DNA from: Pseudomonas sp. B21-056
GTDB lineage: Bacteria > Pseudomonadota > Gammaproteobacteria > Pseudomonadales > Pseudomonadaceae
Direction of reading: 5' to 3'
DNA: 64,000 bases
Assembly (NCBI RefSeq): GCF_026016325.1
Contig: NZ_CP087203.1
Coordinates: 62,001-126,000, forward strand
Below the pieces are notes generated by a model. That model made no database searches. It was not told the origin of the DNA and saw nothing but the letters and a program-made list of their open reading frames with translations. Position numbers and translations under genes: made by a program. Every line of letters begins with the position of its first letter. Position 1 is the stretch's first letter. Positions 1 through 64,000 of the stretch are shown one piece after another.

Positions 1-126
1 CGCAAAGCCACCGAACAGGGCGAACAGGATCGGGATGATGATCAGGGCGATCAGCGCGGACAGGCGCTTGGTCATGATCAGGAACATGAACGTGATGACC
101 ATGGCGAAGCCAAGGAAAGTCAGCAT
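1..126 (-). CDS. CitMHS-family citrate transporter, N-terminal part only
   Basis: Only the first 42 codons are in the window; the gene runs off the left edge. The reverse strand starts MLTFLGFAMV at position 126, with CTGGAG as ribosome binding site about 7 nt upstream. The visible stretch is two hydrophobic segments separated by TKRLSA, as at the N-terminus of CitMHS metal-citrate:proton symporters of the inner membrane. The family call rests on this short piece only, so substrate (citrate with Mg or Ca) is inference from family knowledge. Confidence 0.7.
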   Translation of the reverse strand, partial: MLTFLGFAMVITFMFLIMTKRLSALIALIIIPILFALFGGFA

Positions 127-415
127 GGGAAATACTCCAGGCGTGGCGCGGCGGGGTTAAGGCGAACCGGACGGGTCAGCGCAGAACGCGGGGCACGGGG
201 CGGACGGATGGAGTAGGTGCAGCGGGACGGGTAGCAGCGGACATCAGGATCACCATTGTTGTTGTTAAAAGGGCCATACGGTTCGTGGAAATCCGTTTCT
301 GGCCACCGGTCTCTGCCGGTAGTGAGGCGATCCTAATCCCGCAAGCTTTCAGCCAGCTTTCGCAGGACAACCGGATGTCATGTCACCGATATTCTTATGT
401 GGCGAGGGGATAACC

Positions 416-509
416 GTGGCGAGGGAGCTTGCTCCCGCTGGGCTGCGAAGCGGCCCCAACAAAAGCGAGGGCCGCTTCGCGCCCCAGCGGGAGCAAGCTC
501 CCTCGCCAC
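416..509. repeat. REP-type inverted repeat, family A, copy 1
   Basis: The two arms begin and end GTGGCGAGGGAGC / GCTCCCTCGCCAC and fold on each other; the inner part (GCTGGGCTGCGAAGCGGCCC and its complement) pairs again. It lies in the 387-nt gap between the citrate transporter start and the dioxygenase gene. The rest of that gap (127-415) shows no convincing gene or terminator. This is a paired REP (BIME-like) unit of the fluorescent Pseudomonas type. Confidence 0.85.
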
Positions 510-513
510 GGTG

Positions 514-840
514 TCAAAACACCGAAAGATCCAACGGCCGCATCGCCCCCATCCAGATCGCATGGTCGGTGTGGTCCGTCAGCTCATCGCCGGTGTTCGG
601 GTGCAGAAAGATCACCAGCCCGTTGCGATAGAGCGCCAGCCACGGCAGCACCACTCCGATGTACTGCGGATCGAACGACAGCTGACAGCTCCAGTCCGGA
701 TGGGGGCCGACCGGGCGTTCGTGGACGCGGCCCATTTTCAGCGGGAACAGACGCGACGCTTCCTCACACAAGGCCCGCGCCTGATCGAGGGTGCTGGCGT
801 CGAAGTAAACATGGGCGTGGTAGCCCTTGATCCGTTGCAT
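514..840 (-). CDS. DOPA 4,5-dioxygenase family protein
   Basis: Small protein of 108 residues starting MQRIKGYHAHVYFD. It matches the DOPA 4,5-dioxygenase family (PF08883-type): an early HAHVYFD strand, a central HPDWSCQL, and a C-terminal HPNTGDELTDHTDHAIWMG with the clustered histidines expected for a metal site. The ATG at 840 is preferred over the in-frame GTG at 846 because AGGAGT sits 6 nt before the ATG and would overlap the GTG. Monocistronic, followed directly by REP copy 1. The plant and fungal members make betalain precursors; the role of the bacterial members is not settled. Confidence 0.8.
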   Translation of the reverse strand: MQRIKGYHAHVYFDASTLDQARALCEEASRLFPLKMGRVHERPVGPHPDWSCQLSFDPQYIGVVLPWLALYRNGLVIFLHPNTGDELTDHTDHAIWMGAMRPLDLSVF

Positions 841-912
841 GGTCACTCCTTGCGAACCCTCGCCGTTTGTCGCAGGTCAGAGGCTTATACGCGGTAAAAA
901 AGGGAAACAGCC

Positions 913-1572
913 ATGAAGAACGCCGAAACCCCGGTCATCAAAGTGGTGCTCTATGGTGCCATGAGCAGCCTCGGCAGTGCGTTGATGGCTGAAATGCTGC
1001 GGCGCCAGCATGAAGTCATCGCCATTCTCGATGATCTCACGGCCCTGGCGCCGCGTCCGGGCCTGCGGACCAAGACGGGGGATCTCTATGACCCCGAGCG
1101 GGTCAAGCAAAGCGTCGCCGGCGCCGATGCGGTGGTCTGTCTGCTGAATGCGCCGGGGCTGCCGATGAACAGCGAACAAGTGGAGCGCACGCTGATTCCG
1201 GGGCCGGTGGAACAGGTGTTGGCGGTGGATGCGCTGATCGCCGGCATGCAGGCGGTGAACATTCCCCGAGTGTTTCTGGTGGGGGATTTCGCCGTGCTCG
1301 ACGAAGAAGAGGGCGAAGACGATTTGCAGCGTCACGCCGCCGAGGAAATCCTCGATGCCCTGCGCAACAGCACACTGCAATGGACCCTCGTCAATTCGCC
1401 TTATGCTGCCGCCGGGTTGAGTATCGAGCATTTCACCCAGGTCAGTACCAGCCTGGAACCCGGCATGGCCGAGTCCCTGGAACGGCTCAATCGGGTCGCC
1501 GTTGGTATTGCCGATGAGCTGCGCTTGAACCTGCATGTGGGCCAGCATGTCAGCTTCGTAGCCGCTACCTGA
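913..1572 (+). CDS. NAD(P)-binding Rossmann-fold protein (NmrA/SDR-like)
   Basis: Protein of 219 residues. The N-terminal IKVVLYGAMSSLGSALMAEML is a Rossmann beta-alpha-beta with a modified glycine motif (GAMSSLG at about 15-21). The pattern DDLTAL-PG---GDLYDP-GADAVVCLLNAP follows atypical SDRs of the NmrA type, which bind NAD(P) but often lack the Tyr-Lys catalytic pair. RVFLVGDFAVLDE, where such proteins usually carry a glycine-rich VGGAG, is unusual. Divergent from the dioxygenase gene, with about 70 nt between starts. Substrate unknown. Confidence 0.65.
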   Translation: MKNAETPVIKVVLYGAMSSLGSALMAEMLRRQHEVIAILDDLTALAPRPGLRTKTGDLYDPERVKQSVAGADAVVCLLNAPGLPMNSEQVERTLIPGPVEQVLAVDALIAGMQAVNIPRVFLVGDFAVLDEEEGEDDLQRHAAEEILDALRNSTLQWTLVNSPYAAAGLSIEHFTQVSTSLEPGMAESLERLNRVAVGIADELRLNLHVGQHVSFVAAT

Positions 1573-1606
1573 CGACCGCACAAAACCTGTGGTGAGGATC
1601 GCTGTT

Positions 1607-1698
1607 GTGGCGAGGGGATTTATCCCCGCTGGGGCGCGAAGTGGCCCCAAAAAAGCAGGGCCGCTTCGCGCCCCAGCGGGGATAAATCCCCTCGCCAC
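1607..1698. repeat. REP-type inverted repeat, family A, copy 2
   Basis: The outer arms read GTGGCGAGGGGATTTATCC and its complement; the inner arms contain CGCTGGGGCGCGAAGTGGCC. It fills the gap between the convergent NAD(P)-binding and LysR genes, where it may also act as a transcription end for both. Confidence 0.85.
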
Positions 1699-1741
1699 AG
1701 GGTTTTTCTTTGATCATGAAAAGTACCTTCCCCCGCAAATC

Positions 1742-2692
1742 TCAAACAGCAATGGATGGCAACGGCAACCCAGTGAGCGACTCCCCGCTGTTGGCCTGCT
1801 CCTCCATCAGCCAATCCACAAACTGCCTGATCAACGCCCCACGCCGTTTACGCTGGGGCAAGACTACGTAATACCCCAGGCGCGACAGCACCGTCTCGGC
1901 AATCGGACGGCACAGCAGGCCCTGGGCCAACAAGTTATCCACAAGGTGGCGCCAGCCAATGGCGACACCCTGGCCGCCAATCGCCGCCTGGATGAGCAAA
2001 GTGTAGTTGTCGAAACGCAGTTGCCCTGGCGCCGGCGGCGAGGTGATGCCCAGCTCGCGGAATACACCGTTCCAGTCGAACCAGTGGCTGCTGTTGCCGC
2101 CCCGCAGGTGCAACAGCGCAAACTCCGACAAAGCCTGGGCGGACAAGGGCAGGGGCCGTTCCTTGAGCAGCAACGGGCTGCATACCGGAAAGACTTCTTC
2201 GCTGAACAGCCAGCGACTTTCACCTTGCTTGAAGCGACCGTCGCCGAACAGCACGGCAACGTCTATATCGGTGCGCAACATGTTGTGGTTGCGCTCGCTG
2301 GTCACCAGACTGACATCCACCTGCGGGTTGGCAGCGTGAAAACGATGCAGGCGCGGCATCAGCCAATAGGCGGCGAAGGCAAAATCGGTGGCGACCTGCA
2401 ACACCTCATGTTGATGTTGAGCGGTGATCGCGCTCAATCCTGCGTCGATGTTCTGCAAACCGGCCTGAACCTGTTCGAATAGAATCGTCCCGGCCTCGGT
2501 CAGTTCGATGCCCCGGTAAATGCGATCGAACAACCGCGTGCCGAGCTGCTCCTCCAGGCGTTTGATCTGCTGGCTGATGGCCGGTTGCGTAGTGCCCAGC
2601 TCAATCGCCGCCGCCGTAAAGCTGCGTTGCCGGGCCGCTGCTTCAAAGGCCCGGAACAGATCCAGGGACAGGTCACCCAAGGCTTCAAACAT
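1742..2692 (-). CDS. LysR-type regulator of choline sulfate utilisation
   Basis: LysR protein of 316 residues. The N-terminal helix-turn-helix spans about residues 10-68 (LDLFRAFEAAARQRSFTAAA...TTQPAISQQIKRLEEQLG), followed by a substrate-binding domain. It is divergent from betC with a 114-nt intergenic region, the arrangement of the regulator that NCBI names choline sulfate utilization transcriptional regulator. By family knowledge it should activate betC-choX in response to choline sulfate or choline. The assignment rests on sequence style plus neighbourhood; the exact ligand is inference. Confidence 0.85.
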   Translation of the reverse strand: MFEALGDLSLDLFRAFEAAARQRSFTAAAIELGTTQPAISQQIKRLEEQLGTRLFDRIYRGIELTEAGTILFEQVQAGLQNIDAGLSAITAQHQHEVLQVATDFAFAAYWLMPRLHRFHAANPQVDVSLVTSERNHNMLRTDIDVAVLFGDGRFKQGESRWLFSEEVFPVCSPLLLKERPLPLSAQALSEFALLHLRGGNSSHWFDWNGVFRELGITSPPAPGQLRFDNYTLLIQAAIGGQGVAIGWRHLVDNLLAQGLLCRPIAETVLSRLGYYVVLPQRKRRGALIRQFVDWLMEEQANSGESLTGLPLPSIAV

Positions 2693-2806
2693 AAGTTGTG
2701 CTTATCCTAGTCATTATCCTGCATGGGCTTTACCCCAATAAGTTGGGGGGACATGCTCAATCGCAGCAATTTCGCATAACCGTTCACTATGGAATGCCGC
2801 GATTAC
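2691..2806. promoter_or_regulatory. LysR-betC divergent regulatory region with dyad
   Basis: The interval between the divergent regulator and betC contains a short perfect dyad, ATAAG-TTGTG-CTTAT at 2691-2705, overlapping the regulator's start codon, and a half-site CAATAAGTTGGGG near 2740. A LysR T-N11-A type operator fits this position and would give autorepression of the regulator and activation of betC. No clear sigma-70 -35/-10 pair could be fixed by eye. Confidence 0.4.
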
Positions 2807-4321
2807 ATGAAGCGCAAGAACATTCTTTTCATCATGGCCGATCAGATGGCCGCGCCAATGTTGCCGATCTACGGTCCTTCGCCGATCAAGCTGCCGAATC
2901 TGTCGCGCCTGGCCGCCCAAGGCGTGGTGTTCGACGCCGCTTATTGCAACAGCCCGCTGTGCGCACCGTCGCGCTTTACCCTGGTGAGCGGCCAGTTGCC
3001 CAGCAAGATCGGCGCCTACGACAACGCGGCGGATTTCCCCGCCGACGTCCCGACGTATGCCCATTACCTGCGTCGCCTCGGCTACCGCACGGCGCTGTCC
3101 GGCAAGATGCACTTCTGCGGGCCAGACCAGTTGCACGGCTACGAAGAACGCCTGACCAGTGACATCTACCCGGCCGACTACGGCTGGGCCGTGAACTGGG
3201 ATGAGCCGGATGTGCGGCCGAGCTGGTACCACAACATGTCTTCGGTGTTGCAGGCCGGCCCCTGCGTGCGCACCAACCAGTTGGATTTCGATGAAGAAGT
3301 GGTGTTCAAGGCGCAGCAGTACCTGTTCGACCACATCCGCGAGGACGGCGACCAGCCGTTCTGCCTGACCGTGTCGATGACTCACCCACACGACCCGTAC
3401 ACGATTCCCAAGGCATTCTGGGATTTGTATGACGACAACGACATCCCATTGCCGCAGACCCCAGCGCAAACCGAGCTCGACCCGCACTCCCAACGACTGC
3501 TGAAAGTGTATGACCTGTGGGACAAGCCGCTGCCTGTGGATAAAATCCGCGATGCGCGCCGTGCCTATTTCGGCGCGTGCAGCTACATCGACAGCAACGT
3601 TGGCAAGCTGCTGCAGACCCTTGAGGACACCGGTTTGATCGACGACACGATTATCGTGTTCTCCGGCGATCATGGAGACATGCTCGGCGAAAAAGGCCTC
3701 TGGTACAAAATGCACTGGTTCGAGATGTCCGCTCGGGTGCCGCTGTTGGTCAGCGCCCCGGGTCAGTTCGCCAGCGGCCGGGTCAGCGCGGCGGTGTCCA
3801 CCGCCGACTTGTTGCCCACCCTGGTGGAACTGGCCGGCGGCACGCTGGAGCCTGGCTTGCCGCTGGACGGCCGCTCGCTGGTGCCGCATCTGCAAGGGCA
3901 GGGCGGGCACGACGAGGTCTTTGGTGAATACATGGCCGAGGGCACCATCAGCCCATTGATGATGATCCGTCGCGGTCAGTGGAAGTTCATCTATAGCGAA
4001 GACGATCCGTGCCTGTTGTTCGATGTCCGTAACGACCCCAAGGAACAAGAAGATCTCAGCCGTTCAGCGGAACATCAGACCCTGTTCGCCGGGTTTCTCG
4101 CCGAAGCCAGGGCCAAGTGGGACATTCCGACCATTCATCGACAGGTGCTCGCCAGCCAGCGGCGCCGTCGTTTCGTCGCCCAGGCGCTGACCCTGGGCAA
4201 ACTCAAGAGCTGGGATCACCAGCCGCTGGTGGATGCCAGTCAGCAATACATGCGCAATCACATCGACCTCGACGATCTGGAGCGCAAGGCCCGTTATCCA
4301 CAACCCTGCCAAAACCAATAA
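2807..4321 (+). CDS. betC: Choline-sulfatase
   Basis: Arylsulfatase-family enzyme of 504 residues that hydrolyses choline-O-sulfate to choline and sulfate in the cytoplasm. The sulfatase signature LCAPSR is at about 51-56; Cys52 is the residue expected to become formylglycine. Metal-site elements are visible as the N-terminal FIMADQM and the later SGDHGDMLGEKGLW. It is choline-specific in style (YFGACSYIDSNVGKLL, C-terminal arm ending near the choline-sulfatase extension). The start at 2807 (MKRKNILF) fits the family better than the in-frame ATG at 2789, although neither has a strong ribosome binding site. The gene lies 19 nt upstream of choX, so the two are probably co-transcribed. Confidence 0.95.
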   Translation: MKRKNILFIMADQMAAPMLPIYGPSPIKLPNLSRLAAQGVVFDAAYCNSPLCAPSRFTLVSGQLPSKIGAYDNAADFPADVPTYAHYLRRLGYRTALSGKMHFCGPDQLHGYEERLTSDIYPADYGWAVNWDEPDVRPSWYHNMSSVLQAGPCVRTNQLDFDEEVVFKAQQYLFDHIREDGDQPFCLTVSMTHPHDPYTIPKAFWDLYDDNDIPLPQTPAQTELDPHSQRLLKVYDLWDKPLPVDKIRDARRAYFGACSYIDSNVGKLLQTLEDTGLIDDTIIVFSGDHGDMLGEKGLWYKMHWFEMSARVPLLVSAPGQFASGRVSAAVSTADLLPTLVELAGGTLEPGLPLDGRSLVPHLQGQGGHDEVFGEYMAEGTISPLMMIRRGQWKFIYSEDDPCLLFDVRNDPKEQEDLSRSAEHQTLFAGFLAEARAKWDIPTIHRQVLASQRRRRFVAQALTLGKLKSWDHQPLVDASQQYMRNHIDLDDLERKARYPQPCQNQ

Positions 4322-4340
4322 CGAACGTAAGGGGAAGCAC

Positions 4341-5261
4341 ATGCAAAAGTTATCCACAGTACTGGCCGCTGGGCTGTTGGCGTTGAGCAGTGCTTCGGCG
4401 TGGGCCGAGCAAAGCTGCGAGACGGTAAAAATGGCTGACCCGGGTTGGAGCGACATCGCGGCGACCAATGCCATTACCGGTTTTCTGTTGGAAGGCATGG
4501 GCTACAAGCCCAAGGTCGATACCCTGGCGGTGCCGATTACCTTTGGCGGTCTCAAGGATGGTCAGGTCGATGTGTTCCTGGGCAACTGGATGCCGGCGCA
4601 GCAGGGCTTCTATGACAAGTTCGTGGCGAATGGGGACGTCACGCAGTTGGCCAAGAACCTGGACGGCACCGAGTTCACCCTGGCGGTCCCGGACTACGTC
4701 TGGGACGCCGGTGTGCATAACTTCGCTGACCTGAACAAATTCGCCGACAAGTTCGAGAAGAAAATCTACGGCATCGGTTCCGGCGCCCCGGCGAACCTCT
4801 CCCTGAAAGAAATCATCAAGACCAACGACTTCGGCATGGGCGATTGGAAACTGGTGGAGTCCAGCGAGCAGGCGATGCTGGCGGAAGTGTCCCGGGCCGT
4901 GAAAAAACAGAAGTTCGTGACCTTCCTCGGCTGGACGCCGCACCCGATGAACGTGCAGCTGAAGATGCATTACCTCAAGGGCGGCGAGAAGTACTTCGGC
5001 GATACCGGCAGCGTTTACACCCTGACCCGCAAGGGTTATGCACAGGCCTGCCCGAACGTCGGCAAGCTGCTGACCAACCTGAGTTTCACCCAGGACATGG
5101 AGAACAGCATCATGGCCGACGTGGTGAACAAGAAGGTCAGCAACGCCGAGGCGGCCAAGGCCTGGATCAAGGCCAACCCGGCGGTGTTGGACAAATGGCT
5201 GGATGGCGTGAAGACCGCGGATGGGCAGGAGGCGTTGGCGGTGGTGAAGGCCAAGCTCTGA
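4341..5261 (+). CDS. choX: Choline-binding periplasmic protein of an ABC system
   Basis: Protein of 306 residues with a signal peptide (MQKLSTVLAAGLLALSSASAWA, cleavage after AWA), then the glycine-betaine/choline OpuAC fold beginning CETVKMADPGWSDI. The motif FLGNWMPAQQ and several tryptophans suit a quaternary-amine cage. The start at 4341 has AAGGGGA 6 nt upstream; the longer upstream reading frame lies inside betC and is rejected. No permease or ATPase gene accompanies it, so it must share membrane components encoded elsewhere (a CbcWV-type transporter is the likely partner, by inference). Its link to betC suggests it delivers choline sulfate or choline. Confidence 0.88.
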   Translation: MQKLSTVLAAGLLALSSASAWAEQSCETVKMADPGWSDIAATNAITGFLLEGMGYKPKVDTLAVPITFGGLKDGQVDVFLGNWMPAQQGFYDKFVANGDVTQLAKNLDGTEFTLAVPDYVWDAGVHNFADLNKFADKFEKKIYGIGSGAPANLSLKEIIKTNDFGMGDWKLVESSEQAMLAEVSRAVKKQKFVTFLGWTPHPMNVQLKMHYLKGGEKYFGDTGSVYTLTRKGYAQACPNVGKLLTNLSFTQDMENSIMADVVNKKVSNAEAAKAWIKANPAVLDKWLDGVKTADGQEALAVVKAKL

Positions 5262-5310
5262 TGACCCGCGTGCTCCGGATACACCCTCAGAAGGTGATCC
5301 GGAGCACTTT

Positions 5311-5439
5311 GTGGCGAGGGGATTTATCCCCGCTGGGTTGCGAAGCGGCCCCAAAACAGCTGAACGCAAATGATCTGACACACCGAGTCGACACATTAGG
5401 GCCGCTCCGCGACCCAGCGGGGATAAATCCCCTCGCCAC
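5311..5439. repeat. REP-type inverted repeat, family A, copy 3
   Basis: Two facing REP units (outer arms GTGGCGAGGGGATTTATCC and its complement) separated by a unique spacer near 5360-5395. Lies between choX and the SulP gene and may weaken or end transcription of the betC-choX unit. Confidence 0.85.
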
Positions 5440-5500
5440 AGGGGATCGGTGGGCATCTTGTCCTGATACCCTGACCGCAAAAATCTCATATTGAGGCCCC

Positions 5501-7069
5501 ATGGCAATCCCCACCCGCCATTCACTGTTCCCCTTCCTGAGCTGGCTGCCCCGGCAGACCCGTGCCAGTGTCGGCCGTGACCTGATCGTCGGCCTGAGTG
5601 GCGCGATTCTCGCGCTGCCACAGTCCATTGCCTACGCCCTGATTGCCGGTCTGCCACCCGAGTACGGCTTGTACGCGGCGATTGTGCCGGTGCTGATCGC
5701 CTGCCTGTGGGGTTCGTCGTGGCATTTGATCTGTGGTCCTACGGCGGCGATCTCCATTGTCCTGTACGCCAGCGTCAGTCCCCTGGCCGTGCCCGCGACC
5801 CAGGACTACATCACCTTGATCCTGCTGTTGACGGTATTGGCGGGCATTTTCCAGTGGTTGTTGGGCCTGTTGCGTTTCGGTGCGCTGGTGAATTTCGTCT
5901 CGCACTCGGTGGTGCTCGGTTTCACCCTGGGCGCGGCGGTGGTGATTGCACTGGGGCAGTTGCCGAACCTGATGGGTCTCGATCTGCCGAACGAGGCCAC
6001 GGCCTTGAAGGGCGCGATGATGTTGCTCAGTCACCTCGGGGCTGTGGATAAGCCTTCGTTGCTGTTGGGCTTGGGGACGCTGATCCTAGGCGTGATACTC
6101 AAGCGGCTGCTGCCGCGCTGGCCGAGCCTGTTGATAACCCTGGTCATCAGCAGCCTGGTGGTCTGGTTATGGCCGGCGATGTTCGGGCATGTGGCGCTGG
6201 TCAGTGCCTTTGCCGGGCGCCTGCCGCCGTTCACTGCGCTGCCGCTGGACCTGGACCTGATACTGCGCCTGCTCCCCGGTGCCGTCGCGGTGGGCATGCT
6301 CGGGCTGGTCACCAGCCTGTCCATTGCCCGCTCGTTGTCGGTGCGCTCCGGGCAATTGCTCGACGCGAACCAGGAGGTCCGGGCGCAGGGGCTTTCCAAC
6401 ATCGTGGGCGGATTTTTCTCCGGCTCCTTGTCAGCCGGTTCCTTTACCCGTTCCGGCCTCAGCTACGACGCGGGAGCCTGTTCGCCCCTGGCCGGGGTGT
6501 TCTCCGCCTTGTGGGTGGCCTTGTTTGCGGTCGCCGGGGCGAAACTGATCTCGCACATCCCGATTCCGGCGATGGCCGGCAGCATCCTGTTGATCGCCTG
6601 GGGGCTGGTGGATCATCGCGGCATCCGCGCGCTGTACCGCGTGAGCCGCGCCGAGTTCGTGGTGATGAGCCTGACCTGTCTGGCCACGTTGCTGCTGGAG
6701 CTGCAAACCGCCATTTATGCCGGCGTGCTGGCGTCGCTGTTTTTCTACCTCAAGCGCACGTCACAGCCAAGGGTGCAGCATTCCCACGAAGGCGAGGCCG
6801 ATGTGCTGCGGGTCGGTGGTTCGATTTTCTTCGGGGCCAGTCATTATCTGCAGGTGCGCCTGCAACGGCTGCAAGGGCAACGGGTGGTGATCGATGCCCA
6901 GCAGATCAATTTCATCGACTATTCCGGGGTGGAAATGCTGCATCAGGAGGCCCGGCGCCTGGGTGCGCAAGGGCGCAGCCTCACGTTGCGCAGGGCCCGG
7001 CCCCATGTGGTGGATGAGTTGAAGAAGCTTGAAGGGGCGCAGAGGTGCCCGATTCACTTTGAGGATTGA
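5501..7069 (+). CDS. SulP-family inorganic anion transporter with STAS domain
   Basis: Protein of 522 residues. About residues 1-400 are a multi-helix SulP membrane domain starting with the typical DLIVGLSGAILALPQSIAYA, then PEYGLYAAIVP, SVRSGQLLDANQE and the GSFTRSG motif. The C-terminal STAS domain (about 415-515) contains VVIDAQQINFIDYSGVEML. Location next to betC suggests sulfate transport linked to sulfate released from choline sulfate. SulP proteins move sulfate, bicarbonate or other anions, so the substrate is inference from context. Transcribed in the same direction as betC-choX but separated by REP copy 3. Confidence 0.88.
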   Translation: MAIPTRHSLFPFLSWLPRQTRASVGRDLIVGLSGAILALPQSIAYALIAGLPPEYGLYAAIVPVLIACLWGSSWHLICGPTAAISIVLYASVSPLAVPATQDYITLILLLTVLAGIFQWLLGLLRFGALVNFVSHSVVLGFTLGAAVVIALGQLPNLMGLDLPNEATALKGAMMLLSHLGAVDKPSLLLGLGTLILGVILKRLLPRWPSLLITLVISSLVVWLWPAMFGHVALVSAFAGRLPPFTALPLDLDLILRLLPGAVAVGMLGLVTSLSIARSLSVRSGQLLDANQEVRAQGLSNIVGGFFSGSLSAGSFTRSGLSYDAGACSPLAGVFSALWVALFAVAGAKLISHIPIPAMAGSILLIAWGLVDHRGIRALYRVSRAEFVVMSLTCLATLLLELQTAIYAGVLASLFFYLKRTSQPRVQHSHEGEADVLRVGGSIFFGASHYLQVRLQRLQGQRVVIDAQQINFIDYSGVEMLHQEARRLGAQGRSLTLRRARPHVVDELKKLEGAQRCPIHFED

Positions 7070-7090
7070 AGAGCAGCACAGAGCTCCTCT

Positions 7091-7196
7091 GTGGCGAGGG
7101 GATTTAGCGAAACGTCGCACCGCCCCGCTGGGCTGCGCAGCGGCCCCTCTTTTTGGGACTGCTTCGCAGTCCAGCGGGGATAAATCCCCTCGCCAC
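7091..7196. repeat. REP-type inverted repeat, family A, copy 4
   Basis: Facing REP units starting GTGGCGAGGGGATTTAGCG and ending in the usual CCCCTCGCCAC. Sits between the convergent SulP and aroE genes. The left unit carries the variant inner sequence CGAAACGTCGCACCGCC, also seen at about 18175. Confidence 0.85.
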
Positions 7197-7201
7197 AAAA
7201 G

Positions 7202-8029
7202 CTACAACGCCAGCTGACGACGCAACTCGGCCAGCACTGGCGCGGTGTCCGGGCGCACGCCGCGCCACAGGTAGAACGCTTCGCCTGCCTGTTCGGCCAG
7301 CATGCCCAAGCCATCCATCGCCACCGCGGCGCCCTGTTCGCTGGCCCAACGGCAGAACGAAGTAGGCTCCTTGCCATACATCATGTCGTAGCACACAGTC
7401 TTGCCGGGCTCGATCAGGCTTCCGGCAATCGGCGGTACATCCCCTGACAGGCTCGCGGACGTGGCGTTGATGATCAGGTCTACCGGCTCGCGCAGCCAAT
7501 CGAAACCACTGGCCGAGACCGGGCCCAGGTCTGCGAACAGCTCGGCCAGCAATTCGGCTTTTTCCACCGTGCGATTGGCGATGATCACCGAGGCCGGTGC
7601 CTCGGCCAGCAACGGCTCCAGGGCGCCGCGCACCGCACCTCCGGCCCCCAGCACCAGGATGCGTTTGCCCTTGAGGCTGAAGCCGGCATTGACGGTCAGG
7701 TCCCGCACCAGCCCGGCGCCGTCGGTGTTATCACCCAACAGGCTGCCGTCGTCCAGTTTGCTCAAGGTATTGACCGCCCCGGCCCGCTGCGCCCGTTCGG
7801 TCAGGCGGTTGGCCAGGCGGAAGGCGTCTTCCTTAAACGGCACGGTGACATTCGCCCCACGTCCCTCGCGGAAAAATGCCTGCGCACAACCGGCGAAATC
7901 ATCCAGGGGCGCCAGAAGGGTGCTGTAGTCCAGTGTTTGCCCGGTCTGTTCGGCAAACAGGCGATGGATCAACGGCGACTTGCTGTGGCCAATGGGGTTA
8001 CCCATCACAACGTAGCGGTCCATGGTCAT
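7202..8029 (-). CDS. aroE: Shikimate dehydrogenase (NADP+)
   Basis: Protein of 275 residues that reduces 3-dehydroshikimate to shikimate in aromatic amino acid synthesis. The substrate site [10 protein letters not shown] is near residues 10-19, the catalytic Lys is in [11 protein letters not shown], the NADP site is GAGGAVRG at about 128-135 followed by IANRTVEKA, and the C-terminal domain has [12 protein letters not shown]. The start at 8029 is chosen because GGAG lies 9 nt upstream; an ATG two codons later is the alternative. Its stop is only 6 nt from REP copy 4. It follows hemF by 15 nt, so the two are probably one transcript. Confidence 0.96.
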
Positions 8030-8044
8030 CGGGTCAGTCTCCGT

Positions 8045-8983
<939 letters not shown>

Positions 8984-9124
8984 CTACACGGCGTACAGCA
9001 GGCCGGTGGCAAATGGGCGCACAGGATACCACCGCACTTGCCCACGCCACAGTTGACGAAGCTCAAGCTTAGGAGTCCGATGGCAGGCTTGGTAAGAAAG
9101 TCCTGCGACAAGGAGAGAGTGAAG

Positions 9125-10102
9125 ATGGCCAAACGTATCCAGTTCAGTTCCCACGGCGGCCCCGAAGTGCTTGAGTACGTGGACTATCAACCTGCCGAAC
9201 CGGGCCCGCAGCAGGTGCGCGTGAGCAACCGGGCCATCGGCCTGAATTTCATCGACACCTATTACCGCAGCGGCCTTTATCCACCGCCGGCCCTGCCTTC
9301 GGGCCTGGGCGCCGAAGGGGCAGGCGTGGTCGAGGCGGTCGGCTCGGGCGTTACCCGGTTCAAGGTGGGCGACCGGGTGGCCTATGGCAGCGGTCCGCTC
9401 GGGGCCTACAGCGATGTGCATGTGTTGCCCGAGGCCAATCTGGTGCACCTGCCGGAATCCATCAGCTTCGAACAGGCGGCCGGCGTCATGCTCAAGGGCC
9501 TGACGGTGCAGTATCTGTTGCGCCAGACCTATGAGCTCAAGGGCGGCGAAACCGTGCTGTTCCATGCCGCCGCCGGTGGCGTGGGCTCCCTGGCGTGCCA
9601 ATGGGCCAAGGCCCTGGGCGTGAAGCTGATCGGTACCGTGAGCTCTGCGGAGAAAGCTGCCGTCGCCAAAGCCCATGGCGCTTGGGAAACCATCGATTAC
9701 AGCAAGGAAAACGTCGTACAGCGGGTGCTGGAATTGACTGACGGCAAGAAAGTACCGGTGGTGTACGACGGGGTCGGCAAGGACACCTGGCTGACCTCGC
9801 TCGATTGCGTCGCGCCCCGTGGCCTGCTGGTGAGCTTCGGCAATGCCTCGGGTGCGGTGGACGGCGTGAACCTGGGGATCTTGTCGGCCAAAGGCTCGTT
9901 GTACGTAACCCGCCCAACCCTGGCGACTTACGCCAACAACGCCGAAAACCTGCAACGCATGGCCGACGAACTGTTCGGGATGATCAGCAGCGGCAAGCTC
10001 ACGGTGGATATCAACCAGCGTTACTCGCTGGCGGAAGCGGCCAAGGCCCAGGCCGAATTGTCGGCACGGCGCACGACGGGGTCGACCGTCCTGCTGCCTT
10101 GA
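9125..10102 (+). CDS. qor: NADPH:quinone oxidoreductase, zinc-independent MDR type
   Basis: Protein of 325 residues of the medium-chain dehydrogenase superfamily, quinone oxidoreductase branch, which lacks the structural zinc cysteines. Visible motifs are NFIDTYYRSGLYPPP, GLGAEGAGVVEAVG, the nucleotide site AAAGGVGSLACQWAKALG at about 145-165, and the C-terminal SARRTTGSTVLLP. The start at 9125 (MAKRIQFS) has GGAGAG 8 nt upstream; the reading frame extends far upstream antisense to hemF but that part is not coding. Reduces quinones with NADPH; physiological quinone unknown. Confidence 0.95.
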   Translation: MAKRIQFSSHGGPEVLEYVDYQPAEPGPQQVRVSNRAIGLNFIDTYYRSGLYPPPALPSGLGAEGAGVVEAVGSGVTRFKVGDRVAYGSGPLGAYSDVHVLPEANLVHLPESISFEQAAGVMLKGLTVQYLLRQTYELKGGETVLFHAAAGGVGSLACQWAKALGVKLIGTVSSAEKAAVAKAHGAWETIDYSKENVVQRVLELTDGKKVPVVYDGVGKDTWLTSLDCVAPRGLLVSFGNASGAVDGVNLGILSAKGSLYVTRPTLATYANNAENLQRMADELFGMISSGKLTVDINQRYSLAEAAKAQAELSARRTTGSTVLLP

Positions 10103-10154
10103 GCCTGAGCTCCCACAGGGTAATGCTGTTCACTTAAGACTTGCCCGGTTCATT

Positions 10155-10284
10155 GTGGCGAGGGGATTTATCCCCGCTGGGCTGCACAGCAGCCCCAACA
10201 CAGGCGACTCAATTCGCCTGATGCACCGAATGGCATGGCTTTGGGGCTGCTTCGCGGCCCAGCGGGGATAAATCCCCTCGCCAC
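10155..10284. repeat. REP-type inverted repeat, family A, copy 5
   Basis: Facing REP units with outer arms GTGGCGAGGGGATTTATCC and its complement. Separates the convergent qor and tsaC genes. A short repeated phrase (TCATTAGCTCCCACAG-like) is seen on both sides near 10110 and 10315. Confidence 0.85.
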
Positions 10285-10362
10285 AGGTTCATCTACTTTC
10301 TTAAATGAACAGCATTAGCTCCCACAGGGGGATCTGTGTTGAGTCCAGGGGGGTAACCCGGC

Positions 10363-10920
10363 TCAGTCCGGCCGGACGACTTTGCCGGTGGCCAGGTCGC
10401 GAATCACGCTGGGGTTCTTGCGCCCGCCCAGGTTGCCGCCGAGCACCAGGTCGATCTGTCCGCGGAAGTACTGCTCGACGCGAATCCGCGTACGTGCTGC
10501 CGGGCGGCCCTGGGGGTTGGCCGAGGTGGACACCAGCGGCCCGACCAGCGAACACAGGTCCCGCACGGTGGGATGATCGCTGACCCGCAGCGCCACCGTG
10601 TCGTGCACCCCGGTGATCCATTCCGGCAGCAGGTTCTGGTGCGGCACCAGCCAGGTGTTGGGCCCCGGCCAGGTGCTGGCCATGCGGTCCATCCAGGTGT
10701 CGGGGAAGTCTTCGAACAGGAAGTCGAACTGGTGAATGTTATCCGCCACCAGGATCAGCCCCTTGTCGGGCAACCGTGATTTTATCGCCAGCAGACGCTC
10801 CACCGCCTCCTCGTTCCACGGATCGCACCCCAGGCCCCAGACCGCTTCGGTTGGGTAGGCAATCACCGCCCCGGCGCGAATTTCTCGCGCGGCTTGTTGC
10901 ACACGCCAACTGTTGACCAT
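10363..10920 (-). CDS. tsaC: Threonylcarbamoyl-AMP synthase (YrdC/Sua5 family)
   Basis: Protein of 185 residues making L-threonylcarbamoyl-AMP, the first step of t6A37 modification of ANN-decoding tRNAs. YrdC-fold motifs are [43 protein letters not shown] and [15 protein letters not shown]. It is the short TsaC form without a Sua5 C-terminal domain. The start at 10918-10920 (MVNSWRV) has GGAGA at a good distance; an upstream in-frame ATG lacks one. Reads in the same direction as dprA, with a 61-nt gap. Confidence 0.95.
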
Positions 10921-10981
10921 GAAAGATTCTCCGCAACACAAGATAAGGCTGTGCGCAGTTTACCGATCTTCCCCATAAAAC

Positions 10982-12082
10982 CTAGCGCGTGCGCGCAAAC
11001 CAGCGGCCGTTGTCGCTGGTGGCGCTTCCCTCCATTTCCAGTTCGGTCAGCGCCGCCAGCACTTTGGGCAACCCCCAGCCACTGGCCTCGGCCAAGGCTT
11101 CACTGGTCAGCGGTGCGGCATGCAGCAGGCGCAGCAGCGGGTGTGTCACTGGCACAGGCTCATCCGTCAACGATAACCGTTGCCAACCGCGCAATGCTTC
11201 GAGGATGTGCTCCACGGTTTCCACCAGCGCCGCCCCGTCGCGGATCAACTGATGACAACCTCGGGCGCCGGGGTGATGGATCGACCCCGGAATGGCGTAC
11301 ACCTCGCGACCTTGTTCCGCCGCCAGCCGTGCCGTGATCAGCGAACCGCTGGCGACACTGGCTTCGACCACCAGCACGCCCAGGGACAAGCCACTGATGA
11401 TCCGGTTGCGGCGCGGAAAGTTGCTGGCGTGGGGCGGCGCGTCCAACGGAAACTCCGAGAGCACCGCGCTGCCTTGGGCAATCATCGCGTCCGCCAACCG
11501 ACGATTGCGCTGTGGATAAAAATTTTCCAGGCCGGTGCCCAACACCCCGACAGTCTGCCCGCCGACGTCCAGTGCCGCCTGATGGGCCGCCGCATCGATG
11601 CCCAGGGCCAGGCCGCTGGTGATGACAAAACCGGCGCTGGCCAGGCTGCGGGAAAACGCCGCGGCCGTGTCCATTCCCGGACGCGAGGCCCGGCGACTGC
11701 CCACCATCGCCAACTGCGGTTTTTCCAGGATAGTGGGATCGCCAGCGGCGAATAATAGCGGTGGCGCATCGCTGATCTGCGCCAATAGCGCCGGGTAGTC
11801 AGGCTGGTCCCACATCAGCAAATGCTGGCCCGAACCCTCCAACCAGGCCAATGCATGGGCGGCGCCGTCGCGCACATCCGGGTTGCGCCGGGCCTCGACA
11901 CTCGCCGCCGGCAACCCCAGCGCCCGCCACGCACTGGCCGGCGCGCTGATGGCTTTGGAGGCCGAGCCGAAGGCTTCCATCAGGGTCATGAAACGTTTGG
12001 GTCCCAGCTCCGGCAAGCGGTGCAGGCGCAGGCGGGCCTCCAGTTCCGCAGGGGAAACTGCAGGGCATTCAGGCAATGACAT
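10982..12082 (-). CDS. dprA: DNA-processing protein DprA (Smf)
   Basis: Protein of 366 residues that loads RecA on incoming single-stranded DNA in transformation. An N-terminal SAM-like region (to about 80) precedes the Rossmann-like DprA core, with the signatures MVGSRRASRPG, ITSGLALGIDAAAHQAAL, GTGLENFYPQRNRRLA and FPRRNRIISGLSLGVLVVEA. A C-terminal winged-helix-like segment (TSEALAEASGWGLPKVLAALTELEMEG, about 330-355) matches the DML1-type domain. The start MSLPECPAVS at 12082 is chosen by family length; a longer frame begins at 12127. Follows the LysM gene by 81 nt. Confidence 0.94.
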   Translation of the reverse strand: MSLPECPAVSPAELEARLRLHRLPELGPKRFMTLMEAFGSASKAISAPASAWRALGLPAASVEARRNPDVRDGAAHALAWLEGSGQHLLMWDQPDYPALLAQISDAPPLLFAAGDPTILEKPQLAMVGSRRASRPGMDTAAAFSRSLASAGFVITSGLALGIDAAAHQAALDVGGQTVGVLGTGLENFYPQRNRRLADAMIAQGSAVLSEFPLDAPPHASNFPRRNRIISGLSLGVLVVEASVASGSLITARLAAEQGREVYAIPGSIHHPGARGCHQLIRDGAALVETVEHILEALRGWQRLSLTDEPVPVTHPLLRLLHAAPLTSEALAEASGWGLPKVLAALTELEMEGSATSDNGRWFARTR

Positions 12083-12163
12083 GTGATCAATCCTTGATCG
12101 TGATAAGCCCCGTTCAAACGGGAACAAGCTGTGGATAACTCTGTTGGTAACTTGTGAGACCCG

Positions 12164-13189
12164 TTATGGATTGCGCACCTTGTCGAGCACCGCCAGCGAG
12201 CGCGAGGCGTACAGCACCAGGCCATAGCTGAGCTTGTCGTAGGTACGGAACACCATCAGCAGGCCGGCTCGTTCGTCGGGGATCTTCACCGGTTCGCCGG
12301 TAATGCGGTCGCGCACGGTTTCCCCGGTCTTCATCACCGCCAGCACGTTGCCTTCGGCCAGCCCGTCGCGCCGACCTTTGTTCAGGGTGACCACATCCAG
12401 CGCGCCGATCTGGGTCACGCCCCGTGGCACGTCGAGGATCAGCCCGTCGATCTCCGTTTTCGGCGCGCTGGGCATGAAGGTCGAATTGATCGAGCGTTCC
12501 TCGCCGCTGAACAGCCGGTCGCCGAGGCGCACTTCCTGGGTGGTGCGTTGCAGGGTGAGGGTAGTGACGTCGCCTTCGGCGGCCACGACCTCAGCACTGC
12601 CGATGTCGTCGGCGTTGATGCCCAGCAGTTCCTTGGTCTGCGGGTCGGTGTAGACCTTGCCCTGGCGGAAGATGCCGTAGGCCGACTGACTTGTGTCGAA
12701 TGCCCCGCGGGCGAAGATCTGGTCCCCGGCGCCGCTGAGCACCCGTTCGGCGTTACCGGCGACGACGTAGGGCGCTTTGTTGAAGTCCGTGGCTGTGTCG
12801 ACGATGCGATTGCTCAGCAGGAAGCTGTTGATGGCTTGCAACGGGATGCTCGGGATGGCATCGGCCACCGGCGAGCTGCGGATGCGCGGCGACAGTTTGA
12901 TGGTGCCCCGGGAGGCGCCGCGATTGAGGGTCAGCCGTGGCTGGCCGTTGACGTAGACCAGTGACAGGGTATCGCCGGGATAGATCAGGTTGGGGTTTTC
13001 GATCTGCGGGTTGGCCTGCCAGAGTTCGGGCCATTTCCATGGCTCGCGCAGGTATTTGCCGGAGATGTCCCACAGTGTGTCGCCAGTGACCACGGTGTAT
13101 TGCTGCGGGAAACCTTCCCGAAGCTGCACTTGCCCTTGCGCGATACCGGCCGAGGCCAGGAGCAGCAGGGCGAGTAGTGATTTCCTCAT
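12164..13189 (-). CDS. Secreted LysM peptidoglycan-binding domain protein
   Basis: Protein of 341 residues with a signal peptide ([19 protein letters not shown]) and one LysM domain at about 30-82 ([17 protein letters not shown]...[17 protein letters not shown]). The remaining 250 residues have no motif that I can name beyond repeated beta-rich stretches such as [11 protein letters not shown] and [21 protein letters not shown]. The orthologue always sits between dprA and def in Pseudomonas. Divergent from def, 155 nt apart. Role likely in cell-wall maintenance; not demonstrated. Confidence 0.9.
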
Positions 13190-13344
13190 GCGGTGAATCC
13201 CTTTATCATGTGCGTTCGCGTAAAACGCCAGAGCCCCCGTGGCTCGCTCCGTATCAAGAGCGACGTTTTACAACGGTAGCCTGCATCCCAAGACACGCCA
13301 GGCCAGCCACCCGACTTTACCTCACACGTGCATTGATCAAGCTT

Positions 13345-13851
13345 ATGGCCATTTTGAACATTCTCGAATTTCCGGACCCGCGCCTGCGCACGATCGCCAA
13401 ACCGGTGGCCGTAGTGGACGACGAAGTGCGTCAGTTGGTCGATGACATGTTTGAAACAATGTATGAAGCGCCAGGCATCGGCCTCGCCGCGACCCAGGTC
13501 AACGTGCACAAACGTATTGTCGTGATGGACCTCTCCGAAGACCGCAGCGAGCCGCGGGTGTTCATCAACCCCGAGTTCGAAACCCTGACCGACGAGATGG
13601 AGCAATACCAGGAAGGCTGCCTCTCGGTGCCGGGTTTCTACGAAAACGTCGACCGCCCGCAAAAGGTCAAGATCAAGGCTTTGGACCGTGACGGCCAGCC
13701 TTACGAACTGATCGCCGAAGGGTTGCTGGCGGTGTGCATCCAGCACGAATGCGACCACCTCAACGGCAAGCTGTTCGTGGATTACCTGTCGACCCTCAAG
13801 CGTGACCGGATCAAGAAGAAACTGGAAAAGATCCATCGCCAGAACGCTTGA
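13345..13851 (+). CDS. def: Peptide deformylase
   Basis: Protein of 168 residues that removes the formyl group from nascent proteins. All three metallo-site motifs are present: GIGLAATQ (about 45-52), EGCLS (about 89-93) and QHECDHLNG (about 132-140), giving one Cys and two His metal ligands plus the catalytic Glu. The start MAILNILEF at 13345 fits the family; the longer upstream frame is not conserved-looking. A strong terminator follows, so def may be expressed partly apart from fmt. Confidence 0.97.
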
Positions 13852-13861
13852 TGCCCCCTTC

Positions 13862-13892
13862 AAAGGCTTGCCGCGGCAAGCCTTTTTTCTTT
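13862..13892 (+). terminator. Rho-independent terminator after def
   Basis: A near-perfect stem AAGGCTTGCC / GGCAAGCCTT with a 2-nt loop is followed by TTTTTTCTTT. It starts 11 nt after the def stop and ends 29 nt before the fmt start. Confidence 0.85.
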
Positions 13893-13920
13893 ATGCGACT
13901 GTTGTTGATTGAGAGCTTCC

Positions 13921-14880
13921 ATGACTGAGCCACTGCGCATCGTCTTTGCCGGCACTCCCGAGTTTGCCGCCGAACACCTCAAGGCCCTGCTGGCCAGCCC
14001 CCATGAAATCATCGCGGTCTACACCCAGCCGGACCGGCCGGCGGGCCGTGGGCAAAAACTGATGCCCAGCCCGGTCAAGCAACTGGCTTTGGAAAACGGT
14101 TTGCCGGTGTTGCAACCACCGACCTTGCGTGACCCGCAAGCCCAGGCCGAACTGGCCGCGCTGAAGCCGGACCTGATGGTGGTGGTCGCCTATGGCCTGA
14201 TCCTGCCCCAAGTGGTGCTGGACATCCCGCGCCTGGGTTGCATCAACAGTCACGCCTCGTTGCTGCCGCGCTGGCGCGGTGCGGCGCCGATCCAGCGTGC
14301 CGTGGAAGCCGGCGATGCCGAGAGCGGCGTGACCGTGATGCGCATGGAGGCCGGCCTGGACACCGGGCCGATGCTGCTCAAGGTCAGCACCCCCATCAGC
14401 GCCGAAGACACCGGCGGCAGCCTGCACGATCGCCTCGCGCTGATCGGCCCGCCAGCGGTGGTCCAGGCCATTGCCGGCTTGGCCGCCGGCACGTTGGCAG
14501 GCGAAGTGCAGGATGACAGCCTCGCCACCTACGCCCACAAATTGAACAAGGACGAGGCCCGCATCGACTGGAGCCGGCCGGCGGTCGAACTGGAACGACT
14601 GGTGCGCGCCTTCAACCCGTGGCCGATCTGCCACAGCACCTTGAGCGGTGAAGCGGTGAAAGTGTTGGCCGCGAGCGGTGCCGAAGGGAAGGGCGCGCCA
14701 GGGCAGATCCTCAGTGCCAGCAAGGACGGCCTCGTCGTCGCCTGCGGTGAACAGGCGCTGTGCCTGACCCGTCTGCAATTGCCCGGCGGCAAGGCGCTGA
14801 ACTTCAGTGATTTGTTCAACAGCCGTCGTGAGAAATTTGCCGTCGGCAGCGTCCTCGGCCAAGCGGTGGACGCCTCATGA
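13921..14880 (+). CDS. fmt: Methionyl-tRNA formyltransferase
   Basis: Protein of 319 residues that formylates initiator Met-tRNA. Motifs are [12 protein letters not shown] at the N-terminus, [11 protein letters not shown], the formyl-folate site [20 protein letters not shown] (about 108-127) with the catalytic Asn and His, and ETGVTVM-like [20 protein letters not shown]. The C-terminal OB-like domain runs from about 205. Its stop overlaps the rsmB start by 4 nt (ATGA), so translation is probably coupled. Confidence 0.97.
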
Positions 14881-16187
14881 ACCCGCGTCTGGCCGCCGCC
14901 AAGGCGCTTGCCGCCGTGCTCAGCGGCAAAGCGTCGCTCAACAGTTCCCTGCCGACCCAGTTGGACAAGGTTGAAGACCGTGATCGCGGTTTCACCCAGG
15001 ACCTGGCGTTCGGCACCGCTCGCTGGCAGCCACGGCTGTCGGCCCTGGCGGCCAAGCTGTTGCAGAAACCGTTCAAAGCCGCCGACGCCGACGTCGAAGC
15101 GCTGCTGTTGGTGGGGCTTTACCAGTTGCTCTACACCCGCGTGCCCGCCCATGCCGCCATCGGCGAAACCGTGGGCTGCGCCGACAAGCTGAAGAAGCCC
15201 TGGGCCAAGGCCCTGCTCAATGCCGTGTTGCGCCGCGCCCAACGGGAAAGCGAACCCCTGCTGGCCGAGCTGGAGCACGACCCGGTGGTGCGCACCGCTC
15301 ACCCGCGCTGGTTGCAGAAATCCCTCAAGGCTTTTTGGCCCGAGCAATGGGAAGCCATCTGCGCGGCCAACAACGCCCACCCGCCGATGATCCTGCGGGT
15401 CAACCGCCGTCACCATTCCCGCGATGCCTACCTGGCGTTGCTGGGCGAGGCCGGCATCCCGGCCCAGCCGTGTGTGTACAGCCGCGACGGTATCCTGCTG
15501 GAAACCCCGAGCGATGTGCGCACCCTGCCGGGCTTCGCCGAGGGCTGGATCAGCGTCCAGGACGAAGCCGCCCAACTGGCCGCCGACCTGCTGGAACTGG
15601 CATCCGGCCAACGGGTGCTGGACGCCTGCTGCGCACCGGGGGGCAAGACCTGCCACATCCTCGAGGCCGAGCCGAAGCTGGCCGGCGTGGTGGCGGTGGA
15701 CCTGGAAGCCAAGCGCCTGGTGCGGGTGAAGGAAAACCTCGAGCGCCTGGGCCTGGACGCCGAGCTGATCGCCGCCGACGGTCGCGACACGGCCACCTGG
15801 TGGGACGGCCAGCCGTTCCAGCGCATCCTGCTGGACGCGCCGTGCTCGGCCACCGGCGTGATCCGTCGTCACCCGGACATCAAGCTCACCCGCCAACCGG
15901 ACGACATTGCTGCATTGGCGCTGCTGCAGGGCGAACTGCTCGACGCCCTGTGGCAGACCCTCGACGTCGGCGGCATCCTGCTCTACGCCACCTGCTCGAC
16001 CTTGCCAACCGAGAACACCGAAGTGATCGAAGCCTTCCTCGCCCGCACCCCTGGCGCCCGGGAACTGGATATCGCCACCCAGGCCGGCCTGAAGCAGCCC
16101 CATGGCCGCCAGTTGCTGGCCCAGGAGGGCGGTCACGACGGGTTCTACTACGCCAAGCTGATCAAGATCGCCGCCGCACGCGGTTAA
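14877..16187 (+). CDS. rsmB: 16S rRNA (cytosine-967-C5)-methyltransferase
   Basis: Protein of 436 residues. The N-terminal NusB-like domain is at about 1-140 ([20 protein letters not shown]). The C-terminal SAM-dependent domain has [13 protein letters not shown] (motif I), the catalytic TCS motif in [19 protein letters not shown], and the second cysteine in [19 protein letters not shown]. This is the two-cysteine arrangement of Fmu/Sun enzymes. Part of the fmt-rsmB-trkA operon, 24 nt before trkA. Confidence 0.97.
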
Positions 16188-16211
16188 GACCGATTCGAAA
16201 GGAGTGAATGG

Positions 16212-17585
16212 ATGAAAATCATCATCCTCGGCGCAGGGCAGGTCGGCGGTTCGCTGGCGGAACATCTGGCCAGCGAGGCCAACGACATCACCGTGGTCGA
16301 CACCGACGGCGAACGCCTGCGCGACCTCGGTGACCGTCTCGACATCCGCACCGTGCAAGGGCGGGGTTCCCTGCCGACGGTGCTGCGCCAGGCCGGCGCC
16401 GACGATGCCGACATGCTGGTGGCCGTCACCAACAGCGACGAAACCAACATGGTCGCCTGCCAGGTGGCCCACACCCTGTTCCACACCCCCACCAAGATCG
16501 CCCGGGTGCGGGAAGCGGCCTACCTGACCCGCGCCGACCTGTTCGACAACGAAGCGATCCCGGTGGATGTATTGATCAGCCCCGAGCAGGTGGTGACCAA
16601 CTACATCAAGCGCCTGATCGAGCATCCGGGCGCCTTGCAGGTAATCGACTTTGCCGAGAGCAAGGCGCAACTGGTGGCGATCAAGGCCTACTACGGCGGG
16701 CCGTTGGTGGGGCAGCAACTGCGTCAGCTACGCGAGCACATGCCGAATGTGGAAATGCGCGTCGCGGCCATCTTCCGCCGCGACCGGCCGATCCTGCCCC
16801 AGGGCGATACGGTGATCGAAGCGGACGACGAGGTGTTTTTCATCGCCGCCAAGGCGAATATTCGTGCGGTGATGAGCGAAATGCGCCGTCTCGACGAAAA
16901 CTACAAACGCATCGTCATCGCCGGCGGTGGGCAGATCGGCGAGCGCCTGGCCGAAGCCATCGAAAGCCGCTACCAGGTGAAGATCATCGAGATGAACCCG
17001 GCCCGCTGCCGCTACCTCTCGGACACCCTCGACAGCACCGTGGTGCTGCAGGGCAGCGCCTCGGATCGCGACCTGCTGCTGGAAGAAAACATCGCCGACG
17101 CCGACATCTTCCTGGCCCTGACCAACGACGACGAAGCCAACATCATGTCCTCGCTGCTGGCAAAGCGCCTGGGGGCGAGGAAAGTGATGACCATCATCAA
17201 CAACCCGGCCTACGTCGACCTGATCCAGGGCGGCGACATCGACATCGCCATCAGCCCGCAACTGGCAACCATCGGCACCTTGCTCGCCCACGTGCGCCGC
17301 GGCGACATCGTCAGCGTGCACTCCCTGCGCCGCGGCGCGGCCGAAGCCATCGAAGCCATCGCCCACGGCGACGCCAAGTCCAGCAAAGTGATCGGCAAAG
17401 CCATCCGCGACATCGGCCTGCCGCCCGGCACCACCATCGGCGCCATCATCCGCGACGAAGAAGTGCTGATCGCCCACGATGACACCGTGATCCAGACGGG
17501 CGACCATGTGATCCTGTTCCTGGTGGACAAGAAGCACATTCGCGATGTCGAGAAGCTGTTCCATGTGGGGTTGAGCTTCTTCTGA
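16212..17585 (+). CDS. trkA: Trk potassium uptake regulator TrkA
   Basis: Cytoplasmic NAD-binding regulatory subunit of the Trk potassium channel, 457 residues. It is a tandem of two RCK units: the first N-domain begins [20 protein letters not shown] with the acidic [15 protein letters not shown], and the second begins near 235 with [18 protein letters not shown]. Each is followed by a TrkA-C domain. AGGAGTG lies before the start. Third gene of the fmt-rsmB-trkA operon. Confidence 0.97.
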
Positions 17586-17590
17586 GTGCC

Positions 17591-17701
17591 GATCGTTCCC
17601 ACGCTCCGCGTGGGAATGCCTCTACGGACGCTCCGCGTTCGGCTCTTGAGGGGACGCAGAGCGTCCTTGGCTGCATTCCCACGCAGAGCGTGGGAACGAT
17701 C
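17591..17701. repeat. 111-bp palindromic repeat, family C, copy 1
   Basis: Begins GATCGTTCCCACGCTCCGCG and ends with its complement; an inner pair (GACGCTCCGCG / GCAGAGCGTC) is nested. Copy 2 at 19986-20096 is, base for base with few changes, the reverse complement of this copy. Together they bracket the TPR, pyocin and immunity genes. Lies just after the trkA stop and may serve as its transcription end. Confidence 0.9.
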
Positions 17702-17727
17702 CTGACCCGACCAACAAGGAAACCCCC

Positions 17728-18039
17728 ATGCTCGACTCCCTGGAAAAAATGCTCGCCAAGGGCGTGGATAACTCCCTCCTGCGCTTCGGCCTCGGCAAAG
17801 GCTACCTCGACCTCGCCGATTTCCCCCGCGCCGCCGAACACCTCCAACGCTGCATCGAACTCGACCCCAAGTACTCAGCCGCCTGGAAACTGCTAGGCAA
17901 GGCCCACCAAGGCCAAGGCGACCTACCCGCCGCCCGCCATGCCTGGGAACAAGGCCTGGAAGCCGCCCGTGCCCACGGCGACAAGCAGGCCGAAAAAGAA
18001 ATGGCCGTGTTCCTCAAGAAACTCGACCGTCATCCCTGA
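17728..18039 (+). CDS. Tetratricopeptide-repeat protein
   Basis: Protein of 103 residues with two TPR units (LRFGLGKGYLDLADFPRAAEHLQRCIELDP at about 18-48 and the following SAAWKLLGKAHQGQGDLPAARHAWEQGLEAA), i.e. a short helical adaptor. No signal peptide, so cytoplasmic. AAGGAAA precedes the ATG. A similar TPR gene near trkA is known in other pseudomonads as I recall. Partner protein unknown. Confidence 0.85.
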   Translation: MLDSLEKMLAKGVDNSLLRFGLGKGYLDLADFPRAAEHLQRCIELDPKYSAAWKLLGKAHQGQGDLPAARHAWEQGLEAARAHGDKQAEKEMAVFLKKLDRHP

Positions 18040-18053
18040 ACACCCACACACCC

Positions 18054-18213
18054 GTGGCGAGGGAGCTTGCTCCCGCTTGAGTGCGAAGCACTCATAAAAA
18101 AGCCAGCCATCCCCGAATGCCAGCCAGTGAAAGGAATAAGAACTGCACACAACTCTTGTGGCGAGGGGATTCAGCGAAACGTCGCACCGCCCCGCTGGGC
18201 TGCGCAGCAGCCC
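18054..18213. repeat. REP-type repeats, family A, copy 6 (two partial units)
   Basis: A first unit at 18054 (GTGGCGAGGGAGCTTGCTCC) is followed by unrelated sequence and a second, same-strand unit at 18158-18213 (GTGGCGAGGGGATTCAGCG, then GCTGGGCTGCGCAGCAGCC). Unlike the other copies the units are in the same orientation. They lie in the 338-nt gap between the TPR and pyocin genes; the rest of the gap (18214-18377) shows no gene. Confidence 0.7.
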
Positions 18214-18377
18214 AAACAGCCAACACAAGACAAGCTGAAAGGAAAAAGTCTGTCCTTTTCGCTGGCCTACACAGTCTGAGGAAACGCCCCGACCATTCCA
18301 GGATTCCTCCTACAGCCCCACCCTCTACCCCTGAGTTAGCGTCCGTCCTGCATTGACTGGACGAGACTTGCCCCTCC

Positions 18378-19568
18378 GTGACACCCCCAAACGATATCCC
18401 CAAGGTACGAAACCCACCCGGCGGCGACGGACATTACGTCACCTATCGAGACATGACGCCCAGCGAACTGGCTGAGCGTGAAGCCGGACAATTGAAATAT
18501 GAAGCCATGCTCGCCCGGCAGGCCGCTTACGAAAAGGAACGCTGGACCCCGATCGATAAAACGCCACGCTCCGTCACCGGGAGTGTGTTTGCCAAGTGCT
18601 GCAAGCTACCCGACGGCGTAGTGGATTACAGCAACCCCAACGGCTACGTACCGGCTGATCAGGTCAAGCAGTACGGCGACCTGGTTTGGCTCGGCGGCAG
18701 GAAAGCCGACGGATCGGGGACTGTTTCTCTCAAGCAGATGGGTGCCGGCACGATCACCGCGTCATTGGGCAGACTTGCCCTCGGTGGTACCGCGCTTGGA
18801 ACGACCGGAGCAGTGGCCGGCAGCACCGTCGTCGCCGGTCTGTTAACCGGCATCGTCGCCTTGCTCTGGCCTTCCAGCCTGGGTGATAGCGCCCTGTATT
18901 CCGAAGACCAGCTACGCAACCTGAACCAAGCCCGCAGCCGCATGCGCTTGCATGTAGAGCAGCAGGCCGACGGCAGCCTCAAGGGGTATGGCTTCTATAC
19001 CGGCCAGAACCGCGATTGGGAAATGGTCGATGTCGTTCACTTCACACCTCGCGCCGAGCGGTTTGTCGCTGACCTGGGCGAGGGTATCGAGCTGATCTGG
19101 ACCCCGGCTATCGATCCGTCCGACGCCTTGGGTATTCCCGCCCTGGAAGCGGCACCGCAGGCACCTTCCATCTGGATCTATCCGCCGACGCCCATGGCCG
19201 ACAGCATCATCGTCGATCCGATCTATCCGCCGGAGTACAAGGATTTCATTCTGGTGTTTCCGGCGGATTCGGGGGTTCGGCCGGTTTATGTTGTGGTGAG
19301 TTTGCCTGGAGATCATCAGTATCACGATGCGCCCGAACTACTGCCCGCATTCCCAGACGCTATCAGTGTGAAATCTAAGTCATCGGTCCAAGGAGGAGGA
19401 AAACGCAGGGCTCGTTGGATGGATAAAAAAGGGCGAATTTACGAGTGGGACTCGAAAAGCGCCGCGGTAGAAAAGTATGACAAGCTAGGTAATCATCTTG
19501 GTGAGTTCGACCATATAACAGGCAAACAAACCAAGCCTGCTAAATCCGGCAGAAAAACACCCAGATAA
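18378..19568 (+). CDS. S-type pyocin/colicin E3-like ribonuclease bacteriocin
   Basis: Protein of 396 residues from a GTG start. About 1-120 is polar and unassigned, with FAKCCKLPDG near 71-80; 121-166 is a glycine- and alanine-rich hydrophobic stretch. About 180-310 is a typical pyocin-S translocation domain (LHVEQQADGSLKGYGFYTGQ, WTPAIDPSDALGIPALE, IYPPEYKDFILVFPADSGV). About 311-396 is a colicin E3-type 16S rRNA-cleaving domain, with HQYHDAPE holding the expected catalytic histidine cluster, then RWMDKKGRIYEWDS and HLGEFDHITGKQTK. No classical receptor-binding domain is seen. The immunity gene follows 13 nt later. Confidence 0.85.
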   Translation: MTPPNDIPKVRNPPGGDGHYVTYRDMTPSELAEREAGQLKYEAMLARQAAYEKERWTPIDKTPRSVTGSVFAKCCKLPDGVVDYSNPNGYVPADQVKQYGDLVWLGGRKADGSGTVSLKQMGAGTITASLGRLALGGTALGTTGAVAGSTVVAGLLTGIVALLWPSSLGDSALYSEDQLRNLNQARSRMRLHVEQQADGSLKGYGFYTGQNRDWEMVDVVHFTPRAERFVADLGEGIELIWTPAIDPSDALGIPALEAAPQAPSIWIYPPTPMADSIIVDPIYPPEYKDFILVFPADSGVRPVYVVVSLPGDHQYHDAPELLPAFPDAISVKSKSSVQGGGKRRARWMDKKGRIYEWDSKSAAVEKYDKLGNHLGEFDHITGKQTKPAKSGRKTPR

Positions 19569-19581
19569 TCAGGAACGAATA

Positions 19582-19830
19582 ATGCGCTACCTATCAATAA
19601 CAGGGTTCTACCCTGATGAAAAAAAAGATGACTCATTACAGTTTCAAAGAACAATTAAAGATGAGTACTCAATGCAGGCGCTTGCTCAATTGACGGAAGC
19701 AAAGACTTTAGAGGAGATCGAACCTGGCGAACTCGAGCTGACGGAGAACCAAATAAAGGAAATATCGAAGCTCTTGGAAGTCGAATTTCCCGAGGGGTTG
19801 GAGTATTTCATCGGAACCAGGGCGGGCTAA
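19582..19830 (+). CDS. Pyocin S6-type immunity protein
   Basis: Small acidic protein of 82 residues (MRYLSITGFYPDEKKDDSLQ ... PEGLEYFIGTRAG). The pattern SITGF-PD---DDSL at the start and LTENQIKEISKLL...LEYFIG at the end is that of the pyocin S6 family immunity proteins rather than of classical colicin E3 Im3. It should bind and block the nuclease domain of the preceding gene. Base composition is more AT-rich than the neighbours. ORF end lies 155 nt before repeat C2. Confidence 0.8.
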   Translation: MRYLSITGFYPDEKKDDSLQFQRTIKDEYSMQALAQLTEAKTLEEIEPGELELTENQIKEISKLLEVEFPEGLEYFIGTRAG

Positions 19831-19985
19831 TCTCGCTGATACGAAGCTCGGCCATTCCAAAGCGAAAGATAGAGCCATGATTTTTAAATTTGCGCATTTG
19901 ATAAGTCCACAAGGACGTTAAGTTTCTTATCGCCATCTACGACTATCAAAGCGCCTTCGATTATCGCGATAGCTGGTAGCCCACT

Positions 19986-20096
19986 GATCGTTCCCACGCT
20001 CCGCGTGGGAATGCAGCCAGGGACGCTCTGCGTCCCCTCAAGAGCCGAATGCAGAACGTGCGTAGAGGTCATTCCCACGCAGGGCGTGGGAACGAT
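19986..20096. repeat. 111-bp palindromic repeat, family C, copy 2 (inverted)
   Basis: Reverse complement of copy 1 (17591-17701): the inner part here reads GGGACGCTCTGCGTCCCCTC then AAGAGCCGAATGCAGAACG, and copy 1 has the complement in the opposite order. Sits between the immunity gene and the EEP-family gene, whose stop is 33 nt away. Confidence 0.9.
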
Positions 20097-20128
20097 CTGT
20101 ATAGGATATCCGACGGGTCACCGGCTAT

Positions 20129-21094
20129 TTAAAATTTCATCTTGAAAGCAACCGGACAATGGTCGGAGCCTTTCATGGGTACAGGAATTTCTAATAGCGA
20201 ACCTGCGACATAGTGTTTTCTCAGTTCATTGCTCATCAACGCATGATCAATCAACCATTTAGAGCCTCCGCCCCGGCATTCGGGTAGCGCCTCAAAACCC
20301 TTGGTTGGGCGAAACAACCTGGCAGCAGCCGGCTCGCCATCTGAAAGCTCCGCATACAGACTCACTTCAGGGGCTGTTTCGTGTTCAACCGCAACGTCAA
20401 ATCGACGATTGAAATCGCCAATAATCATTGCGGAAGCGCCAGACTGGATTGCGTTATCGAGCCAGCTCTCCAGGGCAGGTGCTTGCTTTCTAAGCACGTC
20501 GCACGTGATGACCCCGTTGGCTTTATCGCGCTCGGTCGCATACCCGCTGTTCAACGCACGGTCAAAACATCCGCTTTTGAGATGTACCGATAGAAGCTTC
20601 AGGGTCATGCCCTTGATCGTCACGGGTAATTCCGCGCCATGGCGAGCATGACTCTTGAAGGCGTCTCCAAGTGGACGAATATCGCCGAGCATCCCGACCT
20701 CCAGCCCACTGGACCTGCGGACAACAAACCCCGTGCGCTGTATCCAGGGGCTCTGCATGTTCACGTAGAAATCGTACTGATCCTTCGGCCAGATCTGCTG
20801 AAGCGCCTCAGGACTCTCGGCCTCCTGCACAGCAATCACGTCAGCATTCAGCTTTGCCGCCACGGCCTTCATATCCGCTATCTGCGCAGGCGATTTGCAT
20901 TCCCATCGGTAGGGGTGTGTTTCTTCAAGTCGCTCGCGATCAGCGACCTTGATTTTGCTGCACTCATCGAACTGACGCTGGCTGAGCGGTGCCGACCGCT
21001 GCCATTCCAGGTTCCATGTTGCGAAGGTGAGGGTTTCAGCCAGAGCTGGGTGGGAGAGACAGCAAAGCGATAAGGCTAAATACAGTGGTTTCAT
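20129..21094 (-). CDS. Secreted endonuclease/exonuclease/phosphatase-family protein
   Basis: Protein of 321 residues with a signal peptide (MKPLYLALSLCCLSHPALA). It has the EEP (DNase I-like) fold: FATWNLEW near 24-31, VIAVQEAES with the metal-binding Glu, LLSVHLKSGC, MIIGDFNRRF with the catalytic Asp-x-Asn, and the C-terminal GSDHCPVAF with the Asp-His pair. All catalytic positions are kept. Substrate (nucleic acid, phospholipid or phosphate ester) cannot be told. The start at 21094 is chosen for the signal peptide; a longer frame begins at 21217. Confidence 0.85.
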   Translation of the reverse strand: MKPLYLALSLCCLSHPALAETLTFATWNLEWQRSAPLSQRQFDECSKIKVADRERLEETHPYRWECKSPAQIADMKAVAAKLNADVIAVQEAESPEALQQIWPKDQYDFYVNMQSPWIQRTGFVVRRSSGLEVGMLGDIRPLGDAFKSHARHGAELPVTIKGMTLKLLSVHLKSGCFDRALNSGYATERDKANGVITCDVLRKQAPALESWLDNAIQSGASAMIIGDFNRRFDVAVEHETAPEVSLYAELSDGEPAAARLFRPTKGFEALPECRGGGSKWLIDHALMSNELRKHYVAGSLLEIPVPMKGSDHCPVAFKMKF

Positions 21095-21366
21095 GGGGGA
21101 GAGTTCCGAGCACGGCGGCAGTGGGAGTCCAGGAGACGGCACTGCTTTTAGCCGCTCTCTGAGCGTAGCAGCCACATTCCGGCGGAGCAGAGTGTTGACT
21201 GCTTGGCTGAAGGGCATTCATCGTCGGCTTCAGTCAGATCATCGATCAATCTCCAACGCACAAGACCTGCCACTGGCACATTCGTGTTCCCAACAAGGTG
21301 AAATGATTTGAATCCAATACGCTCGTTGTAGAGAATCGCCACCTTTAGCTCGAAAGGATACGAGCG

Positions 21367-21846
21367 ATGAAGTTCGAAGGGACTTTCCAATACATGGGCA
21401 ATCACGGGATCGTCTTCAACGTCCCGCAGATCACCCTCACCGACAGCGAACGCGGACGCCTGCGCGAGCTGCATTTTGGCGAGGCGAAAAGCGCCCACTA
21501 TGAGGTCAACAGCAAGGTCGTCGAGGTGTACGACAAGATGCAGGCCAAGAGCCTGCCGTGCGTGATGATGATCGGCATCTCCAAGCCGCTGACCCAGCAA
21601 CAGGGCGATGCCCTCAATGCCCAACGCACCACGATCGCCAACCTTGCCACCACTGCCTTCGCTGCCGCCGCCAAGGCTGTGGCCCCATCCTCCGTGGCGG
21701 CAACTGTAGGGGCCGGTGTGCGCAGGTATGTCAATGAAGTCCTACCCACCTACCATGCGGGCGATGTACTGGTCAGCATCGAGGCACAGGTCAACGGCGG
21801 TATCGGCCCGCAACGCACCCTCTCGACGTTAATCATCAAGACCTGA
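21367..21846 (+). CDS. Protein of unknown function, 159 residues
   Basis: I do not recognise this protein. It begins MKFEGTFQYMGNHGIVFNVP; AAAGGA lies 8 nt before the ATG, and codon use matches the genome. It has an alanine- and valine-rich central stretch (TTAFAAAAKAVAPSSVAATV, about 96-116) and a C-terminal beta-rich part (GDVLVSIEAQVNGGIG). No signal peptide. Only 12 nt separate it from the next small membrane protein, so the two are probably an operon. Confidence 0.7.
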   Translation: MKFEGTFQYMGNHGIVFNVPQITLTDSERGRLRELHFGEAKSAHYEVNSKVVEVYDKMQAKSLPCVMMIGISKPLTQQQGDALNAQRTTIANLATTAFAAAAKAVAPSSVAATVGAGVRRYVNEVLPTYHAGDVLVSIEAQVNGGIGPQRTLSTLIIKT

Positions 21847-21858
21847 CTGGAGACGTAC

Positions 21859-22101
21859 ATGTCCGACATTACTCAATTGGTCATTGCCTTGGTGGTGTCC
21901 TTTCTGCTCGATCGGTTTCTCAAGCCGTATCTGCTGCGCAAGTGGCTGGGGGTGGCGTTGGTGGCGGCGGGTGCGGTTGGCTGCGTTGTGGCAGGTCAGA
22001 GTCGCTTGTTAGGGTTTGATCTAGGGTTGTTGGCGGCTTTTGCCGTGGCGATTGGGATGGGATTGTTCATGAGGCGGCGGCGGTTTGAAGAGGATTGCTG
22101 A
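21859..22101 (+). CDS. Small membrane protein of unknown function
   Basis: Protein of 80 residues with three hydrophobic segments (about 5-22, 30-45, 50-68) and a basic tail MRRRRFEEDC. CTGGAG lies upstream of the ATG. Follows the 159-residue unknown gene by 12 nt and converges on the DUF1963 gene, 21 nt away. Function unknown; probably works with its upstream neighbour. Confidence 0.65.
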   Translation: MSDITQLVIALVVSFLLDRFLKPYLLRKWLGVALVAAGAVGCVVAGQSRLLGFDLGLLAAFAVAIGMGLFMRRRRFEEDC

Positions 22102-22122
22102 AGGAAAGAAGATGGCAAAACA

Positions 22123-22818
22123 TCAGTAAAAATCATAGTAAAGCGCCCACTCCCCAGTTTCGTTGTGCTTCCAGAACATCAGGCTCCCACTGTCGACCAC
22201 GTTCAGATTGATCTTCGCGTCCGATGAGATCTGGAACACAAACTCGAAGCCTTCACCCGGATCGACACCCGACTGACAGAAAGAGGGATAGCCGCCGAAC
22301 TTGTGTTCGTAGGTGTGGGTGACCAGGTCGTAATAGCTCTGTATCTCGCCCGCGCGTTCCAGCGTGAGGATTGCTTGCTCAAGGTCCTCCGGGACACCAC
22401 CGCCATCCCATAGTGGAAAGTCCTCCGGCACCGCTTGCGCTGTCAGTGGGAAGGGTTTGAGGAATGCACCTGCCACCGGCAGAGACTTACGCACCAACAC
22501 ATCATCCGGCCCATATTCACGGATGATCCAATTATTCCCCATCGGCTCCAAGTGCTCGGGAAACGGGTTTGAAATGAACACCGTCAGCACACGAACCCCC
22601 GCCAGTAACGGGCTGTTGATGGGCAGGGCGGGCAGGTAAAACTGCGCATAGGGGAGCAACGGTTGCCCCGCCTGATTGGTGGGTACACCTTCATCAGGCC
22701 GGAATAGGAAGACCTTGCCCAGCCAGCTTTCTTCATCGGTGCCGGCAGGACGAAAGCCGCCGGCAACCAACTTCACGGCGGGGCGGGCCAGGCGTTGCTT
22801 GATTTCGTGGATGTCCAT
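22123..22818 (-). CDS. DUF1963 (YwqG-like) protein
   Basis: Protein of 231 residues. The stretch LPYAQFYLPALPINSPLLAG at about 74-93 and the later FGGYPSFCQSG and FEFVFQISSD are the hallmarks of the YwqG/DUF1963 family, in which an FGGxP motif precedes a beta-strand ending in a QI-D signature. No biochemical role is established for the family; members are often near contact-dependent or polymorphic toxin loci. The upstream region carries the 82-nt conserved block described separately. Confidence 0.8.
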   Translation of the reverse strand: MDIHEIKQRLARPAVKLVAGGFRPAGTDEESWLGKVFLFRPDEGVPTNQAGQPLLPYAQFYLPALPINSPLLAGVRVLTVFISNPFPEHLEPMGNNWIIREYGPDDVLVRKSLPVAGAFLKPFPLTAQAVPEDFPLWDGGGVPEDLEQAILTLERAGEIQSYYDLVTHTYEHKFGGYPSFCQSGVDPGEGFEFVFQISSDAKINLNVVDSGSLMFWKHNETGEWALYYDFY

Positions 22819-22909
22819 GGCGATGTAAACCTCCTTTTACGACAGGTATAAAGGCCGCAGGTTGGCAGTGTGCTTCCTGAAGGCCTACCTGTGTCTGAGT
22901 GTCACCGAT

Positions 22910-23014
22910 ACTGGCTCGGCCAGTGATGAGGAGACGATAGAGCCCTAGGGCAAGGCAGCCAAGCCGACGGATTCGGGTTTAGTTGTAGGCCAAGGCGCAG
23001 GGATGCGTAGCTTG
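22910..23014 (-). other. Conserved 82-nt block plus hairpin, copy 1
   Basis: Block at 22933-23014 aligns without gaps to 32967-33048 (about 67 of 82 positions identical by hand). Immediately next to it is a hairpin, ACTGGC-TCG-GCCAGT, at 22910-22924; copy 2 has a different hairpin sequence at the equivalent place. On the minus strand the order is block, hairpin, then the DUF1963 gene about 90 nt further. Possible structured leader RNA or regulatory element. Confidence 0.55.
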
Positions 23015-23089
23015 TAGGAGCCAGGCCCGTCAGCATCAGCGCTACCGCGAGCTCTAAAGATAATTATCTTCTGGTGCGATGCTTCGTGT

Positions 23090-23725
23090 TCAGCCCTTAA
23101 AAAGTACATCGCACCGGGCACACCACCTTTCAGCTGCGCTCCGGTTCATTGGGAAACGGAAGGGAGGATGACTTGTATCGGCAACCGTCAAAACCAGTGC
23201 GAACCCTATGAAATTACGCCGAATCTCGTCGGCGGGAAGGCTCTTGCCTGCCCCATCGACTATTCGAAGAACCCCGCCCGACACCCTGCTATCAACCCGT
23301 CGCCACTCAAAGTGCCAGCCGGTGACCCACGTGAAGTCTTGAATTTGATAATCGCCGGTGGCGCTTTGGCATTGAGCGAGTTTCTGGTTGGAGAGGTCAA
23401 AGACAAAAAATAGGGGGCGTGGATAGCCGAGCAGCTGAGTATCGTCCAGGCTCAGACCTTCTTTCAGGTTGATGGAGGCTACGAGTGCCTTTGCTCGTCT
23501 CTTGCGCCGTATCAAGTGCCATAGGGAGAGGCAAAGAATAGAAACAGAAGTCAGGAAGAGCTGGCGTGCTTCGGCGGTAAGCTTTTCGGGCCAATACGCA
23601 ATCACGCCCCACACGAGTGCTATCGTGGTAAGGCCAGATAACCAGGCGGCGGGGATCACTATCCTGTTGGCGAGGCTAGTTCCGAGCGTCCTCAAACCGC
23701 TTTCCATACCTGTATCCAGTGTCAT
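23090..23725 (-). CDS. Inner-membrane protein of unknown function
   Basis: Protein of 211 residues that I do not recognise. Two membrane helices are visible (about 23-45, AAWLSGLTTIALVWGVIAYW, and about 57-70), followed by a basic stretch (RRKRRAKA) and a soluble C-terminal domain of about 130 residues with FTWVTGWHFEWRRVD and FIGFALVLTVAD. The start is not certain: MTLDTGMESG at 23725 gives the whole hydrophobic region. It lies just upstream (minus strand) of the conserved block and DUF1963 gene but with 75 nt between. Confidence 0.6.
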   Translation of the reverse strand: MTLDTGMESGLRTLGTSLANRIVIPAAWLSGLTTIALVWGVIAYWPEKLTAEARQLFLTSVSILCLSLWHLIRRKRRAKALVASINLKEGLSLDDTQLLGYPRPLFFVFDLSNQKLAQCQSATGDYQIQDFTWVTGWHFEWRRVDSRVSGGVLRIVDGAGKSLPADEIRRNFIGFALVLTVADTSHPPFRFPMNRSAAERWCARCDVLFKG

Positions 23726-23833
23726 TTATAGAAGAACTCGCAGGTTATCACCGCGGACTGGTCCCTCTCTACCAACGGACCTTCTGCGAAGGGATCACCG
23801 ACTCATTCAATCCCACCTTCATGGACCGAACCT

Positions 23834-24448
23834 GTGACCCCGCCCCCCGCCAAACTCCTCTTCCTTCCCGGCGCCTCAGGCAACACCCAGTTCTGGCACC
23901 CGGTTGCCGAGCGCCTGGCCAACCCGGCGCAGAAGCTCCATATCGGCTGGCCCGGCTTCGGAGACACACCGCCCGTGCCTGGCATAACCGGCATGGAGAA
24001 TCTGGCGGCTCGCGTGCTGGCCGAGATCGACCGGCCCACTGCACTGGTGGCCCAATCCATGGGCGGTATCGTCGCGGTGCTTGCTGCGCTTGAACGCCCT
24101 GAGCTGATCACGCACCTGGTGCTGACTGTCACCTCTGGCGGGGTGGATATGTCTGATCTGGACGCACAGGACTGGCGCCCGGACTTTGCTGCCGCCAACC
24201 CGACGCTGCCGAGATGGTTTCTCGACGATCGCACTGATCTCACGTTGCGGTTGGCTGAGTTGCGTATGCCGGTGTTGCTCCTCTGGGGTGATGCGGATCT
24301 GATCAGCCCTGTTCGCGTCGGCCAGCGTCTTGCTCAGCTGTTACCCCAAGCGGAGCTGCATGTTTTTCCTGGCGCTGATCACAGTCTGGGTTCTACGCAT
24401 GCAGATGAGGTGGCGAGGTTGATCGACAGGCATCTGGCCTACAGGTAA
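23834..24448 (+). CDS. Alpha/beta hydrolase
   Basis: Protein of 204 residues from a GTG start. The alpha/beta-hydrolase fold is clear: LLFLPGASGNTQFW, the nucleophile elbow AQSMGG (Ser at about 75), the acid residue in LLLWGDADLISP and the histidine in PGADHSLG, so the Ser-Asp-His triad is complete. Compact size with no lid insertion. Substrate unknown. No good ribosome binding site was found before the GTG, so the start is tentative. Converges on the HxlR gene, 26 nt away. Confidence 0.8.
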   Translation: MTPPPAKLLFLPGASGNTQFWHPVAERLANPAQKLHIGWPGFGDTPPVPGITGMENLAARVLAEIDRPTALVAQSMGGIVAVLAALERPELITHLVLTVTSGGVDMSDLDAQDWRPDFAAANPTLPRWFLDDRTDLTLRLAELRMPVLLLWGDADLISPVRVGQRLAQLLPQAELHVFPGADHSLGSTHADEVARLIDRHLAYR

Positions 24449-24474
24449 GCGGAGTGCCCGCCGAGCACGCCCAA

Positions 24475-24885
24475 TCACTCTTCCGCCTCACCCTCCAACC
24501 GACTCTCCCGCCACGACACAATTTCCGGAATCTTCTCCTCAATCCAATTGACCATAACCTCAAGGTGCTCGGCCGCCTCACGACCCAAAGGCGTCAGGCT
24601 GTACTCCACATGCGGCGGCACCACGGGTAACGATTTGCGGTTGATCAACCCGTCCGATTCAAGCCCCTGCAACGTCTGCGACAGCATCTTCTCACTGACC
24701 CCGCCAATCTTGCGGCGCAGCTCGCTGAAGCGGTGCATGCCGCCCAGCAGCATGACCAGCACCAGCACGCCCCAGCGGCTGGTCATGTGCTTGAGGACTT
24801 CACGAGAAGGGCAGTCGGCGCTCAGTACATCGCCGCGTCGAACAGCGGCGGTAAACGGTTCGGAATTTCCGGTGGGTGTGTCCAC
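24475..24885 (-). CDS. HxlR-family transcriptional regulator
   Basis: Winged-helix regulator of 136 residues with the HxlR pattern: CPSREVLKHMTSRWGVLVLVMLLGG at about 25-49, RFSELRRKIGGVSEKMLSQTL and HVEYSLTPLGREAAEHL. One cysteine (Cys25) is at the position used for redox sensing in relatives such as QorR/YodB; that function is inference. GTG start at 24885 with AAGGTAAG upstream. Divergent from qorB, which it most likely represses, as in other HxlR-ytfG pairs. Confidence 0.9.
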   Translation of the reverse strand: MDTPTGNSEPFTAAVRRGDVLSADCPSREVLKHMTSRWGVLVLVMLLGGMHRFSELRRKIGGVSEKMLSQTLQGLESDGLINRKSLPVVPPHVEYSLTPLGREAAEHLEVMVNWIEEKIPEIVSWRESRLEGEAEE

Positions 24886-24971
24886 GATACTTACCTTTAT
24901 GTACGTACTTACAAAAAGTTACCTTGGTCTCTAGGATGACTTTTCGTCCTTTCCCCATCAAGGTATTTGTC
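24886..24971. promoter_or_regulatory. HxlR-qorB divergent promoter region with TTAC repeats
   Basis: Three short direct or near-direct repeats, ACTTACCTTT, ACTTACAAAA and AGTTACCTTG, lie between 24889 and 24929, around the palindrome TACGTA. This AT-rich cluster is the probable operator of the HxlR regulator. The qorB ribosome binding site AAGG lies about 9 nt before its ATG. Confidence 0.45.
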
Positions 24972-25811
24972 ATGATCGCCATCACCGGAGCCTCCGGCCA
25001 ACTGGGCCGTCTCGTTATCCAGTCCCTGCTTGAAGGCGTGCCAGCCGAGCAAGTCATCGCCCTGGTCAGAGACCCCGGCAAAGTCCAGGACCTGGCCGCA
25101 CGGGGCGTGGTGGTACGCACCGCCGACTACAACCAACCGGCCACACTGGCTGCCGCGCTCCAAGGCGTCGATAAACTGCTGTTGATCTCCTCCAACGAAC
25201 TGGGCAACCGGGCTGCTCAACACCGCGCCGTGATCGATGCCGCCAAGGCCGCTGGTGTCACGCTCCTGGCCTACACCAGCGTCCTGCACGCCGATACCTC
25301 CACCTTGGGCTTGGCCGCCGAACATCGCGATACCGAAGAGGCCTTGAAGGCGTCGGGTATGCCGCACGTATTGCTGCGCAATGGCTGGTACAGCGAGAAC
25401 TACCTGGCGAACGTACCGAGTGCTGTGGAACACGGCGTCCTGCTCGGCAGCGCCGGCGAGGGGCGAATTAGCTCTGCGCCCCGTGCCGACTACGCGCAAG
25501 CCGCGGCGGTGGTGCTGACCACTGAGGGGCAGGCGGGCAAGGTCTATGAACTGGCGGGGGATAGCAGTTACACGTTGACCGAACTGGCTTCGTTGATCAG
25601 CGAGAAAACCGGTAAGCCGGTGGTTTATCAGAACCTGCCGCAGGCTGAGTTTGAGGCGGTGTTGATCAGTGTCGGGTTGCCAGCGGGGTTGGCGGCGTTG
25701 TTGGCAGATTCTGATGCGGCGGCGGCGAAAGGGGCGCTGTTTGATGAGAGTGGAGTGCTGGGGCGGTTGATTGGGCGGGGGACTACGCCGGTTGCGGAGT
25801 CTTTGAGTTAA
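24972..25811 (+). CDS. qorB: NAD(P)H-dependent quinone reductase of the QorB/YtfG type
   Basis: Atypical SDR (NmrA-like) protein of 279 residues beginning MIAITGASGQLGRLVIQSLL with the NADP-binding motif TGASGQLG at 5-12. LLLISSNELGNRAAQHRAVIDAAKAAGV, YTSVLHADTS and LRNGWYSENY match E. coli QorB, a quinone reductase that is paired with an HxlR regulator. The start at 24972 has AAGG upstream; the longer frame at 24876 reaches into the regulatory region and is rejected. Likely role: quinone or aldehyde stress response. Confidence 0.85.
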   Translation: MIAITGASGQLGRLVIQSLLEGVPAEQVIALVRDPGKVQDLAARGVVVRTADYNQPATLAAALQGVDKLLLISSNELGNRAAQHRAVIDAAKAAGVTLLAYTSVLHADTSTLGLAAEHRDTEEALKASGMPHVLLRNGWYSENYLANVPSAVEHGVLLGSAGEGRISSAPRADYAQAAAVVLTTEGQAGKVYELAGDSSYTLTELASLISEKTGKPVVYQNLPQAEFEAVLISVGLPAGLAALLADSDAAAAKGALFDESGVLGRLIGRGTTPVAESLS

Positions 25812-25853
25812 TCAATCGATTAGAAGGGAGAATAGTGGGGTCACGGGCCGGTT

Positions 25854-25881
25854 GAGATCGACCGGTCCACAGCGCTGGTGG
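25854..25881 (+). pseudogene. Possible remnant of an alpha/beta hydrolase gene
   Basis: This 28-nt segment matches 24023-24050 in the hydrolase gene at 25 of 28 positions and in the same reading sense (EIDR-TALV). A shared ATGGGC follows after a shorter gap, and the region of the catalytic serine is missing. Looks like the scar of a duplicated and mostly deleted copy. The rest of the 258-nt gap (25812-26069) shows no gene. Confidence 0.35.
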
Positions 25882-26069
25882 ATGATGGGCCTGATGCCGC
25901 TACGTCAGAGAGAAAGTGAATTTGTCCCCCTTTTCCTCTGTGGGGGATTCATAGCTGTGGGATGAGGTTTTTTGGAGATGTGGGCGCCAAAGTCGATTAA
26001 TGGCACTTTGCCTCAAATCGAAACGCCTATATAGTGCTGGATAACCGCACTATTAACAGGGACGTTGAA

Positions 26070-26375
26070 ATGAAAAAGCGCGATTTCCTGCTGCCCCTTG
26101 CCACTCTGACTGCCGCCGTAACCGCCAACCAAGCATCGGCCTCCGTTGCGATGACCAGCACCGATAAAGCAGATGAAAGCACCGCCCTTGAGAACCAAGT
26201 CGCGGCACTGCCAATCGTCAATGTTGGCGAGCAGATGGTCACCGGTCGCCAAGGCGATAACCTCTTCAGTTTTATCCTAAAGCGTGGTGAAGACGGCCAG
26301 ATGGTCGCTGCCCACTATTCGCATAGCTCACACGCGTCCCACAGTTCTCACAGCTCGCATTATTCGAGCCGCTGA
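26070..26375 (+). CDS. hxsA: His-Xaa-Ser repeat precursor peptide HxsA
   Basis: Precursor of 101 residues. The N-terminus (MKKRDFLLPLATLTAAVTA, then NQASAS) looks like a signal peptide with a cleavage site near AlaSerAla 22-24. A middle part (about 25-78) has no repeats. The C-terminus, residues 82-99, is six perfect His-Xaa-Ser units (HYS HSS HAS HSS HSS HYS) before a final SR. This is the defining substrate of the His-Xaa-Ser system. AGGGA lies before the ATG. The stop overlaps the hxsD start (TGATG), so the two are translationally coupled. Confidence 0.92.
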   Translation: MKKRDFLLPLATLTAAVTANQASASVAMTSTDKADESTALENQVAALPIVNVGEQMVTGRQGDNLFSFILKRGEDGQMVAAHYSHSSHASHSSHSSHYSSR

Positions 26376-26680
26376 TGGCCGGCCTCGCGGAGCTGACCTT
26401 CGACCGTCAGCTGTACGGAGCCGAAGCAATACAGAAGGCGGCATACCGTGCTATGCACGCCTTCACACTCGACTTGAAAGTCGACGGCGATAACATTCTC
26501 TGCACGCTGGTTGGCAATATCACAACTGAGCAGGAAGCCTTTGAGCGTGCCGTTGAAGAGTTCCGAAAGGACGTGCTCGACTATCAGTTGCGTGCGCAAC
26601 TTCAGGCTGAAACCGCCCCTATCCGCAACCTCATAATAGGGCTGGCCTTCTCCAACGCCAGGCTGAACCCAAGTGAGTAA
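26375..26680 (+). CDS. hxsD: His-Xaa-Ser system protein HxsD
   Basis: Small protein of 101 residues with no catalytic motif. It has an N-terminal alpha/beta part (LTFDRQLYGAEAIQKAAYRAM) and a conserved-looking segment EEFRKDVLDYQLRAQL, which corresponds to the N-D-Y-x-L-R region by which the HxsD family was defined. Always found with hxsB and hxsC in genomes with this system. It probably presents the HxsA peptide to the radical SAM enzymes, by analogy with precursor-recognition proteins; this is inference. Overlaps both neighbours. Confidence 0.88.
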   Translation: MAGLAELTFDRQLYGAEAIQKAAYRAMHAFTLDLKVDGDNILCTLVGNITTEQEAFERAVEEFRKDVLDYQLRAQLQAETAPIRNLIIGLAFSNARLNPSE

Positions 26681-28130
26681 ATTTCAGGGGCTGGATGCCT
26701 ATATCCGGAGCGCCAAATACGAACTGCTGCCGTTCAAGTTCGACCGTCTTGAAGGTGATAACTACGTCATTACCAACATGACCGGCGAGTACCTGGAGGT
26801 GGCAAAGCCAGAGTTGCACGTTCTCCTCGCCAAAGATCTTGCAACGGAGCATCCACTTTTCGCATCGCTGCGCGCCAAGCATTTCATTCGCTATGCCGAC
26901 GAGCAGGCGCCCCTTGATCTGCTCGCATTGAAACTGCGTACGAGACTCTCGCGACTGACAGGGTTCACCAGCTTGCACATCTTTGTGGTGACACTGCGCT
27001 GTGACCACAGCTGCCCCTATTGTCAGGTTTCGCGGCAAATGGATGGCGAAACTTCCTTCGACATGACGCCCGATATGGCGGACAAGGCTTTGGATTTCGT
27101 CTTCCGATCTCCCAATCCTGCGATCAAGATCGAGTTCCAGGGCGGCGAACCACTTTTGAATTTCGAAATGGTGCGCTACGTAGTAGAGGCTGCAAAGCGA
27201 CGGAGCCTGGAGGAAAAGCGTGATCTTGAGTTCGTCATTGCTACCACGTTGTCGCTGCTCACCGACGACGTCCTCGCGTTCTGCCACGAGCACGACATTA
27301 TTCTTTCGACGTCACTCGATGGCCCAGCAGACCTGCATAATGCAAATCGGCCACGCGTAGGTCGTGATAGTTTCGAACGCTTTGAAGCAGGCTTGGCCAA
27401 GGCTCGCAATGTCCTAGGCGTGGACAGAGTTAGCGCTCTGATGACAACCACTGACAAGAGCCTGCCTCGTGTCAGAGAGATCATCGACGAATACGTTCGA
27501 CTGGGTTTCAACGGTATATTCCTGCGGGCGCTTTCTCCGTATGGCTTCGCCATAAAAACACGCAAATTCATGACCTACGATACGGAGCGCTGGCTGGAGT
27601 TCTACAAGGAAGGCCTCGCCTATATCCTTGAACTGAACAAGGCTGGCGTCCCTTTCGTTGAGCACTATGCATCCCTGATTCTCAAGAAGATGCTTACCAG
27701 CAATGACCCGGGTTACGTCGACCTGATGAATCCCGCAGGCGCCGGTATCGCCGCGATCGTCTTCAACTATGACGGTTCAGTCTATGCCTCTGACGAGAGT
27801 CGAATGCTTGCAGAGATGGGGGATCAGACGTTCCGATTGGGCGATATCCTGACTGACAGCTACGAAGACATCATTCTTTCCGATGTACTGCTTGATGCCT
27901 TGGAACAGTCGTTCACTCTGAGCGCGCCAATGTGTTCCGACTGCGCTTTTGAATCCTACTGCGGCGCCGAACCGGTGTTCCATCACGCCATATTCAAGGA
28001 CGTTCTAGGTAGAAAGGCTGAGTCCTCGTTCTGCAAGCGGAACATGTCGATCTTCAAACACCTTATCGGCCTGATGAACTCAGACGCCTCTACTCGCCGC
28101 CTCTTCATGCAATGGGCTAACGCATGCTGA
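26673..28130 (+). CDS. hxsB: Radical SAM maturase HxsB
   Basis: Radical SAM/SPASM-type enzyme of 485 residues from a GTG start that overlaps the end of hxsD by 8 nt. The 4Fe-4S motif CDHSCPYC is at Cys110, Cys114 and Cys117, and the SAM-site glycines are in EFQGGEPLLNFE. Residues 310-470 carry a second cysteine set (MCSDCAFESYC, then SSFC) typical of SPASM auxiliary clusters. Acts with HxsC on the His-Xaa-Ser region of HxsA. The chemistry of the modification is not deducible from sequence. Confidence 0.92.
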   Translation: MSKFQGLDAYIRSAKYELLPFKFDRLEGDNYVITNMTGEYLEVAKPELHVLLAKDLATEHPLFASLRAKHFIRYADEQAPLDLLALKLRTRLSRLTGFTSLHIFVVTLRCDHSCPYCQVSRQMDGETSFDMTPDMADKALDFVFRSPNPAIKIEFQGGEPLLNFEMVRYVVEAAKRRSLEEKRDLEFVIATTLSLLTDDVLAFCHEHDIILSTSLDGPADLHNANRPRVGRDSFERFEAGLAKARNVLGVDRVSALMTTTDKSLPRVREIIDEYVRLGFNGIFLRALSPYGFAIKTRKFMTYDTERWLEFYKEGLAYILELNKAGVPFVEHYASLILKKMLTSNDPGYVDLMNPAGAGIAAIVFNYDGSVYASDESRMLAEMGDQTFRLGDILTDSYEDIILSDVLLDALEQSFTLSAPMCSDCAFESYCGAEPVFHHAIFKDVLGRKAESSFCKRNMSIFKHLIGLMNSDASTRRLFMQWANAC

Positions 28131-29287
28131 AACTCGCTGGGAAGGTCGGGCGAATCCAACTGGTCGAAGTCCGGGATCGTCCATTGTTACTGCAGGTCAG
28201 CACCAATCCGGCGTTCCCAATGGTGCTGCGGGCGACGCGAGCGTTCTTGGTTTCTGAACAGGAATTGCCTGAAGGCTACCTACATTATTTGATTCCCGAG
28301 GCTCTTGAACGGCGTGTGGAAGAACTGGAGGGGAAGAGCTCATTTACCTTACTGCCCAACGACTATCACTATCTCGGGCACGACGACATTATCCGCTTAG
28401 ATGGGCAGGCGATTCGGGTGCTCTTCAGGGCTAATTCCGGACACAACTCGCTGCTGGTGACCGAGCAGTGCAACCACTACTGCCTGATGTGTTCTCAACC
28501 ACCCAAGAACGTTGACGACAGCTGGATCCTCGATGAGCTCGAAGCACTCATTCCCCTGATCCCGAGGGAAACACCCGAGGTAGGGTTCTCAGGTGGAGAA
28601 CCAACTCTGGCTGGGGCTCGATTCATCAATCTCATTCGGATGATGAAGTCCTACCTCCCCAGAACTGTCGTGCACGTACTCTCAAACGGGCGCACGTTTG
28701 CCGATGAGTCGTTTGCTCGCCAGTACGCAGAGATCGATCATCCCGACATCATGATCGGGATCCCGCTTTACTCTGATGATCCAAACTTGCATGACTACAT
28801 CGTGCAGGCGCCTGGAGCATTTCACGAGACGGTCCAGGGGATACTCAATCTCAAGCGTCTGAACCAGAAGGTTGAAATTCGGATCGTTCTGCACAAGCAG
28901 TCGATCAGCCGCCTGCCGCAACTGTGCGAGTATATCGCACGGAACCTACTCTTCGTTGATCACGTGACGCTGATGGGATTGGAAATGATTGGCTTCACGC
29001 GGGCCAATCTGGAAGCCTTGTGGATCGACCCCGCAGACTACCGAGACGTTCTGAGCGAAGCTGTAGGTATTTTGGCTGCTTATCGAATGAACGTGTCTGT
29101 CTATAACCACCAGTTGTGCCTGGTGAACGACGACGTGCTCCCCTACTACCGAAAATCCATCAGCGATTGGAAGAATGAGTACGTGCCAGAGTGTGATGGC
29201 TGCGCACGTAAGTCTGAATGCGGTGGCTTCTTTTCTTCTGGTGTACGTAATGGATACAGCAGAGGTATTACCCCTTTTTTCCGATGA
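28124..29287 (+). CDS. hxsC: Radical SAM maturase HxsC
   Basis: Radical SAM enzyme of 387 residues. The 4Fe-4S motif CNHYCLMC has Cys116, Cys120 and Cys123, with GFSGGEPTLAG as the SAM site. A short C-terminal cysteine cluster (CDGCARKSEC) suggests a partial SPASM or twitch region. It is the second of the paired enzymes that define the system, overlapping hxsB by 7 nt. The C-terminal tail GYSRGITPFFR is as short as expected. Base composition becomes AT-richer right after this gene. Confidence 0.92.
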   Translation: MLKLAGKVGRIQLVEVRDRPLLLQVSTNPAFPMVLRATRAFLVSEQELPEGYLHYLIPEALERRVEELEGKSSFTLLPNDYHYLGHDDIIRLDGQAIRVLFRANSGHNSLLVTEQCNHYCLMCSQPPKNVDDSWILDELEALIPLIPRETPEVGFSGGEPTLAGARFINLIRMMKSYLPRTVVHVLSNGRTFADESFARQYAEIDHPDIMIGIPLYSDDPNLHDYIVQAPGAFHETVQGILNLKRLNQKVEIRIVLHKQSISRLPQLCEYIARNLLFVDHVTLMGLEMIGFTRANLEALWIDPADYRDVLSEAVGILAAYRMNVSVYNHQLCLVNDDVLPYYRKSISDWKNEYVPECDGCARKSECGGFFSSGVRNGYSRGITPFFR

Positions 29288-29356
29288 TGGGTGAAAGGAC
29301 CCGATTTACTATCTGAAATAATTCTGTCCCTTTTTCTATCCAAAGGACCATCTGGC

Positions 29357-31492
29357 ATGGCAGTAGATATCCTAGTCACGACAGAAAGACTGCAAGACGA
29401 TCCCCTTGGCAGAGATCTTATTGAATCGCTAAAAAATTCTGAAAGCGCTATAAACTCCTCACCTTCGGCGCTCTACTATGATTTTCCTGTTTATTCAGAC
29501 TATGACGGCGTAGATCATAAGCCAGACATTTTGGTACTTAGCCGCAGTTGCGGGATTCTTGCCATCCAGGTGATTACTGCAATCCAGGCCGATCGTGATA
29601 GCACCAGCAGCCTATTAGCTGTAGATGATTCGCTTAATCAATTTTGTAGCATCCTAATAGGACGGCTATTAAAGAGTAAGGTATTAAGAAAGTCGCGTTC
29701 ACAGCTTTCACTGAATGTCACGCCAATAATATTTTGCGACAGTAAATTAGCAAATAGGATTTTTGATTCTAGCGACTCTGAAATTGTCTCTTCAATGGAG
29801 TCGCTGACAGACCTAATTCAGAATCTTGAAGGAGAGCTTTTAGATACAGATGCATATGACGAAGCCCGCTCAGTAATTGAAGGTGCTAAAGCTCTCACCC
29901 GATCAAACAAGCGCTTAGTAGAAAACCCAGAGCTCCAGCGTGCGGCCAGTGCATTAGCTGAACTTGAATCTGAAATCGCAAACTTTGACCAAAAGCAGCG
30001 CTCTGCGGCCTTGATAACTATTAATGGTCCTCAACGGATACGAGGACTTGCCGGCTCCGGGAAAACTATCATTTTGGCGATGAAGGCCGCACACCTTCAT
30101 ATGAACAGACCAAATGACAAAATTCTCCTGACTTTTTATACAAAGAGCTTGAAATCTTCCATAAAAAATTTGGTTACCAAGTTTTATAGGCACTATAAAG
30201 AAGTTGACCCAGACTGGAACAACATCCACATATTGCATGGTTGGGGTGGTTCAAATACCAGCGGTGCCTATTCCGACGCTTGCTTACGCGCAGGGAGAAC
30301 ACCTCTTACCTTTGGTACCGCCCGCTCGGGGGCACCTGGTGGTATTGACCCATTTGAATTTGCATGCCAAGACCTGATGCAGAAAAGTAATATCGAAGAG
30401 TACTATGACCATATTCTCATCGATGAAGGGCAAGACTTTCCCGCTGCATTTTATGAGTTAGGTTTTCGGCTTGCGAAAGGCCATCGAGACAGAAAAAATA
30501 TTGTTTGGGCGTACGACGACCTTCAAAACATCATGAAGGTGAGAATGCGAAGTGCCGTTGAATTGTTTGGGATAGATCAAGATGGTGAGCCGCGCATATC
30601 ACTTGAGCGGGCAGCAATAGGCCTACCGTTTAAATTTACTAACGACACTGTACTTAGCAAATGCTATCGCAACCAGAGAGAGGTCCTCGTCACTGCTCAC
30701 GCGCTTGGATTTGGAATCTATTCTAACATCGTACAATTACTTGAAAGTGCTGACCATTGGAAAGACGTCGGCTACGAAGTAACTTCTCCTAACTATGATG
30801 CCAACGCTAAAGTAGAAGTGGTGCGCCCTGCTGAAAACAGCCCAGTTACATTGAGCGGAGAAAAACTACCCGAGCTGATAAAGCAGTACAATGCCCAGTC
30901 AATGGATGATGAAACAGACTGGGTCGTAACCTCGATATCTGATTTTTTAGAGCAAGGCTTAAATCCGGAGGATATTATGATTGTTGCTCTGGATGATCGT
31001 CATATGAAGGGCTACTTTAAGGAACTGTCTTCGAAGCTGGCGCACCTTGGGATCGCGTCGAATAATATTCACGCAGATCCATATTCGGACCCACCCTTTA
31101 CTATACCCAATAAGGTTACTCTCTCCACAATTTATCGTGCCAAAGGCAATGAGGCAGCTGTAGTATTCGTTATTGGCGTCGACGCCATCTCACTCAAAAC
31201 GCGAGGAGATCGTAACAAGTTATTTACAGCACTTACACGTACGAAAGCGTGGCTTCGTGTCTCTGGAATGCAAGGGTCTACCAGTAAAATTATTCATGAG
31301 ATGCATGAAGCAGAGAAAAACTTCCCTGCTTTACGTTTCACTATGCCTGATCTTTCCAAGCTCGATATGATCCAGCGAGATCTCGGTCAGCGCTCTATCA
31401 AAGCCAAAAAACTAAGAGCTGAGTATTTAGAAAGTCTTCGTCGTGAAGGATTGTCTGAAGAAGATGCCGACTTGGACTACGATGATGAATAG
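29357..31492 (+). CDS. UvrD/Rep-like helicase with degenerate nuclease-like N-terminus
   Basis: Protein of 711 residues. About 40-75 is a NERD/PD-(D/E)XK-like strand pair (KPDILVLSRSCGILAIQV) in which the usual E-x-K is replaced by Q-V-I. About 210-660 is a superfamily 1 helicase: Q motif FDQKQ, Walker A GLAGSGKT at 230-237, Walker B with DEGQDFP, and motif VI LFTALTRTK. The tail from about 660 is charged. The start at 29357 is chosen over the GTG at 29291 because AAAGGA lies 9 nt upstream. AT-rich compared with its neighbours, suggesting recent transfer. Overlaps the DUF2290 gene, so they form one unit, probably antiviral. Confidence 0.85.
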   Translation: MAVDILVTTERLQDDPLGRDLIESLKNSESAINSSPSALYYDFPVYSDYDGVDHKPDILVLSRSCGILAIQVITAIQADRDSTSSLLAVDDSLNQFCSILIGRLLKSKVLRKSRSQLSLNVTPIIFCDSKLANRIFDSSDSEIVSSMESLTDLIQNLEGELLDTDAYDEARSVIEGAKALTRSNKRLVENPELQRAASALAELESEIANFDQKQRSAALITINGPQRIRGLAGSGKTIILAMKAAHLHMNRPNDKILLTFYTKSLKSSIKNLVTKFYRHYKEVDPDWNNIHILHGWGGSNTSGAYSDACLRAGRTPLTFGTARSGAPGGIDPFEFACQDLMQKSNIEEYYDHILIDEGQDFPAAFYELGFRLAKGHRDRKNIVWAYDDLQNIMKVRMRSAVELFGIDQDGEPRISLERAAIGLPFKFTNDTVLSKCYRNQREVLVTAHALGFGIYSNIVQLLESADHWKDVGYEVTSPNYDANAKVEVVRPAENSPVTLSGEKLPELIKQYNAQSMDDETDWVVTSISDFLEQGLNPEDIMIVALDDRHMKGYFKELSSKLAHLGIASNNIHADPYSDPPFTIPNKVTLSTIYRAKGNEAAVVFVIGVDAISLKTRGDRNKLFTALTRTKAWLRVSGMQGSTSKIIHEMHEAEKNFPALRFTMPDLSKLDMIQRDLGQRSIKAKKLRAEYLESLRREGLSEEDADLDYDDE

Positions 31493-32186
31493 ACAGGATA
31501 TTCAGTCAGGAATCCACAAAAGTTGGAGTTTAGCGGATAAGCTTGGACTGGCTGCAGCATTTAGCAATCCAAACCTACTACCACTAAATGCTGAATTTCG
31601 AGACGCGATTCTTTCGGCAGATTGCACGTACATCGACGTCTATCTCGTAGCGATGAACTTATCCCATCACAATATTATTTTGTCTGACTATTCATACTTT
31701 CAATTCAGCATGGAGCGTGACGGTTACGTGCGCTACGCCTATTATCCCAATCCTTTTATTTCAGGAAAAGAATCAGACACCACGTCTTTCAAAAAGCTCA
31801 CTGAGCTTTTTGAAAACGAGTTTATTTCCCATGAGCAGTATCTTAGCCTCCTAGACAGCAAGAAGAGCTTGAACGGAAAGCCTATGTGGAGATACGAGAA
31901 CGCTCCTGATCAACGCAAGCGTTTTTTTCATCCGTGCTCACATTTTCATATTGGATTCCATTCTGAAAATCGCTGGCCACTAAAGAGAACTCTTACCCCT
32001 CTAGCCTTCTCAATGTTGGTTTTCAAACAATATTACGGAGAAGCTTGGAGGGCGTTCGGTGATGACGACGATCCTGAAATTGGCAACTCATTTGAGAGAG
32101 CATTGATCCGGGAGCGCCAAAACTGCCACATAGTTCCTGATGATCTATTCGAAAAAATAGAAGAACAGGCATTTTTCTTTTCCTAG
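31482..32186 (+). CDS. DUF2290-family protein
   Basis: Protein of 234 residues (MMNRQDIQSGIHKSWSLADK at the N-terminus). The central HPCSHFHIGFHSENRWPLKR, then LTPLAFSMLVF, is the conserved core by which I place it in DUF2290; clustered histidines may form a metal or catalytic site, not proven. The start overlaps the helicase stop by 11 nt (ATGATGAA). AT-rich. Helicase plus DUF2290 pairs have, as I remember, been listed as putative defence systems; that should be confirmed. Partner of the preceding helicase. Confidence 0.75.
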   Translation: MMNRQDIQSGIHKSWSLADKLGLAAAFSNPNLLPLNAEFRDAILSADCTYIDVYLVAMNLSHHNIILSDYSYFQFSMERDGYVRYAYYPNPFISGKESDTTSFKKLTELFENEFISHEQYLSLLDSKKSLNGKPMWRYENAPDQRKRFFHPCSHFHIGFHSENRWPLKRTLTPLAFSMLVFKQYYGEAWRAFGDDDDPEIGNSFERALIRERQNCHIVPDDLFEKIEEQAFFFS

Positions 32187-32329
32187 CCTTTTGTCATAGA
32201 ACGCTTCGAGCGTCCGCCATTGGTCGTCGCAGCTTTTGTTGAAAGGGCTGTGTGGGAGGTGAGGAACGGTTGCTGTTGGAAAATTTCTTATTTAGAGATA
32301 GTTCATCCACATCTATAGATGAACGCACC

Positions 32330-32356
32330 AAAACCCGGCGCAACGCGCCGGGTTTT
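32330..32356. terminator. Bidirectional rho-independent terminator
   Basis: A perfect stem AAAACCCGGCGC / GCGCCGGGTTTT with a 3-nt loop, T-rich on both strands, between the convergent DUF2290 and DUF6124 genes. A second small inverted repeat GTTCATC...GATGAAC is just upstream at 32301-32324. Confidence 0.9.
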
Positions 32357-32375
32357 GCCATTGGGATCCGTCTAC

Positions 32376-32741
32376 CTACCGCCCCGGCTCCACATTATCC
32401 AACACCCGATTCGCCAACAACGAACTCAACTCAATCAACTGCTGAATCCCCAGCGCCACATGACGCCGTGACCCTTCCAGTTCGAAGGCGAGGTCACTAA
32501 CCATGGCATCCGCCGAAGCCAAGGTTTCGGTGAGGTTGGCAAGCAAGCATTCATCATCAAGGTCTTTCACAACCGTAAATATCTGCCCCGGTTTGGGTTC
32601 CTCTTCCGCCTTCGCCGGTTTCGGTTTCAGATAAAAATCCAGCGCGCGCGTGGCGGCTTCGTCGAGCTTCTTGGCGTTGATGCCGGCGGTGTAGGGGGAG
32701 GTGGAGTCTGCTTCTGGTGGGTTCGGAGTTATTTTGAACAT
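32376..32741 (-). CDS. DUF6124-family protein
   Basis: Protein of 121 residues starting MFKITPNPPEAD, the start that characterises the DUF6124 family of pseudomonads. Ends LANRVLDNVEPGR. The core is helical (ATRALDFYL and DECLLANLTETLASADAMVSDLAFELEGSRR). AGAGGAAG lies 9 nt upstream of the ATG. A longer in-frame frame up to 33026 covers the leader region and is not taken as coding. Function unknown; members occur in many copies per genome. Confidence 0.85.
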   Translation of the reverse strand: MFKITPNPPEADSTSPYTAGINAKKLDEAATRALDFYLKPKPAKAEEEPKPGQIFTVVKDLDDECLLANLTETLASADAMVSDLAFELEGSRRHVALGIQQLIELSSLLANRVLDNVEPGR

Positions 32742-32942
32742 GGGTATGTCTTCCTCTAGTAGGGCCGCAACCATCTCGCTACTAAACAAAGGGGTGGCGG
32801 CTGTGCGCAGGTTAGTAGACCGGTGACATACCCAAACCGGCGCGCCCGAAGGCGCCATGCGCACAGCCACCATCGAGTGCAGGCAAATGCCTAACTGATG
32901 AGACTCATGCAACCGGGATGTCATCCGGGCTACTAAACCCGA

Positions 32943-33048
32943 CCACTGATGGGCAGTGGCAGGAAAGACAATAGAGCCCAGGGACAAGGCGCACAAGCGG
33001 GCGGATTCTGGCGTAGTTGTAGGCAAAGGCGCAAGGATGCGTGGCTTG
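32943..33048 (-). other. Conserved 82-nt block plus hairpin, copy 2
   Basis: Block 32967-33048 pairs with copy 1 (22933-23014). A hairpin CCACTG-ATGGG-CAGTGG at 32943-32959 stands at the same relative place as the different hairpin of copy 1. On the minus strand it precedes the DUF6124 gene by about 200 nt. The remaining leader (32742-32942) has further inverted-repeat sequence such as CCGGCGCGCCCGAAGG, and the whole 611-nt gap to 33352 has no gene. Confidence 0.55.
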
Positions 33049-33134
33049 GGGGAGGGGTGTAGGTGGGGGCTGTAGGAGAGGGGATTTTTGGTGATGCGGG
33101 GGGCTTGTTTGGCTTTGGGGCTGGGGTGATTTCA

Positions 33135-33275
33135 TCGCGAGCAGGCTCGCTCCCACAGGGGGCGGGGGCAGGAAGAGCCCGCCCTGAACCTAGCCGTCGC
33201 GTTGTGTCATGTTGATTGCATTGGGTTTGGAAAGGGGCTGCTGCGCAGCCCAGCGGGGATAAATCCCCTCGCCAC
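33135..33275. repeat. REP half-units of families B and A
   Basis: Family B half-unit at 33135-33157 (CGCGAGCAGGCTCGCTCCCA), then a family A half-unit at 33234-33275 (GGGGCTGCTGCGCAGCCC followed by AGCGGGGATAAATCCCC). Mixed REP cluster downstream of the cytochrome oxidase genes. A 10-bp inverted repeat, GGTAAGCCAT / ATGGCTTACC, at 33300-33330 lies next to the SCO stop. Confidence 0.7.
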
Positions 33276-33352
33276 AGGGAATCGCTAGCCACATGAATTG
33301 GTAAGCCATGATGAATTGGCATGGCTTACCTGGGCGGCATGGCCTGGGCGTG

Positions 33353-33988
33353 CTATTTGCGCTTCAGCATTTCCGGTAGCTGCGCGACCAGTTTCTGGTT
33401 GTTCAGCGGCGCACGGATGAAGCCGCGTTGGCTGCCGTCCGGGCCGATGACGGCGAGGTTGCCGCTGTGGTCGACGGTGTAGTTGGGTTTGCTGGTGTCG
33501 GCCGGGATGAAGGGGATGCTGACGGCGTTGGCGAGTTTTTGCAGGTCTTCAACCGACGAAGCGGTAAAGCCTTTGAACTGTGGATCGAAGTAGCCCAGAT
33601 ACTGCTTGAGCTGCTTGGGCGTGTCGCGGTTCGGGTCGACGCTCACCAGCACGATCTGCAACTTATCCATAGCCGCTGGCGGCAGTTCGCTTTTGATCTG
33701 GCGCAGTTGGGCGAGGGTGGTGGGGCAGATGTCTGGGCAGAAGGTATAGCCGAAGAACAGCAGGCTCCATTTGCCTTTCAATTCATTCACGGCCACGGAC
33801 TGGCCGTCCTGGTCGGTCATTTTCACGTCTGGCAGGGTGCGGGCCTGGGGCAGGAGGATGATGCCGGCGTCGATCAGGCCCGTCGGGTCGCCCTGGCCTT
33901 TGCCGGACAGCACCTTGTTGATGGTCAGGCCGAGGATCAACGCGATCACGGCCGCGAGAATGAAGACGGTTTTCTGGGTTCGGGTCAT
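33353..33988 (-). CDS. SCO1/SenC-family copper chaperone
   Basis: Membrane-anchored thioredoxin-fold protein of 211 residues with an N-terminal helix ([16 protein letters not shown]). The copper-binding C-x3-C motif is in FCPDICPTT, and the distal histidine is in YTVDHSG. It delivers copper to the CuA centre of CoxB. Terminal gene of the assembly cluster, overlapping the haem O synthase by 4 nt. The gene is downstream of REP half-units, where transcription probably ends. Confidence 0.93.
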
Positions 33989-34884
33989 AGGCTCAACAGT
34001 AAGTAATGGTCTACAAGCAGGGCAATGAACAGCAGGAACAAGTAGTAGATAGAGTACTTGAACGTGTTGATCGCCGCGTGCGGCCGACTGCCACGGTACA
34101 ACACCACGGCCCATTGCAGAAAGCGCGCGCCGAGCGCGAGGGCGCACACCAGGTAGAGCAGCCCACTCATCTTGATCACGAAGGGCATCAGGCTCACCGC
34201 CAGCAGCACCAGGGTGTAGAGCAGGATATGGATCTTGGTGTAGTGCTCGCCATGGGTCACCGGCAGCATCGGGATGTCGGCCTTGGCGTATTCCTCCTTG
34301 CGGTGGATGGCCAGGGCCCAGAAGTGCGGCGGGGTCCAGGCGAAGATGATCAGCACCAGCAACAGCGGTTCGGCGCTGACGTGGCCGGTGGCGGCGACCC
34401 AACCCAGCAGCGGTGGTGCAGCGCCGGCCAGGCCGCCGATGACGATGTTCTGCGGCGTCGCTCGTTTGAGGAAACCGGTGTAGATCACCGCATAGCCCAG
34501 CAGTGAGGCCAAGGTCAGCCAGGCTGTCAGTGGGTTGGTGAACGCTAGGAGCAGCGCCTGGCCGATCACCGCCAGGGCCAGGGCGAAGGTCAGTGCGGCG
34601 GCCGGGGAGACGCGGCCTTCGGCCAAGGGGCGTTTGTGGGTGCGGGCCATGACGGCGTCGATGCGCCGGTCCACCACGTGGTTCACCGCCGCCGCGCCGC
34701 CGGCACACAAGGCAATGCCCAGGTTGCCGAACACCAGCACCGTCCACGGCACGCCGGCGCGGGTGGCGAGGAACATGCCGACCAGCGAGGTGATCAGCAT
34801 CAGCACCACCACTTTCGGCTTGGTCAGCTCCAGATAGTCGCGCCAGATCGCCTGGCTGTGACGTGCACCGGTCAGGGTTGCCAT
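33985..34884 (-). CDS. cyoE: Protohaem IX farnesyltransferase (haem O synthase)
   Basis: Polytopic UbiA-family protein of 299 residues that farnesylates haem B to haem O. Substrate motifs are [20 protein letters not shown] at about 68-87 and [26 protein letters not shown] at about 180-205. Multiple membrane helices. Adjacent to and overlapping the ctaA gene, so its haem O is passed on to haem A for the aa3 oxidase. A paralogue in a bo3 operon elsewhere in the genome would be expected; hence the symbol ctaB may also be used. Confidence 0.95.
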
Positions 34885-35951
34885 GGCATCTCTCCTTTTA
34901 TTGTGATGGGGCTGGCGCCGTGTTTATGCGGGGTGAACCGCCAGCGCAGCGGGACTTGATGCTTGACCCGGACCAGGCTGGTGCGGGCGTGATAATTGAC
35001 CAGCACCAAGGTCAGCAACAGCGCTGCGCCCCCGGCGTTGTGAGCGACGGCCACGGGCAGCGGCAGGTGAAACAGCACGTTGCTGATGCCCAGGGTGATT
35101 TGCGCCGCCAGTGCCGCCAGCAACAGGCCGGCCAGGCGGGTCATGCCCACCGCTTTCAACTGCCAGGCCAGGCCCAGCAGCACCAGGGTCACCAGCAACG
35201 CGCCGATCCGGTGGGTCAGGTGAATGGCGGTGCGGGCGTCGCTGTCGAGCTGGCCGCCCAGGTAGTTCGGGCCGATGTGTTGGGTCAGGTGGAAGCCATT
35301 GGCGAAGTCCGCCGGGGGCAGCCATTGGCCGTGACAGGTCGGGAAGTCGATGCAGGCCACCGCAGCGTAATTGGAACTGACCCAGCCACCGAGGGCGATC
35401 TGGCCGATCACCAGCAGCAACCCGGCGGTGGCCCAATGTTGCAGGCGCTTGGGCACGGTCAGCGCCGGTAATACGCCGGACAGTCGCAGGGTCAGCAGGA
35501 ACAACAGGCTCAAGGTGGCGAAGCCGCCCAACAGATGCCCGGTGACCACTTGCGGCCAGAGCTTGAGGGTCACGGTCCACATGCCAAATGCCGCTTGGGC
35601 GAAGACCACGGCCAGCAGGAACAACGGCAACTTCACCGGCTGGCCCGGGCGGTGGCGGTTCATCCAGGTCCGTGCTGCCAACGCCACGATCATCAGGCCC
35701 AGGGTCCCGGCAAAGTAGCGATGGACCATCTCGTTCCAGCCCTTGTGGGCTTCCACCGGGGTATCGGGAAAATGCAGTTCGGCATGGGCCAGTTGGGCTT
35801 CGCTCTTGGGCACGCTGATGAAGCCGTAGCAGCCGGGCCAGTCCGGGCAGCCGAGGCCGGCGTGGGTCAGGCGGGTGTAGGCGCCCAGCAATACGACGAT
35901 CAGTGCCAGCAGCGTGGCAAACAGCGCAAGGCGAAATCCTGGTTTGGCCAT
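34872..35951 (-). CDS. ctaA: Haem A synthase (COX15/CtaA)
   Basis: Membrane protein of 359 residues with about eight helices that converts haem O to haem A. Key elements are [19 protein letters not shown] near 25-43, HRYFAGTLG with a haem-binding histidine, [39 protein letters not shown], and HNAGGAALL at the end. The start at 35951 lies 10 nt downstream of the preceding gene's stop. The 3' end overlaps cyoE by 13 nt. Confidence 0.94.
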
Positions 35952-35961
35952 GTCGATGCCC

Positions 35962-36555
35962 TCATCCGATGTTCGACAGTTTCAGCAGGTGCCGCAGGTC
36001 GTTGAGCAGGTCCTTGCCCTTGACCCGGGCGTCGTAGCGCAGCACCAGGTTGCTGTGCGGATCGATGATCCACAGCTGCGCGCCGTCGGTGTTCTGGACG
36101 TCTTTCTGATAGACCGGCAGGTCCAGCGGGTAGCGTTGCAGTTGGGGGTATTCGCGCTGCAGTTGAGCGTCGTATTCGGCGTCCAGTGGTCGGGCGATTG
36201 CCAGGGCATGGCTGGCGCGGGAAGCGTCGCGACCGAGGCCGATCTGCACCTGGCGGGCCAGGTATACCAGTTGCCGGCAGTCCACCGAGCATTCCTTCGG
36301 TGCCGTGACGAGGATCTGCCAGCGCTGCTCGTCGGCCTGCACGCCGATCTCGGCGCGGGTCTGACCGGTGCCGATCAGTTCGCCGTGATAGCTGCGGCTG
36401 TCCGGCACCCAGAACTGGAATTTGTACATGCCGGTGGCGAGGATCATTGGGCCGATCACCCCGAGCACGATCAGCAGCAATTGCAGGCGCCCCTTGCGAC
36501 GGCTGTGCGCCGAGGGTGCCTCAGACGTGTTGGTTGGATTCATGGCGCTTCCCAT
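35962..36555 (-). CDS. Cytochrome oxidase-locus membrane protein, unknown role
   Basis: Protein of 197 residues with one N-terminal helix (LQLLLIVLGVIGPMILATGM, about 24-43) and a periplasmic domain. The pair CSVDC in APKECSVDCRQLVYLARQV and the C-terminal LWIIDPHSNLVLRYDARVKGKDLLNDLRHLLKL look like a degenerate SCO/thioredoxin fold. It corresponds to the unnamed gene between SURF1 and ctaA in the P. aeruginosa cox locus. It may handle copper or thiols. GGGAGA lies before the ATG at 36555; overlaps the SURF1 end by 35 nt. Confidence 0.8.
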   Translation of the reverse strand: MGSAMNPTNTSEAPSAHSRRKGRLQLLLIVLGVIGPMILATGMYKFQFWVPDSRSYHGELIGTGQTRAEIGVQADEQRWQILVTAPKECSVDCRQLVYLARQVQIGLGRDASRASHALAIARPLDAEYDAQLQREYPQLQRYPLDLPVYQKDVQNTDGAQLWIIDPHSNLVLRYDARVKGKDLLNDLRHLLKLSNIG

Positions 36556-37258
36556 GGTGTCTCCCTGCGTTATGCCATCCGAGATAAAGAAAAAGGCCGA
36601 ACAGCGCCGCCGCCATGGCGAACCACTGCACGGCATAACCGAGGTGTTTTTCCGGGCCCATGCTCACCACCGGCCAATCGGTGCGATAAGCGCCGGGGCC
36701 GCTTTGTTGGCGTAATTCGTAGGCGAAACCGTTGCGATCCAGCTCGGCCCAGAGCTTGGCCGGCTCGATGGCGGTGACCAGGCGTGGCCACGGTGCGCCA
36801 GTCGGGTCGGCGTGGAGCTGGAACGTGGCGCCCGGTGCAACGTAGACCCAGGCCTGCAAGCTCACGGGTTGTTCGGGGGTGTCGAAGACCGGCGGGGTGC
36901 GGCGGTCGGGCCAGGGCAGCCAGCCGCGATTGACCAGCAGCCACTGCCCGGTCCGGTGGTCGAGAAAGGGTTGCAGCACTTCGACGCCGACCTTGCCGTC
37001 ATGCTGGCGGTTGTCCAGCAGGATGCTGTGTTCGGCGTCGAACTGACCGTTTAGCAGCACCGGTCGAAAGGCCGGATCCGCCGTCTCTTGCAGTTCGGCG
37101 CTGTCCATCGGCGGCGCCACCCGACGCTCCGCATAGTTCGCCATGAGCACGCGCTTCTGTTCGCCCCGGCTCAATTGCCAGAAGCCCAGGCACACCATGA
37201 CCGGCACCAGGATGGCCACCACCAGTGACGGCACGATGCCCGGCCGGAAGCCTTTCAT
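36521..37258 (-). CDS. SURF1-family oxidase assembly protein
   Basis: Protein of 245 residues with two membrane helices (about 9-26 and about 208-228), the N-terminal FWQLSRGEQKR and the typical VNRGWLPWPDRR followed by LLVN-type strands, then GYAVQWFAMAAALFGLFLYL at the C-terminus. SURF1 assists haem A insertion in subunit I. Divergent from the DUF2909 gene with 70 nt between starts. Confidence 0.9.
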   Translation of the reverse strand: MKGFRPGIVPSLVVAILVPVMVCLGFWQLSRGEQKRVLMANYAERRVAPPMDSAELQETADPAFRPVLLNGQFDAEHSILLDNRQHDGKVGVEVLQPFLDHRTGQWLLVNRGWLPWPDRRTPPVFDTPEQPVSLQAWVYVAPGATFQLHADPTGAPWPRLVTAIEPAKLWAELDRNGFAYELRQQSGPGAYRTDWPVVSMGPEKHLGYAVQWFAMAAALFGLFLYLGWHNAGRHHGKRHESNQHV

Positions 37259-37328
37259 GGTGCCGCCCGAAAGTCATCGAACGGGAAAGCTATACTCACG
37301 TGCATCGCGTCCCCCCGGAGTGTCCCTG

Positions 37329-37532
37329 ATGCTTAAAGCAGCCATCGTCCTGATGCTGATCGCCACGATTGTCAGCCTGTTCAGCGGCCTGTTTTTTCTG
37401 GTCAAGGACGAGAGCGATTCCAATCGCCTGATGATCGCCCTGGCGGTTCGGGTCAGCCTGGCCGCTGTCACCGTCGGCTTGATCGCCTGGGGCTTCTTCA
37501 GCGGCCAGTTGGTGTCCCATGCGCCTTGGTAA
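37329..37532 (+). CDS. Twin-transmembrane protein (DUF2909)
   Basis: Protein of 67 residues made of two membrane helices (LKAAIVLMLIATIVSLFSGLF-like at about 2-22 and SLAAVTVGLIAWGFFSGQL) with a short charged loop KDESDSNR. This is the twin-helix protein encoded between SURF1 and coxC in Pseudomonas. It is the only plus-strand gene of the cox locus. Role unknown; oxidase assembly is likely by location. Confidence 0.85.
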   Translation: MLKAAIVLMLIATIVSLFSGLFFLVKDESDSNRLMIALAVRVSLAAVTVGLIAWGFFSGQLVSHAPW

Positions 37533-37552
37533 AAAGCACCTTGTAAGGCGCG

Positions 37553-38440
37553 CTAGAGCACGTAGACGAAGATGAACAAGCCGATCCACACCACATCGAC
37601 GAAGTGCCAGTACCAGCTCGCCGCCTCGAAGCCGAACTGATGCTCGTTGTCGAAGTGCCCGCGCATGATGCGCATCAGCATGACGAACAGGATGATCGTG
37701 CCGATGGTGACGTGGGCACCGTGGAAACCGGTGAGCATGAAGAACGTCGCGCCGTAGACACCCGAGCCGAGGGTCAGGCCCAGTTCCTTGTAGGCGTGGA
37801 TGTATTCTTCGGCCTGGAAGCCAAGGAACGCGCAACCCAGTAGCACGGTGATTGCCAGCCACAGTTTCAGCGCGCCACGGTGGCCTTTTTTCAGGGCATG
37901 GTGGGCGATGGTGACCGTGACGCTGGAGCTGACCAGCAACACGGTGTTGAGCAGTGGCAAACCCCAGGGGCTGATGACTTCCTTGGGCGCGGGGAACAGT
38001 TTCGGGTCGGGGTTGTTCAGCAAGGGCCAGGTGAACTGGAAGTTCGGCCAGAGCATATGGGCCAGGCCCTTGGTGCCTTCGCCGCCCAGGGCCGGCGCCG
38101 AGATGTGGCGCACGTAGAACAGCGCACCGAAGAAGGCGATGAAGAACATCACCTCGGAAAAGATGAACCAGCTCATGCCCCAGCGAAACGAACGGTCGAG
38201 CTGTGGGCTGTACAGCCCGGCGCGGCTTTCCTTGACCACCGCGCCGAACCAGCCGAACAGCATGTAGGCCACCAGCAGGCCGCCGACGAAGAAGATCAGC
38301 GGGCCGTGGGATTCCGGTCGGGCCGCCTTCAGGTCGTTGAACCAGGTCGCCAGGCCATACACCGTGACGAACATCCCGACTGTGGCGATGATCGGCCATT
38401 TGCTCTGGGCCGGAACGTAATAGTGTTCGTGAGTTGCCAT
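37553..38440 (-). CDS. coxC: Cytochrome c oxidase subunit III
   Basis: Protein of 295 residues with seven membrane helices. Motifs are MATHEHYYVPAQSKWP, WGMSWFIFSEVMFFIAFFGALF, FMLTGFHGAHVTIGTIIL and EAASWYWHFVDVVWIGLFIFVYVL at the end. Subunit III of the aa3 oxidase, between the SURF1 and ctaG genes in the Pseudomonas arrangement coxB-coxA-ctaG-coxC. Converges with the small DUF2909 gene. Confidence 0.96.
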   Translation of the reverse strand: MATHEHYYVPAQSKWPIIATVGMFVTVYGLATWFNDLKAARPESHGPLIFFVGGLLVAYMLFGWFGAVVKESRAGLYSPQLDRSFRWGMSWFIFSEVMFFIAFFGALFYVRHISAPALGGEGTKGLAHMLWPNFQFTWPLLNNPDPKLFPAPKEVISPWGLPLLNTVLLVSSSVTVTIAHHALKKGHRGALKLWLAITVLLGCAFLGFQAEEYIHAYKELGLTLGSGVYGATFFMLTGFHGAHVTIGTIILFVMLMRIMRGHFDNEHQFGFEAASWYWHFVDVVWIGLFIFVYVL

Positions 38441-38464
38441 TTATTGTTCTCCTTATCGGGCACG

Positions 38465-39016
38465 CTATCGTTCAGTGTTTTGAGCCACCGGTGGATGACG
38501 AGCGGTGATATCGAACAGCGTGTAGGACAGCGTCAGGTGCTTCACATCCTTGGGCATGTCCCGGTCGACGATGAAGCGCATGGGCATTTCGATCCGTTCA
38601 CCGGGTTGCAGCACTTGCTGGGTAAAACAAAAACACTCGGTCTTGTGGAAATACGCCGCCGCGGTGCTCGGCGCGATGCTGGGCACGGCCTGGGCGCTCA
38701 TCGGCCGGTCGGTGGGGTTGTGGGCCACGAAGACCATCTCGTTCACCGCGCCCGGCTGCACCACCAACTGATCGCCCTTGGGGTAGAAATCCCAGGGCAT
38801 GTCCACCGCATTGGTCGACAGGAACTGCACGCGAACCTGCCGCGACGCATCGGCCACCTGCTCGCCCTCGTACTGCCCGGCGGTCTTGCCGTTGATGCCG
38901 AACGCCTTGCACATCACATCGTAGATCGGCACCAGGGCAAAGCCGAAGACGAACATCGCCACCACCACGATCAGCAGGCGGGTGACCAGTTTCTTCATCG
39001 AGATGGAATCAGCCAT
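38465..39016 (-). CDS. ctaG: Cytochrome c oxidase assembly protein (Cox11)
   Basis: Protein of 183 residues that delivers copper to the CuB site. A single N-terminal membrane helix (VTRLLIVVVAMFVFGFALVPIYDVMC) is followed by a periplasmic immunoglobulin-like domain with the copper motif TECFCFTQQVL (two cysteines). The start at 39016 (MADSISMKK) has GGGAGG upstream; a longer frame from 39082 runs into the REP region and is not taken. Confidence 0.94.
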   Translation of the reverse strand: MADSISMKKLVTRLLIVVVAMFVFGFALVPIYDVMCKAFGINGKTAGQYEGEQVADASRQVRVQFLSTNAVDMPWDFYPKGDQLVVQPGAVNEMVFVAHNPTDRPMSAQAVPSIAPSTAAAYFHKTECFCFTQQVLQPGERIEMPMRFIVDRDMPKDVKHLTLSYTLFDITARHPPVAQNTER

Positions 39017-39042
39017 GGTTCCCAACCTCCCCAGCAACCCCT

Positions 39043-39119
39043 GTGGGAGCGAGCCTGCTCGCGATAGCGGTGCATCTGGCACACCGAGTCGCGTCTATCG
39101 CGAGCAGGCTCGCTCCCAC
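39043..39119. repeat. REP-type inverted repeat, family B, copy between coxA and ctaG
   Basis: Outer arms GTGGGAGCGAGCCTGCTCG and complement, with CGATAGCGG / CGTCTATCG in the inner part. It lies within an operon, so it may tune coxA versus ctaG-coxC levels by mRNA stability. Confidence 0.85.
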
Positions 39120-39133
39120 AAGGGCAACCGTGT

Positions 39134-40726
39134 TCATTTCACTTCCGGCGGCGTAGTAAAGGTGTGATACGGCGCCGGCGACGGCACGCTCCACTCCAGC
39201 CCTTCGGCGCCATCCCACGGCTTGGCCGGTGCTGGCGGGCCGCCACGGATGGTCTTGATCACGATGAACAGGAAGAAGATCTGCGTGGTGCCGAACATGA
39301 ACGCGCCGATGGACGAAACCATGTTGAAGTCGGCGAATTGCAGGTTGTAGTCGGGAATCCGCCGGGGCATGCCGGCAAGGCCGACGAAGTGCATCGGGAA
39401 GAACGCCATGTTCATCCCGATGAACGACAGCCAGAAATGCAGCTTGCCGAGGGTTTCGTCATACATGTGGCCGGTCCATTTCGGCAGCCAGTAGTAGGCC
39501 GAGGCGAAGATCCCGAAGATCGCGCCGGGCACCAGCACGTAGTGGAAATGCGCGACCACGAAGTAGGTGTCCTGGTACTGGAAGTCCGCCGGGGCGATGG
39601 CCAGCATCAGCCCGGAGAAACCACCGATGGAGAACAGGATCACGAAGGCCACGGCAAACAACATCGGCGTCTCGAAGGTCAGCGAGCCCTGCCACATGGT
39701 GCTGGCCCAGTTGAATACCTTCACCCCGGTGGGCACGGCGATCAGCAGGGTGGCGTACATGAAGAACAGCTCGCCCACCAGCGGAATGCCCACCACGAAC
39801 ATGTGGTGCGCCCAGACGATGAACGACAGGAACGCAATGGCTGCCGTGGCGTAGACCATCGAGGTGTAGCCGAACAGCGGCTTGCGCGAAAACGCCGGGA
39901 TGATCGAGCTGACGGCACCGAAGGCCGGCAGGATCATGATGTACACCTCGGGGTGGCCGAAGAACCAGAACACGTGCTGGAACAGCACCGGGTCACCACC
40001 GCCGGCGGCACTGAAGAAGCTGGTGCCGAAGTGGATGTCCATCAGCATCATCGTCACGCAGCCGGCCAGCACCGGCATCACCGCGATCAGCAGGAACGCG
40101 GTGATCAGCCAGGTCCAGACGAACAGCGGCATTTTCATCAGCGTCATGCCGGGGGCGCGCAGGTTGAGGATGGTGGCGATCACGTTGATCGCGCCCATTA
40201 TCGAACTGATCCCCATCAGGTGGATGGCGAAGATGAAGAACGTCACGCTTTCCGGCGCATAGGTGGTGGACAGCGGGGCATAGAAGGTCCAACCGAAGTT
40301 CGGCCCGCCGCCCGCGGTGAACAGCGTGGATACCAGCAGCAGGAATGCCGCCGGTAACAGCCAGAAGCTGAAGTTGTTCATGCGCGGCAGGGCCATGTCC
40401 GGCGCGCCGATCATCAACGGGATCATCCAGTTGGCGAGGCCGACGAAGGCCGGCATCACCGCGCCGAACACCATCACCAGGCCATGCATGGTGGTCATCT
40501 GGTTGAAGAATTCCGGCTGCACGATCTGCAGGCCGGGCTGGAACAACTCGGCGCGGATCACCATGGCGAACGAGCCGCCGAGCAGGAACATGGAGAAGGC
40601 GAACCACAGGTACAGCGTGCCGATATCCTTGTGGTTGGTGGTCAGTACCCAGCGCATCAGGCCCTTGGCGGGGCCGTGGGCGTGGTCGGCGCCGGCATGA
40701 CCGTGGTCATCGATCACAGCACTCAT
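39134..40726 (-). CDS. coxA: Cytochrome c oxidase subunit I
   Basis: Catalytic subunit of 530 residues with 12 membrane helices. Haem A and CuB ligands are seen in TMHGLVMVFGAVMP (His), the FWFFGHPEVYIMILPAFG loop with the cross-linked His-Tyr pair, the WAHHMFVVG copper ligands, and the DTYFVVAHFHYVL haem ligands. The aa3-type proton-channel residue E of GHPEVY is kept. AAGGAGA lies before the ATG. Transcribed after coxB. Confidence 0.97.
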   Translation of the reverse strand: MSAVIDDHGHAGADHAHGPAKGLMRWVLTTNHKDIGTLYLWFAFSMFLLGGSFAMVIRAELFQPGLQIVQPEFFNQMTTMHGLVMVFGAVMPAFVGLANWMIPLMIGAPDMALPRMNNFSFWLLPAAFLLLVSTLFTAGGGPNFGWTFYAPLSTTYAPESVTFFIFAIHLMGISSIMGAINVIATILNLRAPGMTLMKMPLFVWTWLITAFLLIAVMPVLAGCVTMMLMDIHFGTSFFSAAGGGDPVLFQHVFWFFGHPEVYIMILPAFGAVSSIIPAFSRKPLFGYTSMVYATAAIAFLSFIVWAHHMFVVGIPLVGELFFMYATLLIAVPTGVKVFNWASTMWQGSLTFETPMLFAVAFVILFSIGGFSGLMLAIAPADFQYQDTYFVVAHFHYVLVPGAIFGIFASAYYWLPKWTGHMYDETLGKLHFWLSFIGMNMAFFPMHFVGLAGMPRRIPDYNLQFADFNMVSSIGAFMFGTTQIFFLFIVIKTIRGGPPAPAKPWDGAEGLEWSVPSPAPYHTFTTPPEVK

Positions 40727-40808
40727 GTCCTGTCTCCTTCGAACGAATGGGCTGGACGGCGCGGGGCGGTGAGCCCCGACCGGTTGCGGGAAAACGCTTC
40801 AGGCCGGC

Positions 40809-41936
40809 TCATTTGCTTTCCGCCTGTTTGAGTTCCAGCACTTCTTTAGGCGTGACCATGTCGCCCTTGTTGTTGCCCCAGGCGTTACGTTCATAGGTCA
40901 CGACGGCGGCGATATCGACTTCCGACAATTGTTTGCCGAACGCGGCCATGGCGGTCCCCGGTTTGCCGTGGAAGACCAGGCTCAGGTGATCAGCCTTAGG
41001 CCCAGTGGCAATCTTCGAGCCCTTGAGTGCCGGGAACATCGGCGGCAGGCCCTGGCCTTCTGCCTGGTGACAGGCCACGCAGGTGGTGTGGTAGATCTTG
41101 TCGCCACGTTCCTTGAGTTCTTCGAGGGTCCATTCCTTGCTGGTCAGCTCCTTGAGCTGTGCGGCTTCGGCCTTGCGTTCGGCCAGCCATTTTTCGTAGT
41201 CGGGCTTGCTCTTGACCTCGACCACGATCGGCATGAACCCGTGGTCCTTGCCGCACAGCTCGGCGCATTGGCCGCGATACAGGCCGGGCTTGTCGACCCG
41301 GGTCCAGGCTTCGTTGACGAAGCCGGGAATCGCGTCGCGCTTGACCGCGAAGGCCGGTACCCACCAGGAGTGGATCACGTCGGCCGAGGTCACCAGAAAG
41401 CGCACCTTGGCGTCGACCGGCAGCACCAGCGGCTTGTCGACTTCCAGCAGGTAATGTTCGCCCTTGGCGCTCTGGTTATGGATCTGTTCGGCGGGTGTGG
41501 CCAGGTTGCTGAAGAACTCGACGTCCTGGCCCAGGTATTTGTAATGCCACTTCCATTGATACCCGGTGACCTGGATATCGATGTCCGACTCGCTGGAGTC
41601 GTACATTTTGATCAGTGTGGCGGTGGCGGGAATCGCCATGGCCACCAGGATCACGAAGGGCACGATGGTCCAGAGGATCTCGACGCGGGTGTTTTCGTGG
41701 AAGTGGGCCGCGTTCTGGCCGGTCGAGCGGCGGTGCATCATCATCGACCAGAACATGGCGCCGAAGACGATGAGGCCGATCACTACACAGATCCAGAAGA
41801 TGGTCATGTGCAGGTCGAATACTGCGTGGCTGATCTGTGTCGCTCCAGGCGCCATATTCACAGTCCAGGCCGCTTGCGCCTGGCTGAAAATCGAACACAA
41901 CAGGAGGCCCATCCAAACATGTGGATGTCGCGTCAT
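40809..41936 (-). CDS. coxB: Cytochrome c oxidase subunit II with fused cytochrome c domain
   Basis: Protein of 375 residues. Signal peptide MTRHPHVWMGLLLCSIFSQAQA, two membrane helices (about 44-64 and 88-108), then the CuA cupredoxin domain with RGQCAELCGKDHGFMPI, and a C-terminal haem c domain with CVACH near 288. The fused haem makes this a caa3-like subunit, as in P. aeruginosa. First gene of the oxidase operon. The promoter must be in 41937-42309, a 373-nt gap in which I see no gene, REP or clear -10/-35. Confidence 0.96.
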   Translation of the reverse strand: MTRHPHVWMGLLLCSIFSQAQAAWTVNMAPGATQISHAVFDLHMTIFWICVVIGLIVFGAMFWSMMMHRRSTGQNAAHFHENTRVEILWTIVPFVILVAMAIPATATLIKMYDSSESDIDIQVTGYQWKWHYKYLGQDVEFFSNLATPAEQIHNQSAKGEHYLLEVDKPLVLPVDAKVRFLVTSADVIHSWWVPAFAVKRDAIPGFVNEAWTRVDKPGLYRGQCAELCGKDHGFMPIVVEVKSKPDYEKWLAERKAEAAQLKELTSKEWTLEELKERGDKIYHTTCVACHQAEGQGLPPMFPALKGSKIATGPKADHLSLVFHGKPGTAMAAFGKQLSEVDIAAVVTYERNAWGNNKGDMVTPKEVLELKQAESK

Positions 41937-42309
41937 TGCGGGTTCCCCTTATCGTTCTTGTTATCCCGTAGGCATAAAGCCTGCGGCAAGGAGAGCGGCT
42001 ACATCAGACTACGAACTCGAACCGCCATGCCTTGCTGCCGTACATCGGGTTCATCAGCTAACTCCATTCAAAACCGAGTATAGACAGCGACTGCAACCTC
42101 GCAACGCGATGGCGTAAATCGTTTGAAACAGACGGGACTTGCGCTGGAGGCCGCGAATGGAGAAGGATGCGAAACCAGATGATGGCAAACCGATATAACA
42201 GCGATGCATCAAGGAAGAAGCAGTTATGACAAATAGGTCTTAGGCGTGTTTATTCGCCAGCTAAGTTATGTCTTCCCTATTTCATTGCCTTTGTTTTCCT
42301 GGAGTTGTC

Positions 42310-42960
42310 ATGAACACCGCCGCATTGCGCGAGCAGATCCAAAAAGCCCAACAACACGAAGCCGAGACCGGCCAGTTGGCCCGTCAGTTGGAAAGCCAGT
42401 TACCGCACCTGCACCGGGCTATCCAATTGCCAGAGGCGAACGCCAACGACGTGCTGGCGCGGTTTGTCGCCGCCTACATCGACGAAGTCCCCGACCTGCT
42501 GGATGCCGCCAACGAGGTCGCCAGGGAGGCGGGCATCGAGCCGCAGATCAAACCGGTGCTGAAAATCGCCGAGCAGTATTTCCTCCAGCCGCCGACGATC
42601 ATGGCCGGCCATGTCGGGCTCGACAGCCTGCTGGACGAAGCCTACCTGGCGCATCGATTTGTCGAAGAGGTCAATGACCTGTACATCAAGCATTTCGGCC
42701 AGCCATTGATCCCCCTGGACATGACGGTCGCCAATCTGATTGCCCACCAGCTGATCGGCGAAGCCTTTGCCAACCAGCTCGATGAAGTGGTGCATCACGC
42801 CTTTGATGAGATGCTCAACGAAGAGACGTTTGCCTTGGAGTCGGTAGAAACCTACCGCGAGAAACTCAGCAGCCCGAACACCGGTGCGGCCTGGAAACGC
42901 TGGCCATGCATGTCGCGGCGCTTGGGCGTCGGGCTGGAGCTGGATCAGCCGGCGGCTTGA
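42310..42960 (+). CDS. Conserved protein of unknown function
   Basis: Protein of 216 residues without signal or membrane segment (MNTAALREQIQKAQQHEAET ...). Mostly helical, with PLDMTVANLIAHQLIGEAFANQLDEVVHHAFDEML near 150-185. It matches the gene that sits between the sulfate transporter and coxB in P. aeruginosa, from memory. CTGGAG precedes the ATG. Divergent from coxB. No function can be given. Confidence 0.8.
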   Translation: MNTAALREQIQKAQQHEAETGQLARQLESQLPHLHRAIQLPEANANDVLARFVAAYIDEVPDLLDAANEVAREAGIEPQIKPVLKIAEQYFLQPPTIMAGHVGLDSLLDEAYLAHRFVEEVNDLYIKHFGQPLIPLDMTVANLIAHQLIGEAFANQLDEVVHHAFDEMLNEETFALESVETYREKLSSPNTGAAWKRWPCMSRRLGVGLELDQPAA

Positions 42961-42986
42961 TTCTGGCTGATTGGCACCAAACCCTT

Positions 42987-43074
42987 GTGGGAGCGAGCTT
43001 GCTCGCGATAGCGGTGTATCAGGTAACGAAAATGCTATCTGACGCACCGCTATCGCGAGCAAGCTCGCTCCCAC
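42987..43074. repeat. REP-type inverted repeat, family B
   Basis: Arms GTGGGAGCGAGCTTGCTCGC and complement, with CGATAGCGGTG inside. First of two near-identical inverted units in tandem, 75 nt apart, between the convergent unknown and SulP genes. Confidence 0.85.
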
Positions 43075-43149
43075 ATTTGTTCATCAGGGGGCCAGCAAGT
43101 CGGCGGCGAGGGTGTAGTAAGACGCGTCTAAGTACCAACACAAACCCCT

Positions 43150-43237
43150 GTGGGAGCGAGCCTGCTCGCGATAGCGGTATATCAGCTGACGCAAATGTCG
43201 TCTGATGCACCACCATCGCGAGCAGGCTCGCTCCCAC
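43150..43237. repeat. REP-type inverted repeat, family B, second unit
   Basis: Arms GTGGGAGCGAGCCTGCTCGC and complement; differs from the 42987 unit mostly in TTG versus CTG in the arm. Its end is 18 nt from the SulP stop codon. Confidence 0.85.
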
Positions 43238-43254
43238 ATTCGTTCATCAGGGTG

Positions 43255-44784
43255 TCAGGACGCCGCAGCGCCAACCCCGGCCGTCGTTCGCAACCGTCCC
43301 TCCAACCGGCGCTTGAGCCCGCGGGATTCGATCAGCAGTTTCGATCCCTTGCTGGCATTCGCCCGGCTCCATTCCTCCAGCAACTCCAGGCACGAGTGGT
43401 CGATGTAGCTCAGGTTGTTGAGCGGCACATGCACCGTCACGCCCTCGGGGATGGTCCCCAGCACTTGGGTCAGCGCCGGCACTTTGAGGAAGGTCGCGGC
43501 ACCGACCAGGCGCAGTTCCATTTCACCGTTCTGGGGCAGATCGACCAGGCTGATTTTCAGTCGCGAGGCTTTCCAGGCCAGCTTCGCCAGGGTCAGGCCG
43601 AAACCGATCAGCACGCCGGTCAACAGGTCGGTGAAGATGATCGCCAACGCCGTCGCGGCATAGGTGAACATCGGCATCCGGCCATAACGGCCCAGGCCAC
43701 GAAACGCCTTGAGGTCCACCAGTTTGAAACCGGTGTAGACCAGCACCCCCGCCAGGCTCGCCACCGGAATGCTTTGCAGCACGCTGGACAGCAGCAAGAC
43801 GAAGAGCAGCAACCACAGGCCATGGAAAATCGTCGACATCCGCGTGGTGGCGCCGGCCTGGACGTTGGCCGAGCTGCGCACGATCACCCCGGTCATCGGC
43901 AAGGCACCGAGCAAGCCGCAGAGCATGTTGCCGATCCCTTGGGCCGACAGCTCCCGGTCGAAGTCCGCACGTTCACCGCTGTGCATGCGATCCACGGCGG
44001 CGGCCGACAGCAGGGTTTCGGCGCTGGCGATGAACGCGACCGTCAAGGCGGCGACCAGCAACATTGGATCAGCCAGGTTCATCAGGTCCGCCGGGCGCAA
44101 CCAGTCGATGGCTTCGGCGAGGTTGTCCGGGACTTCGACACGCTTGACCTGCAAGGCCAGCAAGAGACTGGCAACGGTGGCCAAGCCGACGCCGAGCAAC
44201 GCCCCGGGTATGAAGCGCAGGCTATGCGGGCGAAACTTTTCCCACAACCACATCACCGCAATCGTCGACAGGCCCAGCAGGCCGGCCTGCCAGCCGAACG
44301 ACGGCAACGCCTGGGCAACTGCGGCAGGGAACGCCGTCAGGTTATCCAGCCCGGACGGCTTGGGCGCCGCGTCGAGCATCACATGGACCTGGGACAGCAC
44401 GATCAGCACGCCGATACCCGCCAACATGCCGTAGACCACGGCCGGCGCGGTCACCCGGAACCAGCAGCCCAGGCGAAAGCGCCCGGCCAGAAATTGCAGG
44501 AAGCCGGCCAGCAGCAGGATCGGCCCGAGCATGCTGACGCCATGCTCGCGTACCAGTTCGAAAACCAGCACCGCCAACCCGGCGGCGGGGCCGCTGACTT
44601 GCAACTTCGAACCGGCGAGAAAGCCCACGATCAGACCACCGATGATGCCGGTTATCAGGCCCTTGGCGGGCGGCAGGCCGGAGGCAATGGCAATGCCCAT
44701 GCACAAGGGCAGTGCCACCAGAAACACAACCACCGAAGCCAGCAGCTCCCGTGGCAGAACAGCTTTTAATTGAGCAGCACGCAT
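43255..44784 (-). CDS. SulP-family transporter with STAS domain
   Basis: Protein of 509 residues: membrane domain (about 1-400) starting ELLASVVVFLVALPLCMGIAIA, with SGPAAGLAVLV and SAETLLSAAAVDRMHSG, and a C-terminal STAS-like domain with HVPLNNLSYIDHSCLELLEEW. The start at 44784 is chosen because GGGAGAG lies just before it. Located immediately after the beta carbonic anhydrase gene, which suggests bicarbonate as substrate rather than sulfate; this is inference. P. aeruginosa has the same pair. Confidence 0.85.
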   Translation of the reverse strand: MRAAQLKAVLPRELLASVVVFLVALPLCMGIAIASGLPPAKGLITGIIGGLIVGFLAGSKLQVSGPAAGLAVLVFELVREHGVSMLGPILLLAGFLQFLAGRFRLGCWFRVTAPAVVYGMLAGIGVLIVLSQVHVMLDAAPKPSGLDNLTAFPAAVAQALPSFGWQAGLLGLSTIAVMWLWEKFRPHSLRFIPGALLGVGLATVASLLLALQVKRVEVPDNLAEAIDWLRPADLMNLADPMLLVAALTVAFIASAETLLSAAAVDRMHSGERADFDRELSAQGIGNMLCGLLGALPMTGVIVRSSANVQAGATTRMSTIFHGLWLLLFVLLLSSVLQSIPVASLAGVLVYTGFKLVDLKAFRGLGRYGRMPMFTYAATALAIIFTDLLTGVLIGFGLTLAKLAWKASRLKISLVDLPQNGEMELRLVGAATFLKVPALTQVLGTIPEGVTVHVPLNNLSYIDHSCLELLEEWSRANASKGSKLLIESRGLKRRLEGRLRTTAGVGAAAS

Positions 44785-44877
44785 GGCGACTCTCCCGAAG
44801 ATTTCTTCAGGCATGGCAAGGCCCGGCCGCTCGAAGAGCAGACAGGGCTTACCACACAAGGATTTATTTAGGAGCGA

Positions 44878-45609
44878 TTAGAAGCGCGCTTTGGGCGTCG
44901 CGACCGGAATCGGATGGCTGCCATCGAGCGGCAGGAAACAGTTCCGATCCGCATCGAAGGCTTTGATCTCGCTGGTCTCGATGTTGTACACCCAGCCATG
45001 GATGAACAACTGGCCGCTGGCCATGCGCGAGGCCACCGAAGGGTGCGTTCGCAAATGCTGCAACTGCGCGATCACGTTTTCTTCGGTGAGGATGGGCATG
45101 GTCTGTTTTTCGTCGCCGCACGGGCAATTGTCGTGGACCATGGTCTTGGCCACTTCAGCGTGGCGCAACCAGGCTTTGACCGTGGGCATTTTTTCCAGGG
45201 TGTCGGGGTTGAGCACCGCGCGCATGGCGCCGCAATCGGAATGACCGCACACAATGATGTGCTGCACGCCAAGGGCCAGCACGGCGTATTCGATGGCGGT
45301 GGAAACGCCGCCGTTCATTTGTCCATAAGGCGGAACGACGTTGCCGACGTTGCGGGTCACGAACAGGTCGCCTGGAGAGCTGTGGGTGATCAGCTCGGGC
45401 ACGATGCGCGAATCGGCGCAGGTGATGAACATCGCCCGGGGCGATTGGGCGGTGGCGAGTTTCTTGAAGAGTTCTTCCTGCTGCGGGAAGACTTCGTGAT
45501 GGAAATGCAAAAAGCCGTCAACAATATGCTGCAGCGCTGCATCGGCGGTTTCCGCCTCGGGTTGGGCTGAAGCCGACGCAGCCAACGGCTGTTTATCCTT
45601 GTCACTCAT
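44878..45609 (-). CDS. Beta-class carbonic anhydrase
   Basis: Protein of 243 residues. Zinc and active-site motifs are CADSRIVPE and HSDCGAMRAVL with an ALGV between; the conserved GVSTAIEYAVLALGV core is present. It has an N-terminal extension rich in Ala, Glu and Gln (SASAQPEAETADAALQHIV) before the typical FLHFHHEVFPQQEELFKKL. Interconverts CO2 and bicarbonate; location next to a SulP transporter suggests supply of bicarbonate. Confidence 0.93.
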   Translation of the reverse strand: MSDKDKQPLAASASAQPEAETADAALQHIVDGFLHFHHEVFPQQEELFKKLATAQSPRAMFITCADSRIVPELITHSSPGDLFVTRNVGNVVPPYGQMNGGVSTAIEYAVLALGVQHIIVCGHSDCGAMRAVLNPDTLEKMPTVKAWLRHAEVAKTMVHDNCPCGDEKQTMPILTEENVIAQLQHLRTHPSVASRMASGQLFIHGWVYNIETSEIKAFDADRNCFLPLDGSHPIPVATPKARF

Positions 45610-45812
45610 GATTCATCCTCTTTGACGGGTATAGCGCCAGTGGCTGGTTAAAAACATCCAGGTCGAAGGGTTCGACCCGTCAGTCACTCGATGAACAAGG
45701 TAGCGCTCGAAACTTAACTCAAACTGAATCGAAGGCTCTAGGACAATGATTACAGGCATGGCCTAAAGTGCAGTTGCCATCCTGTCCAACCCATGCTGCA
45801 GGTCAACGTCAG

Positions 45813-46871
45813 TCAAATCAACGACATCTGTCGGCCCGGCGGACAAAAGGCCTCGCAATCGAGAGTGTACCCTTCGCGCCGATCAAGTCCCAAGCGCTTG
45901 ATCGCCTTGGTGAAGCGCTGGGCCAGCAGGTCGGCAAACGGGCCTTCGCCGCGCATGCGTTTGCCGAACTGGCTGTCGTACAGCTCGCCGCCACGGCTCT
46001 GGCGGACCAGGCTCAGCACATGGGCGGCGCGCTGCGGGTAGTGGGCCTGCAACCACTCCTCGAACAGCGGCGCGACCTCCAGCGGCAGGCGCAACATGAT
46101 GTAGGACGCACTTTGGGCACCGGCGGCATGGGCTTCGTTCAGCAGGCTTTCGATTTCGCTGTCGTTGATCATCGGAATCATCGGCGCGCACAGCACCCCC
46201 ACCGGAATGCCTGCCTCGCGCATCACCTTGATCGCGCGCAGCCGCGCCTTGGGTGCCGCCGCGCGCGGTTCGAGAATACGCTTGAGCTCATCGTCCAGGG
46301 TGGTGAGGCTGATCATCACCGCCACCAGGCGTTGTCGGGCCAGCTCGGTCAGCAGGTCCAGGTCCCGCAGGATCAGCGAGCCCTTGGTCACGATGGTCAC
46401 CGGATGACGGTAGCGCAGCAGCACTTCCAGGATCCGGCGGGTGATGCGCTGTTCGCGTTCGATGGGCTGGTAAGGGTCGGTATTGGAGCCCAGGTTGATC
46501 GGTGCGCATTGATAGCCGCGCTTGGACAACTGTTCCTCCAATACATCGGCGGCGTTGCTCTTGGCGATCAGCCTGGTTTCGAAATCCAGCCCCGGCGACA
46601 TGTCCCAATAGGCATGACTGGGCCTTGCATAGCAGTAGATGCAGCCGTGTTCACAGCCCCGGTAAGGGTTGATCGAGCGATCGAAAGGGATATCCGGCGA
46701 GGTATTGCGGGTGATGATGGTCTTCGCCGTTTCGAAGCGTACTTCGGTGCTCTGGGTCGGCGGGACTTCCTGATACCAACCGTCATCCTCGACCAGCGAG
46801 CGACTCGGGGCGAAGCGGTTGTGCGGATTGGCCGCGGTGCCACGGCCGCGAGGCGGAAGGGAGGCTGACAT
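45813..46871 (-). CDS. PA0069-family radical SAM protein
   Basis: Protein of 352 residues. Radical SAM cluster motif CEHGCIYCYARPSH (C-x3-C-x2-C) with the preceding SINPYRGC, then SNTDPYQPIER and VTKGSLILRDLDLL. Same arrangement as spore photoproduct lyase-like Rv2578c/PA0069 proteins, which have an unknown reaction. Start at 46871; 203 nt separate it from the carbonic anhydrase. Confidence 0.9.
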   Translation of the reverse strand: MSASLPPRGRGTAANPHNRFAPSRSLVEDDGWYQEVPPTQSTEVRFETAKTIITRNTSPDIPFDRSINPYRGCEHGCIYCYARPSHAYWDMSPGLDFETRLIAKSNAADVLEEQLSKRGYQCAPINLGSNTDPYQPIEREQRITRRILEVLLRYRHPVTIVTKGSLILRDLDLLTELARQRLVAVMISLTTLDDELKRILEPRAAAPKARLRAIKVMREAGIPVGVLCAPMIPMINDSEIESLLNEAHAAGAQSASYIMLRLPLEVAPLFEEWLQAHYPQRAAHVLSLVRQSRGGELYDSQFGKRMRGEGPFADLLAQRFTKAIKRLGLDRREGYTLDCEAFCPPGRQMSLI

Positions 46872-47069
46872 GAGAAGTACTCCGAAGCTGTATGTGCATA
46901 CAGTATCTTCCGCTCGCTGTTTGGACCAGTGCCATTCAGCGGCCTGGGCGAATGTCGCTACCTCTGCGGGTCACAATTCACAACACTTTGACGTCTTCGT
47001 TACGGGTTTTTAACCGGGACGAGCCGAAACTGTTGCACCTCGAACTCTCTTGTTTCCGGTCATCCGTGC

Positions 47070-47750
47070 ATGCTCAAGCTCTGCTCCCGTTCACTGTGTT
47101 GCCTGGCCTTGCTGATGGGGCTGGCCGCGTCCCACGCCCAGGCCGCTGATGTCGTACAGACAAGGCCCCCTGAATGGGCGCAGCCCGTGGAAAAGGACTA
47201 CAACCTTTACCAGATGTCGCCCACGCTGTACCGCAGCTCCTTGCCGGACGGCGGCGCCTTGCCGTTGCTGACGAAGCTCAAGATCGGCACGGTCATTACC
47301 TTCCTGCCGGAGTCGGATTCACGCTGGCTCTCCGCCCCCGACATTGAGCAGGTGCGCCTGCCCTATCGCACCAACCATGTCGACGACAGCGACATCCTTC
47401 GGGCCTTGCGCGCCGTCCAGGCCGCCGAAGCCAAGGGCCCCGTGCTGATGCACTGCAAGCACGGCTCGGACCGTACCGGGTTGGTGGCGGCGATGTACCG
47501 GGTGGTCGTGCAGGGCTGGAGCAAAGAGGACGCGCTGAACGAAATGACCGAAGGCGGCTTCGGTGACAGCCATCACTTCAAGGACGGGGTTCGTTACATG
47601 ATGCAGGCCGATGTGGACAAACTCCGTCTTGCACTGGCGAACGGCGAATGCAGTACCAGCGTGTTTGCCCTTTGCTCCTTGAAGAGCTGGGTCAATTCGA
47701 CCACTACAGCCCATCACCTCGAGCCGCAGATCACCCTGCCCGAGCGCTGA
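47070..47750 (+). CDS. Secreted dual-specificity/tyrosine phosphatase-like protein
   Basis: Protein of 226 residues with a signal peptide (LCCLALLMGLAASHAQA). The protein tyrosine phosphatase P-loop is VLMHCKHGSDRTG at about 131-143, i.e. HCxxGxxR with Cys and Arg kept, and the general-acid region is DDSD. The start at 47070 is taken because the signal peptide begins there. The 3' end overlaps the convergent M3 peptidase gene by 20 nt. Confidence 0.85.
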   Translation: MLKLCSRSLCCLALLMGLAASHAQAADVVQTRPPEWAQPVEKDYNLYQMSPTLYRSSLPDGGALPLLTKLKIGTVITFLPESDSRWLSAPDIEQVRLPYRTNHVDDSDILRALRAVQAAEAKGPVLMHCKHGSDRTGLVAAMYRVVVQGWSKEDALNEMTEGGFGDSHHFKDGVRYMMQADVDKLRLALANGECSTSVFALCSLKSWVNSTTTAHHLEPQITLPER

Positions 47751-49728
47751 TCGGTTGCGTACCTGAGAAGGCGGCGATGGATGCGGACAACGGTCGCGAG
47801 TCGCCCGGCGCAAAAACGGTTTCACGCAATGCGCGGCCGGTTGCCGGGTTGAACAGCCCGTCGCGTTTGAATCGCTGGAACACGGTCAGGGCCAATTCCT
47901 TTGACCAGACGTAGGCGTAGATCGTCGCCCCATAACCGGTCACCAAGTAGTCCAGGCCATTGGGCCAGCGCTCGTTCGGTGACACGGGCAGATGCCCCAC
48001 CTCTGCGCCGACTTGATCAAATACCTGCTGCACGGTCCGCCCGTCGCCGTGGCTGCGGTGTAACGCCATGTCGAATATTGCGCTGCGCAACAGCACCGCG
48101 GTTTCCCAACTGGTCTGGGTACGGGCAAAGGCCAACAGTTGAGTGGCGACCTCCTCAGGCATCTTTTCTCCGGTCTGGTAGTGCTTCGAGAACCGCACCA
48201 GGCACTGTTTGGAGAAGCACCATTGCTCGAACAGGATCCCGGCAAACTCGGCGGTATCGCGAGACAGGCTATTGATGCCCGATAGATCGCGATAGTCGGC
48301 GCGGGTCAGGACATGCTGCAGGCAATGGCCGAACTCATGGAAAAGGATTCGCAATTGCAAGTGATCGAGCAGGACCGGCTCTGGGCCCTCGCTGCGCGGT
48401 AGCCAGGCATGCAGCGTTGCGACGGGATGCCGGGGGCGGCCCTCGGCGGTGATGTGGCGGTTTCGCAGGGTGGTGGTATTGGGAAAACCGTCTCGGTTTG
48501 CATCCGAGAACGGATCGAAATAAATGTAGCCAATGACCGCGCCCCACTCGCTGACTTCGAACAGCCGCACATCCGGGAGCCAGCTTGTCACATCCTGGCG
48601 CTCGACGAAGTCGACGCCGAACAACTCCGTCGCCAGCCGCAACAGCTGGGCAAACGTTGATTCCAATGTAAACCAGGCACTCAGTGCCTCCTTGGATACG
48701 CCTGCCGCTTGCTGGCGAAGTTGATTCGCCAGGTAGGGGTAGTCCCAGGGCTGGAGGTCGCTGAGACCTTGCTGCGCGGCAAAGCCCTTGAGCTGGTCGG
48801 CATCCCGCTTGAAATGCTGGTGCTGCCGTTCGAGCTGTTGCCGCAGGAACGTCATGACGTCTTCGGTGGAGGCGGCTTGCTCTGGCTCGATCGCCAGTTG
48901 GGCGAAGTCCGAATAGCCCAGGGAAGTGGCGTACTGATGACGGTCGTCGAGCAATTGTCTGAGTATGTCGGCGTTGTCGAACAGACCCGCTTGGGGCCCC
49001 TGATCCGATGCGCGAGTGCTGTACGCCTCGTACATCTGCTGGCGCAGGAAGCGGTCGTCGGCGTGGTGAGTGACGATGCCGAACGATTCATCACTGAGCG
49101 TCAGCAACCAGCCCGTGCGTCCGGCCTCCCTTGCCTGGCGGGCCATCTGCTGTTTGAACCGTGACGGCAGGCCGCTCAACTGAGTTTCATCGTCAAACGC
49201 CTTGCTCCACGCCTGGTTGGCCATTTGCAGGTTTTCCAGGAACAACCCCTGGACCTCCTTCATGCGCAGCTTCAACAGGCTCAGGCCTGCCGGCATGTGC
49301 TGGTGAAATTGGTGCAGGATTTTCTTCAGGACCCGTGTGCGGATCGGTGAGAAATGCCGGGCGATCGGGCTGTCCGCCAAGCGCTGATAGAGCTCGAACA
49401 GCGTGGGGTGTTGTTTCAGCCAAGCCTGGAAGTCATGCAGTCGCTCAGTGCAATCCAGGGAGGCCCGCGCCCAGGCGTCTCCTGTCCTGGTCGAGGTCAG
49501 AAGGTGCAGCAGGTAACCGAAGCCTTCCAATCGTGTGTGGATTTCATCCATGGCCAACACGAGGTCATCCCAGGTGGGAAAGGGCGTCTGGGTGGTGATG
49601 ATGTGGGCCACCTGATCGCGGCTTTCAGCAAGCATCCGGTCGAGGGCGGGTAAGAAATGTTCGGCTTGAATCTGCGCAAAGGGTGGCAGGTCATACGCCT
49701 GCAGCAGCGGATTGTCATCGTTGGGCAT
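47731..49728 (-). CDS. M3-family zinc oligopeptidase, second copy
   Basis: Protein of 665 residues, a paralogue of the neighbouring prlC: it shares the start NPLLQ-YDLPPF--I-AEH and the zinc motif LFHEFGHCLQHVLTR near 440-455, and GINSLSRDTAEFAG follows, as expected of the M3 clan (HExxH plus a downstream Glu). More diverged than prlC and absent, as I recall, from the P. aeruginosa locus. Overlaps the end of the phosphatase gene. Degrades short peptides, by family. Confidence 0.88.
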   Translation of the reverse strand: MPNDDNPLLQAYDLPPFAQIQAEHFLPALDRMLAESRDQVAHIITTQTPFPTWDDLVLAMDEIHTRLEGFGYLLHLLTSTRTGDAWARASLDCTERLHDFQAWLKQHPTLFELYQRLADSPIARHFSPIRTRVLKKILHQFHQHMPAGLSLLKLRMKEVQGLFLENLQMANQAWSKAFDDETQLSGLPSRFKQQMARQAREAGRTGWLLTLSDESFGIVTHHADDRFLRQQMYEAYSTRASDQGPQAGLFDNADILRQLLDDRHQYATSLGYSDFAQLAIEPEQAASTEDVMTFLRQQLERQHQHFKRDADQLKGFAAQQGLSDLQPWDYPYLANQLRQQAAGVSKEALSAWFTLESTFAQLLRLATELFGVDFVERQDVTSWLPDVRLFEVSEWGAVIGYIYFDPFSDANRDGFPNTTTLRNRHITAEGRPRHPVATLHAWLPRSEGPEPVLLDHLQLRILFHEFGHCLQHVLTRADYRDLSGINSLSRDTAEFAGILFEQWCFSKQCLVRFSKHYQTGEKMPEEVATQLLAFARTQTSWETAVLLRSAIFDMALHRSHGDGRTVQQVFDQVGAEVGHLPVSPNERWPNGLDYLVTGYGATIYAYVWSKELALTVFQRFKRDGLFNPATGRALRETVFAPGDSRPLSASIAAFSGTQPISARAG

Positions 49729-49841
49729 GAGGAGCCTTCCTGTCTGGACTGGGTGAACAGTCTGGGCAGGAAGGGGGGAAGCCTGGCGGTATATATGTAT
49801 CGCTCCCGGGCCGGGCGGCCCGGAAGGTGATGCCGGACATG

Positions 49842-50120
49842 TCAGTCGGTTTTTTTCTTCAACTTGGGGTTGGGGAAAAACTGCACCGCCTGGACCTTGG
49901 CGTCCGGCACTTTAAGCGCCGACGTGTTGACCCGGGTGCCCAGTTCCTTGGGCACCGACAGGCCTTGTTCGTTGAGCGTGTCGGAATAACCGCAGGCGAC
50001 GCACTCGCGATGGGGCACGCCGTCTTCGTTCCACATCATCAACTTGTCCGGCTCGCTGCACGCCGGGCAGACCGCCCCGGCGATAAAGCGTCTTTTCGTG
50101 ATCACAGGCCCCTCGCTCAT
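49842..50120 (-). CDS. YheV-family zinc-ribbon protein
   Basis: Protein of 92 residues. Two cysteine pairs CPACSEPDKL and CVACGYSD form a zinc ribbon, as in E. coli YheV. Begins MSEGPVITKRRFIAGAVC. Overlaps the prlC stop by 4 nt, so it is probably translated from the prlC transcript. YheV has no known function. Confidence 0.88.
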   Translation of the reverse strand: MSEGPVITKRRFIAGAVCPACSEPDKLMMWNEDGVPHRECVACGYSDTLNEQGLSVPKELGTRVNTSALKVPDAKVQAVQFFPNPKLKKKTD

Positions 50121-52168
50121 GCTGCCGCGTCCTCGCTCAGGCCGCTATGACGCAAGAGTGCGTCAATCGACGGCTCACGGCCACGGAAGTCGACGAACAG
50201 CACCATGGGTTCCTGGGAACCGCCACGGGCCAGGATGGCTTCACGGAAGGCGCGACCGGTGTCGGCGTTGAGCACGCCGTCTTCTTCGAACTTGGAGAAC
50301 GCATCGGCCGACAGCACTTCCGCCCACTTGTAGCTGTAGTAGCCCGCCGCATAACCGCCGGCAAAGATGTGGGCAAAGCTGTTGGGGAAGCGGTTGTAGG
50401 CCGGTGGACGCATGACCGACACCTCGTCGCGCACGCCTTCAAGCACCTGCAACACGCTGCGACCGTCGCCATGGGTGGCGTGCAGCTCGAAGTCGAACAG
50501 CGAGAACTCCAGTTGGCGGACCATCATCAGGCCGGACTGGAAATTCTTCGCCGCGAGCATCTTTTCCAGCAGGTCCTGGGGCAGCGGTTCGCCGGTTTCG
50601 TAGTGGCCGGAAATCAGCGCCAGGCCTTCAGGCTCCCAGCACCAGTTTTCCATGAACTGGCTAGGCAGCTCCACGGCGTCCCAGGCCACACCGTTGATGC
50701 CGGACACGCCGGCATGTTCGACGCGGGTCAGCAGATGGTGCAGGCCATGGCCGAACTCGTGGAACAGTGTGGTGACTTCGTCGTGGGTCAGCAGCGCCGG
50801 TTTGCCACTGTCGGCCGGGGTGAAGTTGCACACCAGGTTGGCGACCGGGCTTTGCAGCACGCCATCAATGGTGCGACGACGATCCCGGGCGCCGTCCATC
50901 CAGGCGCCGCCACGCTTGTTGGCGCGGGCATAGAGGTCGAAGAAGAAGCGTCCGACGTGCTGGCCGTTTTCCTTGATTTCAAAGAGGCGCACGTCCGGGT
51001 GCCAGGCGTCGAAACCTTTCAGCTCGGTGATCTCGATGCCGTAGAGGCGTTGCACGATGGCGAACAGACCGCTCAGTACCTTGTCGATCGGGAAGTAGGC
51101 GCGCAAGGCTTCCTGGGCGACGCTGTAGCGCTGCTGGCGCAGTTTCTCACCGTAGAAACCGCTGTCCCAGCTTTGCAGGTCGGGGCAGCCTTGCTCGGCG
51201 GCGAAGGCTTTCAGTTGTTCCAGGTCCTGGACCGCGAACGGCTTGCTGCGCTTGGCCAGGTCACGGAGAAAACTGAGGACCTGATCGCTGGACTCGGCCA
51301 TCTTGGTCGCCAGGCTCAACTCGGCGAAATTGGCGAAACCCAGCAATTGAGCCAGTTCCTGGCGCAGGTCGAGGATCTCTTCCATCACCGGGCCGTTATC
51401 GTTCTGACCGGCATTCGGGCCTTGGTCCGACGCGCGGGTGCAGTAGGCCGCGTAGACTTCTTCGCGCAGGGCGCGGTCTTCGGCGTAGGTCATCACCGCG
51501 TAATAGCTGGGGAATTCCAGGTTGATCAGCCAGCCGTCCAGCTCCTTGGCCTGGGCGGCCGCGGCCATTTGTGCCTTGGCTGAGTCGGTCAGGCCGGCGA
51601 GGGCGGCTTCAACGGTGACGTGCTTGGTCCAGGCCTGGGTGGCGTCCAGCAGTTGGTTGGAAAAGCGGCTGCCCAGCTCGGACAGCTTGCTTTGCACCTC
51701 GGCGTAGCGTTTCTGCTGCTCCGGCGGCAAGTCGATACCCGACAGGCGGAAGTCTCGCAGGGAATGTTCCAGGATGGTTTTTTGCGCTACGTCGAAACCG
51801 GCGGCTTCAGGGCTGCTCGCCAGGGCTTCGAAGGCCTGGAACAATTCCCGGTTCTGGCCCAGCTCGGTGGAGTAGGCGCTCAGGGCTGGCAGGCAGGCTT
51901 CATAGGCTTCACGCAGTTCAGGGCTGTTGCGCACCGCGTTCAAGTGGCTCACCGGGCTCCAGGCGGCGCCCAGGCGATCGTTGAGCTCATCCATCGCCAG
52001 CACCAGGCCGGCCCAGGTCGGCTGTTGGCCCTGGGCCTTGAGGATCTGCGCGATGGCGGCACGGTTGTCAGCCAGGATCTGCTCGATGGCCGGTTGCACG
52101 TGCTCGGCACGGATCGCCGAGAATGGCGGCAGGTCATAGGGCTGTAAAAGAGGGTTGTTCACGCTCAC
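50117..52168 (-). CDS. prlC: Oligopeptidase A
   Basis: Zinc metallopeptidase of 683 residues that degrades signal peptides and short peptides in the cytoplasm. The M3 motif is LFHEFGHGLHHLLTR near 460-475, with GINGVAWDAVELPSQFMENW and the C-terminal YSYKWAEVLSADAFSKFEEDG. The GTG start at 52168 has AAGGTG 6 nt upstream and gives the usual family length; upstream in-frame starts are less likely. Opposite to the gamma carbonic anhydrase gene, with 99 nt between. Confidence 0.94.
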   Translation of the reverse strand: MSVNNPLLQPYDLPPFSAIRAEHVQPAIEQILADNRAAIAQILKAQGQQPTWAGLVLAMDELNDRLGAAWSPVSHLNAVRNSPELREAYEACLPALSAYSTELGQNRELFQAFEALASSPEAAGFDVAQKTILEHSLRDFRLSGIDLPPEQQKRYAEVQSKLSELGSRFSNQLLDATQAWTKHVTVEAALAGLTDSAKAQMAAAAQAKELDGWLINLEFPSYYAVMTYAEDRALREEVYAAYCTRASDQGPNAGQNDNGPVMEEILDLRQELAQLLGFANFAELSLATKMAESSDQVLSFLRDLAKRSKPFAVQDLEQLKAFAAEQGCPDLQSWDSGFYGEKLRQQRYSVAQEALRAYFPIDKVLSGLFAIVQRLYGIEITELKGFDAWHPDVRLFEIKENGQHVGRFFFDLYARANKRGGAWMDGARDRRRTIDGVLQSPVANLVCNFTPADSGKPALLTHDEVTTLFHEFGHGLHHLLTRVEHAGVSGINGVAWDAVELPSQFMENWCWEPEGLALISGHYETGEPLPQDLLEKMLAAKNFQSGLMMVRQLEFSLFDFELHATHGDGRSVLQVLEGVRDEVSVMRPPAYNRFPNSFAHIFAGGYAAGYYSYKWAEVLSADAFSKFEEDGVLNADTGRAFREAILARGGSQEPMVLFVDFRGREPSIDALLRHSGLSEDAAA

Positions 52169-52267
52169 GGTTGGCACCTTGGCTGGAAGAAACATCGGCC
52201 CATCTTAATTACAATCGACCTTCACCGCAGCTAGCAGCGACTATCAGTAGACAAGAGAGAGCCTATC

Positions 52268-52813
52268 GTGACCCTTCGCACGTACCAGAATCACACCCCA
52301 CGGCTTGCCCGGGGCGCTTTCGTCGACAGCACTGCGGTGGTGATCGGCGACGTCGAAATCGGCGAAGACAGCTCCGTCTGGCCGCTGACGGTCATTCGCG
52401 GCGACATGCACCGCATCCGCATCGGCGCCCGTACCAGCGTCCAGGACGGCTGTGTGCTGCACATCACCCATGCTGGCCCTTTCAATCCCGATGGCTTCCC
52501 GTTGCTGATCGGCGATGACGTGACCATCGCCCACAAGGTCATGCTCCATGGCTGCGCCGTGGGCAGCCGTGTGCTGATCGGCATGGGCAGCATCGTCATG
52601 GACGGCGCGGTGGTCGAGGATGATGTGATCATCGGCGCCGGCAGCCTGGTACCGCCGGGTAAACGACTGGAGAGCGGTTTCCTGTACGTGGGCAGCCCGG
52701 TGAAACAAGCCCGGCCGCTGACCGACAAGGAACGCGCCTTCTTCACCTACAGCGCGGCGAACTATGTGAAGCTCAAGGATTTGCACCTGGCTGAAGGTTA
52801 CGACCAAATCTGA
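52268..52813 (+). CDS. Gamma carbonic anhydrase-like hexapeptide protein
   Basis: Protein of 181 residues. Left-handed beta-helix hexapeptide repeats (VIGDVEIGEDSSVWPLTVIRGD, IGARTSVQDGCVLHITH). Two metal-site histidines are in HITHAGPF and a third in VTIAHKVMLHGCAVG. Matches the E. coli YrdA/P. aeruginosa PA0066 protein. Metal binding is expected; carbonic anhydrase activity is often not detectable in this branch. Confidence 0.92.
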   Translation: MTLRTYQNHTPRLARGAFVDSTAVVIGDVEIGEDSSVWPLTVIRGDMHRIRIGARTSVQDGCVLHITHAGPFNPDGFPLLIGDDVTIAHKVMLHGCAVGSRVLIGMGSIVMDGAVVEDDVIIGAGSLVPPGKRLESGFLYVGSPVKQARPLTDKERAFFTYSAANYVKLKDLHLAEGYDQI

Positions 52814-52845
52814 AACATCTACTTAATGGCATTGAATGAATCATT

Positions 52846-52873
52846 GTGGCGAGGGGATTTATCCCCTCGCCAC
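52846..52873. repeat. REP-type short palindrome, family A
   Basis: A minimal unit in which GTGGCGAGGGGAT meets its complement directly around TTT, with no inner segment. Lies between the gamma carbonic anhydrase and the HAD gene. Confidence 0.8.
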
Positions 52874-52917
52874 AGATGAATTCTCTTGCTACTGATTCAT
52901 TCACCCTGGGAGCCTCC

Positions 52918-53568
52918 ATGCACCACCCAAACGTACTGTTCGACCTCGACGGCACTCTCACCGACCCGCGTGAAGGCATCACCCGTTCGATCCAGTTCGC
53001 CCTGAGCCAACTGGGCATCGATGAACCCGACCTGACCCGCCTCGAACATTTCATCGGCCCGCCACTGTTGCAGGCCTTCATGCAGTTCTATGGCTTCGAC
53101 GAAGCGAAGGCCTGGGAGGCGGTGAACTTCTACCGTGAACGCTTCAAAGTTACCGGGCTGTACGAAAACCGTGTGTTCGAAGGGGTGATGCCGCTGCTGG
53201 AAACCCTGGGCAATCAGGGCCGGCAATTGTATATCGCCACTTCCAAACCCTGGATCTTCGCCCGGGAAATCGCCCGTCACTTCGATTTTGCACGGCACTT
53301 CAAGGTGATCTACGGCAGTGAACTGGACGGCACGCGCACCAACAAAGTCGAGTTGATCGCCCACCTGCTGGCCGAAGAAGGCCTCGACCCGGCCAATACC
53401 CTGATGATCGGTGACCGCAAACACGACCTGATCGGCGCTCGCAGCAATGGCCTGGATGCGGCGGCGGTGGGGTATGGGTTTGGCAGTCGTGAGGAACTCG
53501 TGGCCGAGAGTCCGGCGTATCACTTTCAGACGGTGGATGAGCTGCATCAGGCGTTTTTACGGACCTGA
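52918..53568 (+). CDS. HAD-family phosphatase (phosphoglycolate phosphatase-like)
   Basis: Protein of 216 residues with catalytic motif I VLFDLDGTLTD (about 6-16), motif II YIATSKPW and motif III/IV LMIGDRKHDLIGA. A cap domain of four helices lies between. The start at 52918 has GGGAG upstream. Corresponds to PA0065. Phosphomonoester substrate unknown. Confidence 0.9.
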   Translation: MHHPNVLFDLDGTLTDPREGITRSIQFALSQLGIDEPDLTRLEHFIGPPLLQAFMQFYGFDEAKAWEAVNFYRERFKVTGLYENRVFEGVMPLLETLGNQGRQLYIATSKPWIFAREIARHFDFARHFKVIYGSELDGTRTNKVELIAHLLAEEGLDPANTLMIGDRKHDLIGARSNGLDAAAVGYGFGSREELVAESPAYHFQTVDELHQAFLRT

Positions 53569-53602
53569 TCGGCAGAGATCAGTGGAGTACATGAAATCCC
53601 CT

Positions 53603-53630
53603 GTGGGAGCGAGCCCGCTCGCGATGAGGC
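53603..53630. repeat. REP half-unit, family B
   Basis: Begins GTGGGAGCGAGCCCGCTCG and continues GCGATGAGGC; the facing arm is absent. Next to the HAD gene end. Confidence 0.6.
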
Positions 53631-53649
53631 CCGCTCAATCACCCGAGAT

Positions 53650-54726
53650 CTATGACCCTGCCAACACCTTCAACGCCGCCTTGCGCTCATCCACCGGCAG
53701 CTTGCCGAGCTTTTCCACCGCAGCATAAAACGCCACCCAGTCGCCCGACGCCTGCCGGAACAACGCCGCAAACGCCGGCACCCACTGGTCATACAGCCCG
53801 AAGGGCAGCAGCCGCGCATTGTTCAGCGGCGCATAGACCCAGGCGTCGTAACGTTTGTCGCCGGCCCACTGGTTGTCACGCATCTGCGCATATTCGGCGC
53901 GCAGGCGTTCGAATGACTGTGCCTTTTGCTGGCGCATCTGTGCGGCTGGCAGGGGCTGAGCGTAGAGCTTTTCCAACCGCTGGCGGGTGTCGAGGATCAG
54001 TTGGATGAACTGATCGCGCTGAAGTATCTGCTTGCCGTTGTCCGGTGCCAGACCGCGACTGGCCCGCCATTGCCGGGTGCCTTCCTGTTCGACGAAGGTG
54101 GCAAAGGACTCGTTGAACTCGGTGTCATCCTGTACATAGAACCGTTGGTGCGCCAGTTCATGAAAAATCAGCGTTGCCAGGCGTTCGTCGCCCCAGTGCA
54201 TCATCGAACTCAGGATCGGGTCGTTGAACCAGCCCAGTGTCGAATAAGCCTCTACCCCGCCAATCGACACATCCATGCCACGCAAGCGCTGCAAGGCCGC
54301 TTCGCCACGGGCGGCGCTCTGGCTGTAGAAGCCGCGATATGCCACGCAACCGGCGATGGGGAAGCAGTGGTTCCGCGGGGCCAGGGAAAATTCCGGCGTG
54401 GCAAAGACATTCCAGACGACGTAAGGCCGGCCAATGTCCGCGTACAGGCGGTAACTTTTGTTGTCCGGCAGATGCAGGTGAGCGCTGGCGAAGGTGCGTG
54501 CCTCGCGGGCCTGGGCCAGATGCTGCCGCAACCGGGCATCGCGGGCGGGGTCGGCAATCACTTGGTCGACAGGCTCCCGGGCCTGCAACAGTCGCAGTTG
54601 CCCGCTGATGAGTTGGCCGTAGTAACCGACATTGGAACAACCGTTAAGTAACAAAAGCAGGAGGCCCGGAAACAAAATCCTGAAAACACGGTCGAGTAAC
54701 CGATGGCTGGAAAGCGGCCTGATCAA
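53650..54726 (-). CDS. Lipoprotein zinc aminopeptidase-like protein
   Basis: Protein of 358 residues from a TTG start with AGGGTG upstream. The lipobox LLLNGC gives lipidation at about Cys30. The metallopeptidase motif is LIFHELAHQRFYVQDDTEFNESFATFVEQEG, i.e. HExxH plus a downstream Glu about 20 residues later. This is the predicted aminopeptidase family PF10023-type seen in proteobacteria. Probably anchored in the outer membrane facing the periplasm. Confidence 0.85.
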   Translation of the reverse strand: MIRPLSSHRLLDRVFRILFPGLLLLLLNGCSNVGYYGQLISGQLRLLQAREPVDQVIADPARDARLRQHLAQAREARTFASAHLHLPDNKSYRLYADIGRPYVVWNVFATPEFSLAPRNHCFPIAGCVAYRGFYSQSAARGEAALQRLRGMDVSIGGVEAYSTLGWFNDPILSSMMHWGDERLATLIFHELAHQRFYVQDDTEFNESFATFVEQEGTRQWRASRGLAPDNGKQILQRDQFIQLILDTRQRLEKLYAQPLPAAQMRQQKAQSFERLRAEYAQMRDNQWAGDKRYDAWVYAPLNNARLLPFGLYDQWVPAFAALFRQASGDWVAFYAAVEKLGKLPVDERKAALKVLAGS

Positions 54727-54786
54727 TTGGAATCACCCTGGGAAAAGTCTGCCCACAAGACTATCCCGCCTGCCCGGAGCTTCGCT

Positions 54787-55200
54787 ATGCGCATGTTGAT
54801 GCTGACGAGTGGCCTGTTGCTGCTGACCGGTTGTGCCAGCTTGCCCGACCCTGATCCTTCGCAAGCGTGGATCGATCTTGGCAACCATCAGGACTCGGTG
54901 CTGCAAGCGCTGGAAGTCGATGACAAGACGTCCTTGGACAAACGTTACTTTGAAGTGCAACCCGGGGCTCATGAGCTGACCGTGCGTTATCAATTTGCCG
55001 TCGAGCCCGGGAATATAGGCCCGGATGCCGAGCCGTTGTGGCGCGATTGCCGGATGAATGTGAAGTTCAAGGACTTCAACGCAGGCCAGCGTTACCAGTT
55101 GCAGGCGGGCAGCATCGGTTTCCGGCCGTGGGCCAAGCTCTATGACCAGCAACGCAAAGTGGTGGGCCAAGGTACGCCGGCGGGCTGCCAGCAGAGTTGA
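54787..55200 (+). CDS. Putative lipoprotein, tandem pair member 1
   Basis: Protein of 137 residues with lipobox LLLTGCAS at about 14-21. Shares the pattern WIDL...RYFEVQPGAHELTVRYQF and AGQRYQLQAGSIGFRPWAKLYDQ with the next gene. Start MRMLMLTSG at 54787; the longer frame is not taken. Function unknown; matches the unnamed lipoproteins of the PA0062-0063 region as I recall. Confidence 0.8.
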   Translation: MRMLMLTSGLLLLTGCASLPDPDPSQAWIDLGNHQDSVLQALEVDDKTSLDKRYFEVQPGAHELTVRYQFAVEPGNIGPDAEPLWRDCRMNVKFKDFNAGQRYQLQAGSIGFRPWAKLYDQQRKVVGQGTPAGCQQS

Positions 55201-55239
55201 TCGGCGCTATGCTCAGTGCCTGACTTCAGGAAATTCATC

Positions 55240-55665
55240 ATGCGCCTTCATATCCTGTTACTGGCCCTTGTCTCGGTGAGCGGTTGCGCATCCAGCCCGC
55301 CGCCCCCGGTCGATCCGAACATGGCCTGGGTCGATTTTGCGACGCCCATGCCGGGCGGCAAGATGCTCATGGCCGAGGGCCTGGATGGACAACGCCTGCG
55401 GGACGGGCGGTTTTTTCAGGTTTCGCCGGGCAGCCATGAGCTGAAAGTGCGTTTCGACTTCGAGGTCATGGGCGGTGGAGGGCTGGGTATGCAAGCCGAA
55501 CCGCAGGAGCGGTTGTGCTACATGATCGTGCGCTACGATCATTTCGAGGCCGGCCAGCGTTATCGTCTGGAAGCCCGCAACCTGGCATTTACCCCAAGCG
55601 CCCGGCTCTACAACGCCAAGCGTGAGATTGTTGCCGAGGATCGGCAGGTCAACTGCATTCCTTAG
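55240..55665 (+). CDS. Putative lipoprotein, tandem pair member 2
   Basis: Protein of 141 residues with lipobox LVSVSGCAS and a proline-rich linker (SSPPPPVDP). Homologous to the previous gene through RFFQVSPGSHELKVRFDFEV and AGQRYRLEARNLAFTPSARLYN. The two look like a tandem duplication. Its stop overlaps the convergent DUF1161 gene by 4 nt. Confidence 0.8.
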   Translation: MRLHILLLALVSVSGCASSPPPPVDPNMAWVDFATPMPGGKMLMAEGLDGQRLRDGRFFQVSPGSHELKVRFDFEVMGGGGLGMQAEPQERLCYMIVRYDHFEAGQRYRLEARNLAFTPSARLYNAKREIVAEDRQVNCIP

Positions 55666-55895
55666 TTGTCGTTCTTCTGATAGATGATTTTTTTCGTGCC
55701 GTTTTCGCAGGTGCCGACCACCATGTTCTGATCGTGGACGTCTTCGTTCTCGACGATTTCCAAGGTATAGGACGACACCTTGTTTGCCTGGATCTTCGCT
55801 TCGATTTCCGCTTTCAGTTCTTCACAGGATTTTGGCGCCGCCAGGGCCGACGTGGTCAATGCACAACTGATGATGACCAGGGCTAACCGTTTCAT
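55662..55895 (-). CDS. DUF1161 protein, copy 1
   Basis: Secreted protein of 77 residues with signal peptide MKRLALVIISCALTTSALA. The mature part begins APKSCEELKAEIEAKIQANK and has CENGTKKIIY at the end; the Cys pair and the CEELK motif are those of DUF1161. Paralogue at 59890-60114. Function unknown. Confidence 0.88.
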   Translation of the reverse strand: MKRLALVIISCALTTSALAAPKSCEELKAEIEAKIQANKVSSYTLEIVENEDVHDQNMVVGTCENGTKKIIYQKNDN

Positions 55896-55984
55896 GCTCG
55901 AATTCCTCGCTGCAGCACGCACCGCTTGTACGTTGAAACTGCACACCTGCATTCGACCACAAAATGCTTTCGAGGTAACCGGAT

Positions 55985-56015
55985 AAAAAGATCGCAGCTG
56001 CACAGGCTGCGATCC
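55985..56015 (-). terminator. Rho-independent terminator after osmC
   Basis: A 9-bp perfect stem GATCGCAGC / GCTGCGATC with a 7-nt loop; on the minus strand it is followed by TTTTTATCC. Lies 13 nt past the osmC stop. Confidence 0.85.
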
Positions 56016-56027
56016 TTATTCATAGCG

Positions 56028-56459
56028 TCAGTTCACCAGCGTGGCATCCAGGGTGATTTTGGCATTCAACACCTTGGACACCGGACACCCTTCCTTGGCC
56101 TTGTTGCTCAGTTCTTCGAACTGCTGCTGGCTGGCGCCGGGAATCTTCGCCTTGAGAATCAACTTCACCGCCGTAATGGCAAAGCCGCCGTCGACCTGGT
56201 CGAGGGTCACTTCGGCGTTGGTATCGATACTGTCGGCCTTGAACCCGGCATCCCCGAGGATCATCGAAAATGCCATGGAGAAGCAGCCAGCATGGGCCGC
56301 GCCGATCAGCTCTTCCGGGTTGGTGCCGCGGCCGCCTTCGAAACGGGCCTTGAAGCCGTAGGGTGCTTCGCGCAGCACGCCGGTTTCGGTGGAGATGGAG
56401 CCGATGCCGGTTTTCAGGTCACCTTCCCAGTGAGCCGATGCTTTCTTAATGATAGCCAT
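56028..56459 (-). CDS. osmC: OsmC-family peroxiredoxin
   Basis: Protein of 143 residues reducing organic hydroperoxides with a dithiol mechanism. Two active-site cysteines are in AAHAGCFSMAFSMIL and in KEGCPVSKVLNAK; GTNPEELIGAAHA gives the family signature. Osmotically inducible protein C branch rather than Ohr is suggested by the GPGGxN-type loop RGTNPEE; this distinction is tentative. AGGAGG-like sequence lies before the ATG at 56459. Followed by a strong terminator. Confidence 0.9.
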   Translation of the reverse strand: MAIIKKASAHWEGDLKTGIGSISTETGVLREAPYGFKARFEGGRGTNPEELIGAAHAGCFSMAFSMILGDAGFKADSIDTNAEVTLDQVDGGFAITAVKLILKAKIPGASQQQFEELSNKAKEGCPVSKVLNAKITLDATLVN

Positions 56460-56690
56460 GTCTGCCTCCTCAAGATCCGGCGCGAGTATTCGCGCTGGGT
56501 GTTTTTTGACTGCCAGGCTTGTGAGGATAGACCGCTCGATAAAGTTCACCTCATCGATTAGTCGACTAATTTAGTAGGAAAATTCATTGCAACTATTGAA
56601 ACTCGGGTATATGCCCACATTGCAGGGAACACACCTACAGAAAACGGCAGGCTTTTGCCCGTAGGAAAGCCCCGTTGGAGACGCCGGCCC

Positions 56691-57698
56691 ATGAAACAGC
56701 TGTCCGAAGTGAAATTCTCAACCCTCGACCTCGTGCCTGTTCGCGAGGATGGCAATGCCGCCCGCTCCTTGCGTAACTCGCTGGACCTGGCGCAGCACGT
56801 GGAAAAATTCGGCTACACCCGTTTCTGGGTGGCCGAGCACCACAACATGGATGGCATCGCCAGCTCCGCGACGGCGGTGCTGCTGAGCTATCTGGCCGGT
56901 GGTACTTCGACCATTCGTGTCGGCTCCGGCGGGGTGATGTTGCCCAACCATGCACCGTTGGTCATCGCCGAACAGTTCGGCACCCTGGAAAGTCTCTTCC
57001 CGGGTCGGATCGATCTGGGACTGGGTCGTGCCCCCGGCTCCGATCAGATGACCGCCCGGGCCCTGCGTCGCGAGCGTTCCGGTAGCGCGGACGATTTCCC
57101 CGACGACGTGGCCGAGCTGATGCGCTATCTCGGCCCGCGCACTCCCGATCAACGCATCATCGCCATGCCCGGTACCGGGACCAACGTCCCGGTGTGGTTG
57201 CTGGGCTCCAGCCTGTTCAGTGCGCAACTGGCCGGTGAACGCGGTTTGCCCTACGCCTTCGCCTCACATTTCGCACCGCGTTATATGCATGAGGCGATTC
57301 GCATCTATCGCAACCATTTCAAACCGTCGGCGGTACTCGACAAACCCTACGTGATGCTTGGCGTGCCTCTGGTCGCGGCGGATACCGATGAGCAGGCTGA
57401 TTATCTGGCGACCTCGGTGTATCAGCGGATCCTCGCGCTGATGCGTGGCCAGAGCCTGGTGCAGCGTCCGCCGGTCGAAACCATGAACGGTCTCTGGCTA
57501 CCCCATGAGAAAGAGGCCGTGGGTGATTTCCTTGGCTTGGCGATGGTCGGTGGTCCGCAGAAAATTTGTGCCCGACTCGAGGTGTTGATCGAGCAGACCC
57601 AGGCCGATGAGCTGATTTTTACCAGCGATCTGTATGAGCATGCCGATCGTTTGCGTTCGTATGAATTGTTGGCGCAGATTATGAGGGGCAACAAATAA
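56691..57698 (+). CDS. LLM-class flavin-dependent oxidoreductase
   Basis: Protein of 335 residues of the bacterial luciferase-like monooxygenase fold. It begins [20 protein letters not shown], with [24 protein letters not shown] and [28 protein letters not shown] as the flavin-binding core. Similar to E. coli YhbW. Start at 56691 with GGAG upstream. Substrate unknown. Shortly after this gene the sequence turns AT-rich. Confidence 0.88.
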
Positions 57699-57794
57699 CC
57701 TCACAGCTCGCTATCTATGAAGAAAAAAGCTGCTTTAAAAAGCCAATTTTGAAATAATACTGGCCTTTTAAAACCATGCCTGTTGAGGGAAGCA

Positions 57795-58469
57795 ATGAGT
57801 GGCAATTTTCAGGATGACACGCGAGAGAAAGAAATGTGTGATCTGTTCGCCCTTCGGAAGGACGAAACAGAAGGACGGTCGGGGATCGATGCTTTTCTCG
57901 ATTTCGAAGGGAAAATCATTCCATTTGAACTAAAAACCACCTCCAAGGGGTCAGTTACTACTGTACGAGACTTTGGGGTTGATCATATAGAAAAATGGAA
58001 GGGTAAGCACTGGCTGATTGGATTCTTTCATGCGGGCAACAATTTTTATATGTATGGTTCCCCTTGTGCTATGTCCCCTTGGATTAGCTCTAAAGAAGAA
58101 TATATAGCTCCAGATATAAAATTGGCCGCTCTTGCTGCTTCAAAGCTGACCTTGGCTGATTTAATAAATACTTTGGGGGAGAAAGATATTTATTCCATAT
58201 CGGATGCTCAGCTTTTACAGAAAAAGCAGTATACGGTATCAAAATATCGTGAGCTCATGGATAGGGAAAATGGATACAGTCCAAATAGGATGCTGGAAAT
58301 CCTGCAGGCCCGTACCACCTATCTAATGACACGCGGGAGTACACTTAATAATCCGCACATCCCTCTATCTTATTTTGAGGGATGGATACGGATCGAAGAT
58401 AATCATGCTAACCAGCTACGCGCATTAGTGGCGACATACTTGGCTGAGAAAGAGCTGAGTGAGGGCTAA
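57795..58469 (+). CDS. Putative type II restriction endonuclease
   Basis: Protein of 224 residues that I do not place in a named enzyme. A PD-(D/E)XK active site is visible: Asp32 in GIDAFLDFEG and Glu45-x-Lys47 in PFELKTTSKG. FGVDHIEKWKGKHWLIGFF follows. Context makes it the endonuclease of the convergent C5 methyltransferase, with which its last 62 nt overlap. AT-rich relative to the genome, suggesting transfer. GAGGGA lies before the ATG. Confidence 0.7.
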   Translation: MSGNFQDDTREKEMCDLFALRKDETEGRSGIDAFLDFEGKIIPFELKTTSKGSVTTVRDFGVDHIEKWKGKHWLIGFFHAGNNFYMYGSPCAMSPWISSKEEYIAPDIKLAALAASKLTLADLINTLGEKDIYSISDAQLLQKKQYTVSKYRELMDRENGYSPNRMLEILQARTTYLMTRGSTLNNPHIPLSYFEGWIRIEDNHANQLRALVATYLAEKELSEG

Positions 58470-59646
58470 GCGCTGCAGCGACATGCTTGGCGACTTGGTA
58501 GGCCACTGGAGGGGCTACTGAGTTGCCGATTTGCCCAAGAACTTGATATACCGCTCCGGCAAACTTCCAGCTCTCTGGAAAACCTTGCAGAAGTGCTACG
58601 TCTTGGACGGATAATCGAAAGTGATCATTCTTGGCTGGGAACTTTGATGCCTTCACCCGATCTAGCTGAACACCATTGGGCCAAATTTCCATGTCTCCCC
58701 AAGATTTTTGGCCCGCTGAGCTATTCAAGATAGATGTGGTATTTCTTTTTCCCGTGAATGCACTTCTTATAGTGGGTGCTAAATTGTCAAATCCAATTTC
58801 TGGCAACCCTAGTGCTGCGCGTACACCCAGAGTCCTTGGAAGCTCACTATCGAATAGTGACGGCATTTTCTTTTGGGAAAGAAAATGATCTGCATTGTAG
58901 GTTGCTTTGGGGATGTTGAATTTATTGAAATCGTTAACTTTTTTGAAGCCTACAAAAAATACCCTTCTTCTAATCTGAGGCACCCCGTAGTCGGCTGCAT
59001 TCATCTCAAATTTTGTTATGGTATAGTCTTGTAGCTTGTCTAAGATATAGATCTGCACGAAGCTATCAAACTTGGGATTGAGTATGCCCAAGACATTTTC
59101 TGCGACAAAGGCACTGGGCCGAATCGTGTTGACGGCACGGATGAACTCTCCCCACATATTTCGCTCATCGTCAATGCCTTTCTGTTCGCCTGCAATTGAA
59201 AAAGGCTGACAAGGTGGTCCGCCGTGTATAACATCTATTGCGTCTTGGTATATATTCCAATCGATTTTGGTCACGTCACCTTCGTGAACTCCGCCAAAAA
59301 CTTTCCATTTCGGCCTATTTAATTTAAGCGTTTCCTTGCATATAGGAATAAGCTCGTAGGAAGCAACATGTTCATATCCGGCTCTGTCGAAGCCTAAATC
59401 GAGTCCTCCTCCTCCGGAAAATAGGCTCAAGCAACGCAATTTGTTTTGCTCAAGCTGTTCCATGAGCGAGCAGGGGTCCAGCTTTGGAGTATTAATATGA
59501 TGGGCGGAGGAAGATAGGCCAAGCTCGGCGGAGGATTTAGCTAGGCGTGAATCAAGAGAAATACGGCGATATTCGTTTCTTTGCTCGTCGGTAAGTACGT
59601 ACTCCCGCTTTGAAGAGTTTTTATAGACCGAAGCAGTAGACGCCAT
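58408..59646 (-). CDS. C5-cytosine DNA methyltransferase
   Basis: Protein of 412 residues with an unusual N-terminal extension of about 70. All core motifs are present: I LSLFSGGGGLDLGFDRAG (75-92), IV GGPPCQPFSIAG with catalytic Cys146, VI FVAENVLG, VIII QIRRRVFFVGF, IX QDVALLQGFPESW and X QIGNSVAPPVA. The target-recognition region lies between VIII and IX, so the recognised sequence cannot be read off. AT-rich. Its 3' end overlaps the endonuclease gene. Confidence 0.92.
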   Translation of the reverse strand: MASTASVYKNSSKREYVLTDEQRNEYRRISLDSRLAKSSAELGLSSSAHHINTPKLDPCSLMEQLEQNKLRCLSLFSGGGGLDLGFDRAGYEHVASYELIPICKETLKLNRPKWKVFGGVHEGDVTKIDWNIYQDAIDVIHGGPPCQPFSIAGEQKGIDDERNMWGEFIRAVNTIRPSAFVAENVLGILNPKFDSFVQIYILDKLQDYTITKFEMNAADYGVPQIRRRVFFVGFKKVNDFNKFNIPKATYNADHFLSQKKMPSLFDSELPRTLGVRAALGLPEIGFDNLAPTIRSAFTGKRNTTSILNSSAGQKSWGDMEIWPNGVQLDRVKASKFPAKNDHFRLSVQDVALLQGFPESWKFAGAVYQVLGQIGNSVAPPVAYQVAKHVAAALSPHSALSQPSMSPLMRVAG

Positions 59647-59857
59647 GAGGTTTTCCCGAAATATCTGAAACTGGTGGACATCCTACCAGTCCTTTTCGTA
59701 AAAGTCAGCTGCTTTCTGATGAATTTTGTGTCTGCCAAGTGGTGGCCTTTATGGGGAATATCGGCTGTCCGTGTCCATATGCTGGCGCAAGGCGGAACAG
59801 GCTTATTCGCCTTCATGAAAAACGATGTGTTGTATTACTTGGAGCTGGTGGATCATT

Positions 59858-59883
59858 GTGGGAGGGAGCAAGCTCCCTCCCAC
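59858..59883. repeat. REP-like perfect palindrome, family B
   Basis: A 26-bp perfect palindrome around AGCAAGCT with arms GTGGGAGGGAGC and complement. It lies in the 243-nt gap between the methyltransferase start and the second DUF1161 gene; nothing else is seen there. Confidence 0.75.
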
Positions 59884-59889
59884 AATGGA

Positions 59890-60114
59890 TCAGGGCTTCT
59901 TGTAAACGATTTCCTTCGTCTCACCCTCACAAGTACCAACGACCTTTCCGTCACTCGCCGTACCTTTATCGACGATTTCCAGCGAATAGCCCGTCACGTG
60001 CTTGGCATCGAGCTTCGCTGCGATTTCGCTTTTCAGCTCCTCGCAGGGCTTGGCGGCGGCAAACACGGAACCCGCAAGGCTCAGCAAACCCACAGCAACC
60101 ATCAACTTTTTCAT
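59890..60114 (-). CDS. DUF1161 protein, copy 2
   Basis: Secreted protein of 74 residues with signal peptide MKKLMVAVGLLSLAGSVFA. Mature part begins AAKPCEELKSEIAAKLDAK and ends TCEGETKEIVYKKP, closely matching copy 1 at 55662-55895. Start at 60114; the upstream in-frame ATG is weaker. Function unknown. Confidence 0.9.
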   Translation of the reverse strand: MKKLMVAVGLLSLAGSVFAAAKPCEELKSEIAAKLDAKHVTGYSLEIVDKGTASDGKVVGTCEGETKEIVYKKP

Positions 60115-60230
60115 CGCTCGCACTCCTTGGTCGGATCAGTAAGGCTGGTATTAAACAGGACGGATGCACTCGCCGGATAGCGCATCGCCATTCCTATGGC
60201 ACTCCGCCAGCGTGCAAGTTCCAAGCGCCC

Positions 60231-60446
60231 TCAGCTATTTGCAATCCGGAACCCGACCTTGAGGGTCACCTGGAAGTGCGCGGCCCGGCCATTCTCGATA
60301 TGCCCGCGGGTTTCGGTGACTTCGAACCATTCCAGGTGCTTGAGGCTTTTGCTGGCTTCGGCCAGGGCATTGTTGATGGCGTCTTCGATGCTGGTGGGAG
60401 ACGAGCCGACCAGCTCGACCTTTTTGTACGTGTGATGATCAGTCAT
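60231..60446 (-). CDS. Dodecin-family flavin-binding protein
   Basis: Protein of 71 residues: [19 protein letters not shown], then [24 protein letters not shown] and VTLKVGFRI. Size and the TYKKVELVG / WFEV pattern are those of dodecin, a dodecameric flavin-storage protein. AAGGAGA lies before the start. Single-gene unit. Confidence 0.88.
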
Positions 60447-60614
60447 GACGTTCTCCTTAGGTTGTCTAGCCGCTTGGCTACAAAGAGCCTAGCAGCGATT
60501 TTTCGCCTTACGTGTGGTGCCGTTCACGCGCTGAAGTTCAGATTTACTGCACTTTCAGAAACGGCTGGAGTCCCAACTTTCACACGCACTCAACCACTGA
60601 AGGAGAGAGCCACC

Positions 60615-60941
60615 ATGGCCAGCAATTCGTTACGTAAAGCCTCGTTGCAAAGCATGGAAGCGGAGATCGAGAATCTGCTCAAGTCGTTGGAAAGCCTGAA
60701 GGACGACGCTTCGGACGAGTCGCGTAAGACCCTCAAGTCGCTCAAGGCGAACGCCGAAAATGCGTTGAAACATTCCCGTCATCTGCTCAGCGATGCGTAT
60801 GAAGAGGTTAAGGTAAAAACCCGTGAAACCGGGCTCGCCACGCGCGATTACGCTCAAGAACACCCGTGGACCACCGCCGGAGTCGCCGTCGGGGCCCTGG
60901 GTTTGTTGGCCGCTTATCTGCTGTGCAAACGCGGCGACTGA
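60615..60941 (+). CDS. YqjD/ElaB-like (DUF883) membrane-anchored protein
   Basis: Protein of 108 residues. The N-terminal 70 residues are strongly amphipathic and coiled-coil-like ([20 protein letters not shown]). A C-terminal helix [21 protein letters not shown] anchors it in the inner membrane. Members bind ribosomes in stationary phase in E. coli; not shown here. Overlaps the trpI 3' end by 28 nt. Confidence 0.9.
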
Positions 60942-61831
60942 GTCGGTTGGCTCAGCTCATGCCTGAGCCACTGGGCCAACTGCCGGGCGCGGCCGTCCGC
61001 GGCGCGCTTGGGTAGCCACAGCGCCAGTCGCGCCGGGGTTTCACCGAAACCCCATGGCGCGACGAGGCGCCCGGCACGCACATCCTCGGCCACCAGCGGT
61101 TCGGGCGCGATCGCCACGCCCAGCCCTGCCACAGCCGCCTCCAGCAAATAATACAGATGCTCGAATCCTTGGCCGAACTTCAGCGCCTGGGGTTCCAGGT
61201 GGTTCTGCCGTGCCCAGGTCGGCCAGGCTTGTGGGCGCGATGTGGTATGCAGCAACGGCTCGCCCAGCAGCGCGCTGGCCGGGGCGGATTTCAGGCCGAC
61301 GAAACCGGCGTAATGAGGGCTCATGACCGGGCCGATCCGCTCGCTGACCAACTCATACACCTGCATGTCTGCCGGCCAGGGCGGCTCGGCAAAGACCAGC
61401 AAAGCGTCCAGCCCCGGGCGTCGGGGGTCTAGATCACCTTCACCGGCGGACAGATGCAAGCGCAAGTCTGGCAGGTCGGCATTGAGCCGGCCCAGGCGAG
61501 GAATGAACCAGCGTGCCAACAGGCTGCCCGAACAGCCCAGCACAAACGGCGCATCCGCCGTACTTTGGGTCAGCTCGGCGCAGACGGTACGCAAGCGCTC
61601 GAAAGCCTCGGCGCTGGCATCGCGCAGGCGCATGCCCGCATCTGTGAGTTTAAGGCCGCGCCCATCCTTGACGAACAGGCTGACACCGAGATGTTCCTCC
61701 AGCACCTTCAACTGTCGGCTGACGGCCCCATGGGTGACGTGAAGCTGTTCGGCCGCCTGGCTTACACTGTTCAGGCGAGCGGTGGCTTCAAAGGCACGCA
61801 AGGCGTTGAGCGGTGGGAGATCGTGGCTCAT
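60914..61831 (-). CDS. trpI: LysR-type regulator of trpBA
   Basis: Protein of 305 residues. Helix-turn-helix at about 5-65 ([42 protein letters not shown]). Divergent from trpB, 113 nt apart, as for Pseudomonas TrpI, which activates trpBA when indole-3-glycerol phosphate is present. The 3' end overlaps the DUF883 gene antisense. Assignment is by sequence style plus neighbourhood. Confidence 0.93.
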
Positions 61832-63176
<1,345 letters not shown>

Positions 63177-63177
<1 letters not shown>

Positions 63178-63989
63178 TGAGCCGCCTGCAAACCCGTTTT
63201 GCCGAACTCAAGCAACAGAACCGCGCTGCCCTGGTGACCTTCGTGACCGCCGGCGACCCGAACTACGACACGTCGCTGGCAATCCTCAAGGGCCTGCCGG
63301 CGGCCGGTGCCGATGTGATCGAGCTGGGCATGCCGTTTACCGATCCGATGGCCGACGGCCCGGCGATTCAGTTGGCGAACATCCGCGCGCTGGGTGCCCA
63401 ACAGAACCTGGCGAAAACCCTGCAGATGGTTCGTGAGTTCCGTAAGGACAACAGCGAGACACCCCTGGTGTTGATGGGCTACTTCAACCCGATCCATCGT
63501 TATGGTGTGCAACGCTTCATTGGTGCGGCGCTGGATTCCGGCGTTGACGGCCTGATCGTGGTGGACATGCCGCCCGAGCACAACGGCGAGCTGTGCGATC
63601 CGGCCCAGGCGGCGGGCCTGGATTTCATCCGCCTGACCACACCGACCACCGATGATGTGCGGTTGCCGACCGTGCTCAACGGCAGTTCGGGCTTTGTGTA
63701 TTACGTGTCGGTGGCGGGCGTGACCGGCGCCGGTGCCGCGACGCTGGAGCATGTGGAAGAAGCCGTCGCGCGTTTGCGTCGTCACACCGATTTGCCGATC
63801 AGCATCGGTTTCGGCATCCGCACGCCGGAGCAGGCCGCGGCCATTGCCCGGTTGGCCGATGGCGTCGTGGTCGGCTCGGCGTTGATCGACCATATCGCCA
63901 GCGCCGAGACGTCGGAGCAGGCGGTGGACGGCGTGCTGAGCCTGTGCGCCGCCCTGGCTGACGGTGTGCGTAATGCGCGCGTGAGTTGA
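63177..63989 (+). CDS. trpA: Tryptophan synthase alpha subunit
   Basis: Protein of 270 residues; complete within the window. Cleaves indole-3-glycerol phosphate to indole. Catalytic Glu and Asp are in [33 protein letters not shown] and the phosphate-binding [12 protein letters not shown] are visible. Start ATG overlaps the trpB stop. The stop at 63989 leaves 11 nt of the window. Confidence 0.98.
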
Positions 63990-64000
63990 GTGACCGGGTC

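What the first reader, a model, noticed from the sequence alone, without database searches (positions are those of the whole stretch)
26070..29287. Complete His-Xaa-Ser (hxsADBC) peptide-maturation cassette
Four tightly overlapping genes (overlaps of 1, 8 and 7 nt): a precursor with six perfect His-Xaa-Ser repeats at its C-terminus, a small HxsD, and two different radical SAM enzymes. The seen facts are the repeats, the CxxxCxxC motifs in both enzymes and the overlaps. Family knowledge gives the name. What the modification is, why two enzymes are needed and what the product does are open as far as I know.
Basis: partly seen in the sequence, partly recalled or inferred. Interest (0 to 1): 0.8.

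Follow-up and report, generated by a model that had tools for sequence, protein, structure and literature searches.

The report
His-Xaa-Ser peptide-modification gene cassette
Four adjacent Pseudomonas genes encode a probably exported protein ending in six His-x-Ser repeats and two radical-SAM enzymes that probably modify those repeats; it is a typical member of a known family whose chemistry and purpose are still unknown.

Summary
At 26,070-29,287 four genes overlapping by 1, 8 and 7 nt encode a 101-aa precursor with six tandem His-Xaa-Ser units, HxsD, and two radical SAM enzymes. All four pass NCBIfam's curated cut-offs; the precursor is subtype HxsA2. It is an ordinary member of a catalogued system whose product I could not find reported.

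Comparison adds detail. Six HxS units occur in 42 of 53 distinct precursors, none with Cys in leader or core, which argues against thioethers. HxsA2 starts like a signal peptide, and sister-type HxsA proteins carry peptidoglycan-binding domains. Each enzyme has 3+4 conserved Cys. HxsB keeps the AuxII ligands of a SPASM domain and has none of the AuxI ones, as reported for some AhbD proteins. HxsB's model matches CteB over nearly its whole length; HxsD's model is not a winged helix. Promoter plus cassette recur as a ~3.3-kb block in unrelated surroundings.

Best guess: HxsB and HxsC cross-link His and Ser within each triad (-2 Da each) before export. The chemistry is inferred, not shown.

The parts
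25994..26035 (+). conserved promoter-like stretch: upstream box CGATTAATGGCAC (25,994-26,006), -35-like TTGCCT (26,008-26,013), 16-nt spacer, -10-like TATAGT (26,030-26,035)
   Evidence: Conserved in the window and its five nearest relatives L033/L051 and L052-L055. The consensus scan finds it as the only promoter-like site in 25,800-29,700, but shuffles give 2.7 by chance. The more distant Pseudomonas loci L056-L071 have a different upstream element (ATTGACATCA) instead.
26070..26375 (+). hxsA2, precursor, 101 aa
   Evidence: NF038296 109 bits, cut-off 48
26070..26141 (+). signal-peptide-like N-terminus of HxsA2 (MKKRDFLLPLATLTAAVTANQASA)
   Evidence: Positive start, hydrophobic peak from residue 7, A-x-A end; similar starts in relatives. 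No signal-peptide program was run.
26265..26285 (+). leader motif F-S-F-I-L-K-R, 9 residues before the core
   Evidence: F-x-F-[VI]-L-K-[RK] recurs in most A2-type precursors, not in the peptidoglycan-binding type
26313..26366 (+). core: six tandem His-Xaa-Ser triads
26375..26680 (+). hxsD, 101 aa; predicted beta-alpha-beta-beta-long alpha, invariant D69, L72, R73, T80 on the long helix
   Evidence: TIGR03976 63.8 bits, cut-off 50; alignment of 41; model pLDDT 90.5
26673..28130 (+). hxsB, radical SAM enzyme, 485 aa
   Evidence: TIGR03978 622.7 bits, cut-off 370; model pLDDT 86.4
26718..26963 (+). HxsB residues 16-97: RRE-like N-terminal domain (inferred)
   Evidence: Strand and helix order in the model; structural match to CteB starts at residue 19 and to TigE at 12; profile comparison with PqqD negative
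27000..27023 (+). HxsB radical SAM motif C110-x3-C114-x2-C117
27789..27797 (+). HxsB S373-D374-E375 at the place of the third AuxI Cys of anSME and its following Asp
   Evidence: Alignment to 4k37; invariant in 62 of 62 rows
27933..28034 (+). HxsB C421, C424, C430, C454: AuxII-type ligand set CX2CX5CX23C
   Evidence: 61, 61, 62 and 61 of 62 rows; the exception is L043
28124..29287 (+). hxsC, second radical SAM enzyme, 387 aa
   Evidence: TIGR03977 401.5 bits, cut-off 267.9
28469..28492 (+). HxsC radical SAM motif C116-x3-C120-x2-C123
29117..29221 (+). HxsC C332, C357, C360, C366: one auxiliary cluster set CX24CX2CX5C
   Evidence: 64 of 64 rows each

Best explanation
This is an HxsA2-D-B-C cassette. 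HxsA2 is made in the cytoplasm with a signal peptide, a leader motif (F-x-F-I/V-L-K-R) and a core of six H-x-S triads. HxsB, holding the leader with its N-terminal RRE-like domain, and HxsC, with HxsD as an adaptor, modify the triads by radical chemistry. The most likely modification is a cross-link inside each triad between the His and Ser side chains (a three-residue cyclophane, for example His C2 to Ser C-beta, -2 Da per triad, up to -12 Da). The protein is then exported by the general secretory route and stays in the cell envelope as a stiff, His-lined rod. Shown: genes, families, repeats, conservation, Cys pattern, predicted folds, linkage. Inferred: RRE function, HxsD's role, export, cross-link type, envelope role. 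The confidence below is for modification of the triads followed by export; the cross-link type alone I put at about 0.35.
Against: HxsB lacks AuxI, the electron acceptor proposed for anSME and observed in SuiB, which an oxidative cross-link would be expected to need. HxsB scores far below the cut-offs of the cyclophane enzyme models: YhhB 66 of 445, AmcB 48.5 of 425, FxsB 42.4 of 370, GrrM/OscB 39 of 310. The RRE is not seen by profile comparison. No signal-peptide program was run. No Hxs chemistry is reported in what I searched.
Confidence: 0.6

Rival explanations
1. HxsB oxidises the Ser of each triad to formylglycine, as anaerobic sulfatase-maturating enzymes do, and HxsC does a further step, for example joining the aldehyde to His.
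Against: All AuxI ligands of anSME are missing in HxsB; NCBIfam anSME model 68.6 bits against a cut-off of 349.45; it does not explain why the His is kept.
Confidence: 0.15
2. The chemistry is redox-neutral, such as epimerisation of His or Ser, with no cross-link.
Against: EpeE is a much weaker match than CteB and anSME; epimerisation alone would not need both His and Ser.
Confidence: 0.15
3. The product is a periplasmic metal-binding protein: the six in-register His bind copper, nickel, zinc or iron, and the modification tunes this.
For: Six His at period three; His-based copper-binding RiPPs exist (noursin, PMC11002830 passages). It is compatible with the best explanation, as a role rather than a chemistry.
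Against: No metal transporter or regulator recurs next to the cassette.
Confidence: 0.25
4. The cassette is a defence or competition system.
For: In the window it lies directly before a Helicase-DUF2290 candidate anti-phage pair; the cassette is mobile.
Against: Around 17 other loci PADLOC models matched somewhat more ORFs than in control regions (at most 15 of 135 against at most 7 of 131), but shared flanks count several times and general helicases and regulators are among them, so no enrichment is shown. HxsB and HxsC match only viperin models, weakly (27.4 and 33.9 bits).
Confidence: 0.08

Closest known systems
His-Xaa-Ser system, HxsA2 subtype (NCBIfam NF038296, TIGR03976, TIGR03977, TIGR03978)
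   Same: All four components over the curated cut-offs and in one overlapping gene set; same order A2-D-B-C in relatives.
   Different: Nothing that I could test. Pseudomonas also has a second type with order D-B-C-A and a peptidoglycan-binding HxsA.
Triceptides and three-residue cyclophane-forming enzymes (HaaB, YhhB, ScaB, MscB)
   Same: The triad H-x-S has the aromatic residue at i and the partner at i+2; His and Ser each have a precedent in this role.
   Different: HxsB is far below the cut-offs of these enzyme models; the six-fold tandem core, the second radical SAM enzyme and HxsD; no cross-link shown.
Bicyclostreptin cluster hghABCD
   Same: Precursor, two radical SAM enzymes and one small protein; acts on Ser and His (PMC11002830 passages).
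   Different: HghD is called an RRE protein there, whereas HxsD is not predicted to have that fold; a His-Gly-His core rather than HxS repeats. Sequences were not compared.
CteB, RumMC and anSME (RRE and/or radical SAM plus SPASM enzymes)
   Same: Fold over nearly all of HxsB; AuxII spacing CX2CX5CX21C in anSME and RumMC2 against CX2CX5CX23C in HxsB; RRE placed at 16-94 in RumMC2, as in HxsB's model at 16-97.
   Different: HxsB has no AuxI ligands; its substrate has no Cys.
AhbD proteins that keep only AuxII
   Same: Loss of AuxI Cys with Ser and Glu in their places and AuxII kept (PMC10452713, passages); HxsB has S373-D374-E375 there.
   Different: A haem-synthesis enzyme, not a peptide-modifying one; no direct alignment made. 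The paper says that none of the AuxII-only AhbDs had been studied biochemically.

Membership tests
His-Xaa-Ser system (HxsA2 subtype) | HxsA2, HxsD, HxsB and HxsC over curated profile cut-offs | tested here: met
His-Xaa-Ser system (HxsA2 subtype) | Tandem His-Xaa-Ser repeats in the precursor, genes adjacent | tested here: met
His-Xaa-Ser system (HxsA2 subtype) | Modification of the repeat by HxsB and HxsC | not testable with these tools
   needs mass spectrometry
Original HxsA (TIGR03979) | Profile cut-off | tested here: not met
   26.1 bits against 121.65
Triceptide / three-residue cyclophane enzymes | Enzyme over the cut-off of a cyclophane-enzyme model | tested here: not met
   YhhB 66 of 445, AmcB 48.5 of 425, FxsB 42.4 of 370, GrrM/OscB 39 of 310
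Triceptide / three-residue cyclophane enzymes | Aromatic ring to C-beta bond between i and i+2 | not testable with these tools
   the sequence motif is compatible
Sactipeptide / ranthipeptide | Cys in the core for a thioether | tested here: not met
   no Cys in window HxsA2, none in leader+core of 53 of 53 precursors
SPASM domain with two auxiliary clusters | Seven-Cys motif, ligands for AuxI and AuxII | tested here: not met
   HxsB has the AuxII set only; Pfam SPASM 14.2 bits against 21.5
Twitch domain | Lacks the CX2CX5CX3C part and keeps one auxiliary cluster | tested here: not met
   HxsB keeps CX2CX5C. This follows the definition in PMC5715301; PMC10452713 words it more widely, as three or four Cys for one cluster, which both enzymes would fit.
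RRE (PqqD-like) domain in HxsB N-terminus | Winged-helix fold and profile similarity | tested here: inconclusive
   structure match includes the N-terminal part of CteB and TigE; profile comparison with 9 PqqD-like sequences negative
RRE domain in HxsD | Winged-helix fold | tested here: inconclusive
   the model has another order of elements and weak matches to ferredoxin-like, KH and Pcc1 folds; profile comparison negative

The most novel reading that the evidence does not exclude
HxsB is a peptide-modifying enzyme that has lost AuxI, kept AuxII and turned the AuxI site into an invariant Ser-Asp-Glu motif. With HxsC and a non-RRE adaptor (HxsD) it turns (HxS)6 into a continuous ladder of His-Ser cyclophanes: a rigid rod exported to the periplasm and, in the sister type, tethered to peptidoglycan. 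This would be a modified structural element of the envelope rather than a small secreted natural product.
Probability: 0.2. Interest if true: 0.72.

Novelty: new member of a known kind. Interest (0 to 1): 0.37.

Why it matters
The system is widespread: HxsB passes the cut-off in 39 of 298 sampled genomes of the genus and matches in 407 plasmid records at E 1e-40, 315 of them Klebsiella. I found no reported product or role. The anatomy here makes the open question testable: a predicted mass shift, two rather than three iron-sulfur clusters per enzyme, the place of HxsA2 and the need for HxsD. If HxsB works without AuxI, it would bear on what auxiliary clusters do, a point that the AhbD paper calls open.

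Tried and rejected
Thioether chemistry: rejected, no Cys in leader or core. HxsD as an RRE: not supported by its model; no sequence match in the PDB at a useful E-value. HxsB N-terminus as PqqD by profile: no match (one search was a first run with a wrong alignment option). Sigma-54 promoter: the spacing of GG and GC in TGGCACTTTGCC does not fit the recalled rule. Terminal repeats at the cassette ends: no shared 8-mers, direct or inverted. Defence-island enrichment: not shown (test 135 ORFs of 17 loci, control 131 ORFs of 15 regions; one control ORF, L151:5349-10574, was left out to keep within the residue cap; 5 of the 20 fetched control regions were not used; the window was not in the test set). 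E. coli: no match by blastn with the cassette. Phages: 6 records at E 1e-10, 2 covering at least 80% of HxsB. AuxII-only as something unheard of: dropped after reading passages on AhbD.

Rows dropped before counts: HxsB L103, L105, L079, L078; HxsC L068, L105; HxsD L078; rows L031-L040 were left out because most repeat named loci. In HxsB the only row without all four auxiliary Cys is L043, whose family match ends early. Gene starts in relatives were chosen by script, so overlaps there (D-B in 44 of 53, B-C in 49 of 54) depend on that. The correlation of HxsB with HxsC and HxsD identities (r 0.94 and 0.89, 30 loci) also reflects relatedness of the hosts.
Full report
What is there. The four genes and their overlaps are as described. 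NCBIfam names them HxsA2, HxsD, HxsB and HxsC, all above curated cut-offs. The window lies in a 6.45-Mb one-contig genome with a single HxsB match. The host is taken to be Pseudomonas because the nearest named loci are: the first 21 rows are all Pseudomonas, with Pseudomonas sp. ICMP22404 at 99% HxsB identity. The finding is real and an ordinary member of a catalogued system.

The precursor. HxsA2 has a signal-peptide-like start, a variable spacer, a leader motif FSFILKR ending 9 residues before the core, and (HxS)6 followed by two residues. Over 53 distinct leader+core sequences (window and loci L041-L104 that have a run of at least three units) six units occur in 42, seven in 6, five in 3, four and eight in 1 each; the four-unit case, L068, looks broken. 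Xaa varies (S 153, A 49, Y 42, R 35, T 11, H 10, others 21), with Tyr in the last unit in 28 of 42 six-unit proteins. His and Ser are fixed by the way the runs were sought, so the evidence is the length and regularity of the runs. The six DNA units differ (4-8 of 9 bases shared; all six Ser codons used), so selection acts on the protein.

Where it goes. Three HxsA proteins of the other type that I tested, all over the TIGR03979 cut-off, carry PG_binding_1 after the repeat. L102 (Polyangium) has a PEGA domain just over its cut-off (its start was my choice). A Hymenobacter plasmid has a protein annotated as peptidoglycan-binding in the HxsA position. With the hydrophobic start this suggests an envelope product. 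No signal-peptide program was run.

The enzymes. In 62 aligned HxsB and 64 HxsC rows (25 and 26 after reduction to 80% identity) each has three radical SAM Cys and four more near the C-terminus. The HxsC ones are present in 64 of 64; the HxsB ones in 61, 61, 62 and 61 of 62, L043 being the exception. anSME ligates AuxI with C255, C261, C276, C330 and AuxII with C317, C320, C326, C348 (PMC5715301, passages). HxsB's C421/C424/C430/C454 are the AuxII set. S373 and P434 stand where C276 and C330 are, and columns 300-420 have a Cys only in single or two rows. So HxsB should lack AuxI. Such proteins are known by sequence: many AhbDs from non-methanogenic archaea keep only AuxII, with two Ser and one Glu in place of AuxI Cys, and had not been studied biochemically (PMC10452713, passages). 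For HxsB I found no such statement under its name, in a library of open-licence papers only. AuxI accepts the electron in SuiB (PMC9012708, passages) and is proposed to in anSME, so HxsB must pass the electron elsewhere or run a redox-neutral reaction. HxsC's set C332-x24-C357-x2-C360-x5-C366 has no Cys after it in the window protein and may be one cluster of its own kind.

Linkage and mobility. HxsB and HxsC were found in 75 of 75 loci, within 112 nt of each other in all but L105; the 75 are not independent, as several of L031-L040 repeat genomes of L051-L105. HxsD was found by profile in 71 of 75: L041 and L042 have another small protein there, L103 is cut by its contig end and L105 looks broken. 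In 50 genomes picked by hand, HxsA2-profile matches occur in 22 of 23 with HxsB (one of the 23, G208, has only a fragment) and 0 of 27 without; the missing one, G119, has an HxsA over the TIGR03979 cut-off. Nine of the 22 fall below the A2 cut-off because they match the repeat part only. In L052-L055 the only DNA of 150 bases or more shared with window 14,001-42,000 runs from 25,993-25,995 to 29,264-29,278, promoter to hxsC end; L031, a longer piece of the L054 genome, has one further 207-nt match elsewhere. Twenty-two A2-type Pseudomonas loci, the window included, fall into 9 groups by flanking DNA; L052, L060 and L068 were too short to enter. HxsB relatives are also on plasmids (407 records) and in a Leptospira phage.

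How it most likely works. No Cys, so no thioether. His and Ser recur together at fixed spacing, so probably both take part. His C2 to i+2 cross-links are known from HaaB, YhhB and ScaB, and a Ser C-beta acceptor from MscB (PMC11002830, passages). The weak point is the missing AuxI acceptor. D374, aligned with the Asp after anSME's third AuxI Cys, keeps formylglycine open; that this Asp is anSME's catalytic base is recalled and one search returned nothing. Both routes give -2 Da per triad.

Other papers seen. PMC9062424 (passages) places HxsB and HxsC in separate clusters of a network and calls their role putative; PMC8446631 and PMC6537148 (passages) list the system in genomic-island regions.

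Judgement. A known kind, complete and conserved. What could be new is the AuxII-only reading for a peptide-modifying enzyme and the envelope-rod picture; neither is proven.

Noticed in passing
29291-32186: Two genes directly downstream match PADLOC models Helicase (PDLC03002, 470.7 bits) and DUF2290 (PDLC02998, 45.1 bits; also Pfam PF10053): a Helicase-DUF2290 candidate anti-phage system.
   Followed up: partly
25820-32289: Against the nearest relative (L033/L051) homology breaks off between an NmrA-family gene and about 32,289, except for the hxs cassette: what lies on either side of it differs (1.4 kb against 0.17 kb upstream, 4.6 kb against 3.0 kb downstream). This looks like a variable spot in which the cassette was kept.
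   Followed up: partly
L084:8615-8914 and L095:277-552: A second HxsA2-like match lies in the same locus (48 and 32 bits), so some cassettes may have two precursors.
   Followed up: no
L094:5130-5672: One precursor has two HxS runs, of six and five units, separated by a Gly-rich stretch.
   Followed up: no
L041:10290-10577, L042:7652-7975: In two Pseudomonas cassettes a small protein that the HxsD profile does not find sits in the HxsD place.
   Followed up: no
L056-L071, upstream of hxsA2: The more distant Pseudomonas cassettes share another upstream element, ATTGACATCA, in place of the TATAGT promoter of the window group.
   Followed up: no
L068, L105: Cassettes that look broken: in L068 the precursor leaves the repeat after four units and hxsC is short; in L105 hxsB and hxsC are short and 1.4 kb apart.
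   Followed up: no
L135:7690-8256: On a Leptospira phage the hxsADBC cassette is followed by a gene annotated 'mobilome CxxCx(11)CxxC protein'.
   Followed up: no
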